Positions 1 to 64,000 of a stretch of 64,000 nucleotides of DNA are shown piece after piece. Source of the stretch: Pseudofrankia sp. DC12. Lineage in GTDB: Bacteria; Actinomycetota; Actinomycetes; Frankiales; Frankiaceae. Location: assembly GCF_000966285.1 (NCBI RefSeq), contig NZ_KQ031391.1, forward strand, positions 1,157,238 through 1,221,237. The letters run 5' to 3'. Positions within the stretch are counted from its first letter, which is position 1. Each line of letters starts with the position of its first letter. Below the pieces are notes generated by a model that ran no database searches, was not told the origin of the DNA, and worked only from the letters and a program-made list of their open reading frames with translations. The position numbers were made by a program, and so were the translations under genes.

Positions 1-243
1 CACCGCCGCCTCTGTCTCGCCGGCGCCGACCCGCAGCCAGCCGTCCGCCACGGTGATCCCCCGCAGCTCGGGCAGGCGCGCGATGTCGATCAGATGGTCG
101 AAGTAGGCGAGGCGCAGTGCCAGCATCGGCACCAGGCTCTGCCCCCCGGCCAGCAGCTTGGCCTCATCGCCGAGCTCGGCGAGCAGCGCGAGCGCCGCCT
201 CGACGGTCTCCGGTCGGTGGTACTCGAACGACGCCGACTTCAT
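1..243 (-). CDS. Molybdenum hydroxylase FAD-binding (medium) subunit, partial
   Basis: This is the N-terminal 81 residues of a CoxM/xanthine dehydrogenase medium-subunit protein; the rest lies beyond the window start. It begins MKSASFEYHRPETVE and carries the FAD-binding motif AGGQSLVPML at about residues 32-41, which is typical of the family. The subunit passes electrons from the iron-sulfur subunit to an acceptor through FAD. It starts 6 bases after the P450 stop codon, so it is probably co-transcribed with the P450, the CoxG gene and the large subunit upstream. The [2Fe-2S] small subunit would be expected next, outside the window. The substrate is unknown. Confidence 0.85.
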   Translation of the reverse strand, partial: MKSASFEYHRPETVEAALALLAELGDEAKLLAGGQSLVPMLALRLAYFDHLIDIARLPELRGITVADGWLRVGAGETEAAV

Positions 244-249
244 CGCGGC

Positions 250-1443
250 TCAGCCGATCGTGATGGGAAGGGATTCCCAGCCGCGGACGGTCGACGTCGA
301 GGCCAGGTTGGCGTTGTCCCAGTCCACGTCCCAGCTGGGGAAGTGCTTGAGGATCTCCTCCAGCGCGACGCGGCCCTCGAGGCGGGCCAGCGCGGCGCCG
401 AGGCAGTAGTGGCCGCCGAGCCCGAAGGTCAGCTGCTGGCCGATCTGGCGGCGGATGTCGAAGGTGTTCGGGTCTGGGTAACGAGCCGGGTCCCGGTTCG
501 CGGCCGCGACGATGAACAGGATCGCCGAGCCCGCGGGGACCTGCTGGCCGTGGAACTCGACGTCGGTGGTGACGTAGCGGCCGATCGCGTGGCCGGGCGG
601 CTCGAACCGAAGCAGCTCCTCGATCGCGTTCGGGATCAGCGACGGGTCGGCGACCAGCTCGGCGCGGGCCTCGGGGAACTTCGCGAGCGTCGAGGCCGCC
701 CAGCCGATCAGCCGGCCCGTGGTCTCGTTGCCGGCGCCGGCGACGACGGTGACGTAGGTCAGGATCTCGTCGCGGGTGAGCGTCCGGGTGACGCCGTTCT
801 CGTCGGTGAACTCGGCTCTCAGCAGCTCGGTCATCAGGTCGTCCGACGGGTGCTCGCGCCGCCAGTCGATGTACTCGCCGAAGACCTCGCCCGACAGCAG
901 GGCGCCCTCGGAGAGATCCATCTGTCCGCCCTCCTCGGTGCGCAGCCGGTCGTTGCCGGCGTCGCGGATCCCCGCCTGGTCGGCCTCGGGAATGCCGAGC
1001 AGCATGCCGATGACGCGCATCGGGAACTCGATGGTGAAGGCCTTGCACATGTCGAACTGTTTTTCGCCGATCAGCGGATCGAGCGTGCGGACACAGAAAT
1101 CACGGACCTGCTGTTCGATCCCGAGGACCCGCTTCGGCGTGAAGACGCGGGACAGCAGCTTGCGGTGGATGTCGTGGGCCGGCGGGTCCTCGAAGATGAG
1201 GGTCCCGGGCGGCAGCTCCATGCCGGACTTGATGATTTCCAGGATGCCGCCCTTGGCGGACGAGAAGGTCCGCCAGTCCGGCAGGCCGCGCTCGATGTCG
1301 GAGAACCGGGTGACCGCGAAGAAGTCGTACTGCTCGTTGTAGTAGAGCGGGACCTCCTCGCGAAGCCGCTGGAAGATCGGGTACGGGTCCGCGGCGTAGG
1401 CCTGGGTGTAGGGATCCCAGGCAATCGCGGTGTCGGTCGTCAC
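250..1443 (-). CDS. Cytochrome P450
   Basis: A 397-residue soluble bacterial P450 mono-oxygenase. The I-helix oxygen-activation motif AGAGNETT is at residues 235-242, the K-helix ExxR (EELLR) at 275-279, and the haem loop FGLGGHYCLG at 340-349 with Cys347 as the axial ligand. The GTG start is preceded by a GGAAGGG ribosome site. The gene sits inside a molybdenum-hydroxylase operon, between CoxG and the FAD subunit. That placement suggests both oxidations act on one substrate or pathway, perhaps a sterol, terpenoid or aromatic compound. No ferredoxin or reductase gene is visible nearby. The family call is certain; the substrate is not inferable. Confidence 0.95.
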   Translation of the reverse strand: MTTDTAIAWDPYTQAYAADPYPIFQRLREEVPLYYNEQYDFFAVTRFSDIERGLPDWRTFSSAKGGILEIIKSGMELPPGTLIFEDPPAHDIHRKLLSRVFTPKRVLGIEQQVRDFCVRTLDPLIGEKQFDMCKAFTIEFPMRVIGMLLGIPEADQAGIRDAGNDRLRTEEGGQMDLSEGALLSGEVFGEYIDWRREHPSDDLMTELLRAEFTDENGVTRTLTRDEILTYVTVVAGAGNETTGRLIGWAASTLAKFPEARAELVADPSLIPNAIEELLRFEPPGHAIGRYVTTDVEFHGQQVPAGSAILFIVAAANRDPARYPDPNTFDIRRQIGQQLTFGLGGHYCLGAALARLEGRVALEEILKHFPSWDVDWDNANLASTSTVRGWESLPITIG

Positions 1444-1532
1444 TGGTGTGCCCTTCCGCGGCTCGGTGCGACGATTTCTGGGTCGGTACGGCGGCGGGCG
1501 GGACCGCCGGAACAGGAACTGGGCGCTCCGTG

Positions 1533-2450
1533 TCAGCTCTGGGCCGCGCGGACCACCAGCCAGATGAGCAGGGCGAGCACCACCGCGCCGATCACCAGCA
1601 GCGCTCGCTTCAGCAGCGGCCAGGCGACGACGCCGAGCAGGTTGACCGGAGCGCCCGCCACCGGCGCGACGACGACCGGCCGCCCGGGCGGCGGCTGCGC
1701 CGCGCTCGAAGCCGCCTGGGCCGCGGGAGCCTGGACCGCCGCGACCGGGGCCACTGGAGCCGACGGGCCGGCCGGTTCGGGCGTGGCCTTCGCGCGGACC
1801 GGCGCCGCGGGGGGCGCCGCGACCGGCGCCGCGACGCTCGCCGGGGCGGCAGCCGGAACCTCGGGCGCCGAAGCCTCTTCCACGGGCCGAGCCGCGGCGG
1901 CCGTGGTCTCGGCACCAGGCGCTTCGGCGGCCGGCGCATCGACCACTGGCTGTTCGACGGCCGGAGTTTCAGCTACGGGCGCCTCAGCCACGGCCGGTGC
2001 GTCGCGCGAGGCCAGGATGTCGGCCTCCAGGTTGCGGACGAACTGCGCGACGAGCTTCGAGCTGACGTCAGCGAGCACACCCCGGCCGAACTGGGCCGCT
2101 TTCCCGGAGATGGTGAGATCGGTGGTCAGGTGAACGGCCGTCTCGTCACCGTCCGGGGTGAGGCCCATCGTGACGATGGCGCTCGCGTTGCCCTGGCCGC
2201 GGGATTCCTTGCCGTCCGCCTTGATGACAGCCCGGTGTGCCGTCGCGTCCTTCTCCTGGAAGGTGGCCTTGCCCTTGTACTGGGCGACGATCGGGCCTGC
2301 CTTCACCTTGACCGCGCCGTGGAAGTCCTCGCCGTCGACCGAGAGCAGCTGCGCACCGGGCATGCACGGCGCGATCCGTTCCGGATCGGTGAGCAGCTCC
2401 CACGCCCTCTCGACGGGCAGCGGAACTCGGAACTCGTTGACCAACTCCAC
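1533..2450 (-). CDS. coxG: CoxG-family SRPBCC protein with C-terminal membrane anchor
   Basis: A 305-residue protein starting MELVNEFRVPLPVERAWELL, the classic CoxG/SRPBCC beginning. The GTG start at 2450 was chosen because GGAGG lies about 10 bases upstream and homologues start here; an open frame extends further upstream but lacks family sequence. Residues 1-145 form the lipid-binding-like fold with the APCMPGA motif. A long Ala/Pro/Val-rich linker follows, and a hydrophobic helix near residues 275-300 should anchor it in the membrane. CoxG proteins accompany molybdenum CO dehydrogenases and have been implicated in membrane recruitment and quinone delivery. Here it would link the soluble hydroxylase to the respiratory chain, which is an inference. 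Confidence 0.85.
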   Translation of the reverse strand: MELVNEFRVPLPVERAWELLTDPERIAPCMPGAQLLSVDGEDFHGAVKVKAGPIVAQYKGKATFQEKDATAHRAVIKADGKESRGQGNASAIVTMGLTPDGDETAVHLTTDLTISGKAAQFGRGVLADVSSKLVAQFVRNLEADILASRDAPAVAEAPVAETPAVEQPVVDAPAAEAPGAETTAAAARPVEEASAPEVPAAAPASVAAPVAAPPAAPVRAKATPEPAGPSAPVAPVAAVQAPAAQAASSAAQPPPGRPVVVAPVAGAPVNLLGVVAWPLLKRALLVIGAVVLALLIWLVVRAAQS

Positions 2451-2635
2451 CTGCGTGCGTCCTCCACGTCGGCCCTGGGATCGGCTGCTGGGCGTTCGCT
2501 CAGGCCCGTTCGCCGCGCCCCTTCCGGCCCCGCCTCGCGGGGTGGCATCGAGCAGGAACCGGATGGGGGGACGAACCGGCTCACCCGAACAATAACCGGT
2601 TGTTGGGCGACTGCCCAGCACTCGGGCGGCCCGGC

Positions 2636-4948
2636 TTAGTGGCCAGCGGCGACGAGCAGCTCGACCAGGGCCGACGGGCTCAGGGGCAGCTCGGTGAGCT
2701 TCACGCCCAGAGGGGCCAAAGCGTCAGCCACCGCGTTGATGACGGCCGGCGGGGCGCCGATCGCGCCGCCCTCCCCGGCGCCCTTGTGACCGCCGGGACC
2801 CGGCGCCGGCGTCTCCATGTGGCCGTACTCGATGTGCGGGACCTCGGTGGACGTCGGCAGCAGGTAGTCGACGAAGGTGCTGGCCATCGGGTTGCCGTCG
2901 TCGTCGTAGACCATGTGCTCCAGCAGGGCGCCGCCAATCCCCTGGACGGTGCCGCCGGCGATCTGGCCCTCGACCACATTCGGATTGATCATCGGGCCGA
3001 CGTCCTCGCCGACCACGTAGCGCAGCAGCGTCACCTTGCCGGTGGCGATATCCACCTCGCAGGTGCAGACATGGGTCGCGTTCGACCACAGCATCGGCGC
3101 CTTCTGGGTATGGGTGGCCGTCGCCGCCACGCCGTCCGGCGACGCGAGCTCGCCGTAGCTGACCGAGGCCGCACCGGCGCTCGCGCGGCCGTCGCCCAGG
3201 GTCACGGCGTCCTCGGGGACGCCGAGCCGCTCGGCGGCGAGCGCCGTCAGCTTCGCCCGTAGCACCCTTGCCGTCTCGGCGACCGCTCCGGCCATCGCGG
3301 AGCCGCTGCGGCTACCGGCCGTGCCCGCGCCGAACGGGGTCACCGCCGTGTCGCCCTGGATGGTCACGACCTGGTCGAAGTCGACCCCGAGCGCGTCGGC
3401 GGTCAGCTGGATGACGGTCGTCTCCAGGCTGTTGCCGGCCGCTCCGCCGTTGACGATGACCGTCACGAGGCCGGTCGGGCCGATCCGGATCACCGCTCCC
3501 TCGGACGCGTAGTACGGCTGGCCGGTCGCGGTCGGCTCGATGTACGTGCCCGTGCCGACCCCCAGGTAGCGGCCCTGCTCGCGGGCGGCGGCCTGCTCCG
3601 CCCGGAAGGCGTCGTAGTCGAGGATCTTCAGGGCGAGCTCGAAGGTCTCCAGCGGAGACGAGTGGTCATAGGGCGGCATGCCGGCCGGGTTCGGGTACGG
3701 CTGGTCGTCGCGGCCGATCAGGTTGCGGCGGCGCAGCTCGACCGGGTCGAGCCCCATGTCGCGCGCGGCGATGTCCAGCAGCACCTCGCGGGCGACCGAC
3801 TCGAACTGCCACGGGCCGCGGTAGGCGGTGCGCCCGGCGGTGTTCGAGAAGACCGTGGAGGTCGTCCAGGCGGCCAGCGGCACCTTGTACGGCCCCGGGT
3901 AGAGCAGCCCGACCGCCCCGGACGCGCCGACCGGCCACGGTGTCGGGTAGGCGCCGCAGTCCTGGACGTGTTCGAGGCTCACGGCCGTGATGGCGGCGTC
4001 GGCGGCGAAGGCGATCCGGGCCCGGCCGTGCTCGTGGCGGGCCTGGCCGGCGGCCATCAGGTTCTCCCGGCGGTCCTCGACCCACTTCACCGGCGCCGGG
4101 ACCTTGCGCGCCACCAGCAGGAGGCACATGTCCTCGCGCATCGGGACGACCTTCTGGCCGAAGCCGCCACCGGTGTCCCGCATGATCACCCGTACCCGGT
4201 CCGGGTCGAGGCCGAGCAGGCGGGCACCGAACGCACGCACCTCGTGCGGTGTCTGGGTGGCGGCCCAGACCGTCAGCTCGCCGTCGTCCGGGCCGCCGGG
4301 ACCGGGCGCCCACTCGACGACGAGGCCGCGGGTCTCCATCGGGACCGCCTGGTACGCCTGCTGGTAGAAGGTCTCGTCCGCGACGTACGCGGCGGCGGCG
4401 AAGGCTGGCTCGACCACCGCCAGCGGTGGGCCGGCGAGCCCGCCCGCGACGTTGTCCGGGAAGGCCGCGTGCACCACGGCGTCCGAGCCGCGGGCCTGGC
4501 GGTAGTCGGCGGCGGCCGGCAGGGGCTCGTAGTCGACGTCGACCAGCTCGACCGCGTCCTCGGCGACGTACCGGCTCTCGGCGATGACCAGCGCGACCGG
4601 GTCACCTACGAACCGGACCTCTTCGACGGCCAGCGGCGGGCGCGGCGTGTCCGGGACCTTCGGGCCGTACGAGCTGTACCAGGCCGCGTGCACCTCGTGG
4701 TTGAGGTCGGCCGCCGTGAAGACGGCGTGAACCCCCGGCAGGTCGAGCGCCGCCGAGACATCGATGCTGTTGATAGTCGCCCGGGCGAACGGGCTGCGCA
4801 CGAAGCAGGCGTGCAGCATTCCCGGCCGCTGGATGTCGTCCACGAACGTGCCGTGCCCGGTGAGCAGCCGAGCGTCCTCGACTCGGCGCACCCTGCGGCC
4901 GGCGAAGGGGGGCTGCGTCACGGCCGGAGCCGTCACGGTGTCGGTCAT
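2636..4948 (-). CDS. Molybdenum hydroxylase large (molybdopterin-binding) subunit, not a canonical CO dehydrogenase
   Basis: A 770-residue xanthine oxidase-family catalytic subunit. An a/b hammerhead domain spans about residues 20-130, followed by the two molybdopterin-binding halves. The catalytic glutamate is in GAGEGGAIGAPPA near residue 722, and GGGFGQK near residue 260 is the usual Mo-pterin glycine loop. The active-site loop near residue 375 reads AYRGPW. It is neither the form I CoxL loop AYRCSFR nor the form II loop AYRGAGR, so CO oxidation is unlikely. The start at 4948 has AGGAG upstream; an open frame extends further but looks non-coding. It heads an operon with CoxG, P450 and the FAD subunit. 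The substrate is probably a heterocycle, aldehyde or terpenoid. Confidence 0.88.
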   Translation of the reverse strand: MTDTVTAPAVTQPPFAGRRVRRVEDARLLTGHGTFVDDIQRPGMLHACFVRSPFARATINSIDVSAALDLPGVHAVFTAADLNHEVHAAWYSSYGPKVPDTPRPPLAVEEVRFVGDPVALVIAESRYVAEDAVELVDVDYEPLPAAADYRQARGSDAVVHAAFPDNVAGGLAGPPLAVVEPAFAAAAYVADETFYQQAYQAVPMETRGLVVEWAPGPGGPDDGELTVWAATQTPHEVRAFGARLLGLDPDRVRVIMRDTGGGFGQKVVPMREDMCLLLVARKVPAPVKWVEDRRENLMAAGQARHEHGRARIAFAADAAITAVSLEHVQDCGAYPTPWPVGASGAVGLLYPGPYKVPLAAWTTSTVFSNTAGRTAYRGPWQFESVAREVLLDIAARDMGLDPVELRRRNLIGRDDQPYPNPAGMPPYDHSSPLETFELALKILDYDAFRAEQAAAREQGRYLGVGTGTYIEPTATGQPYYASEGAVIRIGPTGLVTVIVNGGAAGNSLETTVIQLTADALGVDFDQVVTIQGDTAVTPFGAGTAGSRSGSAMAGAVAETARVLRAKLTALAAERLGVPEDAVTLGDGRASAGAASVSYGELASPDGVAATATHTQKAPMLWSNATHVCTCEVDIATGKVTLLRYVVGEDVGPMINPNVVEGQIAGGTVQGIGGALLEHMVYDDDGNPMASTFVDYLLPTSTEVPHIEYGHMETPAPGPGGHKGAGEGGAIGAPPAVINAVADALAPLGVKLTELPLSPSALVELLVAAGH

Positions 4949-5117
4949 GTGTCTCGCTCCTCGCGACGCGTGCTGCCAGGTGGCCTGGCCGTCGGGTGGC
5001 GCTGGCCGTCGAGCTGGCCCTGAGTGCTGAGCTGGAGGGTGCCGAGGTGGACCTGGGTACTGCCCGTGGCGCCGAGCCGGTGCTGAGCGCCCGCCCAATC
5101 GCTATGCTGGGCCGATG

Positions 5118-5145
5118 CCTATCCTCCGGCCGCCCTGTCCGTCAA
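5118..5145 (-). promoter_or_regulatory. Candidate sigma-70-like promoter for the Mo-hydroxylase operon
   Basis: On the minus strand TTGACG (5145-5140) and GATAGG (5123-5118) are separated by 16 bases, about 170 bases upstream of the large-subunit start and 65 bases from the divergent TetR gene. The -35 match is good and the -10 match is weak. This is a pattern match only. Confidence 0.3.
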
Positions 5146-5209
5146 GGGGTGTGCCGTCGAGGCTGGCCGGGCCCTCGTCCCAGTTACCGGCCGCCGGGCT
5201 CGCGGCGCG

Positions 5210-5821
5210 ATGACGACTCCCCGGCGGATGGGCGCAGCCGACTCGAAGACCCGGGTCACGCTGCTCGACGTCACCGCCTCGATCATGATCGAGGAAGGCT
5301 ACGCGGCCGCGACCTCGCGGCGGGTCGCCGCCAGGGCTGGAGTGAAGCCCGCCCTTGTCCATTACTACTTCCGTACCATGGACGACCTTTTCCTGGCACT
5401 GTTCCGGAAGGGCGCCGAGGCGAACCTGAAGCGCTACGAGCAGGCGCTCGCCGCCGCGAACCCCGTGCGGGCGCTGTGGGAGCTGGCCAGCGAACCCGAG
5501 GGCAACGTCCTGCTGTCCGAGTTCCAGGCGCTGGCCAACCACCGCAAGGCCATTCGCACCGAGATCGCGGACTACGCCGAACGGTTCCGCGCCCTGCAGG
5601 TCAAGGCGCTGACGGACCTGCTGGCCGGCGGCACCGGCGCGGGCCTGGCGGGGATCTCGCCGCCGGTGCTCACGGTCCTCATGACCGGCGTCGGCCGCAT
5701 CCTCATCTCCGAGGACGTCCTCGGCGTCGCCACCGGCCACGAGGAGACGCTGGCTCTCATCGAGGAGTACCTCAGCGCGTTCGACGCTCCCCCGAACGCT
5801 GACCAGGAAGCCCCTTCCTGA
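5210..5821 (+). CDS. TetR/AcrR-family transcriptional regulator
   Basis: A 203-residue one-component regulator. Residues 15-62 form the TetR helix-turn-helix (AATSRRVAARAGVKPALVHYYF), followed by an all-helical ligand domain of normal length. A second possible start, M7, is preceded by a similar context, so the first six residues are uncertain. The gene is transcribed away from the Mo-hydroxylase/P450 operon across a 261-base gap. That is the usual arrangement for a repressor controlling both itself and its divergent neighbour, so it is the best candidate regulator of that operon. No clear operator was identified, and the ligand is unknown. Confidence 0.9.
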   Translation: MTTPRRMGAADSKTRVTLLDVTASIMIEEGYAAATSRRVAARAGVKPALVHYYFRTMDDLFLALFRKGAEANLKRYEQALAAANPVRALWELASEPEGNVLLSEFQALANHRKAIRTEIADYAERFRALQVKALTDLLAGGTGAGLAGISPPVLTVLMTGVGRILISEDVLGVATGHEETLALIEEYLSAFDAPPNADQEAPS

Positions 5822-5979
5822 CCTCGCCCGCACGGTCTGAGCGTCGAGCCAGGGCGAGCCCTTGTGGCGGAGCTGCGGTCGGTCGATGAGGTCGCCGATG
5901 AGCGCTTGACAACGTCATAGAGACACTCCCCAACCTGGTTGCGTTCCGTTCAAGGGCGCGAACTCGGTTGCGTTTCGCT

Positions 5980-6687
5980 TTAGGGCGGGTTCTGGTCGCT
6001 GTCCGCGGTGGGCTCGCTGGCGGGGGGTGGGCGGCGGCCGGCGCGGATGGCGTCGGCGAGGACGCCGATGGCCCAGGTGATTGCTCTGGTCGCCTGCTGG
6101 CCGTCCAGTGACCAGGCGCTTACCAGCCGCTGGTAGGAGGGCACGCTCCAGAGCAGGTCGAGCATGGCGGCGGCCATGCGGCCTTCCTCGTCGGTCCAGT
6201 CGGCCGTCGGCGCGGCGACCGCGTCGACCATGGCCTGCCGCCGGCGCATCTCCTCGGCCAGCAGCGTCGGCCCGACCGGCTCCGTCACGTCCCATCGCAT
6301 GACCGCGTACGACGGCAGCATCGCGAAGAGTCGCGCGGTGACCACGCCGATCTTGTCCAGACTCAGATGGTCGTAGCTGATCCCGGACTCCTCGCCCAAC
6401 CGACGCATGATCGCGTCGTGCAGCTCCCGCTCGGTGGCGAAGTACCGGTAGACGGTCCGCTCCCCCACGCCGGCCCGCTCGGCGACGGCGCGGAACGTCA
6501 GGCCGCGCCAGTCCCAGGTCGTGAACTCGTGCACCAGCTCGGAGCCGGCGGTGAGGATCCGTTCCCGCGTCTGGGCGGCCTGCTGGCGCCGCAGCGGGCT
6601 GTCGTAGCGACGGCGACCGGCGGTCTCGTCACCGCCGGACCCGGCCCGGTCGCCGGCGCCACGCTCGTTCACTGCCTCGGTCGCCAT
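5980..6687 (-). CDS. TetR-family transcriptional regulator
   Basis: A 235-residue TetR regulator with an Arg-rich N-terminal tail and the DNA-binding helix-turn-helix GLTFRAVAERAGVGERTVYRYF at about residues 63-84. The start at 6687 was chosen over one 66 bases upstream because AAGGAGG lies 11 bases before it. The upstream region contains the palindrome TGCCATTCATGGCA, a possible autoregulatory operator. The divergent neighbour is a broken gene, so its original target may be lost. The ligand is unknown. Confidence 0.88.
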   Translation of the reverse strand: MATEAVNERGAGDRAGSGGDETAGRRRYDSPLRRQQAAQTRERILTAGSELVHEFTTWDWRGLTFRAVAERAGVGERTVYRYFATERELHDAIMRRLGEESGISYDHLSLDKIGVVTARLFAMLPSYAVMRWDVTEPVGPTLLAEEMRRRQAMVDAVAAPTADWTDEEGRMAAAMLDLLWSVPSYQRLVSAWSLDGQQATRAITWAIGVLADAIRAGRRPPPASEPTADSDQNPP

Positions 6688-6724
6688 GGTCGGGTTCGCC
6701 TCCTTGGCGGTGGTTGCGGCGCGA

Positions 6725-6738
6725 TGCCATTCATGGCA
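6725..6738. promoter_or_regulatory. Palindrome upstream of the TetR gene, possible operator
   Basis: TGCCA-TTCA-TGGCA is a perfect 5-bp inverted repeat 38 bases upstream of the TetR start at 6687, in the divergent region with the remnant at 6913. Position and symmetry fit a TetR autoregulatory site, but arms this short can occur by chance. Confidence 0.3.
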
Positions 6739-6912
6739 CCCTACTGTCACCAAATCTGCCGGCTGCTCGTCGCGGCCGGTCCTCCCATCGTCCCGAACCC
6801 GCCGCTGTCTGGCACCTGCCCCACCCGGTGCCGACGACGCTCACGGGATCCGCCTCCCCGCGTGGGTCCCGATCGTGCCGGCTGACGCTGCCGGCGTGAA
6901 GGGAGCCACCAC

Positions 6913-7647
6913 ATGCGATCAGCCCAGGGTCTGATCGACGAGGCCCGGTCCGCGACCGGCCTCGACGACTTCGGAGGCGACAGCTTCCGGGAGGGCCTGG
7001 AGCTCGATGGTGAACCTGCAGGTCGAGGTCCTCACCACGATGGCCGTCCTGCCGTGGGAGCAGGGCGCGCTGCGCGCCGACGCGGCCGACCTGCTCACAC
7101 CAACACCTCCGACGGCGACATGATGGGCCACGGCCCGCGCAGCGAGCAGCTGTGCACCGCCCAGGCCGTCGTTCGGGTGCCCGGCGAGGAGAAGACCTTC
7201 ACCGGCAGCGGCCTGCGGATCAAGCGGCAGGGCGTCCGGAACCTGGACGAGTTCCGCGGCCACGCCTGGCAGTCCGCGGTGTTCCCCAGCGGCAGGGGCT
7301 TCGGCTTCATCACGCACCCGCCGCACCCCGACGGTCGTCCTGTATCCAACGAGGGCTACCTGTTTCTCGGCGAGGGGAAGCTCATCCCGGCCCGCGAAGT
7401 CGAGGCTCCCTGGCCGCGCCGGTTGGTACCGTCGGGCGACCCAGTCCCCGTCGTGTTCGAGTCCGGGCTCGGCATCACCGGCATCGAAGGCACCACCGTG
7501 AACACCACGCACGACACCGTCCACCGGCCGGAGATGCCGAACTTCCCTGTGTTGTTCCAGGGCGGGTGCCGGTACGGCTGGGACGGAGAGGAGACGTACG
7601 ACATGCTCGAACGGTCCACGGTGCGGGATCTGATCGAATGGGCGTGA
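6913..7647 (+). pseudogene. Fused remnant: sulfotransferase N-terminus joined to a DUF7064-like C-terminus
   Basis: The open frame starts at an ATG with a good site (GGGAG) and encodes about 32 residues resembling the start of actinobacterial sulfotransferases (LIDEARSATGLDDFGGDSF). After LELD the frame turns into low-quality Arg/Gly-rich sequence. From about residue 72 it becomes the conserved C-terminal part of a DUF7064-like protein ([38 protein letters not shown]). Between them, a different frame (about 7010-7122) reads like coding sequence of a third gene. The 244-residue product would be a chimera made by deletions. It overlaps the cysD start, so its transcript could still drive cysD. 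Family names are from recall. Confidence 0.7.
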
Positions 7648-8588
7648 CCACGCGGACGGACGCCCCCCGGCCACTGCGCCCGGGCACCGCCCACCTCTCG
7701 CATCTGCAGCGGCTTGAGGCGGAGAGTATCCAGATCTTCCGGGAGGCTGTCGCCGAGGCGGAGCGGCCCGTGATGCTGTACTCGGTCGGCAAGGACAGCG
7801 CGGTGATGCTGCACCTGGCGATGAAGGCGTTCTACCCGTCGAAGCCACCGTTCCCGCTGCTCCACGTCGACACGACGTGGAAGTTCCAGGCCATGTACGC
7901 CTTCCGCGACCAGCACGTCGCTGACCTCGGGCTGGATCTGTTGGTGCACCAGAATCCGGATGCGCTGCAGCGGGGGATCAACCCGTTCGACCACGGGTCG
8001 GCGATGCATACCGATATCTGGAAGACCGAGGGTCTGAAGCAGGCGTTGGACAAATACGGGTTCGACGTGGCGTTCGGAGGTGCCCGCCGGGACGAGGAGA
8101 AGTCGCGGGCGAAGGAGCGGGTGTTCTCGATCCGCTCCGCGCAGCACCGGTGGGACCCGAAGGACCAGCGGCCTGAACTGTGGCGGCTGTACAACGCGCG
8201 GAAGGCGCCGGGGCAGTCGATCCGGGTGTTCCCGCTGTCGAACTGGACCGAGCTGGACATCTGGCTGTACATCCATCGGGAGAACATTCCGATCGTCCCG
8301 TTGTACTTCGCCGCGCCGCAGCCGGTGGTAGAACGCGACGGCGCGCTGATCATGGTGGATGACGACCGGATTCCGCTGAACCCGGGCGAGGTTCCGCAGC
8401 AACGCTCGATCCGGTTCCGCACGCTCGGCTGCTATCCGCTGACCGGGGCGGTCGAGTCCGAGGCGTCGACCCTGCTGGAGATCGTCCAGGAGATGTTGTT
8501 GACGACGAGCTCGGAGCGTCAGGGCCGGGTCATCGACCACGACTCCTCAGGGTCGATGGAGAAGAAGAAGCACGAGGGGTACTTCTGA
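7638..8588 (+). CDS. cysD: Sulfate adenylyltransferase subunit 2
   Basis: A 316-residue PP-loop ATP pyrophosphatase, the catalytic half of ATP sulfurylase, which makes adenosine phosphosulfate (APS) from sulfate and ATP. The PP-loop [12 protein letters not shown] lies at about residues 45-56. The family signatures [15 protein letters not shown] and the C-terminal tail EKKKHEGYF are intact. The start could be ATG 7638 or GTG 7644; the GTG forms a 4-base GTGA overlap with the stop of the upstream remnant, which favours translational coupling. It is followed by cysNC with a 66-base gap containing a hairpin. The two proteins form the CysDN complex for sulfate assimilation, and sulfotransferase chemistry would draw on the PAPS made. 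Confidence 0.97.
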
Positions 8589-8590
8589 CC

Positions 8591-8639
8591 AGGTCGGAGG
8601 GCGCGCGAAACTGGTTTTCTTTCGCGCGCCCGGAGACCT
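8591..8639 (+). promoter_or_regulatory. Intercistronic hairpin between cysD and cysNC
   Basis: GGGCGCGCGAAA (8599-8610) and TTTCGCGCGCCC (8620-8631) form a perfect 12-bp stem with a 9-base loop. Beyond a symmetric GGAG/GGAG bulge the pairing resumes with AGGTC (8591-8595) and GACCT (8635-8639). It fills most of the gap between the two genes and ends 15 bases before the cysNC start. It could be an mRNA processing or stability element that sets the D:N ratio, or a leaky terminator. Confidence 0.6.
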
Positions 8640-8654
8640 CCGAAGGGATTTGAC

Positions 8655-10589
8655 ATGGCGCACGCGACCGACGATCTCCTCACGACCGACGTCGAGGCGT
8701 ATCTGCGCCGGCATGAAGACAAGCCGATGCTGCGGTTCATCACCTGCGGCAGCGTCGACGACGGCAAGTCCACGCTGATCGGGCGGCTGCTCTACGACGC
8801 CAAACTCGTATTCTCCGACCAGCTTGCCGCGTTGGAGTCCGACTCGAAGAAGGTTGGCACGCAGGGCGGGGAGCTGGACTTCGCGCTGCTGGTCGACGGG
8901 TTGGCCGCCGAGCGGGAACAGGGCATCACGATCGATGTGGCCTACCGGTTCTTCTCCACCGAGAAGCGGAAGTTCATCGTCGCGGACACCCCGGGGCACG
9001 AGCAGTACACCCGCAACATGGTCACCGGCGCCTCGACCGCCGACCTCGCCGTCATCCTGATCGACGCCCGCAAAGGCGTCCTGACCCAGACCCGCCGCCA
9101 CAGCTACCTGGTGTCGCTGCTCGGTATCCGCCATGTGGTGTTGGCAATCAACAAGCTCGACCTGGTCGACTACTCGAAGGATGTCTTCGACCAGATCGAG
9201 GCCGACTACCGGACGTTCGCCGCCCGGATCGGCCTGGAAGGCGACGCCATCCGCGCCATCCCGCTCTCGGCGTTGCGCGGCGACAACATCACCGAACACT
9301 CGGCGCACACCCCCTGGTACACCGGGCCCACCCTCGTCGGCTACCTGGAATCGGTGCAGATCGCCGACACCGCCAGCGAGGGGCCGTTCCGGCTCCCCGT
9401 CCAGTGGGTCAACCGGCCGAACCTTGACTTCCGCGGCTTCGCCGGCCAGGTCGCCGGAGGCGTGATCCGCCCCGGACAGAAGGTCCGGGCCCTGCCCTCA
9501 GGCCAGGAATCAACCATCACCCGGATCGTCACCGCCGACGGCGACCTCGACGCCGCCTACGCGGGCCAGTCGGTGACGCTCACTCTCGCCGACGAGATCG
9601 ACGTCTCCCGCGGCGACGTCCTGGCCGCCGCCGAGGCCCCCGCCGAGGTCGCCGACCAGTTCGAATGCCACCTCGTCTGGATGGCCGGCGAACCGATGCT
9701 TCCCGGCCGGCCCTACCTGCTCAAGCTCGGCACCCGAACCGTCAACGCGACGATCGCCCAGCCGAAGTACAAGGTCAACGTCAACACGTTGGAACGCACC
9801 GCGACGAAAACGCTGGAGCTCAACGAGATCGGCGTCGCGAACCTCAACCTCGACCGCGCCGTCCCGTTCGACCCCTACACGGCGAACCGCGACACCGGCG
9901 GATTCATCCTCATCGACAAGTTCACCCACGCCACCGTCGCCGCCGGCCTTCTTCACTTCGCGCTCCGGCGGGCACACAACATCCACTGGCAGGCCGTCGA
10001 GGTCAACAAGACCGCCCGGGCCGCCCGCAAGGGCCAACGGCCCGCGGTCGTCTGGTTCACCGGGCTGTCCGGCGCCGGGAAGTCCACCATCGCCAACCTC
10101 GTCGAGAAGAAACTCCACGACGAGGGCTTCCACACCTACCTCCTCGACGGCGACAACGTCCGCCACGGCCTCAACAAGGACCTCGGCTTCACCGAGGCCG
10201 ACCGTGTCGAGAACATCCGCCGCATCGCCGAGGTCGCCCGGCTCATGGCCGACGCGGGCCTCATCGTCCTCACGTCGTTCATCTCCCCGTTCCGGGCCGA
10301 ACGCCAGCTGGCCCGCGACCTGCTTGACGACGGCGAGTTCGTCGAGGTCCACGTCGACACCCCGCTGGAGGTCGCCGAGTCCCGCGACCGCAAGGGCCTC
10401 TATGCCAAGGCCCGCCGCGGCGAGCTGGCCAACTTCACCGGCATCGACTCCCCCTACGAACCACCCCACAACCCCGAGATCCACCTCGACGCCTCCGGAA
10501 CCACCACACCGGAATCCTCGGCCGAGGCCGTCGTCAACTACCTGCGTGAAGCGGGCCTGCTCACCCCCTCCGCGGCGGGGACCTCCTGA
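8655..10589 (+). CDS. cysNC: Bifunctional sulfate adenylyltransferase subunit 1 / adenylylsulfate kinase
   Basis: A 644-residue fusion. Residues 20-440 are the CysN GTPase that drives ATP sulfurylase: P-loop GSVDDGKST near 34-42, [13 protein letters not shown], and NKLD, followed by beta-barrel domains. Residues 460-640 are APS kinase (CysC), with P-loop GLSGAGKST near 468-476 and [10 protein letters not shown]; it phosphorylates APS to PAPS. Such CysN-CysC fusions are known in mycobacteria and other actinobacteria. Together with CysD it supplies PAPS for sulfotransferases and reductive assimilation. All motifs are intact. A strong terminator-like hairpin follows 40 bases downstream. Confidence 0.97.
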
Positions 10590-10629
10590 CGTCCGAGCGG
10601 CCCGAACCGATCCAGGCAGACCCGCACCA

Positions 10630-10669
10630 GCTGAGGCCGAGGCGGCCGAAAGGCCGCCTCGGCCTCAGC
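10630..10669. terminator. Perfect 18-bp hairpin with GAAA loop between convergent cysNC and hipA
   Basis: The arms 10630-10647 (GCTGAGGCCGAGGCGGCC) and 10652-10669 are exact reverse complements closed by a GAAA tetraloop. The structure lies 40 bases after cysNC and 38 bases after hipA, which converge on it, so it probably serves both. It lacks a U-tract, as is common in actinobacteria. Confidence 0.8.
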
Positions 10670-10707
10670 GCGCTCCGGCGACGGACCCACCCGGTACACC
10701 CGGTCTG

Positions 10708-12003
10708 TCAGTCAAGGAGCGCCCGAGCACGAGACTCCGCGCGGTCGGCGACCCGCTCGGCCAGTCGCGCGGGCAGGTTGCTGCCCAGCGACCGGACGGC
10801 CGGGGTGGCGGCGGCCTCGGCGAACGCGTCGGGAACCCGCGCGACGAGACGGCTCACCCGGTCGAGAACATCCTCCGGGTCCAGACCGTTCGCCGCCGCG
10901 AAGCGACGCCAGTGGCGGCCGTGGATGAACTCGACGCGGTACTCGCCACCGATCTTCATAGCCAGCCGGAGTTTCGGCAGATAGACATCGTCGTAGGGAA
11001 GCATGCTGGCCACGTCATAGAGCGGTGCGAGACGTACCTGGCTGCCCGCAAGCAGCACCGAGTAGTTCTTGGCGTGCGCATCGGTCCCGGCGATGATCCA
11101 GTTGAAGGCCAGCGCGTCGACGAACCGATTCAGGTGGTCAGTGGCCAGCGCGGCCGGCCGCACGTTTCGCCGCAGCAGGTCGATGACCAGTTCGGGGCTG
11201 GGGCCTCCTTCGCTCTGGTACTTCACCATCGGCGCTATCCCTGTCGCCTGGCACATGTCCTCCTGGTGGATGCGGATGACCTGGCCCTGGCCGGTCTGCC
11301 TGCGGTCATATCGGGTCACCACGATGACCCGCTCGGCGCCGAAGGAAACGACCTCGGTCCGCGCGGCCGGCAGGCCAGCGAGGCCAGCGGCTGACAGGCA
11401 CAGGTGTTCGTTGAGGTCGTGATCGTCCAGGCCGGTGATGGCAGGTTTGAGAATGTGCGTGGTCGGCGTGGCTCCCGACGGATCTTTCCATCGACCGGTT
11501 CGCTCGTCAAAGTGCAGCGCCGTCTTGGCCTGCGCACCAGCAAGGCTGAACTGGCCCGTGCTGTGCACATGCCACGCCGTCGGGTCGGCCCGCAGGATTC
11601 GAAGTCGCTCTTCGATCTCCCCGTCTTCGAGCCAGGTGACTGAGCCCTCACCGGCGAGAAGGGCGTCGACCCGTTCAGACCGAACGAACTGCGCGCCGCC
11701 TGCGCAGTCCTCGCCGACGTGCCGCAGCAGGGCGAAAGGGTTACGCGGTGAGACCTGATACTCCCTCGCCCACCTTTCCAGCACCCGCTCGCTGTCGGGA
11801 AGAAGGCCCCAGATGAAGGCGCGTACGGGCCCATCACCGTAGGTCGCGCGCGTGACTGGCATCGACAGCGACAACGGGGTCGCAGCACGATCAGCCAGCC
11901 AGGCGGCGTCGTAGCCGAAGCGGAAGGTGCCCGCGGCGTCCATGTGCGCCTCGCCGACGCGATGTCCACCGAGAAGCACCACGAGACGGCGTTCGTCAGC
12001 CAT
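10708..12003 (-). CDS. hipA: HipA-family Ser/Thr kinase toxin
   Basis: A 431-residue HipA-like kinase. It has the N-terminal HipA subdomain (residues 5-110), the glycine-rich ATP loop SLAGAQAK (153-160), the catalytic segment GTDAHAKNYS with Asp308, and the metal-binding PLYD with Asp330. E. coli HipA phosphorylates glutamyl-tRNA synthetase and induces persistence; the target here is unknown. It overlaps the end of the HipB-like gene by 8 bases, so the antitoxin is translated first, the usual order. All kinase residues appear intact, so the toxin should be active. Four operator-like boxes lie upstream of the pair. Confidence 0.93.
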   Translation of the reverse strand: MADERRLVVLLGGHRVGEAHMDAAGTFRFGYDAAWLADRAATPLSLSMPVTRATYGDGPVRAFIWGLLPDSERVLERWAREYQVSPRNPFALLRHVGEDCAGGAQFVRSERVDALLAGEGSVTWLEDGEIEERLRILRADPTAWHVHSTGQFSLAGAQAKTALHFDERTGRWKDPSGATPTTHILKPAITGLDDHDLNEHLCLSAAGLAGLPAARTEVVSFGAERVIVVTRYDRRQTGQGQVIRIHQEDMCQATGIAPMVKYQSEGGPSPELVIDLLRRNVRPAALATDHLNRFVDALAFNWIIAGTDAHAKNYSVLLAGSQVRLAPLYDVASMLPYDDVYLPKLRLAMKIGGEYRVEFIHGRHWRRFAAANGLDPEDVLDRVSRLVARVPDAFAEAAATPAVRSLGSNLPARLAERVADRAESRARALLD

Positions 12004-12289
12004 CTGAGACTCCGGCGGAGCGGCCGGGGTTCTCGTAGTCCCGGAGGACCTCGTCCAGGTCGATGCCGTCCGGAGCCAACTCGACGTTCGCGGCGAGGAG
12101 CACTCTGCTGAGGGCGTGCATGACTCGGAAGACGAGCCCGATCTCGACGGTGGGCTTGCCGGCCTCGAGGTCGGCGAGCCAGCGCCGGCTCACGCCGGCC
12201 GCCGCGCACAGCTGGGTCTGCGTCATGCCGTGGCGTTGGCGCTCCGAACGGACGAACAGTCCAAGATTTCGGGCGTTGTCGAGCCGCAC
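11996..12289 (-). CDS. hipB: HipB-like XRE-family antitoxin and repressor
   Basis: A small Cro/C1-type DNA-binding protein of about 97 residues. The helix-turn-helix (MTQTQLCAAAGVSRRWLADLE) is near residues 22-42, followed by the family's ...EIGLVFRVMHAL segment and an acidic tail. The GTG start at 12289 was preferred over GTG 12319. The longer form would place its first codons inside the first palindromic box, and the extra residues look like translated operator. HipB-type proteins bind and neutralise HipA and repress the operon. The array of four boxes just upstream is the natural binding site. Confidence 0.9.
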   Translation of the reverse strand: MRLDNARNLGLFVRSERQRHGMTQTQLCAAAGVSRRWLADLEAGKPTVEIGLVFRVMHALSRVLLAANVELAPDGIDLDEVLRDYENPGRSAGVSDG

Positions 12290-12302
12290 CTCGGGACCTG
12301 GC

Positions 12303-12404
12303 TGTGCGCGCACGTGCACAGCCTAGTCGATGTGCACGTACGCGCACAGCAGTCGGAGTGTGCACGTACGCGCACAGTAGTCGGAGTGTGCACGTACGCG
12401 CACA
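12303..12404. promoter_or_regulatory. Four 18-bp palindromic operator boxes at exact 28-bp spacing
   Basis: Boxes lie at 12303-12320, 12331-12348, 12359-12376 and 12387-12404. The last three are identical (TGTGCACGTACGCGCACA); the first is TGTGCGCGCACGTGCACA. All share TGTGC-N8-GCACA arms. The 10-base spacers are near-identical (GCAGTCGGAG, GTAGTCGGAG, with a diverged GCCTAGTCGA). The array begins 14 bases upstream of the HipB start and ends 120 bases before the Ada/AlkA start, so it could affect both divergent genes. Binding of HipB is inferred from position and symmetry. Confidence 0.8.
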
Positions 12405-12523
12405 CGCAGGGCGGGCTGCCTCTCGAGCGGGACGGGACTCGCGAGAAGCAGATGACCACGAGGCGGCACCGTCATGTCGTTTTTCCGCGAGACCTGGGCG
12501 GCGTCGGCGAGCAGGCTGGTCCT

Positions 12524-14014
12524 ATGTACCAGGACGTCGAGCGGTGCGTGCGGGCCGTCCAGGCGAAGGACGAGCGGTTCGACGGCTGGTTCTTCACGGC
12601 GGTGCTCACCACCGGGATCTACTGCCGGCCCAGCTGCCCGGCGACGCCGCCCAGGCCCGAGAACATGCGCTTCTACCCGAGCGCCGCGGCGGCGCAGCAG
12701 GCCGGCTTCCGGGCCTGCAAGCGCTGCCGGCCGGGTGCCGTGCCCGGTTCCCCGCAGTGGAACGAGCGTGCCGACCTGCTCGGGCGAGCGATGCGGCTGA
12801 TCGCCGATGGGCTGGTCGACCGCGAGGGCGTGCCGGGGCTGGCCGCCCGGCTCGGCTACAGCGTGCGCCAGCTCGAACGGCAGCTGTTCGCCGAGCTCGG
12901 GGCCGGGCCGCTCGCTCTCACCCGCGCCCAGCGCGCGCAGACGGCCCGGCTGCTCATCGAGACCACCACGCTGCCGATGACCGACCTGGCCTTCGCGGCC
13001 GGTTTCGCCAGCGTGCGCACGTTCAACGACACCGTCCGCGAGGTCTTCGCCCTCACGCCCAGCGAGCTGCGGGCCCGGGCGAAGACGACGGTGGACCCAA
13101 GGACGCAGGGCACCCTCGTGCTGCGGCTGCCGTTCCGGCGCCCGCTGTGCCCGGACAACCTGTTCGGGCACCTAGCGGCCACCGCGGTGCCGGGCGTCGA
13201 GGAGTGGCGCGACGGCGCCTACCGCAGGACTCTGCGGCTGCCGCGCGGGCACGGCATCGTGGCGTTGCGGCCCACGCCGGACCACGTCGAGTGCCGGCTG
13301 ACCCTGTCCGACCTGCGCGACCTCACCACGGCGATCAGCCGCTGCCGTTGGCTGCTCGACCTGGACGCCGACCCGGTCGCTGTCGACGCCCAGCTCGGCG
13401 CCGACGAGGCGCTGGCTCCGCTGGTCGCCAAGAGCCCCGGTCGGCGGGTGCCGCGCACCACGGACCCGCCCGAGTTCGCCGTGCGGGCGGTGCTCGGCCA
13501 GCAGGTCTCGACGGCGGCAGCCCGCACGCACGCCGCCCGGCTGGTCGCCGCGCACGGCGAGCCGGTCGAGGACCGGGAGGGCGGGCTCACTCATCTGTTC
13601 CCGACACCGACCGCGCTGGCCGAGCTGGACCCCGCCGCGTTGGCGATGCCTCGGTCACGCCGGGCGACGATGACCGCACTGATCACCGCTCTTGCCACGG
13701 GTGACCTGGAGCTCGACGTAGGCGGTGACTGGGAGCACGCCAGGGCCCAGCTCGCGGCACTGCCGGGCATCGGCCCCTGGACCGTCGAGTCGGTGGCGAT
13801 GCGGGCCCTCGGCGACCCCGACGCGTTCGTGGCCACCGACCTCGGGGTCCGTCGGGCGGCCGAGGGTCTCGGCCTACCGGCGCGGCCGGCGGCGCTGACG
13901 GCCCGGGCCGCGGCCTGGCGGCCGTGGCGGGCCTACGCCGTGCAGTACCTGTGGTCCACCAGCGACCACCCGATCAATCGGATACCGACCGCGAGGACGA
14001 GCGATGCCTCCTGA
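12524..14014 (+). CDS. Ada N-terminal/AraC regulator fused to AlkA-type 3-methyladenine DNA glycosylase
   Basis: A 496-residue three-part protein. Residues 1-80 are the Ada zinc domain with the four cysteines Cys34, Cys38, Cys65 and Cys68 ([15 protein letters not shown]), which senses methyl phosphotriesters in DNA. Residues 85-180 are an AraC-type DNA-binding domain. Residues 190-490 are an AlkA glycosylase with the helix-hairpin-helix [10 protein letters not shown] and the catalytic Asp in [11 protein letters not shown]; it excises alkylated bases. The start at 12524 gives the family N-terminus [16 protein letters not shown]. It overlaps ogt by 11 bases, forming a compact, probably self-inducing alkylation-repair operon. 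Confidence 0.95.
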
Positions 14015-14525
14015 CCAGCCCCCCGTGACCCACACTGTTATCGACAGCCCGATCGGGGACCTCACGCTGGTCGCCGTCGACGGCGCACTGGCCGGCCTCT
14101 ACATGGAACAACATCGACACCGGCCAGCCGAGGAAAGGTTCGGCGACCGGGACGCGGAGCCGTTCGGCCCGGTCGCCGCCCAGCTGCGGGCGTACTTCGA
14201 CGGCACCCTGACGGCCTTCGACGTGCCGCTCGCGCCGGGCGGGACGCCGTTCCAGCGAACCGTCTGGGCCGCGCTTCGCGAGATCCCCTACGGCCAGACC
14301 GTGAGCTACGGCCAGCTGGCCGCGCGCGTCGGCCGGCCGGGCGCGGCCCGCGCCGTCGGCCTCGCCAACGGCCGCAACCCGATCAGCATCATCGTGCCGT
14401 GCCACCGGGTGGTCGGCTCGGCCGGCGACCTCACCGGCTACGGCGGTGGTCTCGACCGCAAGCGCCACCTGCTCGCCCTCGAGGCGGCTCGGGCCGCGCC
14501 CACCCTCACCTTCGCCGGCGGCTGA
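14004..14525 (+). CDS. ogt: Methylated-DNA--protein-cysteine methyltransferase
   Basis: A 173-residue suicide repair enzyme that transfers methyl groups from O6-methylguanine or O4-methylthymine onto its own Cys133 in the motif PCHRV (132-136). The preceding helix and wing ([23 protein letters not shown]) are canonical. The start overlaps the end of the Ada-AlkA gene by 11 bases, indicating translational coupling. The direct-reversal activity that Ada carries in E. coli is here supplied by a separate protein. Confidence 0.97.
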
Positions 14526-14539
14526 GCCGTCGAGTCAGG

Positions 14540-16183
14540 TCAGGCGAGGTAGCGCTTGCGCAGCAGGTTCTTGGCGACCTTGCCCATGTCGGTGCGGGGC
14601 AGGACGTCGACGAGCTCGACCTGCTCGGGGAGCTTGAACTTCGCGAGGCCGCCCGCCAGTGCATGGGCGGCCAGGTCCTCCAAGGTGACCGGAGCGGCAC
14701 CGCCGGCGAGCCGGACGACGGCACAGCAGCGCTCGCCGGTCCGCTCGTCGGGCAGTCCGATGACGGCCACCTCGGCCACGGCCGGATGGGTCGCGAGGAT
14801 CTCCTCGACCTCGGGAGCCGCGATGTTCTCGGCGTTGCGGATGATCACATCCTTGCGCCGGCCGGTGACCCGGACGTGCCCGCGAGGCCCGACGACGCCG
14901 AGGTCGCCGGTCCGGAAGAAGCCGTCGGCGTCGAAGAGCTCGGCGAGCTCCTCGGCCGGAGCCCCGAGGTAGCCGGAGAAGAGCTGCGGCCCGCGCAGCA
15001 GCAGCTCGCCCTCCTCCCCCGGCGGGCAAGTCGTGCCGTCGGGCCCGACGACCCGGATCTCGACGTCCGGGGCCGCGCGCCCCTCGGTCGCGGCGAGCTC
15101 GTCGTCGGTGTCGTCGAGCCGGGCGTGGGTGGCGAGCGGGAACTCGGTCATCCCCCAGCTGGAGAGCACCCCACGGCCGCCGAGCTCGCGGGCGATGGCC
15201 GCGTGCAGCCCCGGCGGCTTGGGCGCGCCACCGCTGTAGGCGGCCCGCAGCTTCGGGTAGAGAACGGAACCGGGGTCGCCCACCCGGTCCGCGGCCTGCG
15301 CGGCGAGGTAGGCGTTGAGGAACGGCGCCGCCGAGCCGAGCATCGTGGCCCCGGCCGCGGCCATCAGCCGCGGGGTGGCTTCGGGGTCGAAGCTGTCGAG
15401 CAGCAGCAGGCGCAGGCCGGACAGCAACGAGGCGGCCAGCATGACCGCGCCGCCGATGTGTGCCAGAGGGAACGCGATCGGGTACAGGTCCGCTGGGGTC
15501 GGCGCGGCCCCGGTGACGTTGCCGCGGGCCGCCACGGCCACCGAGTGGTCGGTGTGCAGCACGCCCTTGGGGTCTGCCGTCGTGCCGGAGGTGGTGTAGA
15601 TCCAGCGGGCCTCGCCCGGGGCGGCGGGTGGCGCTGGCGGCGGTAGTGGCTCCCCCGCGTCGGCCATCGGCAGCGCCAGCCGGCCCTCGGCCGCCGCCGC
15701 GCGGTGGTCGACGAGCAGCAGCTGACCCACCGCACCCCGTTCGGCGATGAGCGCGGACATCAGCGCCCCGTGGCCGAAGCCGCGCCAGCTCGGCACGGTG
15801 ACGAACACCGAGGTCGCGGCCTTGGCCGTGATCGAGCCGACCTCGCGCTCGCGCAGGGTCTGGATGATCGGGTTCTGGGTCGCGCCAAGCCGGGCCAGCG
15901 CCATCATCAGCACGACCGACTCGAGCGTCGTCGGCAGCTGCCAGCTGACCACCGTGCCGACGCCGATCGCGCGGCCAGCCAGCGCCACCGCGGTGCGCTC
16001 GGCGGCCACCTTGAACTGGGCCGCGGTGAAGCTGCGGCCCAGGCCGTCGGCGAACAGCTCGGTGTCAGGTGTCAGGGCGGCACGCCGCTCGACCATCTCC
16101 CAGAACGTCCCTGGGACCGGGGGGTCCACGCCGGCGGGCCGGGCGTCGAGGCCGGGGACGCTGTTCGGGACGGTGCCGCTCAT
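14540..16183 (-). CDS. AMP-dependent acyl-CoA synthetase/ligase
   Basis: A 547-residue class I adenylate-forming enzyme. The phosphate-binding loop YTTSGTTADPKG is near residues 194-205, SSWGMTEFP near 340, RTGDLG near 415, and the C-terminal catalytic lysine is in DMGKVAKNLLRK near residue 538. It activates a carboxylic acid to its CoA thioester. The closest style is cyclohexanecarboxylate/medium-chain acyl-CoA ligases. It lies downstream of the amidohydrolase on the same strand with an 85-base gap holding a hairpin, so it may be only partly co-transcribed. The acid is not inferable. Confidence 0.93.
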   Translation of the reverse strand: MSGTVPNSVPGLDARPAGVDPPVPGTFWEMVERRAALTPDTELFADGLGRSFTAAQFKVAAERTAVALAGRAIGVGTVVSWQLPTTLESVVLMMALARLGATQNPIIQTLREREVGSITAKAATSVFVTVPSWRGFGHGALMSALIAERGAVGQLLLVDHRAAAAEGRLALPMADAGEPLPPPAPPAAPGEARWIYTTSGTTADPKGVLHTDHSVAVAARGNVTGAAPTPADLYPIAFPLAHIGGAVMLAASLLSGLRLLLLDSFDPEATPRLMAAAGATMLGSAAPFLNAYLAAQAADRVGDPGSVLYPKLRAAYSGGAPKPPGLHAAIARELGGRGVLSSWGMTEFPLATHARLDDTDDELAATEGRAAPDVEIRVVGPDGTTCPPGEEGELLLRGPQLFSGYLGAPAEELAELFDADGFFRTGDLGVVGPRGHVRVTGRRKDVIIRNAENIAAPEVEEILATHPAVAEVAVIGLPDERTGERCCAVVRLAGGAAPVTLEDLAAHALAGGLAKFKLPEQVELVDVLPRTDMGKVAKNLLRKRYLA

Positions 16184-16214
16184 CTACCGGCTCGCTTCCG
16201 AGTGACGGGACGAT

Positions 16215-16253
16215 CGGTGGCCGGCGGGCATCGCGGGACGCCGCCGGCCACCG
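16215..16253 (-). terminator. Hairpin downstream of the amidohydrolase gene
   Basis: CGGTGGCCGGCGG (16215-16227) and CCGCCGGCCACCG (16241-16253) form a perfect 13-bp stem with a 13-base loop, 16 bases past the amidohydrolase stop and 32 bases before the acyl-CoA ligase start. It has no U-tract. It could be a terminator or an attenuating structure. Confidence 0.6.
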
Positions 16254-16268
16254 TGGTTCGGGTTCTGG

Positions 16269-17552
16269 TCAGGCGGTGGCGCGTGCGGTCATCTCGCCGA
16301 GGGAGATGCCGCCGTGGGTGATCTCGAAGCGGCCCTGGTCGAAGGACCGCGTCGAGATGTCGTGGCCGGCGGCCTCGGCGCGCAGCGCCCCGACCGTGGA
16401 GCCGGCCTTGGAGCGGTGCGCGAACGGGTCGAACGAGTACCAGCGGCACGCGTTCTCGTAGGTCATCTTGTTCAGCTCGTCGTCCGGCACCCCGTCACAC
16501 GCCTTGAGCAGCTCCTCGCCCGGGTACGGCCAGGTCGAGTCCGAATGCGGGTAGTCACACTCCCACGAGATGTTGTCGATACCGATCTTGTTCCGCAGCG
16601 CCACACCGACCGGGTCCTCGATGAAACAGGTCAGGAAGTGCTCCCGGAACACCTCACTCGGCAGCTTCCCGCCGAAGTTCTGACCGGTCCACAGGTGGTG
16701 CATGTCGTAGGTCCGGTCGACACGCTCCAGGAAGTACGGGATCCAGCCGGTGCCGCCCTCGGACAGCGCGATCCTGATGTCCGGGAAGTCCTTGATCACA
16801 CGCGACCAGAGCAGGTCGGCCGCCGCCTGGCAGATGTTCATCGGCTGCAGGGTGATCAGGACGTCCATCGGCGCGTCCGGGGCGGTCAGCGTCAGCTTCC
16901 CCGACGAGCCGAGATGGATCGACATCACCGTGCCGGTGTCGACCAGCGCCTTCCACAACGGGTCCCAGTGCTTGTCATGGAAACTCGGGTACCCCAACGT
17001 CGCCGGGTTCTCCGTGAACGTCAACGAGTGACAGCCCTTCGCCGCGGCCCGACGGACCTCAGCCGCCGCCAGTTCCGGGTCCCACAACACCGGCAACGCC
17101 ATCGGGATGAACCGGCCCGGATAGGTACCGGCCCACTCGTCGATATGCCAGTCGTTGTACGCCTGCACCACCGACAGCGCCAGCTCCTTGTCCTCCGCCG
17201 CCGCGAACAGACGCGCCGCGAAACCCGGGAACGACGGGAAACACATCGAACCCAGCACACCGGCCGCGTTCATGTCCTTGACGCGCTCGTGGATGTCGTA
17301 ACACCCCGGGCGCATCTCCTCGAAGGCCGTCGGCTCGACGCCGTACTCCTCCTTCGGCCGGCCCGCGACGGCGTTGAGCCCGACGTTCGGGATGACGGTG
17401 CCGTTGAACGTCCACACGTCGGAGCCGTCGTCACGGCGGACGACCTTCGGGGCGACGTCGTCGAACTTCCCGGGCAGCCTGCCCTTGAACATGTCGGGTG
17501 GCTCGACCAGATGGTCGTCGACACTGATCAGGATGAGGTCATCGGCTTGCAT
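16269..17552 (-). CDS. Amidohydrolase_2-family metal-dependent hydrolase/decarboxylase
   Basis: A 427-residue TIM-barrel protein beginning MQADDLILISVDDHLVEPPD, the usual start of this subfamily, with GGAG six bases before the ATG. Conserved elements include the N-terminal metal site region (SVDDHLVEPP), FPSFPGFAARLF, IHLGSSG, the C-terminal WECDYPHSDSTWP with its metal-binding Asp, and ENACRWYSFDP. Related proteins hydrolyse or decarboxylate cyclic or aromatic acids. With an acyl-CoA ligase and an SDR nearby it may belong to a ring-degradation pathway. The frame stays open upstream into a decayed gene, but the ribosome site and family start support 17552. Confidence 0.92.
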   Translation of the reverse strand: MQADDLILISVDDHLVEPPDMFKGRLPGKFDDVAPKVVRRDDGSDVWTFNGTVIPNVGLNAVAGRPKEEYGVEPTAFEEMRPGCYDIHERVKDMNAAGVLGSMCFPSFPGFAARLFAAAEDKELALSVVQAYNDWHIDEWAGTYPGRFIPMALPVLWDPELAAAEVRRAAAKGCHSLTFTENPATLGYPSFHDKHWDPLWKALVDTGTVMSIHLGSSGKLTLTAPDAPMDVLITLQPMNICQAAADLLWSRVIKDFPDIRIALSEGGTGWIPYFLERVDRTYDMHHLWTGQNFGGKLPSEVFREHFLTCFIEDPVGVALRNKIGIDNISWECDYPHSDSTWPYPGEELLKACDGVPDDELNKMTYENACRWYSFDPFAHRSKAGSTVGALRAEAAGHDISTRSFDQGRFEITHGGISLGEMTARATA

Positions 17553-17599
17553 GCCAGTCTCCGCTCGCGAGGTCGTGGGCTGCCAGGGCTCCGGTTGGG

Positions 17600-18308
17600 T
17601 CGTGGCCGCCGGGGTCGGGTCGTGCTGTCGAAGTCGGATGGCCACGGCGACACCCGCCCCGGTCAGCCCGGCGGCGATCGCCCCGCCGATGGCCAGGCCG
17701 GCACCGCCGGCCGCCGGCACCCGGACGCTGCCGAGCCGGACCGTGGAGAAGGTCCTTCCCAACCAGTGTGCGGCCGGTCCCGGCTCGGAGAAAACCGGTC
17801 CGTGCGCAGGCAGCACGGCGGCGAGGTCGGCGGCCGCGCAGGCGGGTTCAGCGGCGCGGCCGTCCCGGCGTAGAGCGGGCCGACGACGGCGGAGAGGTCG
17901 CGGTAGAGCGCGGGACGCTCGCCGTCCTCGACGACGGGAGTCCGGGCCCGCAGCGTCGCGGCAGCGGCCGGAAGGTCGGCTGGGTCGAGCGTGACGACGC
18001 GGGCCGGCAGGTCCGCCGGAGCCGAGCTTGCGGGCGGCCTCGAGGGCGGCCGGAAGCTCCGGCGCCGTGCGCGCGACCGTCGGCTCGCCGAGGTCCACCC
18101 GACGGGACAGGACCGTGAGCACGTCGCGGTCCCAGAGCGCCGCGATGCCCGGACCCACCGTCGCCACGGCCTCGGCCAGCGCGCCCGCGCAGTCGAGGTC
18201 CGGGGCGGGTACCGAACGCAGGCCCGGGATGGGCCGGCTCCCCGGCCCGCCGGGCGTCTCGATCACGAACGGAATGCCCTGGCGGCTCAGCCAGTCCCCC
18301 AGTGCCAT
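17600..18308 (-). pseudogene. Frameshifted gene of unknown function with C-terminal membrane helix
   Basis: A gene beginning MALGDWLSRQGIPFVIETPG at 18308, after a purine-rich site and an AT-rich promoter-like stretch. It reads well to about 18010 (PELPAALEAARKLGS). The coding signal then shifts to another frame (RVVTLDPADLPAAAATLRA through GPLYAGTAAPLNP, about 18000-17855) and shifts back to the first for HGPVFSEPGPAAHWLGRTF and a Gly/Ala-rich membrane helix (about 17720-17640). Two frameshifts are therefore likely, or sequencing errors. The final frame has no stop before the downstream amidohydrolase. I do not recognise the family. Confidence 0.6.
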
Positions 18309-18427
18309 GCGTCTTCTCGTCCCTTCCAGACCCGGAAGGTATGTTATATACAATCTACACATGAGCGGCTCGCCGTCCCTGGCCACCTGGGCGGCCCGGG
18401 ACGCGACCGAGCGCCGAGCCCCGGCCA

Positions 18428-18466
18428 CCGTCTTCTCCACCGCCAGCCCCGCGGTGGAGAAGACGG
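18428..18466. repeat. Perfect 15-bp inverted repeat in a divergent intergenic region
   Basis: CCGTCTTCTCCACCG (18428-18442) and CGGTGGAGAAGACGG (18452-18466) are exact reverse complements around a 9-base loop. The element lies between two genes that point away from it (starts at 18308 minus and 18579 plus), so it is not an ordinary terminator. It could be an operator, an mRNA leader structure or a mobile-element relic. Confidence 0.65.
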
Positions 18467-18578
18467 CTGGGGCGACGCGTCTCCGCTCGCGGCCACACCA
18501 TGACTCACCAGCACCGACCCGCGCAACCGCTCTTCTCGCCGCGCGGCCGGCGGCGCGGGGCGCAGAAGGGCCGAGCAG

Positions 18579-19004
18579 ATGACCAGCGAGAACACCAAGG
18601 TCTACACACACGAGTTCATCGACATCCGCGGGTCGAACCGGGCGAGCTACGTCCACCACATGACGGCGAGCTGGAGCCCGATCGCCCAGGAGGAGCGCGA
18701 CCAGCTCTGCTACGCCGTCTGGGGCGTCATCGGGACCACGGGCCGCTGGCCGCAGGTGATCAACATGTGGGAGGAGGACGGCTTCGACGGCCTGGCCGCG
18801 GGCGGAGAACAATCGCATATTATATCCACGAATGGTCCAAGCCTCGCCCGGCGCCGGGACTTTACGCCGGACCTGATGCCCCCGCACGCGCAGGGACGCC
18901 ACCCGCGGCAAACGCCACCGGCCGGCCACCAGCGAGGCTGGTGGCCGGCCGGGCGGCGAACCTGGCGCGGATGCGCCCAGCTCAGAAGGCGCGCTCGCCC
19001 TTGA
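18579..19004 (+). pseudogene. Truncated gene (N-terminal 75 residues of an uncharacterised actinobacterial protein)
   Basis: The first 75 residues (MTSENTKVYTHEFIDIRGS ... GVIGTTGRWPQVINMWEED) look like a well-conserved protein start. I associate them with a NIPSNAP-like or uncharacterised family found beside catabolic genes. After GFDGLAAG the sequence becomes compositionally odd (AATCGCATATTATATCC) and the frame continues as Arg/Pro-rich translation of non-coding DNA. The 3' part has therefore been deleted. The family name is uncertain; the truncation is fairly clear from the loss of codon bias. Confidence 0.55.
18918..18952 (-). terminator. 16-bp hairpin downstream of the mycofactocin-coupled SDR
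   Basis: CCGGCCGGCCACCAGC (18918-18933) pairs perfectly with 18937-18952 across a GAG loop. It lies 30 bases past the stop of the minus-strand SDR and inside the junk tail of the opposing truncated gene, as expected for an intrinsic-type terminator without a U-tract. Confidence 0.7.
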
Positions 19005-19845
19005 GCATCGAGCCCGCGTCGAGCCGGATGTTCAGGCCGGTGATGTACCGGGAGTCCTCGCTGGCCAGGAACAGGACCAGGGCGGACACGTCACCCGGCT
19101 CGATGAACGGGATCGGCATCGGCTGCATGGAGGGGAAGGCAACCTCGGCGTCCTCGCGGGTCGGCTTCTTGCCCTCGGCAACGAGATCCGGCCGGAACGC
19201 GCTGTAGATGTCGTCGTTCTGCAGCAGCCGGGTGTTGACGTTGGTCGGGTGGATCGCGTTCAGCCGGATCGAGTGCGGCGCGAGCTGCAGTGCCAGCGTC
19301 TCGATGTACTGGAAGACAAGCCGCTTGGCGAACGAGTAGGCGACGCCACCGGTATTGCCCATCGCCTCGGTGGTGTTCTTCATCAGGCCGGCGGTGGAGC
19401 CGGTGATGATGATCGAGGCGCCGGCCTGCAGGTGCGGCGCGACGACGGCGACGGTGTTGTGCGCGCCGACGAAGTCGACGTCCATGCCGTCGATGAAGCC
19501 CTCGATGAGGGTGTTGTCCTTCATCGGCAGGATGCCGGCGTTCGCGCAGACGATGTCGACCCGGCTGAACCGGGCGAGGCCCTGCTCCAGCGCGGCCTTC
19601 AGCTGCTCCTTGATCCGGACGTCGCCCTTGACGGCGACGATGCCGCGGCCGAGCGCCTCGACCTCCTTGACGGTCTGCGCCAGGTCGTCCGCGCTGGCCA
19701 TCTCGTAGTTGACGCTCGGGATGTCCTCGCAGATGTCCACCGCGATGATGTCAGCGCCCGCGCTGGCGAGCTTGATGGCGTGGCTGCGACCCTGCCCCCG
19801 GCCCGCTCCGGTGATGAAGGCGACCTTGCCGTCGAGCTTGCCCAT
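18982..19845 (-). CDS. Mycofactocin-coupled SDR-family oxidoreductase
   Basis: A 287-residue short-chain dehydrogenase. The cofactor motif TGAGRGQG is at 12-19, the catalytic serine is Ser150, and YSFAK gives Tyr170 and Lys174. The N-terminus MGKLDGKVAFITGAGRGQG and the extra segment after DIC (EDIPSVNYEMASADDL) mark the mycofactocin-dependent subclass. These enzymes hold NAD tightly and pass electrons to mycofactocin, so the genome should carry an mft cluster elsewhere. The start is supported by AGGAGG five bases upstream. Alcohol oxidation is the expected reaction; the substrate is unknown. Three 19-bp spaced repeats lie upstream. Confidence 0.93.
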   Translation of the reverse strand: MGKLDGKVAFITGAGRGQGRSHAIKLASAGADIIAVDICEDIPSVNYEMASADDLAQTVKEVEALGRGIVAVKGDVRIKEQLKAALEQGLARFSRVDIVCANAGILPMKDNTLIEGFIDGMDVDFVGAHNTVAVVAPHLQAGASIIITGSTAGLMKNTTEAMGNTGGVAYSFAKRLVFQYIETLALQLAPHSIRLNAIHPTNVNTRLLQNDDIYSAFRPDLVAEGKKPTREDAEVAFPSMQPMPIPFIEPGDVSALVLFLASEDSRYITGLNIRLDAGSMLKGERAF

Positions 19846-20157
19846 CCTGTCCTCCTGGTACTGGTCGTGGCCCCGGTGCCGTCGACCGGAAAAGGCACTC
19901 TGCCCGTCCAAGGGCACTCTGCCTGCTGAGACATACTCTGCCTGCTCGGGAAGGGACTCGGCCGGTCTGGACCCACCTGGCTGGCCGAGGCCACGGCTGC
20001 CCGGAAAGGGACAGTCCTTCCCCGGAACAGCATGCCCTTGCTGGACGGCAGGAGCCAGCGCTGCGCGGCCTCCGGTCAGGGGGAGCGGCGCCGCCGGTCG
20101 AATCCTGCCCGCAGGGCGGACCCGACCGGCGGCAACCGGTCTAACCGAACGTTGGAG
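19846..20157. other. Intergenic region upstream of the SDR, with three 19-bp spaced direct repeats
   Basis: A core CACTCTGCC/TACTCTGCC occurs at 19896, 19915 and 19934, exactly 19 bases apart, with weaker conservation between cores. They lie 50-105 bases upstream of the SDR start, a plausible activator or repressor array. The rest (19955-20157) is GC-rich with no recognisable gene. Confidence 0.5.
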
Positions 20158-20566
20158 TCACTGCGCCGCCGCCACCGTCTTGCCCGGGATCACCGAGCCG
20201 CAGACCGGGTCGGCGCCCGAGACCAGCTCGAACTTCTGCCCGACCAGCTTGGTCATCCACAGGGAGATGCCGTAGCCGAGCGAGGCCAGGTTGGTGACGC
20301 CCTGCGCCTTCCAGAACTTGCCGGCGGTCGTCGTCACCTGAGTCGGCTGCAGCACGCCACTGACCGAGAACATGTTCTTCGAGGCGACCCGCTCGGGGCC
20401 GTCCTCGCTGATGCCGACCACCGGAACGCCGTGCGAGGTCAGGTAGTGCGCGGCACTGAAGGCCAGGGTCGCCTGGGCGACGACGGCGATCACGTGGTTC
20501 TGGGTGACGAGCTTCTGCGCGGCGGGGCGGGGAACAGCCTTTCCGGCCGTGAATCACTGTCACTCC
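20158..20566 (-). pseudogene. Remnant of a branched-chain-type ABC transporter substrate-binding protein
   Basis: Minus-strand reading gives FTAGKAVPRPAAQKLVTQ, then IAVVAQATLAFSAAHYL, GVPVVGISEDGPERVASKNM, and the tail DPVCGSVIPGKTVAAAQ. These are pieces of a periplasmic Leu/Ile/Val-type binding protein. About 130 residues remain of a normal 400. A stop codon lies just before FTAGK, no signal peptide or lipobox is present, and the middle is missing. It sits directly downstream of the fused ATPase and fused permease genes, so it was probably the cognate binding protein. Confidence 0.75.
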
Positions 20567-20672
20567 TCATCTCGCGACTTCCTGCCACGCCAACACGGAG
20601 CGTGTCGGAACAATGGAGATCCGGCCCGCCGGCAAAGAGCCGACGGGCCGGAAAGCACGGCGAGAGCTAGGC

Positions 20673-22313
20673 CTAGGCCGTGGTCGCGTCACCGAGGTAG
20701 TGCCGCAGTACCTCTCCGTGCGCCGCGCCGGTCGGCCCGGCCCAGGCGATCTCACCGCGGTGCATGACGAGGGCCTCGTCGGCGAACGCCAGCGCCCGGT
20801 GCACGTACTGCTCGATCATGATCACCGTCACGCCGGCCTGCCGGGCCCGGTCCAGGCCGTCGAAGACCAGGTCGACCATCTTCGGGGCCAGGCCCAGGGA
20901 CATCTCGTCGGCGATGACGAGCTTCGGCGCGGTGGCCAGTGCCCGGGCGAGCGACAGCATCTGCTGCTCACCGCCGGACAGCAGGCCGGCCGACTGCCGG
21001 CGCCGGTCGGCGAAGACCGGGAAGATCTCCAGCGCCAGGTCGACGGCCTGCTTGCGGGCCTTGCGGCCGGGCACGACGGCCGCGGCCATCTTCAGGTTGT
21101 CGATCACCGTCAGGCCGCGGAAGACACCCCGGCCCTCGGGCAGGTGGACGAGCGCCGACCTGCGCACCCGGTGCGCCGGCCAGCCGCTGACGTCCTCGCC
21201 GCCGATGAGGATCTTGCCGCCGCTGGTCGGCACCAGGCCGGAGACCGCGCGGGCCAGGCTGCTCTTGCCGGCTCCGTTGGCCCCGAGCACCGCCAGCGCC
21301 TTGCCGGCCGCCAGCGTGAAGGAGATCCCGTTGAGGGCGAGGGCGTCGCCGTAGTGCAGCGACAGGTTCTCGACCGTCAGCAGCGGACCGCCAGCGGTGT
21401 CGACCTGACGCCGGGGCTGGGCCGAGACCTTGGGCGCCGGGAGAATGCCGAACTCGTCGGCCTCCGCGTCCGCGGACGCCGTGGCCTCGGAGCTGACCTC
21501 CTCGCCGAGGTAGGCCGCGCGGACAGCGGGGTCGTTGCGGACCTGCGCGGGCGGGCCACTGGCGATCATCTTGCCGAACTCGAGCACGTAGACGGCGCTG
21601 GACAACCGCATGACCAGCTCGACGTCGTGCTCGACGAGCAGCGCCGAGATGCCGCGCTCGTCGACGACCCGGCGCAGCACCTGCTCCATCTGCGCGGTCT
21701 CGTTCGGGTCCAGCCCCGACGACGGCTCGTCCAGCAGCAGCACGCTCGGGCTGGTCGCGAGCGCCCGGCCCAGCTCCAGCATCCGGGCGGTGCCGAGCGG
21801 CAGGCCGAGCGCGGGGCGGTTGCGGACCGGGACCAGGCCGAGCTGCTCGATGAGCTCGTCGACCGTCTCGCGCTCCGTCTTGCTAGCGGGCCGGAGGCTG
21901 CCGATCGTGAACAGGTCCGTCCAGACCCGCGACTTCTCGTGCTTGGCCCGGTAGGCGAGCACAAGGTGGTCGCGAACCGTGAGGCTGTCGAAAAGCTCGG
22001 TGTGCTGGAAGGTACGGGCGACGCCGCTCGCGGCCCTGGACTGGGCGCTGGTGCCGGTGATGTCCTGGCCCTCGAGCAGCACCTTGCCGTTCGCGGGGCG
22101 GATCAGCCCGGACAGCACGCCGAACAGGGTGCTCTTCCCAGCGCCGTTCGGGCCGACCAGTCCGACGATGGTGCCCGCCGGGACCGCCAGGTTCGCCTTG
22201 TCGACCGCGACAAGACCGCCGAAGCGCACCGTGACGTCGACGCATTCCAGCCGCGGCCGGCCCCTGACGGCACCGTTCAAGGTGCCCGCCGTCTCCACGA
22301 GACCTCCCGTCAT
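20673..22313 (-). CDS. Fused LivG-LivF ATPase of a branched-chain-type ABC transporter
   Basis: A 546-residue protein with two complete ABC ATPase domains. The first (residues 20-270) has Walker A GPNGAGKST, a degenerate signature (LGTARMLELGRAL) and Walker B VLLLDEPSSGLD. The second (about 305-535) has Walker A GANGAGKSS, signature LSGGEQQ and Walker B LVIADEMSLGL. A linker with EADEFGILPAP joins them. LivG and LivF are normally separate genes of about 240-260 residues. The start overlaps the permease stop by 4 bases (ATGA). It powers import with the fused permease; branched-chain amino acids or hydrophobic acids are possible substrates. Confidence 0.95.
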   Translation of the reverse strand: MTGGLVETAGTLNGAVRGRPRLECVDVTVRFGGLVAVDKANLAVPAGTIVGLVGPNGAGKSTLFGVLSGLIRPANGKVLLEGQDITGTSAQSRAASGVARTFQHTELFDSLTVRDHLVLAYRAKHEKSRVWTDLFTIGSLRPASKTERETVDELIEQLGLVPVRNRPALGLPLGTARMLELGRALATSPSVLLLDEPSSGLDPNETAQMEQVLRRVVDERGISALLVEHDVELVMRLSSAVYVLEFGKMIASGPPAQVRNDPAVRAAYLGEEVSSEATASADAEADEFGILPAPKVSAQPRRQVDTAGGPLLTVENLSLHYGDALALNGISFTLAAGKALAVLGANGAGKSSLARAVSGLVPTSGGKILIGGEDVSGWPAHRVRRSALVHLPEGRGVFRGLTVIDNLKMAAAVVPGRKARKQAVDLALEIFPVFADRRRQSAGLLSGGEQQMLSLARALATAPKLVIADEMSLGLAPKMVDLVFDGLDRARQAGVTVIMIEQYVHRALAFADEALVMHRGEIAWAGPTGAAHGEVLRHYLGDATTA

Positions 22314-24358
22314 GACTCCACCTTCGCGGTCGCGCTGGTTGCGTTGGAGCCGGCGTGGGCGACTGGCTGGCCGCCCGGGCCATCGGTGGGGCGAATGCCG
22401 GGCCTACCGGCCCCCACCACCGCCGGCACCGGCGCGGGAGGCACGATCCGGTCGACCAGCTTCGCGACCTGGCGACGGATCAGCCGGCCCTGTTGCAGGA
22501 CGATTCCTTCTGGGTTGCTGGCGACGCCGATCGCGCCGAGTCCGAACAGGATCGCCGGGATCTCGCCGAAGCGGGCCGGCAGCCAGTTGGTGACGGCCCC
22601 ACCGGACAGGGTCAACAGGACCCCGGCCACCGCGGCGGCCGTGATGGAGCGGACCCCCATCGTCACCACGACGGCGAGCCAGACGAGGCCGCCGAACGTC
22701 ACGTAGGACGCCGGCTGTGCCGACATGTTGTACAGCCCCAGCATGCCGCCACCGATCGCGGCGACGAACGCGCCGATCGCGCCGATGACGACCTTCACCT
22801 GGACGACGCTCAGGCCGAGCGTCCGTGCCGCCGGAGTGCTGTCCCGCACGCCCCGCAGCGCGAGGCCACTGGTCGAGCGGCGCAGGTTGAGGATCAGCAG
22901 CGCCAGGATGACGAAGATTCCGAGAGACAGGTAGGCGAACGGCAGGTCGTCAACGGCCCAGCTCGGCCTGTTGAGCGTGATACCGAGACCGCCGTGGGCG
23001 AACCGGTCCCGCGTGAACACCAGGGTTTCGACGAGCAGACCGAACGTCAGCGTCGTGAGACCGACGTAGAGGTCGCCCAGGCGGATCGTGAGCAGGCCGA
23101 TGATCGCGCCGACGACGGCCGCGACGACCGCCGCCAGGAAGATCGCGAGCAGGACCGGCACATGCCACATCTCTACGAACTGGCCAGCTCCCAGCACACC
23201 CACGCCAGCGAAGATGATCTGCGAGAGCCAGAGCATCCCGCCTTCACCGGTGGAGACCGTGAACGTCAGGAAGGTGATCGCGAAGGTCAGGCCGCTCGCG
23301 GTCAGGCCAAGCCAGTAGGGCGAGCCGCTGAAGAGCAGCGGGAGGGCGGCCACGATCACGAACGGGATCAGCCCGAAATACCGCTCCCAGGCACGTTCGT
23401 TGCCCGTGATCACAGTGTCGGCGTCCTGGTGGGCCGGCTTGATGGCCGCGTCGAGTGGGCCGCCGCCAGCGGCCTCCTCGTCGATCGTGCCCTTGCGCAG
23501 GACGTAGAACAGCAGGAACACGGTCAGGAACGCGAACGGGATGCTCGGCACGATCGCGGCGGACAGTGTGCTGTTCGTCGGCAGGTACTTCTGGATGACG
23601 TCGGTGATGACGCCCATGACCAGCGATGCGAGGACCGCTCCCGGCAGCGAGCGCAGCCGGGCCGCGACCATCGCGGCGATGGCCGCCGACAGCAGGGCCG
23701 TCATACCAATCGGCGAGAGCCCGCTGGTCGGGGCGACCAGGATGCCCGCGAGACCGGCCAGCGCGGTGCTGACGGTCCACACCCCGAGCGACACCCGGCC
23801 TGGGTTGGTGCCGGACAGGGACGCCATGGCCTCCGAGTCGACCATCGCGCGGACCCGCAGGCCCACGTCGGTAAACCGCAGGACGGCGGTTCCGGCGAGC
23901 ACCACGAAGATCAGGAACCCGTAGGTGATGACCTGGTCCGTGGTGACCGCGGTGCCGAGGACGTGGTAAGGCTTGTCGGTCAGCGCCGCGAGGCCGGGAG
24001 CGGCCGTGATGGCCTGGCTGCCGAAGATGAGGTTCGCGACCGGCGGCAGCGCGACCGAGAGGCCGATCGTCGCGACCAGCTTGACCAGCGTCGTCTTGCC
24101 CCGCAGGTGCCGGAAGAGCGCGCCGTAGAGGAAGGCCCCGAGCGCCGGCGCGAGGACGAGGATGGACAGCACGCCGGCCGTCCAGGTGCCCATGTGGTGC
24201 TCGGAGTTCAGCCAGTAGTAGAAACGGGCGACGAAGAAGGCAATCGACCCGAAGGCGAAGTTGAAAACCCCCGCCGAGACGAACGTGACGACCAGGGCCG
24301 ACGACGCGATCGCATAGATGGACCCGAGGGCTAAACCGGCCACTATGTACTGCAGCAT
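22310..24358 (-). CDS. Fused LivH-LivM permease of a branched-chain-type ABC transporter
   Basis: A 682-residue membrane protein. Residues 1-290 match LivH (MLQYIVAGLALGSIYAIASS start, many membrane helices). A short charged linker (GGGPLDAAIKPAHQD) leads to a LivM-like half from about 330 to 640 (LRGVRDSTPAARTLG and related family segments), and a Pro/Ala-rich cytosolic tail ends it. The start has GGAGGAAG four bases upstream. Fusing both permeases, together with fused ATPases, gives a two-gene transporter plus binding protein. The adjacent binding-protein gene is decayed, so the transporter may use one encoded elsewhere, such as that at 41470. Confidence 0.94.
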   Translation of the reverse strand: MLQYIVAGLALGSIYAIASSALVVTFVSAGVFNFAFGSIAFFVARFYYWLNSEHHMGTWTAGVLSILVLAPALGAFLYGALFRHLRGKTTLVKLVATIGLSVALPPVANLIFGSQAITAAPGLAALTDKPYHVLGTAVTTDQVITYGFLIFVVLAGTAVLRFTDVGLRVRAMVDSEAMASLSGTNPGRVSLGVWTVSTALAGLAGILVAPTSGLSPIGMTALLSAAIAAMVAARLRSLPGAVLASLVMGVITDVIQKYLPTNSTLSAAIVPSIPFAFLTVFLLFYVLRKGTIDEEAAGGGPLDAAIKPAHQDADTVITGNERAWERYFGLIPFVIVAALPLLFSGSPYWLGLTASGLTFAITFLTFTVSTGEGGMLWLSQIIFAGVGVLGAGQFVEMWHVPVLLAIFLAAVVAAVVGAIIGLLTIRLGDLYVGLTTLTFGLLVETLVFTRDRFAHGGLGITLNRPSWAVDDLPFAYLSLGIFVILALLILNLRRSTSGLALRGVRDSTPAARTLGLSVVQVKVVIGAIGAFVAAIGGGMLGLYNMSAQPASYVTFGGLVWLAVVVTMGVRSITAAAVAGVLLTLSGGAVTNWLPARFGEIPAILFGLGAIGVASNPEGIVLQQGRLIRRQVAKLVDRIVPPAPVPAVVGAGRPGIRPTDGPGGQPVAHAGSNATSATAKVES

Positions 24359-24989
24359 GCTACTTCCTCCGCACCGGCATCCGGCGGCTCATCATTAAGG
24401 CGCGACAGCGCGGTTGGGATCTTCGATCGCCCGGAGTATCACCAACTGCCTCCTTCAGCAAGGGTCTGCCGGGGCGGCCGGGGCGGACCGCCGTCACGCC
24501 AGCTACCGCTACAGCGTGTGGGTCAGGCTACAGTTTTCGACGTCAATGTCAAGCTTTGTCCAGGTGGGGCTATAGGCCCCTTGAGGGGCCTGGGTCGCCT
24601 GTTCACCAGCTATGAGCCTAGGCCTCGATACGGGCGTCAGACCCCCACAATTTCGCCACAACGATGTGACGGTGCGCAACAACATTCACGACCGTGGACT
24701 GCCACCATCACTGTCGGCAGCAATTGGGCCCGGAAGCGACCATCGCGCGGTCCACTCCCGCCGGGCTGCCGCCGCTTCGCCGGGCCGCGCGACCCGGCCG
24801 TCGCTGGATCGGCGACGGCCGTCGCGGCGGTCGAGACGGGGCCGCCGCGACCAGTCCGTGGCCACCGCTATCGGGTACCCCTCGACTACCGAACCGGATT
24901 ACCGGCCCGGCCTCGGTACGGCGCGGGCCAAAACGCCAAAGGCGGCCGCGGATTACCCGACCGCCTGGCGCACGGCACGATAAGTCGCT
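24359..24989. other. Intergenic region upstream of the fused permease gene
   Basis: About 630 bases with lower GC near 24400-24680 and no convincing gene on either strand. It presumably holds the permease promoter; no unambiguous -35/-10 pair was found. The portion from 24700 on is Arg-rich in all frames and is probably decayed sequence continuous with the remnant that follows. Confidence 0.5.
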
Positions 24990-25476
24990 CGACGGCAGCC
25001 GCGCCGTTTCCTTCTCGACCAGGGCCACGCCACCCGCGGTCAGGCTTCCCTTGCCGCCGCGGGTGACGAGCAGCTCCAGCGACGTGTCGCCGTCGATGAC
25101 GAACCGCTTGCCCAGCGGGCTGCCCCTCAGCTGCGCCGGGTCGGCCGCCAGCCCGGCGGCCGGCGTCTCGCTGTGGCCGATCATCGGAGCTCCGCCACAG
25201 CCGACCTCGACGAAGTCGCCCATCCGCGGAGTCGGGTCGCGGGCCGCGATGTCCCAGGTGGCGTCCGAGACGCCCAGATGCACGCAGACCGGCATCCGCA
25301 TCCCCTGTAGCCGGGCCCACAGCGGGTCGTAACGCGGGTCGGAGTACTGCGGCAGGCCGCGCTCGCCCGGGCTGGTCGGGCAGGTGGATCGTGCGGGCGC
25401 CATGGCGAGCAGCAGGACCTCTGCAACCCAGTTCCATCAGCGCGCAAGCGTGGCGGCAGGCGCCGGACATCATCAC
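24990..25476 (-). pseudogene. Decayed amidohydrolase fragment plus an unidentified fragment
   Basis: Minus-strand reading from about 25403 gives LPQYSDPRYDPLWARLQGM, PVCVHLGVSDATWDIAARDP, which resembles the middle of Amidohydrolase_2 proteins. The first 70 bases upstream (ACRHACALMELGC) are in another frame, so a frameshift is present. After PTPRMG the sequence changes to FVIDGDTSLELLVTRGGKGS and VALVEKETARLPSSD, which looks like the conserved end of a different, unidentified protein. It abuts the acyl-CoA ligase stop. No intact start or full domain remains. Confidence 0.6.
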
Positions 25477-27041
25477 GGGACGACGAGGTACTCCTCGCGG
25501 AGTTTGAGCTTGTTGAGCTTGCCGGTGGGCATGCGCGGGAGGTCGGGGCGGAACGCGAAAGCGTGCGGGACCTTGTAGTGGGCCACGGACACGCGGGCGT
25601 AGGCGCGTAGCTCCTCGGCGAGCTCGTCGCCCGGCTCGACGCCGGCGGCGGGGGCGACGACCGCGTGGACGTACTCCCCCATCTCCGGGTCGGGCAGCCC
25701 GAAGACGGCGACGTCAGCGACCTTCGGGTGCATGATCAGCGCGGCCTCGACCTCGGCCGGGTAGATGTTGACGCCACCGGATATGATCATGAAGCTCTTC
25801 CGGTCGGTCAGGTAGAGGAGGCCGTCCTCGTCCAGGTAGCCGACGTCGCCGGTCGTCGCCCAGTTCGGGTGGTCGGGGTGCCGGCTGGCCTTCGTCTTCT
25901 CCGGGTCGCCGTGGTACTCGAACAACGCCCGCTCCTGCTCGAAGAACAGCAGGCCGGGCTCACGGGCCGGGAGCTCGGCGCCGTCCTCGGCGCAGATATG
26001 CGGTATTCCGACCAGCGCCCGGCCGACGGACCCGGGGTGCGCGAGCCAGTCCGCCGAGCCGATGAACGTCAGCCCGCTGCCCTCGGTGGCCGCGTAGTAC
26101 TCGTCGATGATCGGGCCAAGCCAGTCGATCATCGCCCGCTTGACCTCCGGCGCGCAGGGAGCGGCCGCGTGCAGCACGCTGACCAGGCTGGACAGGTCAT
26201 AGCGGTCGCGGACCTCCGCGGGCAGCTTCAGCAGACGCACCAGCATGGTAGGCACCACCTGGACGTGGGTGACCTGCTCCCGCTCGATGACCGCGAGCAG
26301 CTGCTCGGGATCGAACTTCTCCAGGATGACCAGCGTCCCGCCGACCTCGTGGACTGCTCCGGACCACTGCAGCCCGGCCGCGTGGTAAAGCGGAGCCGGG
26401 CAGAGGTAGACCAGATCCTCGGTCCACTGCAGGAGGAGCTCGCCGAACAGCGAGATCCGGCTGCGTTCCGGGTCGGTCACCTGCCGGTCGGCCAGCGGTC
26501 GCTGGATGCCCTTGGGACGCCCCGTCGTCCCGGAGGAATAGAGCATCACCTCGCCTACCGGCTCGGTGGCCAGCGGCTCGGCGGAGACCGCGGCGACGGC
26601 TTCCTCGTACGGCTCGAACCCGTCGATGACGCCGTCCATCATCAGGCGGACCCGGCAGCCGGGTACCTGTGCCGCGGCCTGGGCGGCCAGCTCGCCGAAC
26701 CTGCGGGTGGCGACCAGCGCACGGGCGCCGGAGTCCGCCACCTGGTAGGCGACCTCGCTCGGCGCCAGGTGCCAGTTCACCGCGGTCAGGTAGAGGCCGG
26801 AGCGAATGGCGGCCCAGAAGGCCTCGAAATAGTGCGGATGGTTCTCGGCGAGAATCGCCAGCGTGTCACCCGGCCGCAGCCCCCGCTGCGCCAGCAGCCG
26901 GGCCAGCCGGACCGAGCGCGCGTTGAGCTCCGCATAGCGCAGCCGCGTGACGGCGGCATCGGGGGCCGCCGGCCAGCCCGGGCCACCCGTGACGACCGCG
27001 GTCTTCTCCGGATGGGTCACGGCGAACTGGCCGGGGTACAT
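25473..27041 (-). CDS. AMP-dependent acyl-CoA synthetase/ligase
   Basis: A 522-residue adenylate-forming ligase. Motifs are YSSGTTGRPKG near residue 158-168, YYAATEGSG near 305, TTGDVGYLDEDG near 395, and the hinge/lysine region DRKSFMIISGGVNIYP and MPTGKLNKLKLREEYL at the C-terminus. The start at 27041 was chosen for the GGGAGGG site and the family start MYPGQFAVTHPEKTAVV; upstream frame is non-coding. It resembles FadD-type fatty-acid or bile-acid CoA ligases. It stands alone on this strand, and the acid is unknown. Confidence 0.94.
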   Translation of the reverse strand: MYPGQFAVTHPEKTAVVTGGPGWPAAPDAAVTRLRYAELNARSVRLARLLAQRGLRPGDTLAILAENHPHYFEAFWAAIRSGLYLTAVNWHLAPSEVAYQVADSGARALVATRRFGELAAQAAAQVPGCRVRLMMDGVIDGFEPYEEAVAAVSAEPLATEPVGEVMLYSSGTTGRPKGIQRPLADRQVTDPERSRISLFGELLLQWTEDLVYLCPAPLYHAAGLQWSGAVHEVGGTLVILEKFDPEQLLAVIEREQVTHVQVVPTMLVRLLKLPAEVRDRYDLSSLVSVLHAAAPCAPEVKRAMIDWLGPIIDEYYAATEGSGLTFIGSADWLAHPGSVGRALVGIPHICAEDGAELPAREPGLLFFEQERALFEYHGDPEKTKASRHPDHPNWATTGDVGYLDEDGLLYLTDRKSFMIISGGVNIYPAEVEAALIMHPKVADVAVFGLPDPEMGEYVHAVVAPAAGVEPGDELAEELRAYARVSVAHYKVPHAFAFRPDLPRMPTGKLNKLKLREEYLVVP

Positions 27042-27555
27042 GGCGGGCCCTCCCTGGCTCCAGTGGCCGGCGTCGGCCTGGCCGTAGCGGCCCCAGGCCG
27101 GCGGCCGGCAGTGGCGCGGCGGGTGCGATGACCACGACAGTGACAAGAACCTCGTTCTGGCCGCGATCTAAGGCGACCTCCAGAAGAGACCCATGTCACA
27201 CCTCCGACGATAGCGGTGACGGGTGCCGAAGGCGACCGATGGTTGCGCAAGCCCAGGTCCGGGCGGGTTATCCACGCCCGATGAGCGATCTCTGACGCCT
27301 GCGGCCGTTCGATCTGCGGCCGTTCGACCGCGCGACCTCCTTTGGGACCGCGGCGGCCAAAGCCGGGAACGAAATTCCAGTCACCGCCGCCCAGAGCCCG
27401 CGGCACGGGCCCGTGGCCATCGCGTCCCCGCTGCCAGGCCGCCGACCGGCTCCTTAGAGACGTACCGCCTGCCCTCCCTGGCCGGGGACCACTCCGGCGT
27501 CGGCCAGCGGCCGGCTGGGCGTGGAGTTGGCCAGGACCAGCGGCAGAATGCGCGG
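27042..27555. other. Intergenic region with a 14-bp direct repeat
   Basis: The region contains the divergent upstream areas of the ligase (minus) and the broken acetyltransferase (plus). CTGCGGCCGTTCGA is directly repeated at about 27299 and 27315. No gene is supported on either strand. Confidence 0.45.
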
Positions 27556-28095
27556 GTGACCGCCATTCGCCGCGCCCGGCCCGCCGACTCCGAGATCGTT
27601 CTCGCGCTCGTGCGGGAGTTCAACGGAGTTCAACGCGGTCGACGGCCATGACCACGACGACCCCCGGGCCGGCCGCGCGCTCGCCCCGCTGCTGACCGGC
27701 GACGAGTACGGCCAGGTCTGGCTCATCAACGGTCCAGGCCCCGAGCCGGCCGGCTACGCGGTCCTGTGCTGGGGATGCGGTCCTGTGCTGGGGATGCGGT
27801 CCTGTGCTGGGGATGCGGTCCTGTGCTGGGGATGCGGTCCTGTGCTGGGGATGCGGTCCTGTGCTGGGGATACAGCCTCGAGTCGGGCGGCCGTGAGGCG
27901 GTGCTCGACGAGATCTACGGGCGCGGGCTCGGCCTCGGCTCCGCCGCGATGCCCGCGCTCCTGGCCGCCTGCCGGGCCGCGGGTGTCCAGCGCGTCTTCC
28001 TCGAGACCGAGGCACCCAACGACGCCGCCCGCCGGTTCTACGCCCGCCACGGGTTTCAGCTCGAACAGTCCATCTGGCTGACGCGCGAGCTTTGA
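27556..28095 (+). pseudogene. GNAT-family N-acetyltransferase broken by a 10-bp duplication and a 19-bp minisatellite
   Basis: The reading starts GTG (VTAIRRARPADSEIVLALVREFN) and ends ...RRFYARHGFQLEQSIWLTREL, both typical of GNAT acetyltransferases. At 27616-27635 the 10-bp GAGTTCAACG is duplicated in tandem, shifting the frame so that translation stops at 27651. Removing one copy restores EFNAVDGHDHDDP and an open frame to AGYAVLCWG. There a 19-bp unit is repeated six times, shifting the frame again by two. With one unit the protein reads AGYAVLCWGYSLESGGREAVLDEIY. A partial product could restart at codons within the array. It is probably inactive here but potentially variable. Confidence 0.8.
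27758..27871 (+). repeat. 19-bp tandem repeat, six perfect copies
   Basis: The unit GCGGTCCTGTGCTGGGGAT occurs six times without a single mismatch (27758, 27777, 27796, 27815, 27834, 27853). Because 19 is not a multiple of three, each gain or loss of a unit changes the downstream frame. The array contains no stop codon in any frame of either strand. Confidence 0.97.
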
Positions 28096-28125
28096 CGACC
28101 TCGACCGAGGCCGGCCGTCCCGATT

Positions 28126-28149
28126 GGCGGCGGGGCTTCTGCCGCCGCC
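28126..28149 (+). terminator. Short GC hairpin after the broken acetyltransferase gene
   Basis: GGCGGCGG (28126-28133) pairs with CCGCCGCC (28142-28149) across an 8-base loop, 30 bases after the acetyltransferase stop. It is short but well placed for a terminator. Confidence 0.35.
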
Positions 28150-28234
28150 GCGACGAAAAACTTCTTCGAGAGTCCGCCCCACGGCCGCATCATGAGACGA
28201 AAGACAACAGGACGCGCTGTCGGGGGGTGGCGCT

Positions 28235-28870
28235 GTGGCTGTGATGACTGGGCTGTTGGCGTTGTGGGCGGTGACGGCCAACTGGTGGGGCCGTCACCTG
28301 GATACGACGCTGCATGAGGGGGGCCACGCGCTCGTCACCTGGGCGCACGGTGGGTGGGTAAAGAAGGTGCACATCCGCCGCCATGGGGGGACCACCTACT
28401 TCGACATCTCGTCGGTGGGCGGATTTGGCCAGTCCATGATCTTCTTCGCCGGCTACAGCAGCCCACCGCTGGCCGGGCTCGCGTCGGCGAGCCTGCTGGC
28501 CGCGGGCAACGAGACCGCTGTGCTCATTCTTGCCGTGCTCGCGCTGGCCGGGCTGCTCCTCGTCGTCGAGAACAGGTTCGGCATCGTCGTCCTGCTGACG
28601 AGCGCCGCCGGGCTCGTCGGGCTGGAACGGTATGCGCCGGGCTGGCCCGGACGGTGGTGCGCCTATTTCCTCACCTGGTTCCTGCTGCTGTCCGGGGTGA
28701 AGTCCGTCGTCATTCTGCGGCAGGTCCGCAGGATGGGGCCAAGCGGTTCCGACGCGGACAAGCTTGCCCTGATCACTCACGTCCCGGCGTTTCTCTGGGT
28801 GTTCGCCTTCGGGGCCGTCAGCACGTTGTGCCTACTGAAGGGGGCCATGCTGCTGGTCGCCCCCGGCTGA
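28235..28870 (+). CDS. M50-like (M50B) membrane zinc peptidase family protein
   Basis: A 211-residue protein with about five hydrophobic helices. The first helix contains TTLHEGGHALVTW, giving a zinc-peptidase HExxH at His27-His31. This fits the short peptidase M50B family, which is related to site-2 proteases but lacks PDZ domains. The second metal ligand motif is not obvious, so activity is uncertain. The start could be GTG 28235 or the ATG two codons later. It converges with the Pro-rich membrane protein gene 18 bases downstream. The substrate is unknown. Confidence 0.75.
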   Translation: MAVMTGLLALWAVTANWWGRHLDTTLHEGGHALVTWAHGGWVKKVHIRRHGGTTYFDISSVGGFGQSMIFFAGYSSPPLAGLASASLLAAGNETAVLILAVLALAGLLLVVENRFGIVVLLTSAAGLVGLERYAPGWPGRWCAYFLTWFLLLSGVKSVVILRQVRRMGPSGSDADKLALITHVPAFLWVFAFGAVSTLCLLKGAMLLVAPG

Positions 28871-28888
28871 GTGATCACGCCCCGACGG

Positions 28889-30019
28889 TCAGCGCTGCTT
28901 GGTGAGCAGCCCGTCGCCGGTACCGGCGCCGACGTCGTCGAAGTGGTACGCGAGATTTCCACTCCCGTCGAGGCTGAGCAACAGCGTGGTATCGGAGCAG
29001 TTCGTGCCGTTCACGATGTGCTCGGTCACCTGGACGCCCGTTCCGACCTGGTTCAACTGCAGGTCGCCGGACCAGGGAATCGTCGGATAGCTCGAGGTGC
29101 CTACCACCTCGCCGACCGTTCCGCCGCGCAGTACCAGCGTCACGTCGTAGGTCGCGTCGAAGTCGTGCGCGGGGTCGGTCTGGGTCACGCTGCCGGTCCA
29201 GGTGCCGACCAGGTTGGCCGGCAGCTGGTCGGCCGCGGTCGTCGGTGACCCGCTCGGGACCGGCTGCGCCGTGGCCGTGGCGGCCGGTGGCGGCGGCTGG
29301 AGCCGGTCGGCGTACAGCTTCTCCACCCGGCCCCGGGGCGGGTAGACCGGCGCGATCGCGGTCAGCACGATCGCGACCAGGACCAGGACACCCGCGACAC
29401 CGGCGACGATCTGGTCGAACACCGGCAGTGCCCGGATCCGCAGGCCCCGGCCCGACGCGGCCGGCGGCCCCTGTGACGGCCACGGCCCGGACGCGGCCGG
29501 CGGCTGGCTCGCGGGCCAGGACGTGCCCTGCGGCCAGGACGTGCCCTGCGGCCAGGGCATGCCCTGCGGCCAGGGCATGCTTTGCGGCCAGGGCATGTTT
29601 TGCGGCCAGGGCATGTTTTGCGGCCAGGGCGTGCTTTGCGGCCAGGGCGTGCTTTGCGGCCAGGGCGTGCTTTGCGTCGGCTGGGGCGGTGGGGCCGGTG
29701 GCCCGGGCGAGGCCGCCTGGGGCGGGGTGGGCTGCGCCGGGGAGGCGAGCGCGGCCGCGGGCGGCGGCTTCAGCGGAGGCGGCAGGACCTGGGTGACGTC
29801 GCCGTCGTCGTCGGCACCCTCGAACCCGGACGCGACCGGCTGGGGGGCCGCCTCGGCGGGAGGCGGACCAGCGGGCGGCGGCGCGGGCCGCGACGTCGCC
29901 TCAGGCCGCACCGTCGGCTCGGACCGCGAGGTCGGCTCGGACCGCGAGGTCGGCTCGGACCGCGAGGTCGGCTCGGACCGCGAGGTCGGCTCGGGCGATG
30001 GCCAGCTGGACTCGGACAC
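28889..30019 (-). CDS. Single-pass membrane protein with Pro-rich repeat domain
   Basis: A protein of about 376 residues starting at GTG 30019 (MSESSWPSPEP); the open frame upstream of that is non-coding in style. The N-terminal cytosolic region has a 6-residue repeat (SEPTSR, four to five copies), an acidic patch (GFEGADDDGDVTQVLPPP), then a Trp/Pro hexad repeat (about nine copies of the form xxPWPQ). One membrane helix follows near residues 240-262. A 115-residue exterior domain (VGTWTGSVTQTDPAHDFDATY) looks like a small beta-barrel/lipocalin-type fold and holds a single cysteine (NGTNCSD). The architecture resembles actinobacterial Pro-rich-tail membrane proteins. Function is not known. 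Confidence 0.75.
   Translation of the reverse strand: MSESSWPSPEPTSRSEPTSRSEPTSRSEPTSRSEPTVRPEATSRPAPPPAGPPPAEAAPQPVASGFEGADDDGDVTQVLPPPLKPPPAAALASPAQPTPPQAASPGPPAPPPQPTQSTPWPQSTPWPQSTPWPQNMPWPQNMPWPQSMPWPQGMPWPQGTSWPQGTSWPASQPPAASGPWPSQGPPAASGRGLRIRALPVFDQIVAGVAGVLVLVAIVLTAIAPVYPPRGRVEKLYADRLQPPPPAATATAQPVPSGSPTTAADQLPANLVGTWTGSVTQTDPAHDFDATYDVTLVLRGGTVGEVVGTSSYPTIPWSGDLQLNQVGTGVQVTEHIVNGTNCSDTTLLLSLDGSGNLAYHFDDVGAGTGDGLLTKQR
29514..29675 (-). repeat. In-frame 18-bp tandem repeat, nine copies
   Basis: Nine 18-bp units of the form GGCCAGGGCATGTTTTGC, with small substitutions, encode the xxPWPQ hexad on the minus strand. Variants group in order along the array, which suggests expansion by local duplication. 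Unit length preserves the frame. Confidence 0.95.
29913..29984 (-). repeat. In-frame 18-bp tandem repeat, four perfect copies plus a partial
   Basis: GTCGGCTCGGACCGCGAG occurs at 29913, 29931, 29949 and 29967 with a partial fifth copy. On the minus strand it encodes SEPTSR repeats in the N-terminal tail of the membrane protein. Confidence 0.95.
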
Positions 30020-30381
30020 GGCACACCTGTCGCTCGGGGATCCCCTCGTACCATCATCGACCGGGCGAGCGGTCGTGGGAATGACGGTATGGCGACAAAC
30101 CGCTTCAAGAGTGCGCGCGGACCGCGGCTTGTCCCGCCCTGGGATCTGGCCGCGAACGACCCGCAGGCACGCATGATCTGCCGCACACCGTCGAGGCTCC
30201 TCGAACTCGCGGAACGGCCTGGTCGCCCGGCGCCCGGGCCACGGGAGCGCCAGTTCGGATGCGCGCGGCGGTGACCGCGCGGTAGGCAAGGCAGAGCGGC
30301 TTCGCCGCGGGACGCCCTCGCCAGCCACGCGGACGTGCTGACACGCCGCGAAGGGACGTCCGACGTGAGAGGACAGGACCG
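30020..30381. other. Divergent intergenic region
   Basis: It separates the minus-strand repeat protein from the plus-strand dehydrogenase. Reading frames here lack actinobacterial codon bias or known motifs. It probably carries both promoters; none could be identified with confidence. Confidence 0.4.
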
Positions 30382-31212
30382 ATGACGAAGGTCGGTTTCA
30401 TCGGGCTGGGCAGCCAGGGCGAGCCGATGGCACGGCGCATCGTGGACGCCGGCTTCCCGCTGACGGTCTGGGCCAGGCGCCCGGCCGCCGTCGAGCCGTT
30501 CGCGGACACTGCGGCCACAACCGCGGCGACGCCGGCCGAGCTCGGCGCCGCCAGCGACATCGTCGGGATCTGCGTCGTGGCCGACGTGGACGTGACCGAC
30601 GTGGTGCTGCGCCCGGACGGGGTGCTCGCCGGCATGGACGCGGGCGGCCTGCTGATGCTGCACTCGACGATCCACCCGGACACCTGCCGGCTGATCGCCG
30701 ACGCCGCCGCCGACCGGGGGGTCGCGGTGATCGACGCGCCGGTCAGCGGCGGCCGCCCCGCGGCGGCCGCGGGGCGGATGTCGGTGATGGTCGGAGGAAC
30801 GGACGAGGACGTCGCCCGCGCCCGCCCGGTGCTGGAGACCTTCGCGGACCCACTGCTGCATCTGGGCCCGCTCGGCAGCGGCCAGGTGGCCAAGCTGCTG
30901 AACAACTTCGTGTTCACCGCGCAGGTGGGGCTCGCCCTGGAGACCTTCGCGTTCGCCGACCGGCTCAGCATCGACCGGGCGTTGGCCGCGCAGGTGCTGG
31001 CCGGCGGCACCGGCGGCTCGCGGGCCGCCGGCATCCTGGCCGCGGGCAAGTTCGACCTCACCGGGCTGCGCGGCGCCGAGGGCCTGCTGCGCAAGGATGT
31101 CCGGATCACGCTGGAGGTCGCGGCCGACGCCGGTGCCGAGGCGCCGCCGATGCTGAGCGCGCTCGCGCAGGGGACGCTGACGACGCTGGCCACCCCGCCG
31201 GACGCCGGGTAG
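30382..31212 (+). CDS. NAD(P)-dependent 3-hydroxyisobutyrate dehydrogenase-like oxidoreductase
   Basis: A 276-residue beta-hydroxyacid dehydrogenase. The N-terminal Rossmann motif is VGFIGLGSQGEPMARRI, the substrate loop DAPVSGGRPAAAAGRMSVMV lies near residue 117, and the catalytic lysine is in GQVAKLLNNF near residue 175. It oxidises a 3-hydroxy acid to its semialdehyde or reduces the reverse. It is followed after 136 bases by an enoyl-CoA hydratase on the same strand, which suggests a short catabolic unit for branched or fatty acids. The exact substrate is unknown. Confidence 0.92.
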   Translation: MTKVGFIGLGSQGEPMARRIVDAGFPLTVWARRPAAVEPFADTAATTAATPAELGAASDIVGICVVADVDVTDVVLRPDGVLAGMDAGGLLMLHSTIHPDTCRLIADAAADRGVAVIDAPVSGGRPAAAAGRMSVMVGGTDEDVARARPVLETFADPLLHLGPLGSGQVAKLLNNFVFTAQVGLALETFAFADRLSIDRALAAQVLAGGTGGSRAAGILAAGKFDLTGLRGAEGLLRKDVRITLEVAADAGAEAPPMLSALAQGTLTTLATPPDAG

Positions 31213-31348
31213 CGGACGGCGGGCAGGTCGACCCGACACGAGTGGGGTACGTATAACAAATACTTGATACGACGTACACCACCCGGGACACACCAGGCGG
31301 GAACAGCCAGCCGCCTCGGTGCGCCAGCCCGGATCACCAGGGAGAACC

Positions 31349-32209
31349 GTGAGCGCCCAGGACCGCCAGACCCGAGAGAAGCCCTCGGCAGACGCGGAGG
31401 AGCACGCCCGGCTCACCGAGCAGGACGGCATCCTCACGCTGACGATCGACCGGCAGTGCAAGCGCAACGCGATCAGCCCGCAGGTCACCGACCTGCTCTG
31501 GCGGGCCGCGACCATGCTCGGCGACCGGGACGACCTGCGCTGCCTGGTGATCACGGGCGTCGGCCCCTACTTCACCGCCGGGGTCGACCTGTCCGCCAGG
31601 GTGGGCAACCGGCCGGCGAACCCCGAGACGGAGCATCTGCACCCCGGCTGGAACTTCCGGCGCAACTACCGCAGCCACCACCTGCTCTACGACGAGTTCG
31701 AGTCGATCGAGAAGCCGATCATCGTCGCCGCGAACGGGATCTGCCTGGGAGCCGGGGTGGAGATGGCGGTGAGCTGCGACTTCCGGTTCTGCACGCCGGA
31801 CGCGGAGTTCGGGGTGCCCGAGGTGCACATCGGGATGCTCGCCGGCAGCGGCGGCACCAGCCGCCTGACCAGGCTGATCGGCCCGGCCTGGGGCAAGTGG
31901 ATGGCGATGGCCGGTCGCCGGGTCGGCGCGGAGCAGGCCAAGCAGATCGGCCTCGTACATGACGTCTTCCCGAGCGAGACGTTCATGGACGAGGTGTATG
32001 CGTTCTGCCGGGACCTGACGAACATCCCGCCGGAGGTCCTCGGCATCGCGAAGCTCGCCGTCGACATGTACGCCGACATCTCGGACCGGACGGCCCAGCG
32101 GCACATCGACCGGCTTCTGGTCACCGGCCTGATGAGCGGCCCCGAGTTCCTCAAGCGGGCCGGCAAGTTCGGCTACGAGCGCCGGCACGCGATCCAGCCA
32201 GAGGCCTGA
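31349..32209 (+). CDS. Enoyl-CoA hydratase/isomerase-family protein
   Basis: A 286-residue crotonase-fold protein. The oxyanion-hole segments are YFTAGVDLS near residue 72 and ANGICLGAGVEMAVSCD near 130. Both acidic positions of hydratases are kept (Glu in GVEMA and in PEVHIG), so hydration of an enoyl-CoA is plausible. The GTG start at 31349 has GGGAG at the right distance. The upstream gap contains an AT-richer stretch (TACGTATAACAAATACTTGA) that may be the promoter, so it may be transcribed separately from the upstream dehydrogenase. Confidence 0.93.
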   Translation: MSAQDRQTREKPSADAEEHARLTEQDGILTLTIDRQCKRNAISPQVTDLLWRAATMLGDRDDLRCLVITGVGPYFTAGVDLSARVGNRPANPETEHLHPGWNFRRNYRSHHLLYDEFESIEKPIIVAANGICLGAGVEMAVSCDFRFCTPDAEFGVPEVHIGMLAGSGGTSRLTRLIGPAWGKWMAMAGRRVGAEQAKQIGLVHDVFPSETFMDEVYAFCRDLTNIPPEVLGIAKLAVDMYADISDRTAQRHIDRLLVTGLMSGPEFLKRAGKFGYERRHAIQPEA

Positions 32210-32274
32210 GCCCGCCGGAGGCCTGGGCCCGGCCGGCGGTTGGGCCCAGGCGAGAATCTGGGCACAGGCGAGGG

Positions 32275-32593
32275 TCAGGCCATCACGACGGCCAGCAGGC
32301 AGAGGTCGTCCTCACGGTCGACCGGCGCGACCGGCGCGACCGCCTGCAGGATGTGGTCACAGAGCGCGTCGGGGTCGTCCCGGTACACCGCCGGCACGGT
32401 CAGGGCGGCAGCGGCCAGCGCCGCAAGCTGGGCCGTCAGCGACCAGCCCCGGCGTTCGACCGAACATCCGCCCGCCGGTGACGTCCCAGTCGAAGATCCC
32501 GATCCCGAAGCCGGCCAGCACCCGATGCAGATCGTCAACGACCGGCCCGGCACCGTCGGTCTGGCTCCCCCACACCTGCGGCCGCTCGTTCAT
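32275..32593 (-). pseudogene. Internally deleted PAS/SpoIIE-type phosphatase gene
   Basis: The 5' part (from ATG 32593) reads VVDDLHRVLAGFGIGIFDWD, a PAS-like start of actinobacterial PAS-PP2C regulators. Within 40 codons the coding frame changes to ALCDHILQAVAPVAPVDRED and DLCLLAVVMA, the C-terminal end of a SpoIIE/RsbU phosphatase domain. The whole middle of a 500-800-residue protein is gone, leaving about 100 codons in two frames. No function is expected. Confidence 0.7.
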
Positions 32594-32863
32594 CACGGTT
32601 CGTGTACCCAGCCCACCAGCCCACATGCGACGACCGCCGGACGCGCGGCCGTCGGGCGGCCTGGTCGGCGCCGTAGCCGCGGTCACGGCAACAAAGGCCT
32701 GGCCACGGCGATCGCAAGCGGGTTGACTGGTTGCTGGACGGACGAGTCGGGTTGGCGACAGTAAGCGACTTTCTAAGGACTGGTCCGCTAGGGCCGCGAG
32801 GGGCGACCCTCGACAGGGACGCCGGGACGCTCGGCGCGGTGGCGAGACGGAGGTCGAGAAGCG

Positions 32864-33289
32864 ATGTCCGAGGAGCTCATGATCTGCCATGGGGCGGAGG
32901 TCGCCGCGGTGCCCGTGGACCGGCCGTTCGTCATCGGTCGCGGGCCCGGGGCCGATCTGCGGCTCACCGACGCCCGGGTGTCCCGGCGGCACCTCATGGT
33001 CAGGCAGACAGAGCAGGGCTGGTCGGTCCTGGACATCAGCGCCAACGGGACCTGGCTGGACGGCCACCGGGTCCGGCGCGTCGACGTCACCCGTGAGGTC
33101 CGGCTCAACCTCGGCGCGGCGAACGGTCCGCGGGTCACGCTGGTCCCGGGCCCACCGCCGTCGTTCCCCGACTACCCACTGCCCGCGGTGCCCGAGGCCC
33201 CGACTCTCCCGACCGGGATCACTCGGCCGTCACCGTCGGTCGACCTCGGGCAGACGCGCCTGCTGCACCAGGTCGCCTTCAGTCGATGA
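32864..33289 (+). CDS. FHA-domain protein, probably truncated
   Basis: A 141-residue protein whose first 95 residues form a forkhead-associated domain that binds phosphothreonine: FVIGRGPGADLRLTDARVSR, then GTWLDGHRVRR. The remaining 45 residues are Pro-rich and end abruptly (RLLHQVAFSR). Many actinobacterial relatives continue into a second FHA or an ABC-transporter module. The stop codon lies at the exact edge of a gluconate permease fragment on the other strand, so the end is probably a deletion junction. The FHA domain itself looks complete and could still bind targets. Confidence 0.8.
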   Translation: MSEELMICHGAEVAAVPVDRPFVIGRGPGADLRLTDARVSRRHLMVRQTEQGWSVLDISANGTWLDGHRVRRVDVTREVRLNLGAANGPRVTLVPGPPPSFPDYPLPAVPEAPTLPTGITRPSPSVDLGQTRLLHQVAFSR

Positions 33290-33603
33290 CCCGGTTGGCG
33301 CCGCCGGAGTCGGCGAGCAGCTTCCCGAGCATCGCCCCGAGCGCGATGAGCAGGCCGACCTCCTGCAGGGTGCTTCCGACGCCCGTTTCGAAGTTCTTGA
33401 TGACGTTGGAGAGCCCCCACCCCGCTGGCAAGACCCACGAAGGCGCTGCCGAGGATCAGCGCGAGGAACGGGTGCAGCTTCGCCCACACGATCAGGCCGA
33501 CGATCAGGGCGATGCCGAGCACGGCGACGGTGATCAGCCGGGTGTCGTGCCCGGTCCAGGACGAGCGCCCGGCCGCTCCGGCGGCGACGACCGCGGCGTT
33601 CAT
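33287..33603 (-). pseudogene. gntP: Gluconate permease fragment (N-terminal)
   Basis: It starts MNAAVVAAGAAGRSSWTGHD, then ITVAVLGIALIVGLIVWAKL and HPFLALILGSAFVGLASG, the first two helices of GntP. A frameshift near 33430 moves the coding frame to LSNVIKNFETGVGSTLQEVG and LLIALGAMLGKLLADSGGAN, and the gene stops at RVID at the junction with the FHA gene. About 105 of 450 residues remain. Its start overlaps the gntK stop by 4 bases, so the ancestral gntK-gntP operon is clear. Confidence 0.85.
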
Positions 33604-34223
33604 CGGGCCTCCCCCGCCCGTGGTGTGGCGGCGAGGCCGAGCTTGTCGACGATCGTCTGGACGATCTCGGCCGGCTCCGGGCCGATGTCGACGGTCAGCT
33701 GGTTCTCGTCCGGCCCCGGCTCCTCAAGCGTGGCGAACTGGGAGTCGAGCAGGGCCGACGGCATGAAGTGCCCGTGGCGGGTGGCGAGCCGCTGGCCGAT
33801 GACCTCGCGGGAGCCCCGCAGGTAGACGAACAGCTCCGAGCCGCTACCGGCGCCCGCGGCGGCGTCCGCGCCCGCGGGGATCCCAGCGCCGTCGACGGCC
33901 TGGCCGCGCAGCACGTCGCGGTAGCCGCGGCGCAGTGCCGAGCAGGTGATCACACCGGGCTCGCCGGCCTCGATCTGGTCGTGAATCCAGCCGCGGACCC
34001 GCAGCAGCCAGGGCCAGCGGTCAAGATCGGTCAGGGGGTGGCCGGCGGCCATCTTCTCGACGTTCTCCCGCGGGTGCAGATCGTCCCCCTCGGCGAACGG
34101 CCAGCCCAGCCGCCCGGACAGCATCGCGGCGACGGTGGACTTGCCACAGCCGGAGACGCCCATCAGCACCAGGACAGGCGGTCCCGCGTCCTCCCCGGGC
34201 CGCCCGGTCGCGTTGTGGCTCAC
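33600..34223 (-). CDS. gntK: Gluconokinase
   Basis: A 207-residue GntK-type kinase that makes 6-phosphogluconate from gluconate and ATP. P-loop GVSGCGKST is at 22-30, followed by the family signatures FAEGDDLHPRENVEKM and ITCSALRRGYRDVLRG. An extra Ala/Gly-rich insertion (GIPAGADAAAGAGSGS) near residues 115-130 is unusual. The permease gene that should follow is truncated and frameshifted, so gluconate must enter by another route if the kinase is still used. Confidence 0.95.
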   Translation of the reverse strand: MSHNATGRPGEDAGPPVLVLMGVSGCGKSTVAAMLSGRLGWPFAEGDDLHPRENVEKMAAGHPLTDLDRWPWLLRVRGWIHDQIEAGEPGVITCSALRRGYRDVLRGQAVDGAGIPAGADAAAGAGSGSELFVYLRGSREVIGQRLATRHGHFMPSALLDSQFATLEEPGPDENQLTVDIGPEPAEIVQTIVDKLGLAATPRAGEAR

Positions 34224-34468
34224 GACGGCTCCGGCCTGGTCGGCCCCATGCGCAGCTGTACCTCCTCAGCCCAACCCCATGACCAGCGAGAACCATCGGT
34301 CATGTGCCCCGTCTCGCCGATGTCACACATGCGGGATGAACCGGTCAGCCGGCGGCCGACGCCGCCAGGAGTGCCGCGACACTGCGCGATCACGTCTCCG
34401 GACGAGAAAGCCGGGCCGACCATGGCCTGGGCGTCGCTCCGCCTCGGGTCAGCCTGGCGGCGTCGCGT

Positions 34469-34733
34469 TCAGCCCGGGGCGGCGCTCGATGCGGGGGCGG
34501 CGCTGGGGATGCCGAAGCCGCGGCCGACGTAGGGGCGGCGCAGCTTCCAGATGAGGCCACCGTAGAACGGCGTTCCAGACCGCGGCGACGACCGCGAGCA
34601 GCGCGAAGCTGACGAGCATCCCGAACGCGACGCAGCCCGGCGAGAACGAACGGGCTCACCATGAACACGGCCCGCCGGGTGGCGAACTGCTGGCGGTCGC
34701 CAGAGACGAGCAACAGCGTCACGCCGTCGCCGG
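34469..34733 (-). pseudogene. Frameshifted small membrane-protein gene
   Basis: Minus-strand pieces in three frames: GDRQQFATRRAVFMVSPFVL, then VAFGMLVSFALLAVVAAVWN, then FYGGLIWKLRRPYVGRGFGI with stop at 34469. Each reads as a continuous small membrane protein of about 85-90 residues only if two frameshifts are allowed (near 34640 and 34570). A 9-bp repeat (GGCCCGGCC, three copies, 34732-34758) lies at its 5' edge. Family not recognised. Sequencing errors cannot be excluded. Confidence 0.5.
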
Positions 34734-34856
34734 CCCGGCCGGCCCGGCCGGCCCGGCCAGCCCAGCCGGCTGGGCAGGTCCGGCAGACCGGCAGTCCTGC
34801 CGACCGGTCGATCGGGCCAGTGGCGGCGGCCAGGCCACCGCCAGACCGTGTCGAGG

Positions 34857-37800
34857 TCAGCCGATCCAGGCGCGGGCGTTCTGGAAGAGGCGCAGCCAGG
34901 GGCCGTACCACTCGTCGCCGCCGGCGGGACCGGCGCTGAGCGGCAGCCAGGAGCGCTGCTGAGCCAGGAACGCCCGCTCGGGGTGCGGCATGATCAGCGT
35001 GACCCGGCCGTCGTCCGAGGTGACGGCGGCGACGGCGCCGGGGCTGCCGTTCGGGTTCGCCGGATACCCCTGGGTCGGCTTGCCGTGGTTGTCGGCGTAG
35101 CGGGCCGACACGGCACCCGGGCCGGGCGGGCCGAACTCCATCCGGCCCTCGCCGTGCGCGACGGGCACCGCCAGCACCGCGCCGGCCATTCCGGCGAACA
35201 GCACCGACGGCGAGTCCTCGATGAGCAGGCTGGAGACCCGGGCCTCGAAACGCTCGGAGGTGTTCTCCAGCAGCGTCGGCCAGCCGGTCGCGCCGGGGAT
35301 GAGCTCGCCGAGGCCGGCGACCATCTGGCAGCCGTTGCAGACACCGAGCGTCAGGGTGTCGGGCCGGTGGAAGTAGGCGCGGAACGCGGCGGCGAGCTCG
35401 GGGTGGGCCAGGATCGACTTCGCCCAGCCGAGGCCAGCTCCGAGCACGTCGCCGTAGGAGAAGCCACCGCAGGCCGCGAGCACCTGGAACTCGTCGAGGG
35501 TGACCGTGCCGGCCAGCAGGTCGGTCATGTGGACGTCGACGGCGTCGAACCCGGCCGCGTCGAACGCGGCGGCCATCTCGACCTGGCCGTTGACTCCCTC
35601 GTCGCGCAGCACGGCGGCCTTCGGCCGGGCCGGGTAGGCACGCCGGTCCAGGGCGAAGGTGACCCGTTCGGTGATGCCCGGGTCGGTGTCGTCGAGGATC
35701 GCGTCGAACTCCTGGTCGGCTGTCTCGGGGTTGTCCCGCAGCCGCTGGATGAGATAGCTGGTCGTCGCCCAGGTGCGTTCCAGCTCGGCCCGGCCGCGCT
35801 CGTAGACGACCGCGCCGCCGTCGCGCAGGACAACCCGCTGGTGGTAGGTCGGCCGGCCCAGCACGTGCACGTTCCCGGCTCCGACGGCCGCGGCCAGCGT
35901 CGCGGCGACCCGCTCGACGCCGGCTCCCGCGACCTGCAGGACCGCGCCGAGCTCCTCGGCGAACAGCCGGCCCACCAGCGTGCCGGGCAGGGCCGCGAGG
36001 TCGACGTCCAGGCCGACCCGGCCGGCGAAGGCCATCTCGACCAGCGTCGCGAGCAGGCCGCCGTCGGAGCGGTCGTGGTAGGCGAGCACCTCGCCGTCCG
36101 CGACCAGCGCCCGGGTCACCGCGAAGAACGCCTTCAGCGTGGCCGCGTCGGCGTCGGGAACCTCGGCGGCACCGTCGCGGCCGTAGGCCTGGGCGAGTGC
36201 CGACCCGCCGAGCCGGGACCGGCCGCCGGACAGGTCGACGAAGACCAACCGGCTCGCCTCGTCCCGGGCGAGCTGCGGGGTGAGCACCCGGGAGACGTCG
36301 GCGACGGGCGCGGCCGCGGTGACGATCAGCGACACCGGCGAGGTCACCGCGTGGTCACCGGCGCTGTCGGACCAGACGGTGCGCATGCTCGTCGAGTCCT
36401 TGCCGACCGGGATAGGGATGCCCAGCGCCGGGCAGAACTGCTCGCCCAGCGTGTGGACCGCCTCGAACAGCGCCGCCTGCTGCGTGTCGACCTGCACGGC
36501 GGCCATCCAGTTGGCCGAAAGCGCGACCCGGGACAGGTCGGCGACCGCGGCACCGGCCAGGTTGGTGATCGCCTCGCCGACGGCCATCCGCGCCGCGGCC
36601 GGCGCGCTGACCGTCGCGAGCGGCGTGCGCTCCCCCATCGCGAGCGCCTCGCCGGTGCGGCTGCCATAAGCGGCCGCGGTGACCGCGACGTCCGAGACCG
36701 GGACCTGCCACGGGCCGACCAGCTGGTCGCGCACGGTGTGCCCGCCGACGGTCCGGTCGCCGATGGTGATGAGGAACTTCTTGCTGCCGACGGCCGGCAC
36801 CCGCAGGACCCGCTCGACGGCCTCGATTAGCTCGATGCCCGTCTCGTCGAACGTGCCCACCGTGACGGCGCCCGTCGTCGCCGCGCGGCTCTGCCGGGAG
36901 GCGTCGCCGAACAGCAGCGACATGGGGATGTCGACGGGCGACCCGCCGAACAACCGGTCACGCACGACCAGCCGCGGCTCGTCGGTCACCGTGCCGACAA
37001 CGGCGAACGGGCAACGCTCCCGGGCACACAGCTTCGTGAAGGCCGCGAGGTCGGCGGCGGCGATGCCGAGGACGTAACGCTCCTGCGCCTCGTTGCACCA
37101 GATCGCGAGCGGCGACATGGCGGCGTCCGCGTTGGGCAGGTCGCGCAGCTCGAAGACGGCGCCCCGGCCCGCGTCGTGCACCAGCTCGGGCAGCGCGTTC
37201 GACCAGCCGCCGGCGCCGACGTCGTGGATGGAGACGATCGGGTTGGCCTCGTCGAGCGCCCAGCAGGCGTTGATGACCTCCTGCGCGCGGCGCTGCATCT
37301 CGGCGTTGCCGCGTTGCACGGACGCGAAGTCGAGATCGGCGTCGCCGGCGCCGGTCTGCATGCTGGACGCGGCGCCGCCGCCGAGGCCGATGAGCATCGC
37401 CGGTCCGCCGAGCACGATGACGAGGTCATCCGGCTGGAGCCGGTTCTTGTGGACCAGGGCGTCGCGGACGTTGCCCACGCCACCGGCGATCATGATCGGC
37501 TTGTGGTAGCCCCAACGGCCGCCCGGGCCGCCGTCGCTCTCGTAGGTCCGGAAGTAGCCGGCGAGGTTCGGCCGGCCGAACTCGTTGTTGTAGCCGGCGG
37601 CCCCGAGCGGCGCCTCGACCATGATGTCCAGCGGGGCGGAGATCCGGTCCGGACGGTCCTCAGGGCCTTCCCAGGGTGAGTCGTCACCGGGAATCCGCAG
37701 GTGGGACACGGTGTAGCCGGACAGGCCCATCTTCGGGGTGGCGCCACGGCCGGTCGCGCCCTCGTCACGGATCTCGCCGCCGACGCCGGTGGCCGAGCCC

Positions 37801-38759
37801 GGGCCGGGAGCGATCGCGGTCGGGTGGTTGTGCGTCTCGACCTTGACCAGGACGTGCGCGGGGCCGTCGTGGCGGCCGTAGGCGTGGGTCTCGGGGTCGG
37901 CGTAGAACCACGGGGCGTCCGCGCCGCGCAGCACGGCGGAGTTGTCGGAATAGGCCGACAGCACGTGCTCGCCCGACTGCTCGAACGTGTTCCTGATCAT
38001 GGAGAACAGGCTCTTCGGCCGGGCCTCGCCGTCGATCGACCAGGCCGCGTTGAAGACCTTGTGCCGGCAGTGCTCGCTGTTGACCTGGGCGAACATCATC
38101 AGCTCTACGTCGGTCGGGTTGCGGCCCAGGGAGCCGTACTGGTCGACGAGGTAGGCGATGTCGCCCGTGCCGAGCGCGAGCCCCAGCGTCTGGTTGGCCT
38201 CCTGCAGGGCGGCCGGGCCCCTGCCGAGCAGGTCGACGTCGAGCTGGGGCCGTGGGCGCTCGGCGGCGAACAGGGCGTCGGCGGCGGCGACCGACGACGC
38301 GACGACCTCGGTCATCCGGTCGTGCAGCAACGGCGCGAGCGGGATCGGGTCGACGGAACCGTCGCCGTACAGGTAGTAGACCGTGCCCCGCTCGATCCGG
38401 CGGACCGCGGCGAGACCGGCGGACGCGGCGATGTCGGACGCCTTCGACGACCAGGGCGAGGTCGTCCCCAGCCTCGGCAGCACGACCAGCGAGCAGGCGG
38501 CCGCGGTCCGGTCACCGTCGAACGGTTCGCCGTAGCTGAGCAGGCCGCGCAGCCGCGCCTCGTCCTGCGGCCCGAGGCTCGCGTCCCCGTCGGGTCCGGC
38601 TCCTTCGGCGGCACCGGCACCGGTTCCGTCGACCAGGTCGACGAAGTGGACGTACTCGGCGGCCACGCCCGTCACGGCCGGCTCGACCGCCCGAAGCCGG
38701 GCCAGCAACCGCCGGCGAGCCGGGCCGGTCAGCGCGGCGATGTCTCCGTAGGTCTTCAT
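34857..38759 (-). CDS. purL: Phosphoribosylformylglycinamidine synthase, single-chain form
   Basis: A 1300-residue enzyme of purine synthesis converting FGAR, glutamine and ATP to FGAM. It has an N-terminal PurS-like domain (residues 1-150), a linker, two AIRS-type halves (ANSEHCRHKVFNA near 220, GGGAASSMQTGAGDADLDF near 460, IHDVGAGGWSNALPEL), and a C-terminal glutamine amidotransferase with nucleophile Cys about 1140 in GVCNGCQM and MPHPERAF. This is the large proteobacterial/eukaryotic form. Actinobacteria usually have separate PurS, PurQ and PurL. Motif spacing follows the E. coli enzyme closely, so acquisition by transfer is likely. No other purine genes are adjacent. Confidence 0.96.
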   Translation of the reverse strand: MKTYGDIAALTGPARRRLLARLRAVEPAVTGVAAEYVHFVDLVDGTGAGAAEGAGPDGDASLGPQDEARLRGLLSYGEPFDGDRTAAACSLVVLPRLGTTSPWSSKASDIAASAGLAAVRRIERGTVYYLYGDGSVDPIPLAPLLHDRMTEVVASSVAAADALFAAERPRPQLDVDLLGRGPAALQEANQTLGLALGTGDIAYLVDQYGSLGRNPTDVELMMFAQVNSEHCRHKVFNAAWSIDGEARPKSLFSMIRNTFEQSGEHVLSAYSDNSAVLRGADAPWFYADPETHAYGRHDGPAHVLVKVETHNHPTAIAPGPGSATGVGGEIRDEGATGRGATPKMGLSGYTVSHLRIPGDDSPWEGPEDRPDRISAPLDIMVEAPLGAAGYNNEFGRPNLAGYFRTYESDGGPGGRWGYHKPIMIAGGVGNVRDALVHKNRLQPDDLVIVLGGPAMLIGLGGGAASSMQTGAGDADLDFASVQRGNAEMQRRAQEVINACWALDEANPIVSIHDVGAGGWSNALPELVHDAGRGAVFELRDLPNADAAMSPLAIWCNEAQERYVLGIAAADLAAFTKLCARERCPFAVVGTVTDEPRLVVRDRLFGGSPVDIPMSLLFGDASRQSRAATTGAVTVGTFDETGIELIEAVERVLRVPAVGSKKFLITIGDRTVGGHTVRDQLVGPWQVPVSDVAVTAAAYGSRTGEALAMGERTPLATVSAPAAARMAVGEAITNLAGAAVADLSRVALSANWMAAVQVDTQQAALFEAVHTLGEQFCPALGIPIPVGKDSTSMRTVWSDSAGDHAVTSPVSLIVTAAAPVADVSRVLTPQLARDEASRLVFVDLSGGRSRLGGSALAQAYGRDGAAEVPDADAATLKAFFAVTRALVADGEVLAYHDRSDGGLLATLVEMAFAGRVGLDVDLAALPGTLVGRLFAEELGAVLQVAGAGVERVAATLAAAVGAGNVHVLGRPTYHQRVVLRDGGAVVYERGRAELERTWATTSYLIQRLRDNPETADQEFDAILDDTDPGITERVTFALDRRAYPARPKAAVLRDEGVNGQVEMAAAFDAAGFDAVDVHMTDLLAGTVTLDEFQVLAACGGFSYGDVLGAGLGWAKSILAHPELAAAFRAYFHRPDTLTLGVCNGCQMVAGLGELIPGATGWPTLLENTSERFEARVSSLLIEDSPSVLFAGMAGAVLAVPVAHGEGRMEFGPPGPGAVSARYADNHGKPTQGYPANPNGSPGAVAAVTSDDGRVTLIMPHPERAFLAQQRSWLPLSAGPAGGDEWYGPWLRLFQNARAWIG

Positions 38760-39177
38760 GTCCGCCGTTCGTCATGGCCCGCGACTGGCCTTATGTCATG
38801 GGCCCGCGACTGGCCCTACGTCATGACCCGAACCAGGCCTCCGCGAGCTGGCCCGAACCAGGCCCCGCGACCGTTCATGCTATCCGCGCGGCCGGCCCGC
38901 ACCCAGAACCATGATCGAAAATGCCGACGGGGAGCCACGTACCGAACACGTACGGCGCCCGCGTGGCGGTACAGCCGTCGGTGCACCCGGTCGACCTGCC
39001 TCACGAGACCTGGACGCTCGACCACCGTCGGGCGAACCCGTCGCATCGTCGCAGAACTCGGCGCCGCGGGCCGCCGGCCTGCAGGTCGACGCCTGCCCTG
39101 ATCGCCCGAAATCGCCATACCGGGCCGAAGGATGCTGCACGCCGAGCAGGTCCGCGGGCAACCGAACAAGGAGAACG
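38760..39177. other. Divergent intergenic region with a 24-25-bp direct repeat
   Basis: GTCATGGCCCGCGACTGGCC plus flanks (38771-38794) is repeated immediately as 38795-38819, and a third partial copy (GTCATGACCCG) follows. The repeat lies 10-60 bases upstream of the purL start and could affect its expression. No gene is supported in the remaining 350 bases. Confidence 0.6.
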
Positions 39178-40062
39178 ATGGCGGACACGCCGATTGCCGA
39201 TCCGACGACACCCGGCCAGCCGCTGGCCGGCAAGACGGTCGTCATCACCGGCGCGAGCGCCGGGATCGGCGCCGCGGCGGCCGGCCAGCTCGCGGCGCTC
39301 GGCGCACGGATCATCGCCCTGGGCCGGTCGCCGTCGAAGACCGCGGCGGTGGCGGAGCGGGTCGGCGGGACCGGTGTCGTCGCGGACTTCGCCCGGTTCT
39401 CGGAGGTGCGCCGGGCGGCCGCCGAGGTAACGGAGCTCTGCCCACGGATCGACGTGCTGGTCAACAACGCCGGCGGGCTGTTCCCCGGCGCGACCACGAC
39501 CGACGACGGCCACGGGACGACGGTTCAGGTCAACCATCTGGCGCCGTTTCTGCTGACCGGCCTGCTGATGCCGCGGCTGGTCGCGACCCCGGGCTCACGG
39601 GTCGTCATCACGAGCAGCGTCGCCAACATCGCGGGCCGGGTCGACCTGGCCGACCTGAACCGTTACCCCCGGGTCCTCGGCGAGTTCCACGCCTATGCCG
39701 ACAGCAAGCTGATGAACATCCTGTTCGCCCGGGAGCTCGCCCGCCGTGCGGCATCCACCGGGCCGACCGCCACGGCGGTCCACCCGGGACTGATCAACAG
39801 CGAGTTCGGGCGGGACGCCTGGATCGTGCGCAACTGCTACCGCCGGCCGCTCGGCCTGCTCGGCAGGGCGACCACCGTGGACAACGGCGCCGAGCCGCTG
39901 GTCGCCGTCGCGACCCGTCCGGACCCGGAATCCGTCAACGGCGCCTACCTCCACCGCTATCGACCACGGGACCGATTCCTTACGCCGGCGCAGGCCCGCG
40001 ACCCCGACCTGGCCCGCGAGCTCTGGGATCTCTCGGCCAAACTGGTCGATCTCCCCACCTGA
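39178..40062 (+). CDS. Short-chain dehydrogenase/reductase (retinol dehydrogenase-like)
   Basis: A 294-residue classical SDR. The cofactor motif TGASAGIG is at residues 24-31, NNAGG near 96, the catalytic serine is in VITSSVAN, and Tyr/Lys are in YADSK. AAGGAG lies four bases before the ATG. The extended C-terminus (after VHPGLINSEFG) resembles the retinol-dehydrogenase/WWOX-like subgroup acting on hydrophobic alcohols or ketones. It lies alone between purL and a DUF2127 gene. Confidence 0.93.
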   Translation: MADTPIADPTTPGQPLAGKTVVITGASAGIGAAAAGQLAALGARIIALGRSPSKTAAVAERVGGTGVVADFARFSEVRRAAAEVTELCPRIDVLVNNAGGLFPGATTTDDGHGTTVQVNHLAPFLLTGLLMPRLVATPGSRVVITSSVANIAGRVDLADLNRYPRVLGEFHAYADSKLMNILFARELARRAASTGPTATAVHPGLINSEFGRDAWIVRNCYRRPLGLLGRATTVDNGAEPLVAVATRPDPESVNGAYLHRYRPRDRFLTPAQARDPDLARELWDLSAKLVDLPT

Positions 40063-40142
40063 AACTCGCGGCAGGACACTGACTCCAAGCCGACAGGCTC
40101 GCCGATAGCGCTGGTTCCTGGGGCTCCCTAGCATCGGGAGCC

Positions 40143-40955
40143 GTGGAATGGAACCTGCGGACCTGCGCGCGCAAGGGCCATGCGACCTACCGGCCCGACG
40201 AGCCCGACCTCGCCGCGAGGCTGCGGGCCGAGACCGCGGTCGGCGTCGCCTGGCGCTGCCTGCGCTGCGGTGACTTCACCGTCGGGGAGCCGGCGGGCGC
40301 CGGGCCGGCGGACGAGGCGCCGGTGCTGCTGCGCGGCCGGGCCCTGCGGGACGCCATGGTGCTGCGCCTGCTCGCGCTCGAACGGCTGGTCCGCGCGGTG
40401 CTGCTGGTCCTGATCGGGTACGCGATCCTGCAGTTCCGCCACTCGCAGGCGCAGGCCGAGGACCTCTTCGACCGGGCCCTGCCGGCCGCGAAACCGCTGG
40501 CGAACGTGCTGCACCTCGACCTCGACAGCAGCCCGACCGTGACACACCTGCGCCACCTCGTCTACACGCAGCCGAAGACGCTGCTGCTCGTCGCCGTGCT
40601 GATGTTCGGGTACGCCGCGATCCAGGTCGCCGAGGGGGCCGGGCTGTGGCTCCTGAAGCGGTGGGGCGAGTACTTCGCGGTCGTCGCGACCTCGATCTTC
40701 CTCCCGCTGGAGGTCTACGAGCTGACCGAGCACGTCACCTGGCTGCGGGTGGCGGCGCTGGCCATCAACATCGCCGCGGTCGTCTACCTGGTGGCATCCA
40801 AGCGGCTGTTCGGCGTCCGGGGCGGGCATGCCGCCTTCGAGGCCGAGCGGCACAGCATGTCGCTGCTGGAGGTCGACGCGGCGGCCGAGGTCCCGCCGGC
40901 CGTGGACCGCGAGCCCGACCTGGAGCCCGCGGCGAAGTCAGGCCCCGCCTCGTAA
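40143..40955 (+). CDS. DUF2127-family membrane protein
   Basis: A 270-residue protein. The N-terminal 50 residues contain a possible zinc-ribbon pair (RTCARKGH and RCLRCGDF). Four hydrophobic helices follow (RLVRAVLLVLIGYAILQF, TLLLVAVLMFGYAAIQVAEG, EYFAVVATSIFLPLEVYELT, RVAALAINIAAVVYLVAS) with the DUF2127 signature GLWLLKRWGEYFA. The C-terminal 40 residues are acidic. The GTG start overlaps no other gene. The family's role is unknown. Confidence 0.85.
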   Translation: MEWNLRTCARKGHATYRPDEPDLAARLRAETAVGVAWRCLRCGDFTVGEPAGAGPADEAPVLLRGRALRDAMVLRLLALERLVRAVLLVLIGYAILQFRHSQAQAEDLFDRALPAAKPLANVLHLDLDSSPTVTHLRHLVYTQPKTLLLVAVLMFGYAAIQVAEGAGLWLLKRWGEYFAVVATSIFLPLEVYELTEHVTWLRVAALAINIAAVVYLVASKRLFGVRGGHAAFEAERHSMSLLEVDAAAEVPPAVDREPDLEPAAKSGPAS

Positions 40956-40991
40956 CGCCAGGCCCGCGCGACCGGCCCGCTGCCGGCAGGC

Positions 40992-41279
40992 TCAGCGCCG
41001 CCGGCCCGCGTAACGGTGGGCCTGCAGGCCGATCGCCGTCGCGATCTGGTGCGGGCTGGTCGGGAGAGCATTCTCGTGTCGAACAGGACGTCGCAGCGGG
41101 TGAACGACCTTGACCGCGATGGACCGGCCGGCCGGCGAGCGCGCCAGATACACCCGGCCCATCCCGCCCTCGCCGATCAGCGCCCGCAGGACGTAGGGGC
41201 CGACCGTCGCGGGTCCCCCGGGCCGAGGGAACGCAGATGTCCCACGGAAGTCGCCACCGACCACCATTCCGACCAGCAC
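40992..41279 (-). pseudogene. Truncated Ser/Thr protein kinase (first 45 kinase residues)
   Basis: The frame reads GPYVLRALIGEGGMGRVYLA then RSPAGRSIAVKVVHP: the Gly-rich loop and the ATP-binding lysine strand of a PknB-type kinase. After VKVVHP it becomes unrelated sequence and stops. Everything from helix C onwards, including the catalytic loop, is missing. Confidence 0.8.
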
Positions 41280-41469
41280 TGGGCAAGCCGCCTGCGAGAG
41301 GACGTACCCCTCCGCGTCCGCACGCTACCGCAGCCGGTCGTGGGCCGAACCCGCTGACGCCGATCGGACAGCCCTTGGGGTGTGCCCGGCCCGGCCCGGC
41401 AGCGGCCGGTCAGCCGAGGCGGATACCGATGTCCGCGTCGAAGACGCGGACACCGGCCTGGCTACGTGG

Positions 41470-42735
41470 CTACTGGCTGAGCCGTTGGCCGCACCAGCGG
41501 TTGCTGTCGGTCGCGCCGGACTCGCGGCTGGGGACGACGTCGTAGCCGGTGCCGGCGTCGTTCACCCGCATGAACGTGTAGCAGCGCGCGATCTGGCCGA
41601 AGTCCTTCGTCATGTCGATTGGTCCCGGGAGCAGGCCTGAGGTGTACGTACTGGCGCGCAGCGCGTCGATGTACCCGGCCCGGGTCGGGCAGGGCCCCGC
41701 CTTCTGCAGGCCGTACAGGAAAAGGTCGGTGAGGATGTACGTGACGAAGGCGAGCTCCTGGTCCGGCGGCTGGAGCTCCGGCGCGTAGTCGCTCATCGCC
41801 CGCAGGTAGTCCTGGTGAGCCGAACCGCCGATCTGGAACGGGATATACGCGACGGCGGCGGTCAGGCCGCTGAGCGTCTTGCCGTACTTGCGGACCAGCG
41901 AGCTGTCGGCGCCGCTCGGCGCGAGGATGACCTTCATCGGCGCGCCGGCGGCTTTGATGCCGCGGACCAGCTCGGCCAGCTGGTCGCCAGCGAAAGCCGC
42001 GACCACGACGTCGACGTGGGCGGCCTTCAGCTGCTCGCCCAGCTTCTCCGGGTCGACCGCGTTCGGGCTGTAGACAAAGTGGCCGGGCGCGGTCGGGATG
42101 CCCGCCGCCGCCAGGCTGGCGCCGATCTTCGTGCCGATGTCGGACGCGTTCGCGGCGCCGTCGCTTTCAATGATGGCGGCCCGGGTGCCGCCCTGTGCCT
42201 TCGCGTAGTCGCCGAAGGTCGTCACCGACGGGCCGGTGGTGAACACGTACGAGAACGTGAACATGTTGCGGTACCTGGGGTCGGCCCAGAGGGCCTCGGC
42301 CGCGATCCCCGAGACCGGGATGTTGTTCTGGCGGAGGAACTCGGCGCTGCCGGCGGCGGCCACGGTCGCCTCGACGAGGCCGAAGACGTGCTGCTGGTCG
42401 ACGAGGTCCTTGGCGGCTTCGAGATTCTGCCCTGGCGTGCCGGCGTCGTCACGCCAGGACGCGACGATCTTGCGCCCATAGATGCCGCCGGCCGCGTTGG
42501 CCTCCGCGATCCGCGCGTCGAAGCCGCTCTTGGAAGCGACCAGCGCCGGAGCAACCGCGCCGGTGTTGGGGTAGACGAAGCCCAGCTGGATCTCGTTGGC
42601 GCTGTAGCCAGGCGCGTTACACGCCGCCGTCGCGGTGCTGGACCCGCTGCCACCCGCCATCCCGCAGCCCGCCGCGACGAGCGACGTCGCGGCCGTGGCC
42701 GCCACCAGCGTCAGGCGTACCCGGCGACGCGACAT
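41470..42735 (-). CDS. Branched-chain-type ABC transporter substrate-binding lipoprotein
   Basis: A 421-residue periplasmic-binding-protein type I. The start MSRRRVRLTLVAATAATSLV leads to a lipobox-like AAGC with Cys24, so it should be a lipoprotein. The frame is open 49 codons upstream but without a signal sequence. The mature part has the family order: QLGFVYPNTGAVAP, EANAAGGIYGRKIV, AAKDLVDQQHVFGLV, and FVTYILTDLFLYGLQKAG. No permease or ATPase gene is adjacent. It could be a free-standing partner for the fused transporter at 20673-24358, whose own binding protein is decayed; this is an inference. Confidence 0.9.
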   Translation of the reverse strand: MSRRRVRLTLVAATAATSLVAAGCGMAGGSGSSTATAACNAPGYSANEIQLGFVYPNTGAVAPALVASKSGFDARIAEANAAGGIYGRKIVASWRDDAGTPGQNLEAAKDLVDQQHVFGLVEATVAAAGSAEFLRQNNIPVSGIAAEALWADPRYRNMFTFSYVFTTGPSVTTFGDYAKAQGGTRAAIIESDGAANASDIGTKIGASLAAAGIPTAPGHFVYSPNAVDPEKLGEQLKAAHVDVVVAAFAGDQLAELVRGIKAAGAPMKVILAPSGADSSLVRKYGKTLSGLTAAVAYIPFQIGGSAHQDYLRAMSDYAPELQPPDQELAFVTYILTDLFLYGLQKAGPCPTRAGYIDALRASTYTSGLLPGPIDMTKDFGQIARCYTFMRVNDAGTGYDVVPSRESGATDSNRWCGQRLSQ

Positions 42736-43441
42736 CCTCGCGCCTAGCCGCCGGGTTGCCCTGCGAGAGCCGTACCCCGAGCCAGACGGAGATGCTTCCG
42801 TGCGCTTGGCCCCGAAGGCGTCCGAGAGACGCTTCATCCGGCACCGACCGCCGAGAGCGCCCGAAAGTGCCCGTTGCCACACTGGCGAGCCAAGACAGCT
42901 CCTCCTTCGTTTTGCCCCATTGGCCCTTCCCGGGCTCGGTCCTCGCGCATCATCCGAGGTGCGCGGCCGTCCGGCTCGTGCCGACCGGGAAACGAGCCGG
43001 GACCGGCCCCCGCGCCCGCCACACGACGACCGTCACCGAAACGGCCGTCAGCACCCGAAGTCTGTGGCCCCGCGCGAGGCCTTGTCGAGGGCGATCGGGC
43101 CGAAGTTGCCCGGAATTGTGAGGAAGTTTTCCCGCTCGCGGAGATGACGAGCAGTCACCACGGAGAGAAAGAGGTCAACCATTCCCCGGGGGTCGGCGCC
43201 CGTCGCGCGAGAGGAGATCAAACCGTGGGCGACGACTCGCCGAAGCCGGCACAGCCAGTCGTGGAACATCCGTCGACGCGGAGCTGCGATGGCCACCTGG
43301 TGTCCGTATGCGGAGGATCTGACACGGTGCGTCGCCACGACCATCCATGTCGGGTCGTCCATTGGCTGGGCGTCGCTCGCGTTGGGCTCCGCTGCCGGCC
43401 ACCGCGGAGCCTGGCCGGCGACGCGGACCGCTGCTGGCTGG
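42736..43441. other. Gene-free stretch upstream of the binding-protein gene
   Basis: About 700 bases in which no frame shows family motifs. Several open frames of 60-100 codons exist on both strands but lack consistent codon bias. It contains the lipoprotein gene promoter. The rest is probably decayed sequence. Confidence 0.45.
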
Positions 43442-43711
43442 TCAGGCCAGCCCGTCGCCGGGCACCCGGACCTGGACTGTCTCGATGACGGAGGTCCGAG
43501 CGCCGCCGAGCGCCACCGAGTTCCAGTCGCGTGCCGAGAGCAGGAAAAGCGTGCGGCCGGCTACGCCTCCCAGCGCGCAGGCGATCGCCATTCGCTCGCC
43601 GGTGGGGACCCGGTCGGTCACCTCGCCGCCGGGCAGGATCCGGCGGAACTCGTGGGCAAGCGGGAAGCCGGCCCAGATGCCGCCGTCGGCGTCCGGCCGG
43701 GGCGAGCACGG
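43442..43711 (-). pseudogene. C-terminal fragment of an SMP-30/gluconolactonase-family gene
   Basis: The minus strand encodes DADGGIWAGFPLAHEFRRIL then PGGEVTDRVPTGERMAIACA and GRTLFLLSARDWNSVALGG with stop at 43442. This is the last third of a six-bladed SMP-30-type lactonase. A stop codon lies in frame at about 43710 and no start or N-terminal blades remain. It begins 15 bases after the FadD17-like gene ends, which suggests the gene followed it in an operon before truncation. Confidence 0.75.
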
Positions 43712-43725
43712 TCACGGCGGCCTCC

Positions 43726-45393
43726 TCAGCCCAGCAGGGGTTCGAGGCTGGCCCGGTCGGCGCCGTCGAGCGGGCGCAGGCTCTCGCCCTTCGCCGGCCG
43801 CCACAGCACCTGACCGGGCCGCCAGGCCTCGCGGCGCAGGCCCCGCTTGTCGATCTTCATGCTGGCCAGCTTCGGCAGCTCGTCGGTGACCCGGACGAAG
43901 GCCGGGACCCACTTGGGCCCCAGGTCGGGCTGCTCGGCGAGGAAGGCGTCGAACGCCGCCGCGTCGAAGCCAGCCCCGGAGCGCAGCTCGATCGCCGCCA
44001 TGACCCGGTCGCCGACCGGGTCGTCCGGGACCGCGTAGACGGCTACCGACCGGACGTCGGGATGGCGGGCGAGGATGGCTTCCACCGGCGCCGCGGCGAA
44101 GTTCTCGCCGTCGACCCGCAGCCACTCGTTCGAGCGGCCGGCGAAGTACAGCCAGCCGTCGGCGTCGCGGTAGGCCAGGTCACCGGACCAGTAGGCGCCG
44201 GCCCGGAACCGGGCCCTGGTCGCGGTCTCGTTCTTGTAGTAGCCCTCGAAACCCGAGGCCGGAGCCGTCTCGACGATCTCGCCGACGGCCAGGTCGAGGT
44301 TGGCCGGCCGGCCGTGCGCGTCGAGCACCACCGGTGGGCACTCCTGTCCCGTCTCCGGGTCGAGCACCTTGACCGTCGCGTCGGCGGTACCGAGCGCGCC
44401 CTCCGGCATCGACGGGTCCCGGCGGATGATGATGACGCCCTCGGTCGAGCCGTAGCTGTCCCGCACCGTGCTGCCGTACCGGCGGGCGAACTCGCGGATG
44501 TCCCGCGCGGATGCCTCGTTGCCGATGGCGAGGCGCAGCGGGTTGTCGGCGTCGCCGGCCTGCTCGGGAGTGGCGAGGATGTAGTTCAGCACCTTGCCGG
44601 TGTAGGTGAGCATGGTCGCGCCGTGGCGGCGCACGTCGGGCAGCGCGCCCCTGGCGGAGAACTTCGGCCGGGTGGCGAGCGGGATGCCGGCGTTCAGGGC
44701 CGACGACCAGCCGGTGAACAGCGAGCTGGAGTGGAAGAACGGCAGCGGCGAGTACACGACATCCCCGGCGGTACCGGCGTCGCCGGCGGCGAGGCCGGCG
44801 ATCCTGGCAACGTGCGCACCGGTCCGGGCGAACCGCCCCTGCGTGCAGCGCACCGCCTTCGGCAGGCCGGTGGAGCCGGAGGTGAAGATCAGCAAGAACA
44901 GGTCGTCCGCGGTGACGGGCCGGTCGGGCGCCGCGTCGGGGGCCGCGGCCAGCAGCGCGGCGTAATCGTCGCTGCCGACGACGAGGGTCCGGTCCGCGCT
45001 GATCCCGGTGTCCAGGCCGTCGAGCAGCGGTCGGTACTCCGGTGAGGTCACCAGAACCTGGCAGTCGGTGTGGCGGACCAGCTGGGCGAGCGCGTCGCCG
45101 CGGTAGGTGGCGTTGATGCCGACGACGACGGAACCCGAGACCGCGGCGGCGGCGAGCCAGAACAGGTAGTCCGGGACGTTGTCGAGCAGGACGCCGACGT
45201 GGGGTGGCCGGTCGCGGCCGCGTAACGACTCGAAGACCGCGGCACGGCGCGACGCCTCGGCGGCCAGCTGCCGGTAGGTCCAGCGCTCGTCCCCGACCAG
45301 CAGCGCGGCCGCCTCGCTGTCGGACCGGTCGCGCAGCAGGTCAGCCACGGTCGTCGCGCCCACGCCACCCACCCTCGCCTCGATGTCGGGCAT
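43726..45393 (-). CDS. fadD17: Long-chain acyl-CoA ligase, FadD17-like
   Basis: A 555-residue adenylate-forming ligase. IFTSGSTGLPKAV near residue 170-182, DSYGSTEG near 312, YWSGDLAYRDADGW near 398 and the C-terminal lysine in SMKIDKRGLRREAW near 520. The pattern RCTQGR after the phosphate loop and the C-terminus match the mycobacterial FadD17 group linked to sterol side-chain metabolism. The reaction is activation of a fatty or sterol-derived acid. A broken lactonase gene follows directly. Substrate assignment is by resemblance only. Confidence 0.9.
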   Translation of the reverse strand: MPDIEARVGGVGATTVADLLRDRSDSEAAALLVGDERWTYRQLAAEASRRAAVFESLRGRDRPPHVGVLLDNVPDYLFWLAAAAVSGSVVVGINATYRGDALAQLVRHTDCQVLVTSPEYRPLLDGLDTGISADRTLVVGSDDYAALLAAAPDAAPDRPVTADDLFLLIFTSGSTGLPKAVRCTQGRFARTGAHVARIAGLAAGDAGTAGDVVYSPLPFFHSSSLFTGWSSALNAGIPLATRPKFSARGALPDVRRHGATMLTYTGKVLNYILATPEQAGDADNPLRLAIGNEASARDIREFARRYGSTVRDSYGSTEGVIIIRRDPSMPEGALGTADATVKVLDPETGQECPPVVLDAHGRPANLDLAVGEIVETAPASGFEGYYKNETATRARFRAGAYWSGDLAYRDADGWLYFAGRSNEWLRVDGENFAAAPVEAILARHPDVRSVAVYAVPDDPVGDRVMAAIELRSGAGFDAAAFDAFLAEQPDLGPKWVPAFVRVTDELPKLASMKIDKRGLRREAWRPGQVLWRPAKGESLRPLDGADRASLEPLLG

Positions 45394-45670
45394 CGAGGTC
45401 GCGCATCGATGCTCTGCTCAATGTCGACGTCGACCTCGATATCTGATCGGACCATAGCCTCGGTCGAGGAGCATCGCAACCGGCGTCGAACCTGCGCAGC
45501 CTCGCGCTGTGGGAAGGGATGGGCCCGCGCCGGATCGGCCAGCCGATCACCCTGCCCGGCGGCGGCGGCCCGTCGCTGTTCCCGATCTGGGGGTGACCCT
45601 GACACCTGGTCGCTGTCACCGGCACGGACCTCGCGGGCGGCTCCGCCGGTCTAGCTCGGCGCCGCTCGGG

Positions 45671-46348
45671 TCAGCGGTGGGTCGCCGATCGCGGGTCCGC
45701 GGCCGGCCTCCTGGAACCGGTGCTGGCGTGCGCCTGATCCGCGTCTCGGCGCTGGTCCGGCCAGATCGCCCGGGGCTCCACGATCGGAGCAAGAAGCTCG
45801 ATCATCGTCGCGGTCCGGCCGGATCTGAGGTACTCGCGGCAGGCACCGTCGTTGGCACTGCGTTCGAGCGACTCCCAGCGGACCGACCAGCCAGCGTGCG
45901 CGGCGAGCTGGCGCAGGAACGCGCGCTGGGTGCGCCCGTTGCCCTCCCGGAACGGGTGGATCGAGTTCAGCTCGCCGTAGAGCGAGCCGAACGAGGCGAC
46001 GAACGGCTCCCGTTCCAGCGAAGCCAGGAACCTGTGGCCGGCCAGCTCGGCGAACAGCTGGTCGAGCCGGGCACCGACCAGGCGCACGTCGCAGAACGGC
46101 GCGTTCCCCTTCGAGATGTTGCCGAGGCGGATCTGGCCCGCCCAGTCGTAGACGTCCCGGAACAGCAGGCGGTGGAACCTCAGCAGGTGCGCGGTGTCGT
46201 ACGCACCGGGCACGACCGAGGTCGTGAGCTCGACGGTGCGAACACCGACGATCTCGTGCTCCGCCTTGTCGAGCTCCTCAAGATCTCGCACGTCGAGCAG
46301 GTTGCGCAGGCACCGGGTGCCTGGCCAGCAGTAGGGGTCGTCATCCAT
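45671..46348 (-). CDS. Fic-domain protein (candidate toxin)
   Basis: A 225-residue Fic protein with the complete active-site motif HPFREGNGRTQ at 131-141, matching HxFxxGNGRxxR except that the last position is outside the read motif. The N-terminus DPYCWPGTRCLRNLLDVRD is typical of VbhT/Fic toxins, which AMPylate target proteins such as gyrase or topoisomerase IV. No clear intrinsic inhibitory (S/T)xxxE(G/N) helix is visible, so it may need a partner for silencing. It follows a Panacea-domain gene by 9 bases. The C-terminal 30 residues are low-complexity. Confidence 0.9.
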   Translation of the reverse strand: MDDDPYCWPGTRCLRNLLDVRDLEELDKAEHEIVGVRTVELTTSVVPGAYDTAHLLRFHRLLFRDVYDWAGQIRLGNISKGNAPFCDVRLVGARLDQLFAELAGHRFLASLEREPFVASFGSLYGELNSIHPFREGNGRTQRAFLRQLAAHAGWSVRWESLERSANDGACREYLRSGRTATMIELLAPIVEPRAIWPDQRRDADQAHASTGSRRPAADPRSATHR

Positions 46349-46357
46349 GGGCGGCCG

Positions 46358-46948
46358 TCACGACGCTCGGTACCTCCGCGTCAGCTCGGCGACGATGTCG
46401 TCCGCGGGGCGGGTCCCGGCGGCCACCGCACGCAGCAGGTCCACCTCGCGCGGCCCGAACTCGTGGCCCTCCAGGCGTGCGCTGCCGACGGCGACGAGCA
46501 CCGCTGTATCCGGGGAGGCGCGCAGGCGGTCGTAGTAGGTGGCCATGACGGCCGGGTCGACCGCCTTCGTCGACCGCCTGACGAGACGCCCCTGACGAGC
46601 GAGCCGCCACGGCGCCTCGGCGCGGGCGATCCGGGACAGCTCGCCGTCCGGGAACGAGCCGTACGATCTCAGGACCCACTCGATCACGCCGCGCGCCCGG
46701 GAGCCGAGCCGGCGCGGGTCGCCCGCGGGCCACGCGTCGACCTCGTCCCGGCCGCGCGTCTGGTCGTACAGCCGGCGGATGACCGGGCCGTCGGGCCTGG
46801 CTTCGATCGGATCGTCGAACAGGTGCTCGTGATGGCCGGCGAGGTGCCAGGCCTGCGCGTAGTAGACGAGCAGCTGAAGCCGCGTGGGGCGCATCGCGCC
46901 AAGCGTCGCCAGCAGGCAGGCGGCGACGTCGTCGACGTTCTCCGCCAT
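46358..46948 (-). CDS. Panacea-domain (DUF4065) candidate antitoxin
   Basis: A 196-residue protein with the Panacea/GepA pattern: RPTRLQLLVYYAQAWHLAGH near residues 20-39, DPIEARPDGPVIRRLYD, and EAPWRLAR near 115. Panacea domains have been shown to neutralise diverse toxins. The start at 46948 has GGGGGAGGG upstream. It precedes the Fic gene by 9 bases on the same strand, the order expected for antitoxin then toxin. I infer that it controls Fic; direct neutralisation of Fic by Panacea is not established from the sequence. Confidence 0.88.
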   Translation of the reverse strand: MAENVDDVAACLLATLGAMRPTRLQLLVYYAQAWHLAGHHEHLFDDPIEARPDGPVIRRLYDQTRGRDEVDAWPAGDPRRLGSRARGVIEWVLRSYGSFPDGELSRIARAEAPWRLARQGRLVRRSTKAVDPAVMATYYDRLRASPDTAVLVAVGSARLEGHEFGPREVDLLRAVAAGTRPADDIVAELTRRYRAS

Positions 46949-47253
46949 CGTGCCCTCCCCCGACGAGGATGCCCACGCGCGTGACCGCCTGGCGACGACC
47001 GGAGACCTGCCCTGGCGTACCCATGAAGCGGTTAACGTCGGCAATGCCCATTCGGTACCCATTTTAGGGTCAGGCGGGGCCCGTCGCAGGCCGCTAAGCT
47101 GTTCTTCCCGGCGACATCGGGTCTTCCCGGCCACATCGGGTCTTCCCGGCCACATCGGATCTTCCCGGCCACATCGGGCCCGCTGGCCGGCTGGAGCCGG
47201 ACCAGGCTGTCCCGCGGCCCCCGCACCGTCCGCGGGGATTATGGTCAGGGCCC
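46949..47253. other. Divergent region upstream of the Panacea-Fic pair, with a -10 candidate
   Basis: On the minus strand TAAAAT (47066-47061) fits a -10 element about 115 bases before the Panacea start. GGGTACC lies just beside it and GGGTAC recurs near 47023, a possible operator pair. The 19-bp repeat array lies further upstream. On the plus side the Nudix gene starts at 47254. Confidence 0.4.
47102..47177. repeat. 19-bp tandem repeat, four copies, between Panacea and Nudix genes
   Basis: Units of GTCTTCCCGGCCACATCGG at 47121 and 47140 are identical; the outer two (47102 and 47159) differ by one to three bases. The array is non-coding and ends 76 bases before the Nudix start. It could act as a binding array for either divergent promoter. 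Confidence 0.92.
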
Positions 47254-47781
47254 ATGCAGAATTCGTTTTGCTCGTACTGCGGTAGCCGCTATCAGCCCGA
47301 TGCGACGTGGCCCCGGGTGTGCGCCGCGTGCGGCGAAACAACGTGGCGCAACCCACTCCCGGTAGCGGTTGCCCTGCTGCCGATCACGATCCCCGAAGGC
47401 GGGTCCGGCCTCGTCGTGGTGCGCCGCGACATCGACCCGGGCCGCGGCGAGCTCGGGTTGCCCGGCGGCTTCATGGAGGCCGGCGAGGTCTGGCAGGAAG
47501 CCGCCGTACGGGAACTGCGCGAGGAGACCGGAATCCTCGCGGACGCGGCCGATGTCCGCCTGTTCGACGTGCACAGCGGGCGCGACGGCGGGGTCCTGCT
47601 CGTGTTCGGCCTGCTGCCCGAGCGGCCGCACGCCGACCTGCCGCCGGTGACGGCGTCGAACGAGACGGTCGAATGGCTGGTGGTCACCGAGCCGCGACGG
47701 CTCGCGTTCCCGACCCACACCGACGCGATGGCGTCCTTCTTCGCCAGGAAGAAGGGGCTCACGGCGGCGCCCACGACCTGA
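47254..47781 (+). CDS. Nudix hydrolase with N-terminal zinc ribbon
   Basis: A 175-residue protein. Cys6, Cys9, Cys23 and Cys26 (FCSYCG, CAACGE) form a zinc ribbon. The complete Nudix box spans 72-94 (GFMEAGEVWQEAAVRELREE plus TGI), with all metal-binding glutamates. The domain order resembles NADH pyrophosphatase-like and related Nudix enzymes that hydrolyse nucleoside diphosphate derivatives. The SQPWPFPxS motif of NudC is absent, so NAD specificity is not supported. It is divergent from the Panacea-Fic pair. Confidence 0.93.
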   Translation: MQNSFCSYCGSRYQPDATWPRVCAACGETTWRNPLPVAVALLPITIPEGGSGLVVVRRDIDPGRGELGLPGGFMEAGEVWQEAAVRELREETGILADAADVRLFDVHSGRDGGVLLVFGLLPERPHADLPPVTASNETVEWLVVTEPRRLAFPTHTDAMASFFARKKGLTAAPTT

Positions 47782-48318
47782 GCCAGGCTGAATCGAAAGG
47801 CCGCCGCGGCTCAGGGAGCCGCGTTGTTCGACAGCGGAGCGGCAGCGGTCGAGCTGGGACCGGCGTCGAGACCACGATCGAGCTGACCGTCTGGCCGTAG
47901 CCGAGAGACCGGTCGAGCACCGGTTGCAGGCCCTCGACGCTGGGGGCGTGGACCATCAGCAGGAAACAGTCCTCGCCGGTGATCCGGTAGCACTCGCTGA
48001 CCTGGCCGGTGGCAGGGCCGCGGCAAGATAACAGTCCGGATTGATCAAACTACACTTCCAGTCTGGTCGGGCCTGGAGAAGTGCTTAGAGTTGATCAGGA
48101 AACCCAGCAACCACAGGCGGTTCACGTCGCTGCCGGCCTATCCGTGCCGGCCGAATCCGACTACCTTGAGTAGTCATGCGCTGCCGAGAGCGATCTCGCC
48201 GCAGCCCTGGGCCGGTGGAGCGGGCGAGCGCCGCGAGCTTTTCCAGCCGCCCAGGGATCGGACGGACGAAGGCCGTTGTCGGGAGGCCGAGGGTGCCGGG
48301 GTCGACCTCCATCCGAAG
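47759..48318 (-). pseudogene. Lrp/AsnC-family regulator in two separated fragments
   Basis: Two pieces on the minus strand: 48318-48211 reads VDPGTLGLPTTAFVRPIPGR then LEKLAALARST; 48001-47820 reads VSECYRITGEDCFLLMVHAP then LQPVLDRSLGYGQTVSSIVV. Together they make the effector domain of an AsnC regulator. They are separated by about 210 bases of unrelated, lower-GC sequence, and the N-terminal helix-turn-helix is missing. An insertion or a deletion-rejoining event broke the gene. It runs into the end of the Nudix gene. Confidence 0.75.
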
Positions 48319-48452
48319 CCGCCGCCACGGTGACCGGCCTGGTCGTCCTGCGCCAGGTGCCGACCTGGCCCGACCTCGCTGGAATCGTCCTCGTCGCGAC
48401 CCGCGTCGCCCTCCACCAGCCGGCCGCGGGGCCGCGCCCGACCAGGGACTGA
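48300..48452 (+). pseudogene. C-terminal fragment of an EamA-family transporter
   Basis: The plus strand reads SEAAATVTGLVVLRQVPTWP then DLAGIVLVATRVALHQP with stop at 48452. This is the last two helices of a DMT/EamA transporter. It begins where the Lrp fragment on the other strand begins, so the two were probably neighbours that lost their facing ends in one deletion. Confidence 0.65.
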
Positions 48453-48515
48453 GACGGCGAGAGCGTGCGCCGGCGACCTTCGGGGAAGATCCGTGGCCGC
48501 GCCTATGCTGCCCAC

Positions 48516-49841
48516 ATGGAGCCCGGTCCGTCCCTGCCCGCCGAGCCGGTGCCCGCCCAGCCGGAGGTCCCGCGTCAGGTCCCGGCACCGCCACCCGGCA
48601 GCCGGCCTACCGACGACGCGGCCGGCAAAGGCGGCGCGGACGCCGGCCCTCCTTTCGTCATCCCGAACATCCCGCTGATCCGGAGCCGGGCCGCCGGCGA
48701 GCAGCGGGCGACGTTCTTCGAGCTGTTCTTCGACCTGGTCTACGTCTTCGCCGTCACGCAGCTCTCGCACTACCTGCTCGCCGACCTGAGCTGGCCCGGC
48801 GCCGCCCGGGCGACGTTCATGCTCGTCGTCATCTATTGGGCGTGGAACTACACGACCTGGATGGCGAACTGGTTCGACCCGCGCACGGTCACCGTCCGTC
48901 TTGTCCTCGTGTTCGTGATGATGGCGAGCCTGCTGATGTCCATCGCCGTGCCGGATGCTTTCGGCGGGCGTGGGTTGCTGTTCGCGGCCAGCTATGTGGC
49001 GCTGCAGGTGGTGCGGAACGTCTTCGTCGTCGTGGTCTGCCCGACCGGCGCCTTCCGCCGTAACTTCGGGCAGATCCTGGCCTGGAGCCTCCTGACGGCA
49101 CCACCATGGGTGATGGGCGCGCTCGTGGACGGCAACGCGCGCTGGGGTCTTTGGGGCGTCGCGCTGCTCGTCGACCTCGCGGCGCCGCTGGTTCTGTACT
49201 GGCTGCCGGGCCTCGGCTCGACCCCGACGAGCCAGTGGCAGGTCGAGGGCAACCATTTCGCCGAGCGTTTCCAGCTCTTCGTCATCATCGCGCTCGGGGA
49301 GAGCATCGTTCTCGCCGGCGCGACCGCGTCCGAGTCCAGGCTCACCGCCACGGTCGCCGTCGCGCTCGGGGTCGCGTTCCTGCTGTCGACGGCGCTGTGG
49401 TGGCTGTACTTCGGCCAGGTGTCCGAGGTGGTGGCACGGCGGATCGGCCTCAGCGCACCGGCCGAGGCGGGCAAGCTCGGCCGGGACGTCTACACCTACC
49501 TGCACCTGCCGGTCATCGCCGGCATCGTGCTGGCCGCCGTCGGGCTGGAACTGGTGATCGCGCACCCCGAGGAGCCCATCGGCCTGTCCGGCGCGCTGGT
49601 CGCGTTCGGCGGCCCGGCGCTGTTCCTCGCCGGCCTCGCCACCTGCTGCGCCCGGGTCGGCCGCCGGCACGCGTGGTGGCCGGTCGGGGTCGCCGTCGCG
49701 CTGCTCGCCGCCGTTCCCCTCCTGACCGCGCTCGACCGGCTGGCCGCCATGGGCATCCTGACCGCCGTCCTGGTCACGTCCGCCGCCGTTGAACAGTCCC
49801 GCGGCGACTCAGCGGCCGACGGGCAGTCCCGCCTTCCTTAG
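48516..49841 (+). CDS. ltrA: Low-temperature-requirement protein A family membrane protein
   Basis: A 441-residue protein with a 55-residue Pro-rich cytosolic N-terminus and about ten membrane helices. The family hallmark ATFFELFFDLVYVFAVTQLS is near residues 66-85, and HFAERFQLFVIIALGESIV near 250-268. The ATG at 48516 was chosen because codon bias begins there. The family was named from Listeria cold growth, and its biochemical role is unknown. It is transcribed alone. Confidence 0.92.
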   Translation: MEPGPSLPAEPVPAQPEVPRQVPAPPPGSRPTDDAAGKGGADAGPPFVIPNIPLIRSRAAGEQRATFFELFFDLVYVFAVTQLSHYLLADLSWPGAARATFMLVVIYWAWNYTTWMANWFDPRTVTVRLVLVFVMMASLLMSIAVPDAFGGRGLLFAASYVALQVVRNVFVVVVCPTGAFRRNFGQILAWSLLTAPPWVMGALVDGNARWGLWGVALLVDLAAPLVLYWLPGLGSTPTSQWQVEGNHFAERFQLFVIIALGESIVLAGATASESRLTATVAVALGVAFLLSTALWWLYFGQVSEVVARRIGLSAPAEAGKLGRDVYTYLHLPVIAGIVLAAVGLELVIAHPEEPIGLSGALVAFGGPALFLAGLATCCARVGRRHAWWPVGVAVALLAAVPLLTALDRLAAMGILTAVLVTSAAVEQSRGDSAADGQSRLP

Positions 49842-50081
49842 GTCTAATCGTGTCGGGCCGGGGCGACCCGCACATCTGGCAGAATGGCGGACTGGCTGGG
49901 AAGTGATGAACGTCGAGACGAGGTCGGCGTCATTGCCGGTCGAGACATCCGGCAGCGCGGGCCGTCGGGGTTGGGCAGCCATCATGAGGCAGACGATGTC
50001 CACTCTCGAACCGCCAGATCCTTCCGGAATCGGTGGCCGTCGCGTCAGGATTCGGACAAATGCCGGCGCGGAGCCGTCGAG

Positions 50082-50969
50082 ATGACCAGTCCGTACCCTG
50101 CCAACCAGTGGGCGCGCGTCCCACCCGCTTCCGCCGACGCGGGCCGGGTGGTCAGCTGTGACCTCATGTTCGGCGTCGAGGAGCCCGCGGACATCGCCTT
50201 CCAGATCGCCGTCGCCCGGGCTGGCCGGATACACGCTGAACGGCTCGACGTGGCGACCGAGGCGAAGCCGCTTCCCCGGCCCACCGAACTGTCTGGACCG
50301 CACGGTGGCCGCCTGCATCTGCTGCGCGCGCCGCGGGGGATCCTCTCGGTGTCCTACCGAGCGGAGCTCGTGGGTCCGGAGACCGAGCAGGCCGAGGTCC
50401 GCGCCAGCCCCGCCGGCGGCCAGCTCACCATGGAGCAGCTGACCTTCCTGCGGCCGAGCCGATACTGCCCGTCGGACCACGTCGTCGGTCTCGCGGTCGC
50501 CGAGTTCGGCGGCCTGCCGCCGGGACGGGCCCGAGTGGAGGCGATCACGAGCTGGATTCATCACCGGGTCGCCTATGTCATCGGTTCCAGTGCGGTCCAC
50601 GACTCGGCCGAGGACACGTTGCTCACCGGACAGGGCGTGTGCCGTGACTTCGCCCATCTCGGTATCACGCTGTGCCGGGCACTCGAGATACCCGCCCGCT
50701 TCGCGGCCGTCTATGCGCCTGGGCTGAGCCCGATGGATTTCCACGCCGTCTTCGAGGCCTGGGTCGACGGTGAATGGCGGGTCTACGACGCGACCCGCAA
50801 GGTCCCGCGGTCCAGTCTGGTCCGGATCGCCACCGGCCGCGACGCCGCCGACGCCGCCTTCGCCGACGTGCTGGGGGGCATCGCCAGCCTCCATTCCATC
50901 GAGGTCACCGCGACGGTCACCGGAAATCTCCCCGTTGACGACCACCAGGCGGACGTCCACCTCTACTGA
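50082..50969 (+). CDS. Transglutaminase-like family protein
   Basis: A 295-residue protein with an N-terminal beta domain (residues 20-130) and a transglutaminase-like catalytic core. The triad is visible as Cys187 (GQGVCRDFAHL), His221 (MDFHAVFEAW) and Asp236 (WRVYDATRK). In bacteria such proteins are usually cysteine proteases or peptidyl transferases rather than cross-linkers. The start has GGAG upstream. No signal peptide is seen, so it should be cytosolic. The partner and substrate are unknown. Confidence 0.92.
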   Translation: MTSPYPANQWARVPPASADAGRVVSCDLMFGVEEPADIAFQIAVARAGRIHAERLDVATEAKPLPRPTELSGPHGGRLHLLRAPRGILSVSYRAELVGPETEQAEVRASPAGGQLTMEQLTFLRPSRYCPSDHVVGLAVAEFGGLPPGRARVEAITSWIHHRVAYVIGSSAVHDSAEDTLLTGQGVCRDFAHLGITLCRALEIPARFAAVYAPGLSPMDFHAVFEAWVDGEWRVYDATRKVPRSSLVRIATGRDAADAAFADVLGGIASLHSIEVTATVTGNLPVDDHQADVHLY

Positions 50970-51134
50970 CAGCTCGTCCGAAGCCGGGCCGGCGAATCCC
51001 CGCGCGGCTCGATCGGCAGCCGCACGGTTCTGTCGTAGGCGCCCGCTACCGTCCCTGACCAGGACGCGGGTGGCTTCCGTCACAGCGCCTAGCAGGTCAC
51101 TTTGTCTGGTGACCGCCCCTATCAGGAGGTTGGC

Positions 51135-51905
51135 ATGGCCGAATTCACCTCTTACGAGCCTGGGACACCGAGCTGGGTCGATCTGGCCAGCTCGGACCTC
51201 GCCTCGTCCAAAGCCTTCTACGGCGCGCTCTTCGGCTGGGAGGCGCAGGACGTGCCCGACCCGGCCGCGGGCGGCTACGGCTTCTTCCTGCTGCGTGGCA
51301 AGCTGATCGCCGGCTACGGGCCGACGATGGCGCCCGGCCAGCCGTCGGCCTGGGCGACCTACGTCCAGGTCGACGACGCCGACAAGACCGCCGAGGCGGT
51401 GCGGGGTGCCGGCGGCTCGGTGGTCGCCGGGCCGGTGGATATCCCCGGCGGCGCCGGGCGGATGGCCGTGTGCACCGACCGGGAGGGAGCGTTCTTCTCG
51501 GTCTTCCAGCCCGACCAGCACAAGGGCGCGCAACTGGCCAACGAGCCCGGCGCCTTCTGCTGGAACGAGCTGGACAGCCGGGACATCGACGCGGCGAAGG
51601 CCTTCTACCCGGCCGTGTTCGACTGGACGGTCGAGGGTAGCGCCGACGGCGGCTGGGAGTACTACGAGTGGAAGCGCGGTGGCACCGCCACCGTCGCCGG
51701 GATGATGCCAATGCCGCCTGGCGTCCCGGCTCAGGTTCCGCCGTACTGGGTGACGTACTTCGGGGTCACCGACACCGACGCGGCCGTCGCCGAGGCTGGC
51801 CGGTTGGGGGCGACCACCGTCGCCGGGCCGATGGACAGTCCGGCCGGCCGGCTCGCGGTGCTCAGCGGTCCCCAGGGCGAGGTTTTCGCGATCATCAAGC
51901 TCTGA
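51135..51905 (+). CDS. VOC-family protein with two glyoxalase-like domains
   Basis: A 256-residue protein made of two vicinal-oxygen-chelate repeats, residues 8-125 (PSWVDLASSDLASSKAFYGA) and 135-255 (FCWNELDSRDIDAAKAFYPA). The match to hydroxylase/bleomycin-resistance-type VOC proteins is clear. A perfect AGGAGG lies five bases before the ATG. Metal ligands are not well conserved at the first strands, so binding rather than catalysis is possible. A strong terminator hairpin follows. Confidence 0.93.
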   Translation: MAEFTSYEPGTPSWVDLASSDLASSKAFYGALFGWEAQDVPDPAAGGYGFFLLRGKLIAGYGPTMAPGQPSAWATYVQVDDADKTAEAVRGAGGSVVAGPVDIPGGAGRMAVCTDREGAFFSVFQPDQHKGAQLANEPGAFCWNELDSRDIDAAKAFYPAVFDWTVEGSADGGWEYYEWKRGGTATVAGMMPMPPGVPAQVPPYWVTYFGVTDTDAAVAEAGRLGATTVAGPMDSPAGRLAVLSGPQGEVFAIIKL

Positions 51906-51933
51906 CGGCTGCGAAACCGGCGCGGCGTCCGGG

Positions 51934-51975
51934 CGACGGCCAGCGGCCACGGGTACTCGTGGCCGCTGGCCGTCG
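51934..51975 (+). terminator. Perfect 18-bp hairpin downstream of the VOC gene
   Basis: The arms 51934-51951 (CGACGGCCAGCGGCCACG) and 51958-51975 are exact reverse complements with a 6-base loop, 29 bases after the stop codon. It has no U-tract. Confidence 0.8.
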
Positions 51976-52362
51976 AGGAGAGCCCGGTGCCTGCTGTAGG
52001 AGCACTGCACGTTTGCGGATGGGACCGGCCACCGCAATTGTCTGGTAGGTGTATCTGGCCTCGCTCTGGGAAGGGACCGCGAGGCATATCGCGGACGCCT
52101 CCATGCCTCACCCAGCCGGTGACCGGCACGCGGCGCCGTACCCACAATCTACCCAGGAGGAGACCGAGTGCGCACCAAGTAACCGCCGATTCCTACGCCA
52201 TGCTCGCGCTTCGCCGTTGTCGGCGACCAGGACGTCGGACTCGCGGGCAGGTCTCAATCCCGGCCGGCCTGTTCGGCCGCGGCGATGAGGCTGGACTCGA
52301 CGAGGTCGAAGGGCGTCCAGTCGCGCCACGGCGGGGCGGCCAGTGGGGCCGGCCCGGCTGTG
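51976..52362. other. Intergenic region with no supported gene
   Basis: The minus strand near 52330-52250 has a short coding-like run (WRDWTPFDLVESSLIAAAEQ) ending at a stop. It may be the end of a lost gene but is too short to assign. The rest shows no motif. Confidence 0.4.
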
Positions 52363-55344
52363 TCATACCCAGGCTGGCGGGGTGAGGTCGGTCAGCACGG
52401 CGCGGATGTATTCGAGCGCCTCGTGGTCGTCGAGGGCCGGCTCGGGCGGTCGCTGGCCCGCGGCGTCGATCGTCTGTCTGGCCTCCGCCACCAGCGTCGC
52501 CCAGTACGGGGCGACCCGGTCCAGGTGGCGCAGCACCCGGTTCGCCTCGGTCAGCCGGCCGATCGTGGTCATCATGTTGACGAACTCGACCGCGGTGACG
52601 CAGATCGCCTGCATGTTGCCGCTGTCGAGCAGCTCGTCGACGTGCTCGCGCAGGATGTCGTACGCGCGGGCCCGGTCGCCCCGCCGGAAGTACGTGCGGG
52701 CCTCGACGCACCGGTTCGGCGAGTGGGTGCGCGCGGGCACCTCGACCGCGATGGCCGCGCCGAGCAGCTCCTCGGCGCGGGCCGGCCGATTCTGGAGCAG
52801 CGCCGAGTATCCGAGCAGCAGCAGGGCCATGTTGAGCAGCGTCGGCGGGCCGACCGCGCGGTAGCGCTCGACCAGCGCGCCGACGGTCGCGTCACCCTCG
52901 TCGAACCGGCCGCCGAACACGTGCGACGCGCCGACGTCGAGCTCCAGATGCTCGGCCAGGTCGTCGTCCCCCCGGGCGCGGAACCACGCGATCAACGGCG
53001 GGGTGAGGATCCCGAGCGCCGGGAAGTCCTGCCCCACGGAGGCCAGCCCATGCTGGACGGCGACGGCGACGATCCCGCCGGCCGACGGGTCGGCTTCGGC
53101 GGGCTCGGCCGGGATGGCTCGCGGAGCCTGCCGAGCCAGCAGCCGGTCGAACGCCGCCGGCTCCTGGGCGAGCTTGTACCGCTGGCCAGCCCAGACCAGT
53201 CCGAAGGCGACGACAGCGACGTCCTCGGCCGGGGTCAGCGCGAGCAGCCGCTCGACCCAGTCACCCAGCTCGCCGCGGTTACGGCGCGGGATCTCGGTGA
53301 CGAGCGGCCGGACCAGCGCGTAGGCGAGGCGTCGGTCCGCCCGCCGGACGGCCCAGTCGAAGGCCGACCGCAGGTTCGGCCACAGCTCGTCGAGATCGGT
53401 GACACCGACGGCCTCGTCCGGACCCAGCAGCAGGCGATGGATCGCGGCGACCCGGCCGGCGCACCAGGCCGCGTGGCGGTCGGCCGTCAGGTCGGTCTCG
53501 CCCGCCTGGGCGAGCCGCTCGACGGCGAAGTGCCGGATCGGTTCGAGCAGCCGGAACCGCCGCCGCGCCAGTCCAGGTTCGGCGACGACCATCGACCGAG
53601 CGACCAGCCCGGCCAGCGCCTCGTCGACGTCGCCGGCGTCGAGCGCGGCCGCGTCGCCCGCGACAGCCGTGGCCGCGGGCAGGTCGAAGGCCCCGATGAA
53701 GGCGGCGAGGCGGCGCAGCAGAGTCCGCTCGGGCGGGGTGAGCAAGTCGTACGACCACTGAATGGTCGCCCGCATCGCGCGGTGCCGACCAGTGCCGGCC
53801 TGCCCTCCGTCGACCGTGACCAGCAGGCGCAGCTGGTCGTCGAGCCGGGCCAGCAGGTCGGCGGGACGCAGCGTCGTCGTCCGGGCGGCGGCCAGCTCGA
53901 TCGCGAGCGGCACACCCTCCAGCCGCCGGCAGATCTCGGTGACGGGATCGTGCCCGCGCGGCCCGGCCCGCGACCCGCCGTTCGAAGCGGCCGGGTCAGC
54001 GCCAGCCGGGTCACGGGGCGCCGACAGCGCCGCGGCGCGTTCCTGGAAGAGCTCAACACCGGGACCGTCCGGCTCCAGCGGCCCGACGGGGACGACCCGC
54101 TCGTGGCCGCCGCGCAGGCCGAGCCGTTCCCGCGAGGTGACCAGCACCCGGGTGTGCGGGCAGCCGTCGGCCACCGCCTGCGCGAGCGCCGCGGCGCCGG
54201 GCAGCACGTGCTCGCAGTTGTCGAGGACCAGCAGCGTGCGCCGGGACCGCAGCGCGGCGACGACGGAGCCGGTCAGGCCGCGCCCCGCGCTCTCCTTGAC
54301 GCCCAGCGTCGCGGCGACGGCGCGTGGGACGTCCGCCGCCGAGCCGGCCTCGACGAGGTCGACCAGCCAGGCGCCGTCCGCGTCGTCCTCCCGACCGGCC
54401 GCGGCGAGGGCGAGGCTGGTCTTGCCGATCCCGCCCGGCCCGACCAGCGTGACCACCGGCCAGGAGGACAGCGCCAGCCGGACGGCCGCCAGGTCCGCGT
54501 CCCGGCCGATGAGCCGGCCGAGCCGTAGCGGCAGGTTGCCCGGCCGACCGGGCGGGGGTGCCGGGATGGCCAGCCGGCTGTCCTGGCCGAGGACCATCGC
54601 CTCCAGCGCACGCAGCCGCGGGCCGGGCTCGACGCCGAGTTGCTCGACGAGGTGGCGGCGCGCGGTCTGGTAGGCGCCCAGGGCGTCGCCCTGCCGTCCG
54701 GTCCGGTACAAGGCCGTCATCCGCAGCGCCCAGAGCTCCTCGCGGGCGGGATGGCTCGCGGTCAGCTCGGCCAGCCGCCCGAGGGCCGCGGCCGGGTCGG
54801 TCTCGATCCGCCCGGCGAGGTCCGTCTCGACGGCGACGAGCCAGCGTTCCTCCAGCCCGTCGACGACGGCGGCCAGACCCGGCGCCACCCGTAGGCCGGC
54901 CAGCGGCGCGCCGGCCCACTCCACGAGCGCGGCGGCGGTGTCACCGGCCTCGACGAGCCGGGCGAACCGCAGGGCGTCGACGGCGTCGGCCGGCACGTCG
55001 AGCCGGTAGGCGGCGCCGACCGTGGTGATCGCCGCCGGGCCGAGCGCGCGCCGTAGCCGGGCGACGTACGAGTGCAGGGTCCGCTCGGCGGTGCGCGGCC
55101 GGTCCGCTCCCCACACGAGGTCGACGAGCCGGGCCACCGACAGCGCCGTTCCCGGCGACAGTGCGAGCGCGGCAAGCAGCGCCTGGCACCGCGGCGGGCC
55201 CACCTCCACCGGCTCGCCGTCGCCAGCGAAAGCGCCGACGCCACCGAGCAGCCGGACGCGGACGCCGGACCCGATCGCGCCGCCGGGGGTCATCAGCGCG
55301 GCCACCGCCTTCTCACCCGTACGGGTGGTTTTCGGCTCAACCAT
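52363..55344 (-). CDS. AfsR/SARP-family regulator with BTAD and NB-ARC domains
   Basis: A 993-residue regulator. Residues 28-108 are an OmpR-type DNA-binding domain (RVRLLGGVGAF...LHSYVARLRRALG). Residues 115-255 are the bacterial transcriptional activator (BTAD) domain ending QLGVEPGPRLRALEAMVLG. An NB-ARC STAND ATPase follows, with Walker A GPGGIGKTS at 302-310 and Walker B LLVLDNCEHV near 371-380. The C-terminal 450 residues are helical and TPR-like. Relatives activate secondary-metabolite clusters, but no biosynthetic cluster is visible here. A second possible start is Met18. It is divergent from the oxidoreductase at 55441. Confidence 0.95.
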   Translation of the reverse strand: MVEPKTTRTGEKAVAALMTPGGAIGSGVRVRLLGGVGAFAGDGEPVEVGPPRCQALLAALALSPGTALSVARLVDLVWGADRPRTAERTLHSYVARLRRALGPAAITTVGAAYRLDVPADAVDALRFARLVEAGDTAAALVEWAGAPLAGLRVAPGLAAVVDGLEERWLVAVETDLAGRIETDPAAALGRLAELTASHPAREELWALRMTALYRTGRQGDALGAYQTARRHLVEQLGVEPGPRLRALEAMVLGQDSRLAIPAPPPGRPGNLPLRLGRLIGRDADLAAVRLALSSWPVVTLVGPGGIGKTSLALAAAGREDDADGAWLVDLVEAGSAADVPRAVAATLGVKESAGRGLTGSVVAALRSRRTLLVLDNCEHVLPGAAALAQAVADGCPHTRVLVTSRERLGLRGGHERVVPVGPLEPDGPGVELFQERAAALSAPRDPAGADPAASNGGSRAGPRGHDPVTEICRRLEGVPLAIELAAARTTTLRPADLLARLDDQLRLLVTVDGGQAGTGRHRAMRATIQWSYDLLTPPERTLLRRLAAFIGAFDLPAATAVAGDAAALDAGDVDEALAGLVARSMVVAEPGLARRRFRLLEPIRHFAVERLAQAGETDLTADRHAAWCAGRVAAIHRLLLGPDEAVGVTDLDELWPNLRSAFDWAVRRADRRLAYALVRPLVTEIPRRNRGELGDWVERLLALTPAEDVAVVAFGLVWAGQRYKLAQEPAAFDRLLARQAPRAIPAEPAEADPSAGGIVAVAVQHGLASVGQDFPALGILTPPLIAWFRARGDDDLAEHLELDVGASHVFGGRFDEGDATVGALVERYRAVGPPTLLNMALLLLGYSALLQNRPARAEELLGAAIAVEVPARTHSPNRCVEARTYFRRGDRARAYDILREHVDELLDSGNMQAICVTAVEFVNMMTTIGRLTEANRVLRHLDRVAPYWATLVAEARQTIDAAGQRPPEPALDDHEALEYIRAVLTDLTPPAWV

Positions 55345-55440
55345 AACGCAACAGATCTTCGACCGAGGCCCGACGCCGGCCGAGGACCGTGGTCATGGGA
55401 TACCGAGACCAGGAGGCGCGATCGTGACAGGGCCCAGATC

Positions 55441-56421
55441 GTGAAGGCCATCGTCCAGGACCGGTTCGGCCCGCCGGACGTGCTGCGGCTGGCGGACGCC
55501 GACGTTCCCCGGGTCGGCGCCGGCGACGTGCTGGTGCGGGTACGCGCGGCCGGGCTGAACCCGTACGACTGGCACATGCTGCGCGGCGACCCGTACGTCG
55601 CCCGGCTGATGGGCGGCGTCGGTGTGTGGCGGCCCAGGTCGCGGGTGGCCGGTCTCGACGCCGCGGGAACGGTCGAGGCGGTCGGCGCGGACGTCGACGG
55701 GGTCGAGGTCGGCGACGACGTGCTGGCCTTCTGCCCCGGCGCGCTCGCCGAGTACGCGCTCGTCGGGCCGCCGGGCGCGTGGGCGCCGAAACCGGCGAAC
55801 CTGACGTTCGAGCAGGCGGCCGCGGTGCCGCTGGCGGCCCTGACCGCGCTGCGGGCGGTGCGGGACGCGGCGGGGCTGACCGCCGGACAGCGGCTGCTCG
55901 TCAACGGGGCCGCCGGCGGCATCGGCACCTTCGCCGTCCAGCTCGCGGCCGGCCTGGGCGTCGAGGTCACGGGGGTGTGCAGTGCCCGCAACGTCGAGCT
56001 GGTGCGTTCGCTGGGCGCGGCGCACGTCGTGGATTACGAGGCGCAGGACGTCCTCGGCTCAGCCGAGCGGTACGACGCGATCCTGGACAACGTCGGCAAC
56101 CTGCCGGCGCACCGGCTGCGCCGGCTGCTGGCCCCCGGCGGGATCCTGCTGCTCAACGGCGGCGGCGCGCCGGGCCGGGTGTTCGGCGCCGTCGGCAGGT
56201 TCGCCGGTGGCGCCGCCCTCGGCCTCGTCGTCCGCCAGCGGATCCGGCCACTGGTCGCGAAGCCGAACGGGGCCGACCTGCGCACCCTCGCCGGCCTGCT
56301 CGAAGCCGGCAGCCTCGTCCCCGTCCTCGACCGCGGCTGGGCGCTGCCCGAGGCCGCGGACGCGCTGCGCCAGGTCGAGGCCGGCCACGCCCGCGGGAAG
56401 GTCGTCGTCACCATCGGCTGA
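55441..56421 (+). CDS. NADPH:quinone oxidoreductase-like zinc-free medium-chain dehydrogenase
   Basis: A 326-residue medium-chain reductase. The N-terminus VKAIVQDRFGPPDVLRLADA and the nucleotide loop LLVNGAAGGIGTFAVQLA (about residues 150-167) are typical of the quinone-reductase group. The zinc-binding cysteines and histidine of alcohol dehydrogenases are missing. It reduces quinones or enones with NADPH. The GTG start lies 97 bases from the divergent SARP gene, which may control it. Confidence 0.92.
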   Translation: MKAIVQDRFGPPDVLRLADADVPRVGAGDVLVRVRAAGLNPYDWHMLRGDPYVARLMGGVGVWRPRSRVAGLDAAGTVEAVGADVDGVEVGDDVLAFCPGALAEYALVGPPGAWAPKPANLTFEQAAAVPLAALTALRAVRDAAGLTAGQRLLVNGAAGGIGTFAVQLAAGLGVEVTGVCSARNVELVRSLGAAHVVDYEAQDVLGSAERYDAILDNVGNLPAHRLRRLLAPGGILLLNGGGAPGRVFGAVGRFAGGAALGLVVRQRIRPLVAKPNGADLRTLAGLLEAGSLVPVLDRGWALPEAADALRQVEAGHARGKVVVTIG

Positions 56422-56432
56422 CCGGCCGGCGG

Positions 56433-56466
56433 CCGCCCCGGCGACGGTTCGCGAGGGCCGGGGCGG
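56433..56466. terminator. Hairpin between convergent oxidoreductase and M13 peptidase genes
   Basis: CCGCCCCGGC (56433-56442) pairs with GCCGGGGCGG (56457-56466) across a 14-base loop. It sits in the 72-base gap between two converging genes and probably serves both. Confidence 0.6.
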
Positions 56467-56493
56467 TCGGGCCGGCCGGAGGAGCCGGGCGGT

Positions 56494-58449
56494 CTACCAG
56501 ATGCGGACCCGGTCGGCCGGCTCCAGCCAGAGCCCGTCGCCGGGGGCCGTGTCGAACACGTCGTGGAACTCGTCGAGATTGCGCACGATGTTGGCGCGCA
56601 GCTCCGGCGGGCTGTGCGGGTCGGTGGTGAGGTACTGCCGCTCCAGCTCCAGCCGGCGCTTGGTCCGCCACACGTAGGCCCAGTTCATGAACAGCCGCCG
56701 CCGGTCCTCGCGGGCCGCGGCGCCGCCCTGGGAGATGACGTACGCCACGTGGGCGATGGTCAGGCCGCCGAGGTCACCGATGTTCTCGCCGACGGTGAGG
56801 GCGCCGTTGACCTTCTCCCCCGGCAGGTTGCGCGGCTCGAACCCGTTGTACTGCTCGACCAGGGTCTTCGACTTCACCTCGAAGGCCGCCTTGTCGGCCG
56901 GGGTCCACCAGTCGTTGAGGTTGCCGGCGCCGTCGTACTGCGCACCCTGGTCGTCGAAGCCGTGGCCGACCTCGTGGCCGATGACCGCGCCGATGCCGCC
57001 GTAGTTCTCAGCCGGGTGGGCGTCGGGGCTGAAGAACGGCTTCTGCAGGATGCCGGCCGGGAAGCAGATCTCGTTGGTGCCCGGGTTGTAGTAGGCGTTC
57101 ACGGTCTGCGGGAGCATGAACCACTCGTCGCGGTCGACCGGAGCGCCGATCTTGGCGAGGTCCCGGTCGGTCTCGAACGCGGAGGCGGCCTGGGCGTTGC
57201 CCATCAGGTCGTCGCGGCGGACCACGAGCTTCGAGTAGTCGCGGAACCGCTCCGGATAGCCGATCTTGGGCCGGAACGTCTCGAGCTTCTCGTACGCCCG
57301 CTGCTTGGTCTCCTCCGTCATCCAGTCCAGCTGGGAGATCGACGAACGGTAGGCCGCGAGCAGGTTCGCGACCAGGTCGTCCATCTGCGCCTTGGCGCGC
57401 GGCGGGAAGTGGCGGGCGACGTACTCCTTGCCGACGGCCTCACCGATCGAGCCCTCGACGAACGACACGGCCCGCTTCCACCGCGCCCGCAGCTCCGGCG
57501 TACCGGAAAGCGTGCGGCCGTAGAAGTCGAAATGGGTGTCCACGAAGGCGTCGGGCAGATAGGGCGCCGCCGAGCGCAGCACGTGGCTGAGCAGCCAGTC
57601 GCGCCAGACGTCGATCGGCGTCTCGGTCAGCACGTTCGAGAGGTGCTCGAAGTACGACGGCTGGCGCACGCAGACCTCGGCCAGCGTGGCGTGCGCGCCG
57701 GCCAGCTGACCGCCGAGGCCCGTGACGTAGGCGTCCCATGCGAATGCCGGGCAGAGCGCGGCCAGTTCCTCGGCCGTCTTCAGGTTGTAGGTCCTCTGGA
57801 CGTCCCGGGTCTCGGCCCGCTCCCAGTGGCCCTTCGCGAGCAGCGTGTCCAGCGCGAGGACCCGCTCCGCGGCACCCTGCGGGCCGGGATGCTCGGCCAG
57901 CCCGAGCATCCGGGTCAGGTAGCCGACGTACTTCGCGCGGATCTCGGCGAACTTCTCGTCCCGGTAGTACGACTCGTCCGGCAGGCCGAGGCCGCCCTGG
58001 ACCAGATGGAACAGGTAACGGTCGGAATTGCGGTCATCGGTGTCGACGTAGCTGCCGAACAGTCCGCTGCCGCCGCCCCGCTCGAACTCGCCGAGGAACG
58101 CGGCGAGGCCACGCACGTCGCTCAGGCCGCTCACTGCGGCCAGCACCGGCCGCACCGGGTCCAGGCCGAGCGCCTGGACCGCCTCGGTGTCCTGGAACGA
58201 GTTGTAGAGGTCGGCGATCTTGCGCACGTCCTCGGACTGCGCGGAAGGGTCCTGCGCGGCGAGGTCGGTGATGATGTCGCGGACCTGCTGCTCGGCGGCG
58301 TCGGCCAGCTGCACGAACGGGCCCCAGCTCGAACGGTCGGACGGGATCTCCGCCTCGACGAGCCACCGGCCGTTCACGTGGCCGAAGAGGTCGTCCTGCG
58401 GTCGGACGTCGAGGTCCATGCCCTCGCGGGCGTCGTCGAGGATGCTCAC
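56494..58449 (-). CDS. M13-family (neprilysin-like) zinc metallopeptidase
   Basis: A 651-residue peptidase. The zinc motif HEVGH is at residues 492-496 (AVIGHEVGHGFDDQGAQYD) and ENIGDLGG near 555 supplies the third ligand. The N-terminal M13 domain begins FGHVNGRWL. The tail ends in RVRIW, as in other M13 enzymes. No signal peptide or membrane anchor is present, so it is probably cytosolic or released otherwise, like other bacterial PepO-type enzymes that cut short peptides. Confidence 0.96.
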   Translation of the reverse strand: MSILDDAREGMDLDVRPQDDLFGHVNGRWLVEAEIPSDRSSWGPFVQLADAAEQQVRDIITDLAAQDPSAQSEDVRKIADLYNSFQDTEAVQALGLDPVRPVLAAVSGLSDVRGLAAFLGEFERGGGSGLFGSYVDTDDRNSDRYLFHLVQGGLGLPDESYYRDEKFAEIRAKYVGYLTRMLGLAEHPGPQGAAERVLALDTLLAKGHWERAETRDVQRTYNLKTAEELAALCPAFAWDAYVTGLGGQLAGAHATLAEVCVRQPSYFEHLSNVLTETPIDVWRDWLLSHVLRSAAPYLPDAFVDTHFDFYGRTLSGTPELRARWKRAVSFVEGSIGEAVGKEYVARHFPPRAKAQMDDLVANLLAAYRSSISQLDWMTEETKQRAYEKLETFRPKIGYPERFRDYSKLVVRRDDLMGNAQAASAFETDRDLAKIGAPVDRDEWFMLPQTVNAYYNPGTNEICFPAGILQKPFFSPDAHPAENYGGIGAVIGHEVGHGFDDQGAQYDGAGNLNDWWTPADKAAFEVKSKTLVEQYNGFEPRNLPGEKVNGALTVGENIGDLGGLTIAHVAYVISQGGAAAREDRRRLFMNWAYVWRTKRRLELERQYLTTDPHSPPELRANIVRNLDEFHDVFDTAPGDGLWLEPADRVRIW

Positions 58450-58580
58450 AGAACGGAAGTCTCCAGTCGATTGGGCGTTCAGGGAAGCGTCACACCAAGA
58501 AACGTCCGGTCATCCGGTGCCTTGTGCTCGCGCGGGCTTGGACCCTCGTTGTTGGGCTCGACAACCGACCGGGCCGCGCC

Positions 58581-59033
58581 TCAGCGGGTGCGGCGGCCGG
58601 CGCTGAGACCTTCGACGGTCTTCGTGATCCGGGTCTGGCGGGTCTCGGGCTTCTTCGCCTCGTCGACCGACCGGACCCACTCCTTGCGATGAGTGAACGC
58701 GAGCCCGTCGAAGGTCGCCTGCGCGGCGGGTACCTCGGCGATCGCCGCCGCCAGGTCGGCCGGCACCTCGACGAGCCGCGGCGCGGCCTCCAGGACCAGC
58801 TCCACGTCGGCCTCGTCGCCCGCGGCGGCCTCGGCCGCGCGCCGGTCCTCGGCGGGAAGCGGGATGAGGTATCTGCCGCCCATCGAGCCGACGGTGGTCT
58901 GGTAGGAGTGCGGCCCGATCGTCACGGTCACCTTCGGCCGCTTGCCGCTGTTCAGCCCCGCCAGGATGTCCGCCGGCACCTCGATGCCCGTCGCGGTGGC
59001 GCCATGCAGCTCGACCGTCGCCCGGAATCTCAC
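58581..59033 (-). CDS. DUF1905/YdeI-like protein
   Basis: A 150-residue protein with an N-terminal DUF1905 beta-domain (VRFRATVELHG, GIEVPADILAGL, YQTTVGSMGGRYLIPLP). Its C-terminal YdeI/OmpD-associated-like region includes AQATFDGLAFTHRKEWVRSV. The GTG start at 59033 gives the family N-terminus. Function is unknown. It lies 131 bases upstream of the M13 gene on the same strand, with no clear link between them. Confidence 0.82.
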   Translation of the reverse strand: MRFRATVELHGATATGIEVPADILAGLNSGKRPKVTVTIGPHSYQTTVGSMGGRYLIPLPAEDRRAAEAAAGDEADVELVLEAAPRLVEVPADLAAAIAEVPAAQATFDGLAFTHRKEWVRSVDEAKKPETRQTRITKTVEGLSAGRRTR

Positions 59034-59171
59034 CCGCCCAGTATGGCCGTCGCACCACCACACGGTGCCCGAGAGGCACGGCCCACTCGGCTCCGGACCA
59101 CTCTCGAACGGGCCCCTCGACCCGGCGTTGACCAGGGCCCTGGGTGAAGCCGGGCACCGCGAAGCGTTCGG

Positions 59172-59325
59172 CTACCGCCGCCGGACCGTCTCCCGCAGCG
59201 AGTGAGGTGGACCGTAGAGAGGGCCGGTGCCCAGCTGGCAGCCGGCGGCGGCGAGCTCGCGCGCCTGGGCGGGGTTGGCGATGCCGGTCGTGACGATGGC
59301 CAGGTCGAGCCCGGGAGGCGGCGGC
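59172..59325 (-). pseudogene. C-terminal scrap of an EAL-domain protein
   Basis: The minus strand reads GLDLAIVTTGIANPAQAREL then AAAGCQLGTGPLYGPPH with stop at 59172. This matches the last helix and strand of cyclic-di-GMP phosphodiesterase EAL domains (xxGCxxGxGxxxxxP). No upstream EAL part is readable in the following 180 bases. It lies in the otherwise empty 59034-59521 gap before serA. Confidence 0.55.
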
Positions 59326-59521
59326 GAGAACGGCGTCGCGGACCCCGCGGGCGTGCGGCGCGGAGTGCGCGGCATCGAGATCGGCGGCGGGCGGCGGGCG
59401 CTGCCGTGTGTGCGCGGCCCGGATCTCGGGTGCCTCCCCCGCGGCGCGGCTCCTCCCGACGACCGGCCCGGAGCTTCGTAGACTTCGGGAGAACTGTCAC
59501 CAGCTGATGAGGGCCCCTGCC

Positions 59522-60718
59522 GTGCGTGCGCTACTGCTAGAGAACGTCCACCGGGACGCCGCGACGATCCTCAAGACCGCCGGCGCGGAGGTGGAGACGA
59601 TCGACCGGGCGCCTGACGACCGGGCACTGGTCGCGGCCCTGGCCGGGGTCGAGCTGCTCGGGATCAGGTCGAAGACCGAGGTCACCGAGGCGGTGCTCGA
59701 CGAGGCGCCCGACCTGCTCGCCATCGGCGCGTTCTGCATCGGTACCAACCAGGTCGATCTCGGGGCCGCGAGCGAGCGCGGCATCGCCGTGTTCAACGCC
59801 CCGTTCTCCAACACCCGCAGCGTGGTCGAGCTGGCGCTCGCCGAGATCATCGCGTTGACCCGGCGGCTGATCCCCAAGAACACCGGCATGCACGCGGGCG
59901 TCTGGGACAAGTCGGCCGAGGCTGCCCACGAGGTCCGCGGCCGGCGCCTGGGCATCGTCGGCTACGGCAACATCGGCGCTCAGCTGTCGGTGCTGGCCGA
60001 GGCGCTCGGCATGAGCGTGTACTTCTACGACACCGCGGACAAGCTGGCGCTCGGCAACGCGCGGCGCTGCGACAGCCTCGACGACCTGCTCGCGGTCGCC
60101 GACGTCGTGACGCTGCACGTGGACGGGCGTGCCGGCAACAGCGGGATGTTCGGTGCCAAGCAGTTCGCCCGGATGCGGCCCGGCAGCCTCTTCCTCAACC
60201 TCTCGCGCGGCTTCGTGGTGGACCACGTCGAGCTGCGCGCGCGGATTCAGAGCGGCGACCTGGCCGGCGCGGCGATCGACGTCTTCCCACACGAGCCGGC
60301 CGGGCGCGGCGACGAGTTCCGCTCCGAGCTGCGCGACCTGCCGAACGTGATCCTCACGCCGCACATCGCGGGCTCGACCGAGGAGGCCCAGCAGGACATC
60401 GGCCGCTACGTCGCCGGCAAGCTGCGGGACTACCACCTCGACGGCGGCACGTCCATGAGCGTCAACCTGCCCCATCTGTCGCTGCCGCCGCGGCCGGGCG
60501 GACGTCGGATCGCCCACCTGCACCGCAACGTCCCAGGCGTGCTCGCGAAGATCAACAGCACGCTCGCCGAGCACAAGGTCAACATCGACGGCCAGCTCCT
60601 CGACACCCGCGGCGAGTACGGGTACGCCCTGACCGACATCGCCGTCGACTACCCGGCAGCCGTCCTCGGCTCACTGGCCGCGATGCCGGAGACGGTCCGG
60701 GTGAGGCTGCTGGGCTGA
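59522..60718 (+). CDS. serA: D-3-phosphoglycerate dehydrogenase, short (E. coli-type) form with ACT domain
   Basis: A 398-residue first enzyme of serine synthesis. NAD motif GYGNIG at 147-152; catalytic Arg229 (NLSRGFVV), Glu258 (PHEPAG) and His281 (TPHIAGST). A C-terminal ACT domain (about 327-398, AHLHRNVPGVLAKIN) gives serine feedback control. GTG 59522 was preferred over ATG 59507 because GAGGG lies about 9 bases before it and homologues start MRALLLEN. FCIGTNQVDL and NAPFSNTRSV match the E. coli type. Many actinobacteria carry the longer SerA (about 530 residues) with an intervening domain, so this may be a second or transferred copy. Confidence 0.95.
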   Translation: MRALLLENVHRDAATILKTAGAEVETIDRAPDDRALVAALAGVELLGIRSKTEVTEAVLDEAPDLLAIGAFCIGTNQVDLGAASERGIAVFNAPFSNTRSVVELALAEIIALTRRLIPKNTGMHAGVWDKSAEAAHEVRGRRLGIVGYGNIGAQLSVLAEALGMSVYFYDTADKLALGNARRCDSLDDLLAVADVVTLHVDGRAGNSGMFGAKQFARMRPGSLFLNLSRGFVVDHVELRARIQSGDLAGAAIDVFPHEPAGRGDEFRSELRDLPNVILTPHIAGSTEEAQQDIGRYVAGKLRDYHLDGGTSMSVNLPHLSLPPRPGGRRIAHLHRNVPGVLAKINSTLAEHKVNIDGQLLDTRGEYGYALTDIAVDYPAAVLGSLAAMPETVRVRLLG

Positions 60719-60749
60719 GGGACGCGCCCCAGGAGCGCATCGCCGCAGG

Positions 60750-61133
60750 TCACAGGAGCGGAAGGCCGCCCCGCGCGACCAGCTGCGCGGCGATCACGTT
60801 GCGCTGGATCTCGTTGGTGCCCTCACCGAGGATCATCAACGGCGCGTCGCGGAAGTACCGCTCGATGTCGAACTCCGTCGAGTAGCCGTAGCCGCCGTGA
60901 ATCCGCATCGCGGCCAACGCGATCTCCATGGCGACCTCCGAGCAGTGGAACTTGGCCATGCCGGCTTCCAGGTCGGCCCGCTCCCCCGTGTCGTAGCGGC
61001 GCGCGGCATACAGGAGCTTCTCGGGATAGGCGTTCGCGTGTTCGAGCTCCCGCGCGACCGGCCGTACCTCGTCGTCCACGAACTCCCGGACCACCTGGAC
61101 GACAGCCCGCTCATCGGCACCAAGGTCGAACAT
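60750..61133 (-). pseudogene. Acyl-CoA dehydrogenase with a large in-frame internal deletion
   Basis: A 127-codon open frame with a proper start and site (GGAG). Residues 1-37 are the N-terminal helix of an acyl-CoA dehydrogenase (MFDLGADERAVVQVVREFVD). From about residue 40 it is already the C-terminal domain (HCSEVAMEIALAAMRIHGGY, then the catalytic Glu region ILGEGTNEIQRN). About 250 central residues, including most of the FAD site, are absent, yet the frame is open. It cannot be a working dehydrogenase. Confidence 0.85.
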
Positions 61134-61587
61134 CCACTCCGCCTTTCGCAGCCGGCCACGTCCTGCGCGTGGCGGACGGTGGGCGGGCCCCAGGGCGCCC
61201 ACCAAGCTTGGTCGCCATCGTTCGTCAGGCTAGGCGCGTCGACGCGCCAGCGGCGGCGGGCAGTGACCGGCGCGTTCATGGTGCTTCGACGGAGGCTGGC
61301 GATCCAACAGACCCGATCGCTGTCACGCCGGTCGGTGGCGGCGTCCGCGTCGCTGGAGGACCGCGTGGCGAGCTCGACCGGGCCGATCGGTCCTCCAGGA
61401 GACAGGTCGCCGCGCCGATTTGCCCGCCCGTCGGGACGTGCCGACCGCGCCGGCCCTCGACCTGCGGTTGGACCGCCGGCGTTTGTGCCTGTTCGGGCGC
61501 TCGTGCCGGCGCGGCGAACGGTGACTCCCGGGCTTCTCCTAGATTCTTCCCAGGGAATTCCCAGCTTCCGCCGCCATCGTCGGTGTC
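61134..61587. other. Divergent intergenic region upstream of the ferric reductase gene
   Basis: No gene is supported. The proximal end carries an 11-bp spaced direct-repeat array described separately. Frames here are Arg/Pro-rich without motifs. Confidence 0.45.
61534..61564 (+). promoter_or_regulatory. Candidate response-regulator site: three TTCCCAG-like repeats
   Basis: TTCCCAG occurs at 61547 and 61558, 11 bases apart, with a degenerate copy TTCTCCTAG at 61534. The spacing fits OmpR/PhoB-type regulators. The same bases contain two overlapping palindromes, TTCCCAGGGAA (61547-61557) and GGGAATTCCC (61553-61562). The site ends 24 bases before the ferric reductase start. Confidence 0.45.
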
Positions 61588-63132
61588 ATGAGCGCCAGCC
61601 AGGTCCCGCCGGACGAAACGATGACGCCTCCCGCGCGGACGGCGACCTCCAGTCCGACCCGCGGCCGGGTGGCCGGCGGGTTGCCGACGATGCCCAGCCA
61701 ACGTGGCGACGCCCCGACGATGACGGCGTCCTCGCGGCGATCGGACGCTCGTCCAGTTCTGGTCGGGGGAGGTGGACCGTCGTCGAGCTGGGTTGCTCGG
61801 CGATCGGCCGGCTGGCGAGGCCGGCTCGCGGTCCGGGTCGGACTCGTGGCCTGGGGCCTTGTCGTCGTGTCGCTGTGGTGGACGAGCACCTCGGGGAGCA
61901 GCGTCCACGGCGGCGCCGCCGTCCTGACCAGTCTGGGCCGGGTCAGTGGCCTGCTCGCCGCCTATCTGATGCTGGTCGAACTGCTGCTCATGGCGCGCGT
62001 ACCAGTTCTGGAACGCGCCGTCGGGCTCGACCGGCTGGCTGCCTGGCACCGTGGCCTGGGGACGAACATCGTCGTTCTCATGGTCAGCCACGTTCTGCTG
62101 ATCGTGTGGGGATACGGGCTGGCTGACCATCATCAGCCCGTCGCCGAGTTGTTCACGGTCATCACGACCTATCCGGAGATGTGGAAGGCCACGATCGGCA
62201 CCCTGCTCTTCGTCGCCGTCGCGGTGGCCAGCGCCCGTCGCCTGCGCCCACGGATCTCCTACGAGCTCTGGTACCTGCTCCACCTGACCGTCTATGCGTC
62301 AGTCCTGCTGGTCTATGGCCACCAGACGGCGAACGGCGCGGAGTTCGTCGGCCATCCGGTGAACCGCACGTTGTGGCAGCTCATGTACGTGACCGTCGCC
62401 GCCTGCCTGGTGATCTGGCGGCTCGCCCTGCCGCTTGGCAGGGTCGTCCGTCACGGGATGCGGGTGGAGCGGGTGGTCGAGGAAACGCCCGGCGTCGTCT
62501 CGGTCTGGATCCGGGGCCGGCATCTGGACCGCCTGGGGGTCCAGCCGGGCCAGTTCCTACTCTGGCGGTTCCTCGCACCGGGCCACTGGCTGACGGCCCA
62601 TCCGTACTCGCTGTCCGCCAGGCCGCGGCCGGATCGGCTGCGGATCACGGTCAAGGCCGCAGGTGACCATTCGGGCGCGATCGCGCGTCTTCGCCCCGGC
62701 ACGTTCGTCGCCGCCGAGGGACCGTTCGGACACTTCACCGCCGACCGGGCAACTCGCGGCAAGGCACTCCTCATCGCCGGTGGCAGTGGGATCGGGCCGG
62801 TACGGGCGCTCGCCGAGGATCTCGCCGCTCGCGGCGACGACGTCATCGTCGTCCACCGGGCACGTGACGCACGGGAGCTGGCGCTGTGGCCGGAGCTCAG
62901 GCGGATGGCCCAGGAACGACGCCTGCGGGTACACGGCGTCGTCGGCTCCCGCAGGGAGCTCGGCTACGACCCGCTCGCCGCCGACCTGGTCGAGGCGTCG
63001 GTGCCCGACGTCCTCGCGCGGGACGTCTTTATCTGCGGCCCGACCGGCCTGACCCATGGACTGGTCCGTTCGCTCCGGCTCCTCGGCCTGCCGGACGAGC
63101 AGATCCACACCGAGGACTTCTCCCTTCGGTGA
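61588..63132 (+). CDS. Ferric reductase-like membrane flavocytochrome with FAD/NAD domain
   Basis: A 514-residue protein. After a 75-residue basic tail there are six membrane helices (about 85-285) with histidines placed for two b haems (AAWHRGLGTNIVVLMVSHVL, LWYLLHLTVYASVLLVYGHQ). The C-terminal 220 residues are a ferredoxin-NADP reductase module with HPYSLS near residue 335 for FAD and GGSGIGPVRAL near 395 for NAD(P)H. It moves electrons from cytosolic NAD(P)H across the membrane. The FMN-binding exported protein and ApbE follow, so its acceptor is probably the covalently flavinylated protein. Confidence 0.93.
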   Translation: MSASQVPPDETMTPPARTATSSPTRGRVAGGLPTMPSQRGDAPTMTASSRRSDARPVLVGGGGPSSSWVARRSAGWRGRLAVRVGLVAWGLVVVSLWWTSTSGSSVHGGAAVLTSLGRVSGLLAAYLMLVELLLMARVPVLERAVGLDRLAAWHRGLGTNIVVLMVSHVLLIVWGYGLADHHQPVAELFTVITTYPEMWKATIGTLLFVAVAVASARRLRPRISYELWYLLHLTVYASVLLVYGHQTANGAEFVGHPVNRTLWQLMYVTVAACLVIWRLALPLGRVVRHGMRVERVVEETPGVVSVWIRGRHLDRLGVQPGQFLLWRFLAPGHWLTAHPYSLSARPRPDRLRITVKAAGDHSGAIARLRPGTFVAAEGPFGHFTADRATRGKALLIAGGSGIGPVRALAEDLAARGDDVIVVHRARDARELALWPELRRMAQERRLRVHGVVGSRRELGYDPLAADLVEASVPDVLARDVFICGPTGLTHGLVRSLRLLGLPDEQIHTEDFSLR

Positions 63133-63265
63133 CGCCCCGCCGTCCTGGATCTCGTTCGTGTTCGTCGCTCTCGGCTGGTCGGATCGGTCTTTCTCAGCTG
63201 TCGGAAGGAGGTGAGCGGCGCCTCGCGCTGGCCCCGGCCAGCTGTACCTGGCGCCGCGATCCCGT

Positions 63266-63862
63266 ATGAATCTCAACGCCGGGAAGGCCTATCGGGCTCG
63301 CCTTGGTCTTGCCAGTCTGCTTGGTGTCGTGGTGGTAGCCGTGGCCGGCAGAGCGGCGGCGGGACACGACGAGCAGACGGCCGCGGAAGTCTCCATGCCA
63401 GGCGCGACGACGCAGGCGGGACAACCGGCGTCGAGCGACAGTCCCAGTCCCGCCGCGGCCACCACGAGTCCGGCCTCCGCGTCGGCGGCCTCCGCGACGC
63501 CCACCGCCGGGTCGGCCGCGGCGGCCACCGCGGGCGCGTCGTCCGGCACGGGATCCTCGGGGTCGACCGGCACAGGGACGACCGGCACGCGGACGGTCGT
63601 CGGCGACGTCGAGGACACCCGCTACGGAGCGGTGCAGGTCGAGCTCGTGCTCTCTGGGCGGACCATCACCGACGTCATCGCCCTGCAGGTGCCGAACCGG
63701 GAAAGGCGCGACATCGAGATCAACGATCAGGCGGTGCCGATCCTGCGCCAGGAGGTGCTCGCCGCGCAGAGCGCCAAGATCGACGCTGTATCCGGTGCTT
63801 CCTTCACCAGCAGCGGATATGCGTGGTCCGTGCAGTCCGCTATCGACAAGGCCGGGCTCTAG
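63266..63862 (+). CDS. Exported FMN-binding-domain protein
   Basis: A 198-residue protein: an N-terminal signal or anchor helix (residues 12-30), an Ala/Ser/Thr/Gly-rich linker to about 112, and an FMN-binding domain (115-198). The flavinylation motif DAVSGAS at 173-179 has Ser179 where threonine usually carries the FMN. Such domains accept FMN from ApbE and carry electrons outside the membrane. It is flanked by the ferric reductase and apbE on the same strand, an arrangement known from actinobacterial extracytosolic flavin systems. Confidence 0.9.
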   Translation: MNLNAGKAYRARLGLASLLGVVVVAVAGRAAAGHDEQTAAEVSMPGATTQAGQPASSDSPSPAAATTSPASASAASATPTAGSAAAATAGASSGTGSSGSTGTGTTGTRTVVGDVEDTRYGAVQVELVLSGRTITDVIALQVPNRERRDIEINDQAVPILRQEVLAAQSAKIDAVSGASFTSSGYAWSVQSAIDKAGL

Positions 63863-63864
63863 CC

Positions 63865-64000
63865 GTGAGCGGCGGCCCGACGGCGGGGCCCGACGGCGCG
63901 GAGCGGCCGGGCCGGGTCCTGGCCGAGCCCGTGATGGGGACGGTCGTCAGCATCGACATCCGCTTCCCGGCCGAGCCGGCGCCCTCGGGCTGGGCCTCGG
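63865..64000 (+). CDS. apbE: FAD:protein FMN transferase, partial
   Basis: The first 45 residues of ApbE, running off the window end. The start is GTG 63865, two bases after the upstream stop. After an 18-residue lead it reads VLAEPVMGTVVSIDIRFPAE; MGTVVSI is the conserved N-terminal motif of the flavin transferase. It attaches FMN from FAD to Ser/Thr of the neighbouring exported protein. No signal peptide is visible in the portion seen. Confidence 0.85.
   Translation, partial: MSGGPTAGPDGAERPGRVLAEPVMGTVVSIDIRFPAEPAPSGWAS

Follow-up and report, generated by a model that had tools for sequence, protein, structure and literature searches.

The 64,000-nucleotide stretch of DNA analysed here (the window), from the soil actinobacterium Pseudofrankia sp. 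DC12, begins with an operon that interleaves a molybdenum (Mo) hydroxylase with a cytochrome P450, which raises the question of what kind of enzyme carries its AYRGPW active-site loop and with which partners that enzyme works. The operon is read from the minus strand in the order L, CoxG, P450, M and S and is divergent from a TetR gene (Table 1). The Pfam domains and coordinates bear out the order of large subunit, CoxG, P450 and FAD subunit given in a preliminary description of the locus; the AYRGPW loop that it placed in the large subunit and the TetR gene that it placed at 5210 are likewise present. Its view of CoxG as a membrane connection is backed by a C-terminal hydrophobic helix, a probable anchor. 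The L protein contains Ald_Xan_dh_C, MoCoBD_1 and MoCoBD_2 domains and is accompanied by FAD and 2Fe-2S partner subunits, which together place it in the xanthine oxidase family, and both the conserved Glu (GxGE) and the GGGFGQK region are present. The P450 has a haem loop (FGLGGHYCLG) and an AGxxT-type I-helix motif (AGAGNETT). Beyond S, the same strand encodes a Rieske oxygenase, a 108-aa protein, a CMD protein, a TauD protein and a truncated SDR.

Table 1 Features of the Mo hydroxylase operon and its upstream region.
Feature	Position	Strand	Basis or remark
L, molybdopterin-binding large subunit, xanthine oxidase family, 770 aa	2636..4948	-	Pfam PF01315/PF02738/PF20256
AYRGPW active-site loop, L residues 375-380	3809..3826	-	[AP]YRGPW invariant across related loci
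Conserved catalytic-type Glu codon, L residue 726 (KGAGEGG)	2771..2773	-	Alignment
CoxG-like protein, 305 aa, Pro/Ala-rich linker	1533..2450	-	PF06240, E=5.8e-21
CoxG C-terminal hydrophobic helix LLVIGAVVLALLIWLVVRA, probable membrane anchor	1545..1601	-	Mean hydropathy 2.76, 19 residues
Cytochrome P450, 397 aa	250..1443	-	PF00067; haem-Cys loop (residue 340) and I-helix motif (residue 235)
M, FAD subunit, first 81 codons in window	1..243	-	Full length 302 aa, L003:13573-14481, PF00941/PF03450
S, 2Fe-2S subunit, 159 aa	L003:13101-13580, beyond window edge	-	Follows M
TetR1, divergent repressor (alternative start 5228)	5210..5821	+	PF00440
Predicted TetR-type operator GGCCCAGCATAGCGATTGGGCG plus neighbouring half-site GCGCTCAGCACC	5079..5113	-	Sole site genome-wide with ≤1 mismatch
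Promoter-like TTGACG - 18 - TAGGCA for L, abuts operator	5116..5145	-	TTGAC kept in most of 11 aligned intergenic regions

The overall homology of L and the presence of CoxG are suggestive of an aerobic CO dehydrogenase, and the top solved chain for L is M. smegmatis CoxL. Form I CO dehydrogenase (CoxMSL from Afipia carboxidovorans pHCG3; M. smegmatis, 8uem) shares with the present system the L/M/S architecture, CoxG and XdhC-type maturation. In contrast, L has AYRGPW in place of the form I motif, which is defined as AYXCSFR (PMC13203968) and not, as in the preliminary description, as AYRCSFR; L therefore does not have the Cys ligand for the Cu of the Mo-Cu site. The form II loop, AYRGAGR, also occurs in other Mo hydroxylases; it too is absent from L, and the operon order is neither MSL nor the SLM of form II. 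The NCBIfam CO dehydrogenase models score L at 438.6 (cut-off 991.15) and 493.5 (cut-off 950), about half of the curated values, and a tree that includes characterised Mo hydroxylases puts L in a separate clade, apart from CO dehydrogenase. Motif, score, gene order and tree rule out a form I or form II enzyme, and assignment of L as a form II-like CO dehydrogenase is highly improbable. Quinoline 2-oxidoreductase (1t3q), nicotine dehydrogenase NdhC and KdhC are likewise heterotrimeric Mo hydroxylases, with catabolic functions, and the score of L to 1t3q is similar to its score to CO dehydrogenase. Their loops (AYRGVG, AFRGVG and AYRAPG) differ from that of L, however, and NdhC and KdhC lie on branches separate from the L clade. 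The best NCBIfam model for L, glyceraldehyde dehydrogenase alpha, gives 523 bits (cut-off 790).

The [AP]YRGPW loop is found in 97 of 97 related loci (77 mycobacterial and 20 from Frankiaceae, at 62-95% identity), with the PYRGPW variant in locus L118, and the same motif is present in the copies from the Streptomyces-like genomes, G236 and G060. Because orthologues of L at this level of identity keep the loop invariant across Frankiaceae and Mycobacteriaceae, chance is excluded. By this invariance and the separate branch in the tree, AYRGPW identifies a genuine clade that is undescribed and distinct from CO dehydrogenase, and to that extent the preliminary description is supported; on sequence grounds, L is a member of an undescribed actinobacterial Mo-hydroxylase subfamily marked by AYRGPW. 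Plasmid records held no clade member (best match 40%), and the string AYRGPW was not found in any of the listed literature matches.

The earlier pairing of the Mo hydroxylase with the P450 stands only in part. None of the 77 mycobacterial loci has the P450 in its operon slot, and the same holds for Parafrankia-like genomes and for Pseudofrankia BMG5.36; CoxG is likewise missing from the operon at roughly half of the mycobacterial loci. The P450 and CoxG are thus not always adjacent to L; taken literally, nearly all related operons lack the P450, an outcome that the preliminary description had named as telling against its reading. The mycobacterial loci rule out the P450 as a constant partner, and its absence from many related operons indicates that the Mo enzyme works without it. 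The empty slot in mycobacteria and BMG5.36 would also be expected if the P450 were a chance insertion, functionally unconnected with the Mo hydroxylase. However, a 64-72% identical P450 adjoins L, M, S and CoxG in different gene orders in two other genera (three Streptomyces-like genomes and G236), and an operator is held in common. The predicted operator, YYCAGCAN6TTGRR, lies in the regions between TetR1 and L of both Pseudofrankia and the Streptomyces-like genus, with no further site in 3.08 Mb of loci, and a near-identical site precedes the P450 alone in Frankia G006, a genome that lacks L. Given this common operator and the independent linkage, chance insertion is disfavoured and appears quite unlikely. 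TetR1 itself is 64-85% identical within Pseudofrankia and about 50-53% identical beside L in Streptomyces-like genomes. A search for a wider TetR1 regulon in the DC12 genome found none (nine other two-mismatch sites versus 22 in a reversed control). One TetR-type operator is predicted to control the Mo enzyme together with the P450. The P450 also belongs to a large paralogous group that is itself found mainly in genomes positive for mycofactocin (MFT), so part of its association is indirect.

The clade as a whole shows a similar association. Of 37 Actinomycetes genomes with the clade, 36 are MftC-positive, compared with 107 of 395 overall; the lone exception is G034 (93% complete, 850 contigs), in which L is present and MftC was not found. 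In the Streptomyces-like genus, the four clade carriers are all MFT-positive (27 of 325 overall; hypergeometric p = 3.8e-5) and the clade is missing from the 298 MFT-negative genomes. The Streptomyces-like L copies form one clade, and this co-occurrence may consequently reflect one or few transfers. In Parafrankia-like genomes, mftBCDEF and an MFT-coupled SDR adjoin the operon, and in three Streptomyces-like genomes MftC is on the same contig as L, 8-27 kb away. The operon is distant from mft in mycobacteria and in Pseudofrankia; in the DC12 genome, which has mftABC and an MftF-like gene, the distance between mft and the operon is ~770 kb. The SDRs beside the Pseudofrankia operon receive no MFT-specific call from the NCBIfam SDR models (TIGR03971, 171-174 bits, cut-off 300). 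The window alone does not reveal the MFT link, the additional genes or the operator, and the preliminary description contains none of them.

Near-restriction to MFT-positive genomes and clustering with mft in some of them are features that the clade shares with the MFT-coupled oxidoreductases (TIGR03971, TIGR04504, MftG). The MFT-coupled enzymes described so far belong to the SDR, Zn-ADH, Fe-ADH and GMC flavoprotein types (PMC3023750, PMC11778925), in contrast to the Mo enzyme here; a text search for 'molybd' in these two papers gave no occurrence, and the literature search found nothing that joins mycofactocin with a Mo hydroxylase. Tentatively, the AYRGPW clade may be the first Mo enzyme of the MFT system, a membrane-tethered hydroxylase that would need MFT, either because it acts as a fixed partner of MFT-coupled dehydrogenases and oxidises their products or because it exchanges electrons with MFT itself, with CoxG leading to menaquinone. 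A more direct role within MFT redox chemistry would have electrons pass from reduced MFT or an MFT-bound intermediate through CoxG to menaquinone, parallel to or replacing MftG. The co-occurrence, the adjacency to mft in Parafrankia-like genomes and the CoxG anchor would all fit such a role; CO dehydrogenase electrons reach the quinone pool via CoxG, and only 2 of the 35 family genomes, both without L, encode a GMC protein that scores above the curated cut-off for MftG. Sub-cut-off GMC matches nevertheless occur in L-positive genomes, most MFT-positive genomes are without L, and Mo hydroxylases normally use water to hydroxylate and do not oxidise a carbinol. Mycobacteria, which have both MftG and the AYRGPW clade, also count against this direct role, which is considered unlikely.

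The genomic setting bears on a third explanation, in which L is an aldehyde or heterocycle hydroxylase of a common catabolic island and travels together with the P450 and mft, the Mo enzyme having no direct contact with MFT. In G205, genes for a CoA ligase, a thiolase, acyl-CoA dehydrogenases, an enoyl-CoA hydratase and a branched-chain ABC transporter lie between mft and L, L scores best against the NCBIfam model for an aldehyde dehydrogenase from the Mo family, and the linkage to mft is loose in Pseudofrankia and mycobacteria. Alone, such an island leaves unexplained the absence of the clade from nearly all sampled MFT-negative actinobacteria, including the 298 from the Streptomyces-like genus, and this explanation is regarded as doubtful. 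The catabolic genes of G205 equally support the oxidation module described below, as do CMD-Rieske-108 aa-P450-SDR clusters in mycobacteria. The P450s located ~2 kb upstream of L in some mycobacteria are only ~32% identical and of a different family.

On balance, the locus is judged somewhat likely to encode an oxidation module that MFT-producing actinobacteria induce in response to its substrate and use for the catabolism or detoxification of one organic compound class. Its subunits, anchor, operator, co-occurrence and linkage are evident at the level of sequence. For the order of steps, the type of substrate and the electron route, we infer the following course. L, M and S would form a three-subunit Mo hydroxylase, probably of the MCD type, with an XdhC/MocA maturation pair encoded at another locus (the XdhC gene of the DC12 genome is adjoined by a MobA-like gene) and with CoxG as its tether to the membrane. 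In the Pseudofrankia lineage, the P450 would be co-transcribed with the Mo enzyme under the divergent TetR repressor, and an inducer would release TetR1. The P450 and the Mo enzyme would then carry out two hydroxylations of a single substrate: the P450 would carry out the first, MFT-coupled alcohol dehydrogenases would oxidise the alcohol so formed, and water-dependent hydroxylation of the resulting aldehyde, ketone or heterocycle by the Mo enzyme would follow. Electrons from the Mo enzyme would pass from 2Fe-2S to FAD and to menaquinone held by CoxG, and the product would enter CoA-dependent degradation.

The clade is common in non-tuberculous mycobacteria and Frankiaceae, where homology readily mislabels it as CO dehydrogenase, and mislabelled AYRGPW genes could inflate counts of CO oxidisers. 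Through the single conserved operator, the inducer, and hence the substrate, could be reached directly. If true, a Mo enzyme tied to MFT would widen a redox system whose known partners to date are of the SDR, ADH and GMC types.

Against the CO dehydrogenase (CODH) models, the molybdopterin large subunit (L) of the Mo hydroxylase scores 439 and 494 bits (cut-offs 991 and 950); the top-scoring model, glyceraldehyde dehydrogenase alpha, gives 523 bits, below its cut-off of 790. The AYRGPW loop of L lacks the Cys of the form I CODH loop AYXCSFR and differs from form II, in which AYRGAGR accompanies the gene order SLM (PMC13203968). Aligned with AYRGxGR-type loops, AYRGPWQ has one residue fewer. 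The tree against characterised Mo hydroxylases proposed in the preliminary description bears out the distinction: by maximum likelihood, the AYRGPW clade, with a core supported at 100/100, is separate from CODH and nicotine-pathway enzymes, and its sister group is unsure because of long-branch warnings on the outgroups. Assignment of L as a CODH was rejected on model scores, loop, gene order and tree position.

The loop reads AYRGPW at 96 of 97 loci (77 mycobacterial, 20 Frankiaceae) and PYRGPW at the other. It is kept in the 45%-identical L proteins of genomes G018 and G020, in four copies from genomes labelled Streptomyces-like by inference, and in G236 and G060. The G018/G020 sister lineage (loci L128, L129) has His in place of Lys before GVGEGG, with CoxG, the FAD (M) and 2Fe-2S (S) subunits and a CaiB-type gene nearby. 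Another Pseudofrankia genome carries a second AYRGPW operon (L119, G029:C1:3327000-3346900; 68% L) in the neighbourhood of genes for an amidohydrolase and a CaiB-type CoA transferase. The AYRGPW string did not occur in the papers listed by a motif search of open-access literature, where absence is weak evidence.

Genes of the Mo/P450 operon and its divergent regulator in DC12
Feature	Position in window	Strand or orientation
L	2636-4948	minus
CoxG	1533-2450	minus
P450	250-1443	minus
M	from 243 leftwards; remainder beyond window edge	minus
S	outside window, after M	minus
TetR1	5210-5821	divergent from L

The window covers positions 1157238-1221237 of a single-contig genome (6.88 Mb); relatives of DC12 that carry names and fall in its genus include Frankia sp. 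AgB1.9, F. nepalensis and Pseudofrankia sp. BMG5.36. A six-base gap separates P450 from M, whose reading frame shares eight bases with that of S; S is followed on the same strand by a Rieske oxygenase alpha subunit, a 108-aa protein, CMD, TauD and an SDR remnant. This remnant (L003:8821-9351, left of the window and downstream of TauD) is truncated to residues 1-96 of its 263-aa AgB1.9 relative, at 92% identity. In window 5822-7647, the stretch from TetR1 to TetR2 lacks three genes that AgB1.9 (L035) has there, for an SDR, an enoyl-CoA hydratase and a GntR-like protein, and two more genes (394 and 345 aa in AgB1.9) are reduced to pieces before cysD. The Mo/P450 operon is intact while its flanks are eroded. 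Elsewhere in the genome, XdhC and a MobA-like transferase adjoin each other, as expected for the Mo hydroxylase family.

Seven of eight Pseudofrankia genomes have the P450 in the slot separating CoxG from M (in G030 it is divided between contigs), the exception being BMG5.36; this slot holds no P450 at any of the 77 mycobacterial or the Parafrankia-like loci (also an inferred label). P450s 64-72% identical to that of the window occur in other arrangements: L-M-S-CoxG-SDR-P450-ferredoxin in G205 and G532, mftCDEF-77 aa-P450-SDR-CoxG-S-M-L in G518 (with the final six genes on the minus strand), and divergent from L in G236. No other P450 near L exceeds 34% identity, and G413 has the Mo operon without this P450. 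Since related P450s recur in differing gene orders, yet the slot is empty elsewhere, the P450 is a recurrent, not obligatory, partner of the Mo enzyme. The adjacency considered in the preliminary description stands for the seven Pseudofrankia genomes, G205, G532, G518 and G236 but fails for the mycobacterial slots, BMG5.36, the Parafrankia-like loci and G413. The P450 group is large and paralogous, with members in 51 of 395 genomes, often in multiple copies; 50 of these 51 genomes also score for mycofactocin (MFT) in the MftC survey. This near confinement may reflect a broader P450-mycofactocin association.

In the Parafrankia-like genomes, mftB, mftC (655 bits; cut-off 265), mftD, mftE, mftF and an MFT-coupled SDR adjoin L, M, S and CoxG in two arrangements that match two branches of the L tree. 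Across 395 Actinomycetes genomes, 37 carry an L of the AYRGPW clade and 107 an MftC that passes the cut-off; of the 37, 36 also have MftC. Because much of this overlap is shared ancestry (19 are mycobacteria), a single genus with rare MFT was tested. In a set of 325 Streptomyces-like genomes, MftC is present in 27 and L in four, and every L carrier belongs to the MftC-positive 27 (p 3.8e-5); these L copies group in a single clade and so represent fewer events than genomes. Three of the four genomes have L and MftC on one contig, 8-27 kb apart. In DC12, mftA (ending IDGMCGVY), mftB, mftC and an MftF-like gene lie at ~1.93 Mb, a long way from the operon. A link between mycofactocin and a Mo hydroxylase was not found in any paper of the open-access literature, where absence is again weak evidence.

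The C-terminus of CoxG is a hydrophobic helix. In CODH systems, the quinone pool receives electrons via CoxG (PMC13240472); by analogy, where CoxG is present, electrons from the Mo enzyme would pass through it to the quinone pool. This route would not be universal, because about half of the mycobacterial loci have no CoxG nearby, and the constant adjacency of CoxG also considered at the outset does not hold. In slow-growing mycobacteria (L044, L057, L069, L094 and similar loci), the operon without CoxG is flanked by an amino-acid permease and a MobA-like gene and, on the other side, by a dnaK-grpE-dnaJ-like set.

Between TetR1 and L, a candidate operator composed of GGCCCAGCATAGCGATTGGGCG, then GCGCTCAGCACC (window 5079-5113), directly follows the promoter-like pair TTGACG-18-TAGGCA. 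In the Streptomyces-like genomes, the operator layout is unchanged but the arms differ (CGTTCAGCACCTAGGTTGAACACTCGTTCAGCAC), and the surrounding DNA is not conserved. Across 3.08 Mb of scanned loci, where about 1.5 sites are expected by chance by our estimate, the symmetric form YYCAGCAN6TTGRR is confined to TetR1|L intergenic regions. TetR1 presumably binds this predicted operator. In G006, a probable Frankia with no L of the AYRGPW clade, the genes for a TetR1 relative (66%) and an 82% P450 point away from each other, with TCAGCATAGCGATTGGGCGAACGCTCAGCAC in the interval. This arrangement is the best evidence that the P450 and the Mo enzyme respond to one signal. The interval separating L from the divergent P450 of G236 (L172:10867-11581) contains inverted TGCTGAGC/GCTCAGCA half-sites in two sets, the first toward L and the second immediately ahead of the P450.

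Finally, the G205 genes between mft and L encode a CoA ligase, a thiolase, several acyl-CoA dehydrogenases, an enoyl-CoA hydratase, a thioesterase, a luciferase-type monooxygenase, CMD (59%), TauD (58%) and a branched-chain-type ABC importer. Three mycobacteria carry a member of the P450 group (59-60%) together with a 63-65% Rieske relative and its adjacent 107-108-aa gene, in clusters with CMD, an amidohydrolase, acyl-CoA dehydrogenases, SDRs and a CaiB-type CoA transferase. Genes for CMD, P450 and one of TauD or Rieske therefore recur in varying orders, and the gene setting looks like the breakdown of an organic compound ending in CoA chemistry.
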